Shown one piece after another: positions 1 to 8,702 of a DNA stretch of 8,702 nt. How positions within the stretch are numbered: position 1 is the stretch's first letter; the number at the start of each line of letters is the position of its first letter. The notes beneath the pieces were generated by a model, which ran no database searches, was not told where the DNA came from, and saw only the letters and a program-made list of their open reading frames with translations. A program made the position numbers and the translations under genes. This stretch comes from Chloroflexota bacterium (GTDB taxonomy: Bacteria; Chloroflexota; Dormibacteria; Dormibacterales; Dormibacteraceae): NCBI GenBank assembly GCA_005880175.1, contig VBJR01000092.1, forward strand, positions 1 to 8,702, in the 5' to 3' direction.

Positions 1-110
1 AGGCCGCGCGGCAATTCCCCCATCGGTGCTGTCAGGTCCGGTGTTGGGGCCATGACGCAGGAAGGGACCGAAAGGGGGTCTAGTACGAGCGTGATGATGA
101 CGATAAACGT

Positions 111-713
111 TCAATCAGACTTCGTCGCCTTGGCCATGTGATGCGGAGTCGAGGCAGGCAGGTGGGTGGTCACCCGCGGCCTTATCGACCGGAGCTGACG
201 ACGAACTCTGTCCATGCGGCGCCGTGCCGACCATCGACCAGGAAGGTTGAGACGCGTGGCAATTTCGGACTCGGACAAGCCGAGCAGCCGTAGGCCCAGT
301 GTGGCTCGGTCCGTGGAGTCGGAGATCGCGTCGAAGACGTTACTGAGTTCTACAACCCGCTCGAAATGGTCGTCGGCTGCCGGCGACACGTAGGCAGCCG
401 CGAGCGAGGTCTGCTGCGCTTGCTCCCGTTGACGGCGCCGATAGTAGTCGACCAGTCGCGACCTAAGACGCCGCATGAACCATCCGTGCCCAACAACGAG
501 CTGCGGGTTTGCCGCCTGCATGCGCAGGAACTCGACGAAGACACCCTGGACCAGGTCTTCGGCATCCTCTAGGCCGCTTCCGGGAGGAAGCGCCCTTGTG
601 GCTAGCCGGAGCATTTGCGGTGCCATCTCGACGTACAGCGACTCCGCAACCTCGTAGGGTGCCCGGCTACGAGGATCGGGAGCCGTTGGCTCGGGTACCG
701 GCATCATCCTCAC
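111..713 (-). CDS. ECF-like RNA polymerase sigma factor
   Basis: This 200-aa protein has the two-domain layout of an extracytoplasmic-function sigma-70 factor, which directs RNA polymerase to a set of promoters. Residues about 25-96 match region 2: an acidic AEDLVQGVFVEFLR helix, then WFMRRLRSRLVDYYRRR, the usual basic -10-recognition helix. Residues about 128-177 match region 4, with a helix-turn-helix around LSESEIATRLNLPG followed by a very basic RRRMDRVRRQLR helix. Length is normal for ECF factors. The GTG at 713 gives MRMMPVPEP; ATG codons at 707 and 704 are alternatives, with GGTGAGG just upstream. The first 47 bases overlap the upstream regulator gene, so translation is probably coupled. 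No anti-sigma gene is recognisable, though the 61-aa membrane peptide at the head of the operon is a candidate partner by position only. Family assignment is fairly sure; the target promoters are unknown. Confidence 0.85.
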   Translation of the reverse strand: MRMMPVPEPTAPDPRSRAPYEVAESLYVEMAPQMLRLATRALPPGSGLEDAEDLVQGVFVEFLRMQAANPQLVVGHGWFMRRLRSRLVDYYRRRQREQAQQTSLAAAYVSPAADDHFERVVELSNVFDAISDSTDRATLGLRLLGLSESEIATRLNLPGRWSARRRMDRVRRQLRSIRPRVTTHLPASTPHHMAKATKSD

Positions 714-1143
714 CTACGGCGAGTCTCGCCTCGGCGGCTCGCATCCACCAGTCCTGGAGGGAGAGGCCCGCGACCTGGGCGGCCTGGAGCACGCGACGAT
801 GAATCGTGGGGGGAACCCGCAGCGTCATGCGACGAAACGTCCTACGAGAGTAGCCGTCGATCGTGGGGCGTTCAGGCAAGCCGAGATGCTTTGGCCGCAA
901 CTCGAACGCCATGCACAGCAAGCGAGCGTAGTAGGGCCCTGGGCGGTTCCAGCCCTGTTCCCAGCGGCTGACCATGTTCGCGTCCACCGCCGGTGTCCCC
1001 ATGTCACTGGCACCAGCGGCATCCGCGACAGCCTGTGCGACGTCATCTTGAGTCCAGCCACGTTGAAGGCGCTCCCGCTTCAACCGAGTGTTGGGCGGCC
1101 ACGGCGGCCGACGGGCTGGAGTGGCGGAGACCGACTCAGCCAT
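667..1143 (-). CDS. XRE-type HTH plus ribbon-helix-helix regulator
   Basis: This 158-aa protein appears to hold two different DNA-binding folds. Residues about 19-89 form a Cro/C1 (XRE) helix-turn-helix: LKRERLQRGWTQDDVAQAV, then NMVSRWEQGWNRPGPYYARLL, a typical recognition and dimer part. Residues about 105-141 (TLRVPPTIHRRVLQAAQVAG, then LSLQDWWMRAAEARL) look like the beta-strand and two helices of a HicB/CopG ribbon-helix-helix. The reading frame is open to 1257, but ATG 1143 is preferred: it has GGGAGGGTGGAC directly upstream and overlaps the end of the 61-aa gene in the string ATGGCTGA. The 3' end overlaps the sigma gene by 47 nt. It probably regulates its own operon. No HicA-like toxin is visible next to it. 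The HTH call is firm; the RHH call is by pattern only. Confidence 0.8.
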   Translation of the reverse strand: MAESVSATPARRPPWPPNTRLKRERLQRGWTQDDVAQAVADAAGASDMGTPAVDANMVSRWEQGWNRPGPYYARLLCMAFELRPKHLGLPERPTIDGYSRRTFRRMTLRVPPTIHRRVLQAAQVAGLSLQDWWMRAAEARLAVGEDDAGTRANGSRSS

Positions 1144-1321
1144 GTCCACCCTCCCGGGCTGGGCCGGCGCCGGCATGGGGAGCGGGCCCACCAGATGCTT
1201 GGACGGCGGCGGGGGGTGGAAGGCCAAGGACGACCACGGCCAGCAACGCCAGGGCACCGTGGCGGATCTTCAGCAGCAGTTCCGCTGGCCCCGCCTTAAA
1301 CCGCAACTCGATGTCGCCCAT
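1136..1321 (-). CDS. Small single-TM peptide, operon leader gene
   Basis: This is a 61-aa reading frame with no family I recognise. Residues about 15-35 (LLLKIRHGALALLAVVVLGL) form a plausible membrane segment, preceded by basic residues. The tail is rich in Gly, Pro and Ala. It is kept as a gene because ATG 1321 follows a near-perfect Shine-Dalgarno (GAGGAGG, about 7 nt away) and because its stop codon overlaps the start of the HTH/RHH gene, the pattern of translational coupling. The Shine-Dalgarno lies in the distal arm of a perfect 10-bp hairpin, so translation of the whole operon may be gated here. It could be a membrane partner of the sigma factor or regulator, a small toxin-like peptide, or merely a leader peptide. 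None of these is shown by sequence. Confidence 0.55.
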   Translation of the reverse strand: MGDIELRFKAGPAELLLKIRHGALALLAVVVLGLPPPAAVQASGGPAPHAGAGPAREGGHG

Positions 1322-1325
1322 GCGG

Positions 1326-1357
1326 CAACCTCCTCTTCTGCCGCGGCGAGGAGGTTG
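1326..1357 (-). promoter_or_regulatory. Hairpin that sequesters the leader-gene Shine-Dalgarno
   Basis: Plus-strand 1326-1335 (CAACCTCCTC) and 1348-1357 (GAGGAGGTTG) are exact reverse complements around a 12-nt loop. In the minus-strand transcript the proximal arm is an anti-Shine-Dalgarno, and the distal arm contains GAGGAGG, the ribosome-binding site of ATG 1321. If the stem forms, the first gene of the sigma operon is closed to ribosomes. There is no U-tract, so a terminator is unlikely. Because the element is symmetrical, the plus strand also carries GAGGAGG just before an ATG at 1360. A DNA operator for a dimeric repressor is the main alternative. Confidence 0.5.
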
Positions 1358-1377
1358 AAATGGCGCTCGACCCAGGT

Positions 1378-1396
1378 AGCTACACGCGGGCTGCCC
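1378..1396 (+). repeat. 19-bp direct repeat, copy 1
   Basis: The sequence AGCTACACGCGGGCTGCCC occurs here and again, base for base, at 1545-1563. The copies start 167 bp apart. Flanking bases differ, so the match ends sharply on the right. It lies in the non-coding stretch beside the integrase 3' end, where arm-type integrase sites or operator iterons would be expected. Confidence 0.8.
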
Positions 1397-1428
1397 AGAC
1401 CCCCGGCCAGCGGCACCTATTCGGAAAA

Positions 1429-1457
1429 AGACTATCGGGTACGCGCGCGATGGTCAG
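1429..1457 (-). promoter_or_regulatory. Candidate promoter of the sigma operon
   Basis: Reading the minus strand, CTGACC (1457-1452) and TAGTCT (1434-1429) stand 17 bp apart. They match the sigma-70 consensus at 4/6 and 3/6 positions. The block is in the most A/T-rich patch of this stretch, about 110 bp upstream of ATG 1321, leaving room for a structured leader that includes the 1326-1357 hairpin. The match is weak and high-GC promoters are poorly predicted by eye, so this is only a candidate. Confidence 0.22.
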
Positions 1458-1544
1458 TAGCAAATGTGCTGGCTTGGCCGCGCCTAGCAATTTGCCGACC
1501 AACTTGCCGGGCCAAAACTGGGGCGCCGCAACGGCGACATAGAC

Positions 1545-1563
1545 AGCTACACGCGGGCTGCCC
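1545..1563 (+). repeat. 19-bp direct repeat, copy 2
   Basis: This is the second exact copy of AGCTACACGCGGGCTGCCC (first at 1378-1396), in the same orientation. It ends about 55 bp from the integrase stop codon and its last four bases overlap the candidate hairpin at 1560-1581. I see no third copy in the window. Confidence 0.8.
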
Positions 1564-1581
1564 GGCCTCCGATGGTCGGGC
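1560..1581 (-). terminator. Weak candidate terminator hairpin after integrase
   Basis: GCCCGGCC (1560-1567) and GGTCGGGC (1574-1581) form an 8-bp stem with one mismatch and a 6-nt loop, 37 nt past the integrase stop. There is no U-tract on the minus strand. Hairpins without U-tracts can terminate in actinobacteria, but this one is short, so the call rests mainly on position. Confidence 0.25.
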
Positions 1582-1617
1582 GGCTCGTCGCACTTTGTGG
1601 GCAGAAGCGGGGCTCTC

Positions 1618-2483
1618 TCAAAGTGCCGCCGCAACCATACGGGCCGTGCGGCCGCCCAAGTCCTGTCGGTTGTCATCGTAGAGGGTGAGGGTGCGGAGGT
1701 CGAGGTGGCGGCTGAAGCGTTGGGCGGCGCGAACGTCTCCGCCGCTCAGGTCGAGCACCGCTGTGATCGCTCCGCGCCGGAGCCCGTGGGGCCGTACCCG
1801 CACCCCGGCCCCCTCGCCGATCTGTCGCACCATCCGATACACGGACGTGGCGGTGAGCCGCCTCCCCTTCCCTGCCCAATCGACGTTCACGAACAGCGGC
1901 CCGGGCTCGGGGCCGCGGACCTCGATCCAGGCCCGGAGCGCGGACGTCGTCTCGTGGGGCAGGGTGAGCAGCTCGCGTTCGCCGTCGCCCTTGCCCAGCA
2001 CGGCGAATGTGCCGGCAGCCAGGTCCAGGTGCTCCAGGTCGAGGCCGACCAGCTCGCCGCGGCGCAGGGCCAGGTCGAACAGCAGGCGGACGATGGCCCG
2101 GTCCCTGATCGCCCGTTCCCCCTTCCGCCGCTCCAGGACGGCGAGCAGGCGGCGAACGCCGTCCTGGCCGGGGCCGCAGGTGTCGCGGTAGCGCTTCAGC
2201 TTCTCGCCCCGTACCTCGATCGACCACGTGACCAGGCCGAGCAGCCGGGCCAGCTTGACCAGCGAGCGGAGGGCGGCCAGGTGGTGGCCCGGGAGCGGCC
2301 CAGATCGCGCAGGTGGTTGAGGTAGTCGAAGGCGAGGGCGTTGGCGACGCCGGCGCCGGCGCCGAGGAGCTGGGCGACGGCGGCCGCCGGCGCCCGGCCC
2401 AGCCAGGCCGCGAAGTCAGCCAGGTCGTCGGCGTACGCCTGGCGGGTGTTGGGCGAGCGGCCGGCCAGGAAGCGCTCGACCAA
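1618..2483 (-). pseudogene. Tyrosine recombinase/integrase with one frameshift
   Basis: A XerC/D-like tyrosine recombinase is spread over two frames. The N-terminal part (TTG 2483) begins MVERFLAGRSPNTRQAYADD, the usual SAM-like core-binding fold. At about 2288-2293 (CCCGGG) the frame shifts and continues as HHLAALRSLVKLARLLGLVT through the catalytic domain. The catalytic set is complete: Arg in ALRRGEL, Lys in LGKGDGERE, His and Arg in RPHGLRRGAIT, His in SRHLDLRTL and Tyr in LTLYDD (codon 1680-1678). Adding one G to the G-run rejoins both halves into about 288 aa, a normal XerC/D length. The enzyme would cut and join DNA at short paired sites. No Shine-Dalgarno precedes TTG 2483, so the true 5' end may be lost or lie in another frame. 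It is either a recent pseudogene or an intact gene with a homopolymer error. Confidence 0.85.
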
Positions 2484-2493
2484 GAGGGGCGAC

Positions 2494-2673
2494 GTGGTGG
2501 GCTTCGACTACTACTTGGTCTTCCAGGCCGACCTGACCGGGCCGACCACGCACGACGAGCTGCTGATCTACAAAGTCCAGCCCATCGGCGCCCGCTGCCA
2601 AGACGTGGTCTGGATCGACCTCTTGTACCGCGCGCCCGGGTTCGTCCACGGTCTCCAATCGTACTCTGGATGA
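2494..2673 (+). pseudogene. Unrecognised 3' gene fragment, or 60-aa ORF
   Basis: From about 2494 the plus strand reads VVGFDYYLVFQADLTGPTTH, then a segment with ELLIYKVQPIGARCQDVVW and WIDLLYRAPGF, to a TGA at 2671-2673. Nearly every third position is G or C, and the composition looks like a folded protein, unlike the minus-strand shadow. Upstream in the same frame lies antisense integrase sequence, so the frame seems to be the C-terminal stump of a gene cut at the integrase boundary. Alternatively GTG 2494 or 2497, with AGAGGGG a few bases upstream, could start an independent 59-60-aa protein. That would leave only about 10 bp between divergent starts, which is implausible. I do not recognise the family. 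Confidence 0.45.
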
Positions 2674-2677
2674 GTAC
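2661..2677. repeat. Short perfect inverted repeat at fragment stop
   Basis: GTACTC (2661-2666) and GAGTAC (2672-2677) are exact inverted arms around a 5-nt spacer, TGGAT. The stop codon of the plus-strand fragment is inside it. It could be a small operator, part of a recombinase core site, or chance; six-base arms are weak evidence. Confidence 0.3.
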
Positions 2678-2794
2678 CATAACGCGCATTGCCAGGCGTC
2701 AAGGACGAGGCTGTTGTCGCACCCCCGCTGACAGGCCCGAGGCGGTAGCAGGGCCCCGGACCCGGCGGGATGGTACACGACGACGAGCGGGTAT
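2674..2794. other. Spacer between gene fragment and HAD 3' end
   Basis: No gene is visible here. Weak inverted repeats are present: GGCCC at 2734-2738 with GGGCC at 2751-2755, and CGGGTA/TACCCG at 2788-2801, which includes the HAD stop codon. None has a U-tract, so no terminator is called for the HAD operon. Confidence 0.4.
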
Positions 2795-3529
2795 CTACCC
2801 GGGGCTGCCGACGGCGCCGGGCACGTCCTCGATGGCGTTCACGACGCGGTCCAGGTCCTCCAGGTTGGGAAGAACGAGATGGGCACCGGCCGCGGCCAGG
2901 CCAACGGCATCGGTCAAGCCCGTGGCCACGGCGATGATCGTCGCGCCTCCGCGGAGCGCGGCGTCGACGTCCTTCGGCGTGTCACCGATGACCACCGTGT
3001 TGGCCTCGGTGAACTCCACGCCGTACTTCTCCCTGGCTCGATCCTTGGCGACCTTCACGAGCTGCCACCGTTCGCTGGCATCCCACCCGTAGCCGCCGAT
3101 GCTGAAGTCGAGGTATTCGCCGAGCCCGAGCGTGGTCAGCTTGGCCTCGGCCAGGTAGCGCACGTTCCCGGTGACGACGGTCTGCGCGATGCCTGGCCGG
3201 CGGGCCAGGACGCGAAGTACCTCGGCCGCGCCGGGAGCCTGACGACCAGCCTGGCGCAGGTGGTCACGGTTCTGGTCCATGGCCCAGACCAGGTACGTGC
3301 TGAAGCGGTCCATGTGCTCCTCGGTGGGTTCGAGGCCGTTCACCTCCAGCATCTCGGCCGTGCTGGCCCGATCAGGGCGGCCGGACATGTCCACCAAGCG
3401 GAGCGGCGCGTTGCCGGTCATTTCCGTGAAGGCGTCGCGGTACAGCTTCTTGTGGAACTCCCAGGCCGTGATGAGAGTGTGGTCGACGTCCCACAGGATC
3501 AGGCGGTGGGGCGCACGGGTGGTAGTCAA
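2795..3529 (-). CDS. HAD-family hydrolase, phosphoglycolate phosphatase-like
   Basis: This 244-aa protein has the haloacid dehalogenase motifs in order. Motif I is LILWDVDHTLI, with nucleophile Asp14, Asp16 and Thr18. Motif II is VVTGN, with Thr119. Motif IV is VVIGDTPKDVDAA, with Asp182 and Asp186 for Mg2+. A basic residue near Arg153 or Lys158 would serve as motif III. The helical cap between motifs I and II (about residues 22-95) places it with the C1-cap phosphatases that include phosphoglycolate phosphatase and beta-phosphoglucomutase. It is probably a soluble small-molecule phosphatase; the substrate cannot be read from sequence. TTG 3529 is the start: it overlaps the regulator stop in TTGA and has GGAG 8 nt upstream. 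The overlap means it is co-translated with the XRE/TPR regulator, so its expression should follow that gene. Confidence 0.9.
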   Translation of the reverse strand: MTTTRAPHRLILWDVDHTLITAWEFHKKLYRDAFTEMTGNAPLRLVDMSGRPDRASTAEMLEVNGLEPTEEHMDRFSTYLVWAMDQNRDHLRQAGRQAPGAAEVLRVLARRPGIAQTVVTGNVRYLAEAKLTTLGLGEYLDFSIGGYGWDASERWQLVKVAKDRAREKYGVEFTEANTVVIGDTPKDVDAALRGGATIIAVATGLTDAVGLAAAGAHLVLPNLEDLDRVVNAIEDVPGAVGSPG

Positions 3530-4920
3530 AGGCTTGCTCCAAGAACCTCTCGAACGCGATCGTTGAACACGCGGACGACCAGCTCGCGCCGGTACGGCCG
3601 CAGGTCATCGCGGAGGGCTGCGATCTCCCGCCTGGCGCGCCACGAGTTCACCCCATCGGCCAGGAGATCGAGGGCCTGGCCGCCAACGTGGCACGCTTCC
3701 TCCACGTCGCGCTGATGAAGACGGGCAACGGCCTGAGCGACCTGGCTGAGGATGCGGCGGCGGCCACGCCCATCGCTGGCGCCGCTCTTGGCAGACTCGC
3801 GGGCCGACCGCTCGGCGGCCGGCCAGTCGCCGAGATCGCGGTAGCACTGGCTCATCTCACCGTCCAGGTAGGCGGTGTCGAGGAAGCGTGCCCAGGCCGG
3901 GCCGGCGGACGGATCGCTCGTGTCCCATGCGACCTGGGCATCGTACAGAGCGGCCCGGCTGCCGGACGTGTTGCCGCGCAGGGCGTGACCGCGGGCCTCC
4001 ATGAGATGGAGACGCATCAGCACGCCAGGGACGTCCGCGGCCTTGGCGCTGACCAGACCGGCACGGGCGAGCTGGATGGCTTCGGCGCCCCGACCGCCTG
4101 CGATGACCAGATGACTCATCGCGGCGAGGACGTTGCCGGTGAAGGCCCTGGTGCCGGCCTCCTCGGCCAGGCGCAGGGCGTGGATGAAGTAGCGCTCCGC
4201 CAGGCCGAGGGCACCGCTGTCGAATGCCGTCAGGCCAGCCAGGTAGAGCAGCTCGGCGGACGCGCTGTAGAGACTGGCGTCGGCCCCGTGGTCCTTCAGC
4301 AGCGGCAGGGCGTACGTGCTGATGTACTGCACGAGCGCCAGCCGCGAATGCCCGCCGCCGTGCCGGGTGTCGAGTTCCTGGAAGGCTCGGAACGTGTCGC
4401 GGATGGGGGCGGCTCCGTCGGCGCGCGTGCGGCCGTGCGGCGTGAGTCGACGGTCCATGTGGTCGATCAGCCAGTCGCGACTCGCGGCGATCAACGCATC
4501 GACCGAGAACGCGACGGAGGCGACCAGGGATGGCCGCTCCAGGTCGGTCTTGCCGAGGAGCAAGGCGTTCTCGAACGCACCGAGCGCGGCGCCGTGGTAG
4601 GTGAGGAGACCGGCATCGGCGGCCAGCCAGGCGGCGCGCCGGCGCTGGGCCTCGGCGGCCGCCATGACGCGCTCGATGGGCAAGCCGAGTGCCAGCGCCA
4701 ACCATCGGCAGTGGTTCAGGCCGGGGGTCACCTCTCCGAGACACCATTTGCAGACGAGGGAATCGTGTGCTCGCGAGTAGCCGGCGTCGGTCGCCGCCGC
4801 CCTGCGCACCATGGCCGCCAGGCGCTCGTACGTGAGACCCTGCGCCTGCCTCTCCGCCTGGAGCAGTTCCGCGAGAGGTAGGCCGCGTGGTCCAGGATCG
4901 GTTGCCGGATCGCCAGCCAT
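3526..4920 (-). CDS. XRE-family regulator with C-terminal TPR-like domain
   Basis: This 464-aa protein starts with a Cro/C1-type helix-turn-helix (about residues 14-82: LPLAELLQAERQAQGLTYER, then DSLVCKWCLGEVTPG and CRWLALALGLPIERV). A long, Ala/Leu-rich helical region follows from about residue 90. It contains TPR-like pairs such as LGLAERYFIHALRLAEEAGT and LGDWPAAERSARESA. Such proteins are common in actinobacteria, where the TPR part usually senses a ligand or partner. The frame is open to a GTG at 5040, but that extension is low-complexity and overlaps an array of TTGCA boxes. ATG 4920 (MAGDPATD) is preferred because it falls just downstream of a good -35/-10 pair, although its Shine-Dalgarno is weak. 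The gene ends in a 4-nt overlap with the HAD phosphatase, forming a two-gene operon. Autoregulation through the TTGCA boxes is inferred. Confidence 0.85.
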   Translation of the reverse strand: MAGDPATDPGPRGLPLAELLQAERQAQGLTYERLAAMVRRAAATDAGYSRAHDSLVCKWCLGEVTPGLNHCRWLALALGLPIERVMAAAEAQRRRAAWLAADAGLLTYHGAALGAFENALLLGKTDLERPSLVASVAFSVDALIAASRDWLIDHMDRRLTPHGRTRADGAAPIRDTFRAFQELDTRHGGGHSRLALVQYISTYALPLLKDHGADASLYSASAELLYLAGLTAFDSGALGLAERYFIHALRLAEEAGTRAFTGNVLAAMSHLVIAGGRGAEAIQLARAGLVSAKAADVPGVLMRLHLMEARGHALRGNTSGSRAALYDAQVAWDTSDPSAGPAWARFLDTAYLDGEMSQCYRDLGDWPAAERSARESAKSGASDGRGRRRILSQVAQAVARLHQRDVEEACHVGGQALDLLADGVNSWRARREIAALRDDLRPYRRELVVRVFNDRVREVLGASL

Positions 4921-4956
4921 GGCCTGCTGGAGATGGTACTCCGGTGTCCATTCGGG

Positions 4957-4985
4957 ATTGCAGGGTCGTTGCAGTGCCGTTGCAA
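4957..4985 (-). promoter_or_regulatory. Candidate promoter of the XRE/HAD operon
   Basis: On the minus strand TTGCAA (4985-4980) and TGCAAT (4962-4957) are separated by exactly 17 bp and each match the sigma-70 consensus at 4/6 positions. Transcription would start near 4950, leaving a leader of about 30 nt before ATG 4920. Both hexamers are part of the TTGCA boxes, so a protein bound there would block polymerase. Confidence 0.45.
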
Positions 4986-4990
4986 GGTGG
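4958..4990 (+). repeat. Three TTGCA boxes with 11-bp period (operator array)
   Basis: TTGCA begins at 4958, 4969 and 4980, giving TTGCAGGGTCG, TTGCAGTGCCG and TTGCAAGGTGG. The second and third are also preceded by CG. An 11-bp step places all three boxes on the same face of the helix, as in cooperative operators. The array covers the candidate promoter of the XRE regulator, which is the obvious candidate to bind it. It also lies about 90-120 bp upstream of the divergent plus-strand operon. Confidence 0.55.
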
Positions 4991-5044
4991 ATCGCGTGAC
5001 GCTGCCCGGTGGCCCCGCAGGTAGTAGCTGCGGTTGGCACCGAA

Positions 5045-5062
5045 GCGGGGGGTCTACCCCGC
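5045..5062. repeat. GC-rich inverted repeat before the plus operon
   Basis: GCGGGG (5045-5050) and CCCCGC (5057-5062) flank GGTCTA. A second small one, CGCAG (5016-5020) with CTGCG (5028-5032), is just upstream. Both would be in the leader or promoter of the gene at 5076. The centre resembles GGGTATCTACCCG at 2789-2801. They could be operators or leader hairpins. No clear -35/-10 pair for the plus operon was found here. Confidence 0.3.
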
Positions 5063-5075
5063 GCGAGGTAGAGAG

Positions 5076-5651
5076 TTGACTGAGCTGGCAGTCGACACGC
5101 TGGTCAAGGTGGTGGAGATCGGGTCCACCGTGCGCTACCGGAGCGCGCGGGCGCCGGAGGAGCGCCGCAGCGCGATCGTGGCGCAGCTCGCCGGCGCCGA
5201 CGTCGAGAGCGAGCACGAGGTGACGATCGTCGCCTCGCCGAGGGACGTCGGGCTGTACCGGCTCACGCCACGCTCGCCGTTGGCGGCGGCGCTGCTCGGG
5301 CACCAGGTGGGCGACGTCGTCGAGGTGGTAGGGGAGCAGGTCAGGGCGGCGTTCGTGGTGACGGGCATCAGCACGCCGCCGGCGGTCCCGGCCGAGCCAG
5401 CGGGCAGCGGTGGCGACGGGGTCGTGCGCGTGGGCTCGCTGGTGCGGGTGCGCGACGGCGAGCTGGAGGAGTGGTGGCGCATCGTCCCCTCGCACGAGGC
5501 GGACGCGATGCGGCGCTGCATCTCCGAGGAGACTCCGTTCGCCCGGGCGCTGCTCGGCCACCAGGTGGGCGACGAGGTTCGCACGCAGGCGCCCGGCGGG
5601 CGCTGGACGGTGACCATCCTGGGCGTCGACTCCGAGGGCGTGTGGGGGTGA
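5076..5651 (+). CDS. Tandem GreA/GreB C-terminal-domain protein
   Basis: This 191-aa protein is two copies of the FKBP-like C-terminal domain of GreA/GreB transcript-cleavage factors. Copy 1 (about residues 13-98) has VEIGSTVRYRS and then LTPRSPLAAALLGHQVGDVV. Copy 2 (about 117-184) has RVGSLVRVRDGE, IVPSHEADAM, then ISEETPFARALLGHQVGDEV and APGGRWTVTILGV, very close to canonical GreA. The string ALLGHQVGD is identical in both. The N-terminal coiled coil that carries the catalytic acidic tip in GreA is absent. The protein could therefore dock on RNA polymerase but should not stimulate RNA cleavage. TTG 5076 is chosen because GAGG stands 7 nt upstream; TTG 5034 in the same frame has no such signal. 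It opens the plus-strand operon and overlaps the next gene by 4 nt (GTGA). Confidence 0.8.
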   Translation: MTELAVDTLVKVVEIGSTVRYRSARAPEERRSAIVAQLAGADVESEHEVTIVASPRDVGLYRLTPRSPLAAALLGHQVGDVVEVVGEQVRAAFVVTGISTPPAVPAEPAGSGGDGVVRVGSLVRVRDGELEEWWRIVPSHEADAMRRCISEETPFARALLGHQVGDEVRTQAPGGRWTVTILGVDSEGVWG

Positions 5652-6055
5652 TCGGCCCGGAGGTGCGACTGGACGAACAAGAGGGGGACGTGGCGACGGC
5701 CATCAAGGATGGCCGCGCCATGGGCGTGGAGGTAGCCCCCCGCCGGCGGGGCGTGGGACCGCGCTGGGGCGTGGTGAACTGCCCGGACGGGCCGCACCGA
5801 GTCGACCTGGGCGTTGTGCGCCAGGTCATGACGCGGCTGGTCGTGACCGGCGCGCTCGCGTACGACGTCAAGACGACCCTGGCCAAGAAGGCGGGCGTCA
5901 GCAGGTCGACGCTGTCGCGGATGATGGGCGGTCGGCCGACCGGGCTGAGGACGGTGTTGGCGGTGCTGCGCGTGCTCCAACTCCCGACCGAGGACGTCGT
6001 CTCGGCGGACCCGATGCTCGACGCGCTGACGGCGGCGGAGGACAACGTCGAGTGA
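5648..6055 (+). CDS. Small Cro/C1-like HTH protein
   Basis: This is a 135-aa protein. Its C-terminal half (residues about 75-112) has KTTLAKKAGVSRSTLSRMMG followed by GLRTVLAVLRVLQL, a clear helix-turn-helix of the XRE/Cro type with its dimer helix. The N-terminal 60 residues (PEVRLDEQEGDVATAIKDGR and so on) match nothing I know. GTG 5648 overlaps the stop of the Gre-like gene in GTGA and has GAGGG about 8 nt upstream, so the pair is probably translationally coupled. It is likely a DNA-binding regulator acting with or on the operon. A tRNA gene begins 23 bp after its stop, which makes a transcript carrying both mRNA and tRNA likely. Confidence 0.75.
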   Translation: MIGPEVRLDEQEGDVATAIKDGRAMGVEVAPRRRGVGPRWGVVNCPDGPHRVDLGVVRQVMTRLVVTGALAYDVKTTLAKKAGVSRSTLSRMMGGRPTGLRTVLAVLRVLQLPTEDVVSADPMLDALTAAEDNVE

Positions 6056-6078
6056 TCCGGTTGACCATGAAGGCTGAT

Positions 6079-6160
6079 GCCCGTCTGGCGGAACTGGCAG
6101 ACGCGGCGCTCTTAAAAAGCGCTCCCGAGGTGGGTCCGGGTTCGAGTCCCGGGGCGGGCA
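6079..6160 (+). tRNA. tRNA-Leu, anticodon UAA
   Basis: A complete cloverleaf of 82 nt can be folded. The acceptor is GCCCGTC (6079-6085) with GGCGGGC (6153-6159) and discriminator A6160. The D arm is GCG/CGC around GAACTGGCAGA. The anticodon stem is GCGCT/AGCGC around CTTAAAA, with anticodon TAA at 6113-6115. A long variable arm (CCC/GGG, 6124-6134) marks a class II leucine tRNA. The T arm is CCGGG/CCCGG around TTCGAGT. CCA is not encoded. It reads UUA, the rarest leucine codon in high-GC genomes; in Streptomyces the tRNA with this anticodon (bldA) controls development. It lies between two protein genes of one operon and probably relies on RNase P and RNase Z processing. Whether it is the main chromosomal copy or an extra mobile copy cannot be told here. 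Confidence 0.95.
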
Positions 6161-6239
6161 CATCTCCCACTCCTTGCGTGCGGGACGGGCGGCAGCTCGG
6201 CGACTCGAAGTCGGCAGAGATGCCCGTGGTGGTGCGCTG

Positions 6240-6599
6240 ATGGCCAGCCCGTACGTCCCGGACGACGTGGCAGAGAAGGAGCGACGGCCGGGCGAGCGAA
6301 TCGTCAGGACCGTCACCTACTCGGCGCATGCCTACGAGCTGCTGGCGGCGCTGGCCACCGCGACGCACGTGACGATGAGCGATGTCGTGCGGGAGGCCCT
6401 GAGCGTCTACTGGTGGCTGGCGCGGGAGCACGGCCAGGGGAGTCGATTCATGGTGCTGCGGGACAGGGAGTGGCTCACCGATCTGGTGATCCCGAGCCTG
6501 GAAGGCATGGGGCCTCTGCCCCCGATCGGGAAGGGCCAGGACGAGCGGGATCCGGCAGAAAGCCCCCAGACCCAGGGACCGCTGGTGGCCGGTTCGTGA
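6240..6599 (+). CDS. Ribbon-helix-helix protein
   Basis: This is a 119-aa protein. Residues about 20-60 (RIVRTVTYSAHAYELLAALA, then THVTMSDVVREALSVYWWL) fit the strand-helix-helix pattern of CopG/Arc-type DNA-binding proteins, including the conserved MSDVVREAL second helix. The C-terminal half (residues 65-119) is unrecognised and ends in a disordered-looking Gln/Pro/Ser tail. The upstream-open frame runs to 6174, but ATG 6240 is chosen because the stretch before it is low-complexity and abuts the tRNA. The Shine-Dalgarno is poor, so the start is uncertain. The stop overlaps the next gene by GTGA. The protein could be an antitoxin-like repressor, but no toxin family is visible beside it. Confidence 0.7.
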   Translation: MASPYVPDDVAEKERRPGERIVRTVTYSAHAYELLAALATATHVTMSDVVREALSVYWWLAREHGQGSRFMVLRDREWLTDLVIPSLEGMGPLPPIGKGQDERDPAESPQTQGPLVAGS

Positions 6600-6751
6600 T
6601 CGACTCAGGTCGACGGGATGGGCCGCTGCGTTGGCGGCGGCCAGTATGGAACCCGGCGCCGACGTCGCTGAGCCTGGCTGCGGCCAGGCTGGCGGCCGCC
6701 GCGACGGCCGTCGTCGTTCTCGTCGTCTTGGTCGGTGGACACGGCGCATGA
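6596..6751 (+). CDS. 51-aa single-TM peptide
   Basis: The small frame starts at GTG 6596, inside the stop of the RHH gene (GTGA), and ends at a TGA overlapping the next ATG (ATGA). The start is basic (SGRRDGPLRWRRPVW), and residues about 25-47 (LSLAAARLAAAATAVVVLVV) make a strong membrane helix, so an N-in single-pass topology is likely. The 4-nt overlap at both ends is the main reason to accept it as a gene. I do not recognise a family. It resembles the 61-aa peptide at 1136-1321 in size, single TM and place next to a small DNA-binding protein, without clear sequence similarity. Confidence 0.55.
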   Translation: MIDSGRRDGPLRWRRPVWNPAPTSLSLAAARLAAAATAVVVLVVLVGGHGA

Positions 6752-7152
6752 ACACGCTGGGCCGGTTCAACGCAGCATTCGTCGAGGCGTGCCGTGTGGC
6801 GCGTCTCCGGCGGTGGCCGGAGCGGCTGGGACAGGACGCGCTCCGGCTGGAGCGCGGCGACTTCTACGGCTGGCGGGATACAGTGCCGCCGGCACCGGGA
6901 ACGGTGCGCGTCACCCTGATCGGCGAACCGCGCCCGGTCGTGATCGCGCACGACCGCGTGTGGTGGGTGCCGCAGCTCGACCAGTTGCTGGAGCGCCTGG
7001 AGGGGGCGATCAGCCGGCGCACGTCGGGATCGCCAGCGCACGTGCGCGAACTCATCGCCAGGATGCTCGCCGAGCGCCTGCGGGCCACGGATCGGTCGTG
7101 GGAGGAGGTCGCGCTGGAGCTGATGATCGAGCAGGAGACGGCCGGGCGGTGA
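6748..7152 (+). CDS. Hypothetical protein, 134 aa
   Basis: I do not recognise this family. The protein has a basic N-terminal helical part (FNAAFVEACRVARLRRWPER), a short beta-rich centre (GTVRVTLIGEPRPVVIAHDR followed by VWWVP) and an acidic-basic C-terminal helical part (VRELIARMLAERLRATDRSW). No signal peptide or TM segment is visible. ATG 6748 is chosen because it overlaps the TM-peptide stop (ATGA); the frame is open upstream to 6631, but that extension is antisense-like Arg/Gly-rich sequence. The stop overlaps the next gene in GTGA. The strong third-position G/C bias supports coding. Confidence 0.65.
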   Translation: MNTLGRFNAAFVEACRVARLRRWPERLGQDALRLERGDFYGWRDTVPPAPGTVRVTLIGEPRPVVIAHDRVWWVPQLDQLLERLEGAISRRTSGSPAHVRELIARMLAERLRATDRSWEEVALELMIEQETAGR

Positions 7153-7448
7153 GCGCGCTGAGCGTGGAGGCGGCGCGCACAGCGCGGGGGCGAGTGACGA
7201 TCGGCCTCACGGTGGCGTCCTCAATGGTGGCCAACGTCGTGGAGCGGCTGTGCGACCACGAGCTGAGTGAGGCCGATCGGGAGCGCAGCACAGATCAGCT
7301 GCACGGAGCCATGGCGGACGTGCGCCAGGCGCTGGCGGAGCTGGGCGAGTTGGTCGGGGCCGGTGAGCACGGCGGCGAGGGCGTCGTCGTTCGCGTCTCG
7401 CCCGCGCGGTTCCGCCGCAACGGGTGGAGCCGCCGCCTGTGGGGGTAG
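7149..7448 (+). CDS. Small helical hypothetical protein, 99 aa
   Basis: This frame starts at GTG 7149, overlapping the previous stop (GTGA), and ends at TAG 7446-7448. It is largely helical: RGRVTIGLTVASSMVANVVE, then ELSEADRERSTDQLHGAMAD and VRQALAELGELVG, a possible short coiled coil. It ends in a basic tail (RVSPARFRRNGWSRRLWG). No family is recognised. The long open frame upstream to 6735 is a shadow of the previous gene. Third-position bias and the chained start support it. Confidence 0.55.
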   Translation: MSALSVEAARTARGRVTIGLTVASSMVANVVERLCDHELSEADRERSTDQLHGAMADVRQALAELGELVGAGEHGGEGVVVRVSPARFRRNGWSRRLWG

Positions 7449-7492
7449 CGAGGGGTGAGCTGGCGTCGGGGCAACCCGGCCCCGTTGGGCCG

Positions 7493-7894
7493 ATGGTGCG
7501 AGTGGACCTGAAGGTAGCGGCCATCGTCCTCGGTCAGTGGGCGGGGCTGGCCGACGTGGCGCCGGCGGACGTGCGCGAGTTGGTCCGGCGCGGTTTGCTG
7601 GCGGGCTTCGCCGATCCGAGGTGGCCGCTGGTCGAGGTGGCCGCGCCCGAAACGCGATGGAAGATACTGCCGGCAGCGGCCCTGGTTGAGGAGCTGCGCC
7701 GGGTCGGAGACCAACGCCGGGCATGGCGGGCCGCTTCGTGCGATCGGTGGGAGGCGGCCGAGGAGCTGGGCCTGAGCTTGCAGGACTTTGACAGGCTCGC
7801 CGCCCGGGCTGGCGTCGAGCCGGGCCGGTTCGGCCGCTACGCCCGATCAGACGTGGAGCGTCTGCGCCGGGCACGGCTGCAAGCGACGGGGTGA
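7493..7894 (+). CDS. MerR/excisionase-like HTH protein
   Basis: This is a 133-aa protein from ATG 7493. Residues about 85-125 (WEAAEELGLSLQDFDRLAAR, then FGRYARSDVERLRR) look like the winged helix-turn-helix shared by MerR proteins and excisionases, in which the wing reads roughly 'GRFGRYARSDVERL'. An earlier part (ADVAPADVRELVRRGLLAGF with PRWPLVEV) resembles a second, degenerate copy. The start is uncertain: GTG 7439 in frame has GGTGGAG 9 nt upstream and would overlap the previous gene by 10 nt, giving 151 aa. If the integrase belongs to the same element this could be its directionality factor, but the two genes are 5 kb apart, so this is only a guess. The next gene overlaps it by GTGA. 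Confidence 0.6.
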   Translation: MVRVDLKVAAIVLGQWAGLADVAPADVRELVRRGLLAGFADPRWPLVEVAAPETRWKILPAAALVEELRRVGDQRRAWRAASCDRWEAAEELGLSLQDFDRLAARAGVEPGRFGRYARSDVERLRRARLQATG

Positions 7895-8107
7895 GGTTCA
7901 GCGCCGCCCAGACGCGCGGCCTGGCTGTCACGTACGCGCCGGTAGCGGTCGAGCGCTTCGGCACGGCGCTCTGGCAGCCTGCTGGTAGCCGCCGGCCTGC
8001 GCGACCACCTCGCCGAGCTGGTCGGCCTGCTCGATCGCCTCGCCCCCCGCCCCGCCGGTCGTTGGCGTCCACCCACGTGGTGTATGACGAGATCCCCGTC
8101 GTCGTAG
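7891..8107 (+). pseudogene. Last operon gene, small helical protein with frame break
   Basis: GTG 7891 overlaps the previous stop (GTGA) and reads MRFSAAQTRGLAVTYAPVAV followed by ERFGTALWQ. After about 7970-7980 this frame becomes Arg/Pro-rich. The neighbouring frame takes over with LLVAAGLRDHLAELVGLLDR, a good amphipathic helix, and stops at TAG 8105-8107, inside the big palindrome. A single-base indel would join the two into roughly 70 aa. No family is recognised. The break could be a sequencing error or real decay. Confidence 0.4.
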
Positions 8108-8139
8108 TGGAGGCCGCCCGGGCGGCCTCCACTACGACG
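8100..8139. terminator. 40-bp perfect palindrome, likely bidirectional terminator
   Basis: CGTCGTAGTGGAGGCCGCCC (8100-8119) is followed immediately by its exact reverse complement (8120-8139). In RNA this gives a very stable stem closed by about 4 nt. It lies exactly where the plus-strand operon (stop at 8105-8107) meets the convergent minus-strand TPR gene, the expected site for a shared terminator. There is no U-tract on either side. Alternatives are a binding site for a large dimer, a recombination site, or a fold-back assembly artefact. Confidence 0.55.
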
Positions 8140-8702
8140 GCCGCTGGCTGGCGGCGCAGGTCGCCCATGCTCAGCATGGTCCTTGCCTGCGGTGACGCCG
8201 GCGCGCTCGAAGTGGTCGAGGGCGGCCAGGATCATCTCCTCGGCCCGGTCGAGCTGGCCGGCGCGCAGGAGGGCGTGACCGTAGTCGTTCTCGACGCGGG
8301 GCAGGGTGACGCTGACGCTGCCACGGACGTCGCAGTCGGCGCGGGAGAAGCTGACGGCGCGGTTGAAGTAGTCGAGGGCCTCGCGGACGTCGCCGAGACG
8401 GAGACAGCCCGACGCCAAGCCGTGGTAGATGTTGGCCAGTCTGGCCAAGGTGAGGATGCCGTCCGCGCCGAGAGGGCCGCGCGATAGGTCTGGAGCGCGT
8501 CAGCGACCTCCCGCCGCTGGAGATGGCAGGAGGCGATGTGGCTCCAGCATCAGCGACTCGATCGCGGGCTCGCGATCGATGAGGAGCCGCTAGCGCGCGA
8601 GGGCCTGGCGGGCGACGTCCCGGGCCTCGGGGCTTGCAGGTAGTAGAGCGCCACCCCTCCCAATCCAGGGCCTCGGCGGCCAGCCAGGGTTCGCGCACCC
8701 GC
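8140..8702 (-). pseudogene. TPR-repeat protein, several frame breaks, partial at window edge
   Basis: Read from 8702, the minus strand encodes pieces of one protein in changing frames: RVREPWLAAEALDWEG; VALYYLQA; PEARDVARQALAR; a TAG at 8592-8590; RLLIDREPAIESLMLE; SHIASCHLQRREVADALQTY; then ARLANIYHGLASGCLRLGDV and VREALDYFNRAVSFSRADCD. The last parts carry the alternating small/large helix pattern of TPR repeats (for example LRAGQLDRAEEMILAALDHF). Breaks fall near 8654-8657 (CCCC), 8629-8632 (GGGG), 8537-8543 and 8461-8475, with another likely near 8175-8190, where a frame with MLSMGDLRRQPA takes over. The first two could each be repaired by one base in a homopolymer. It may be the C-terminal sensor part of another HTH/TPR regulator, but the N-terminus is outside the window. 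Confidence 0.6.

Follow-up and report, generated by a model that had tools for sequence, protein, structure and literature searches.

Two GreA/GreB C-terminal domains in tandem, without a coiled coil, encoded in an operon with an HTH gene and a tRNA-Leu(UAA)

What a protein consisting of two GreA/GreB C-terminal domains without a coiled coil might do, and what a tRNA does in its operon, are the questions raised by this locus. The window, meaning the whole stretch of DNA analyzed, comprises 8,702 nucleotides and has a GC content of 70%. The features considered here are the following.

3526-5040, minus strand: NsdA-family TPR-like regulator, upstream of and divergent from the operon of the tandem gene; NF053720, 273.6 bits against a cut-off of 75
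5076-5651, plus strand: protein of 191 aa with two GreA/GreB C-terminal domains in tandem; TTG start with GAGG 5′ of the start
5103-5384, plus strand: domain 1, a diverged GreA C-terminal (GreA-C) domain with docking motif LTPRSPLAAALLG; limits approximate
5397-5648, plus strand: domain 2, closer to GreA-C, with EWWRIV and ISEETPFARALLG; limits approximate
5648-6055, plus strand: Cro/C1-type HTH protein
6052-6240, plus strand: 62-aa open frame through the tRNA, with overlaps of 4 nt (HTH stop) and 1 nt (chosen start of the next protein-coding frame)
6079-6161, plus strand: tRNA-Leu, anticodon UAA (ARAGORN; RF00005, 50 bits)
6240-6599, plus strand: possible ribbon-helix-helix (RHH) protein, start chosen inside the longer frame 6174-6599; matches below cut-off
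6596-6751, plus strand: 51-aa frame that includes a hydrophobic stretch; its start was picked within a longer frame, and each neighbour is overlapped by 4 nt
6748-7152, plus strand: 134-aa protein, unmatched in NCBIfam and PHROGs; the longer frame 6631-7152 gave a single Pfam match, below cut-off
7149-7448, plus strand: 99-aa protein without NCBIfam match
7424-7894, plus strand: possible HTH_17 protein, below the Pfam cut-off

The gene at 5076-5651 is an intact frame, in which the C-terminal GreA_GreB domain was detected twice by profile scan. At E up to 1, PF01272 was the only Pfam family matched by the 191-aa protein, TPR and PIN domains being absent at that threshold. No match to the N-terminal coiled coil with its acidic tip (PF03449) was obtained, and the predicted structure contained no long helix. 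A coiled coil hidden upstream of 5076 was ruled out by an in-frame stop at 5025. The description given in the earlier note, two GreA C-terminal domains lacking the coiled coil, was thereby borne out. The protein scored below cut-off for all 12 NCBIfam models listed; values were 72 bits for TIGR01462 (cut-off 139), 39.1 bits for TIGR01461 (cut-off 171.05) and 40.3 bits for the Rnk model NF004396 (cut-off 109). The structure model (pTM 0.45) did not resolve the placement of the two domains relative to each other, and comparison with the viral structure library gave nothing at E 0.001 or better. An in-frame reading (RGVY) of the stretch 5034-5075, ahead of the TTG start, resembles the N-terminal extension of relative P0011; judging from this likeness, a promoter or operator may be conserved there.

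Relatives were collected in two ways. The window protein retrieved 59 proteins (E 0.01 or better), one of which, P0001, is the protein of the window itself. A divergent-member profile, applied to a capped set of candidates of which 7999 were scored, retrieved at least 314 at E 1e-8 or better; 120 of these were listed. The 161 collected proteins and the window comprised 115 with one GreA-C domain, 40 with two and 7 HTH relatives without GreA-C. Following removal of the P0001 duplicate, P0023 and P0082 (domain 1 truncated), 37 distinct tandem proteins were retained, including the window's; P0018 and P0076 miss the end of domain 2. A single GreA-C domain was found in 71 proteins of at most 135 aa, some cut by contig ends. 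The 41 domains referred to as canonical-type were taken from single-domain proteins longer than 135 aa with an N-terminal part, nine of which carry no PF03449 in the precomputed annotation (P0028, P0047, P0152, P0154, P0155, P0157, P0158, P0160 and P0161).

A tree of 189 domains separated domain 1, domain 2 and the canonical-type domains into a clade each (0.989, 0.842 and 0.88, respectively). The first also took in 18 single-domain sequences and the second 12, the third consisted of the 41 canonical-type domains, and 44 further single-domain sequences fell outside all three. As each type has its own clade, the tandem arrangement is old. Source tags of the large sequence collections suggest that the tandem family is mainly metagenomic. 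The genome search for the tandem architecture put forward in the earlier note came up empty: scanning one GTDB genome for each of 84,980 species with two peptide patterns returned 14 loci, all within residues 82 to 187 of the query, and none spanning both domains. No tandem GreA-C protein was found in the literature among the matches listed, which mostly leave subscription papers uncovered and do not establish absence from print. Some collected proteins share the length of their longest contig, namely P0011, P0014 and P0065 (7131 bases; a single contig may carry an HTH gene along with two GreA-C2 genes), P0089 and P0123 (21955) and P0007 and P0063 (4630), the latter two pairs likewise perhaps representing linked genes.

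Whether the domains could dock on RNA polymerase was judged from the docking motif. In M. tuberculosis Gre, S127E abolished polymerase binding according to excerpts of PMC3132773; S127 is the serine ahead of the motif proline, as deduced from a primer given there. The Ser/Thr-Pro-Leu motif was mostly retained in both domains of the tandem proteins (alignment, n = 37), in line with the docking-only double domain proposed earlier. The docking serine position was occupied by S or T in 24/37 copies of domain 1 (M in 9/37, A in 4/37) and in 31/37 of domain 2; canonical-type domains had S in 35/41 and A in 6/41. The proline following it was present in 32/37, 36/37 and 40/41, respectively. After the motif, A-L-L-G was nearly invariant in domains 1 and 2, the second L being L, M or I in canonical-type domains. 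This conservation favours docking for domain 2 in most and for domain 1 in many tandem proteins. Since position 153 is Met or Ala in 13/37 copies of domain 1, this domain may not dock in all of them.

Based on these data, our tentative reading, to which we give a little less than an even chance, is that the protein acts as a docking-only occupant of the Gre site and antagonizes GreA-type factors. Docking would take place through one or both GreA-C domains, on the beta' rim helices that lie where the secondary channel of RNA polymerase opens. Without the coiled coil, transcript cleavage would not be stimulated, yet GreA-type factors would be kept off, and transcription would be shifted in favour of the protein's own operon. 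This reading was graded down slightly in view of E. coli GreA results given in excerpts of PMC7527559: specific binding seems to require both GreA domains, the C-domain alone was not lethal when overexpressed, and S124L lost most antipause activity while polymerase binding was kept. By alignment, S124 (numbering of 1grj) is the docking serine.

With GreA and GreB, the tandem protein shares the C-terminal FKBP-like docking domain and the S/T-P-L motif followed by A-L-L-G; it differs in lacking the N-terminal coiled coil and acidic tip and in having the domain doubled. Rnk also contains a GreA-C domain and, according to the part of PMC4598747 available, binds polymerase and competes with Gre factors while falling short of the active site; Rnk, however, combines a short coiled coil with one GreA-C domain, whereas the tandem protein has two domains and no long helix. 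According to the same partial source, Gfh1 and Rv3788 also occupy the Gre site, where they displace Gre factors without stimulating cleavage; both retain the coiled coil, and that of Gfh1 displaces the trigger loop. The tandem protein is a candidate form of this Gre-site-binder theme, new in being coil-less and doubled and in having an unexpected tRNA partner. A docking-only binder would separate the effects of docking from those of the coiled coil, which are otherwise studied using GreA mutants.

An unlikely alternative, though the most probable of those considered, is a bivalent adaptor, in which domain 2 would sit on RNA polymerase and the diverged domain 1 would hold a different partner. 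If that partner is the HTH protein encoded by the overlapping gene, as may be the case, polymerase would be recruited to or held at the operator of the HTH protein. Domain 1 does have a conserved signature of its own just ahead of the docking motif (G 37/37, L 34/37, R 36/37 and L 37/37, at sites corresponding to alignment positions 145, 146, 148 and 149 of domain 2), at which domain 2 and the canonical-type domains differ, and the four-base overlap with the HTH gene points the same way. Against such an adaptor, the docking motif is mostly kept in domain 1, and the 18 single-domain sequences in the domain 1 clade indicate that it occurs without domain 2, some of these perhaps being cut at contig ends. 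A somewhat less probable reading is that the GreA-C fold has been put to new use as an FKBP-like module for protein binding or chaperoning, having no part in events at RNA polymerase. It draws on FKBP-type matches of domain 1, SlyD/trigger-factor matches of domain 2 and the chaperone activity reported for E. coli GreA (PMC3521015, in excerpt).

The genes of the operon that encodes the candidate Gre-site occupant are closely packed; they include an HTH regulator, and tRNA-Leu(UAA) lies within one of the open frames. The HTH gene was correctly placed beside the tandem gene by the earlier note; it overlaps the stop of that gene by 4 nt. From 5076 to 7894, successive frames overlap by 4, 4, 1, 4, 4, 4 and 25 nt, values that are suggestive given that the starts of the RHH, 51-aa, 134-aa and 99-aa frames were chosen inside longer frames. 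The HTH start is backed by its relatives, five of seven of which (P0060-P0063 and P0065) have their first residue at the corresponding place. As for the claim of an operon of small DNA-binding proteins, it held for the one HTH protein (27.2 bits against a Pfam cut-off of 27) and not for the RHH and HTH_17 candidates, which stayed below cut-off. Using a simple scan, no promoter-like site was found in 4900-8000; one terminator-like site was present in this region, on the minus strand, which is no more than shuffles give.

The operon tRNA and the tRNA-like linkers of relatives described below were missed in the earlier reading. A cloverleaf with anticodon UAA is present in the window itself; relatives were judged on back-translated peptides only. 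An Rfam scan of the whole window (E up to 1) listed nothing and a scan of 161 bases gave a tRNA at 50 bits; the short scan and ARAGORN were trusted over the whole-window miss. Two of the three frames through the tRNA are open, which means that an open frame there is in itself not unusual. No TTA codon occurred in the 12 window frames counted, some of which are fragments, and the tRNA thus has no visible client in the window.

A same-frame tRNA peptide lies between the domains in 7 of 36 tandem relatives (P0020, P0021, P0022, P0067, P0068, P0069 and P0071). It follows domain 1 in P0146, P0156 and P0135 (P0146 departing from the family early in domain 2), precedes a GreA-C domain in P0092, P0141 and P0149, and is represented by its end only in P0025. 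An HMM of the tRNA peptide was positive for 14 of the 161 proteins, 10 of them also in its seed and 4 not. For 11 complete peptides, codon choices were sought under which all 20 stem pairs of the window tRNA (acceptor, D, anticodon and T) can form. All pairs were possible in nine, while P0069 and P0149 each missed one; shifting the partners by 1 or 2 bases raised the number of failing pairs to between 3 and 9. Among 500 replacements drawn at random for identical positions, the pairing was equalled by 0 for P0149, 1 each for P0071 and P0141, 13 for P0156, 22 for P0069, 31 for P0146, 39 for P0020, 73 for P0068, 77 for P0067, 137 for P0021 and 143 for P0022, the last few peptides adding little singly. 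From the peptides, the anticodon of the relatives could be resolved only to UAA or UGA.

Eighteen linkers or leaders were tested for tRNA remnants, of which P0076 (0/2000 shuffles), P0082 (1/2000) and, weakly, P0077 (18/2000) stood out. Remnants in P0070, P0073 and P0123 were unsupported, with 530, 601 and 516 of 2000 shuffles reaching the score. The tRNA-peptide HMM was not significant for P0076 (E 0.43), P0070 (E 0.73), P0077 (E 3.1) or P0082. From their residues, P0076 and P0082 look like cases of a shortened or decayed tRNA peptide with the frame retained, which suggests that the protein frame is kept through the tRNA region. The seven linker-tRNA bearers fall in one clade (0.928) together with tRNA-less forms, so loss or gain of the tRNA must have occurred on more than one occasion. 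As the relatives are known from their protein sequences, some tRNA-bearing ones may be fusions of adjacent genes produced by gene calling.

In relatives with the interdomain tRNA in frame, the RNA would have one of two fates: ribosomes would read through it, or tRNA processing would cut it. That one RNA stretch serves both as a working tRNA-Leu(UAA) and as linker coding sequence, each transcript being processed or translated, with the window representing another form that has the tRNA in the next-but-one overlapping frame, is possible but on balance doubtful. If functional, the in-frame tRNA would be a natural bacterial RNA choosing between translation and tRNA maturation, and the supply of a UUA-reading leucine tRNA would be tied to a polymerase factor. 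The bldA tRNA of Streptomyces, of the same isotype and likewise UUA-reading, is described in partially available sources as a developmental switch there.

Upstream, a tyrosine recombinase is present as two pieces in different frames at 1618-2483 (minus strand), 1618-2001 being assigned by Pfam and the N-terminal piece, 2196-2483, by eye; the gene is either decayed or affected by a sequencing error. The claim that the tandem gene lies beside an integrase is thus right as to the presence of the pieces and not as to their position, since they lie 2.6 kb off on the opposite strand, with two other genes between. A mobile-element reading of the locus is plausible. Going by record names, the 103 plasmid and 9 phage records matched by the NsdA regulator all belong to actinobacteria or to phages of actinobacteria. 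A repeat-protein match was also obtained for a second frame, at 7837-8448 (minus strand).

At the sensitivity used, no tandem relative was found among 50,697 phage records or 72,556 plasmid records, or in IMG/VR, which was scanned with three alignments and where the HTH protein had no match either. The window protein gave partial matches to domain 2 in 7 phage records and matched 11 plasmid records, none covering 80% of the protein. P0021 matched no phage, and single-domain P0097 matched 25 plasmid records, the matched proteins being annotated greA or unannotated. The least probable alternative is a conflict or takeover system, in which the docking protein would work together with the supplied tRNA-Leu, either to counter host defence or to the benefit of a mobile element. 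Points in its favour are the small, closely packed genes, the nearby recombinase pieces and the GreA/B-C domains of predicted TPR-GreA/B-C-PIN conflict proteins (excerpts of PMC8195603), which resemble the tandem protein in carrying this domain outside a Gre factor. The tandem protein itself has no TPR, PIN or effector domain. Against the alternative, no nuclease or effector was found among the window proteins scanned against family libraries, and no tandem relative was found in the phage, plasmid and IMG/VR collections. At the DNA level, 5050-8700 matched 4 plasmid records, in the tRNA region only; the two inspected proved to be ordinary tRNA clusters, in which the match falls on Leu tRNAs with anticodons caa and cag. 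Records L019 and L020 are large Curtobacterium and Arthrobacter plasmids with dense tRNA clusters, L019 also carrying a tmRNA.
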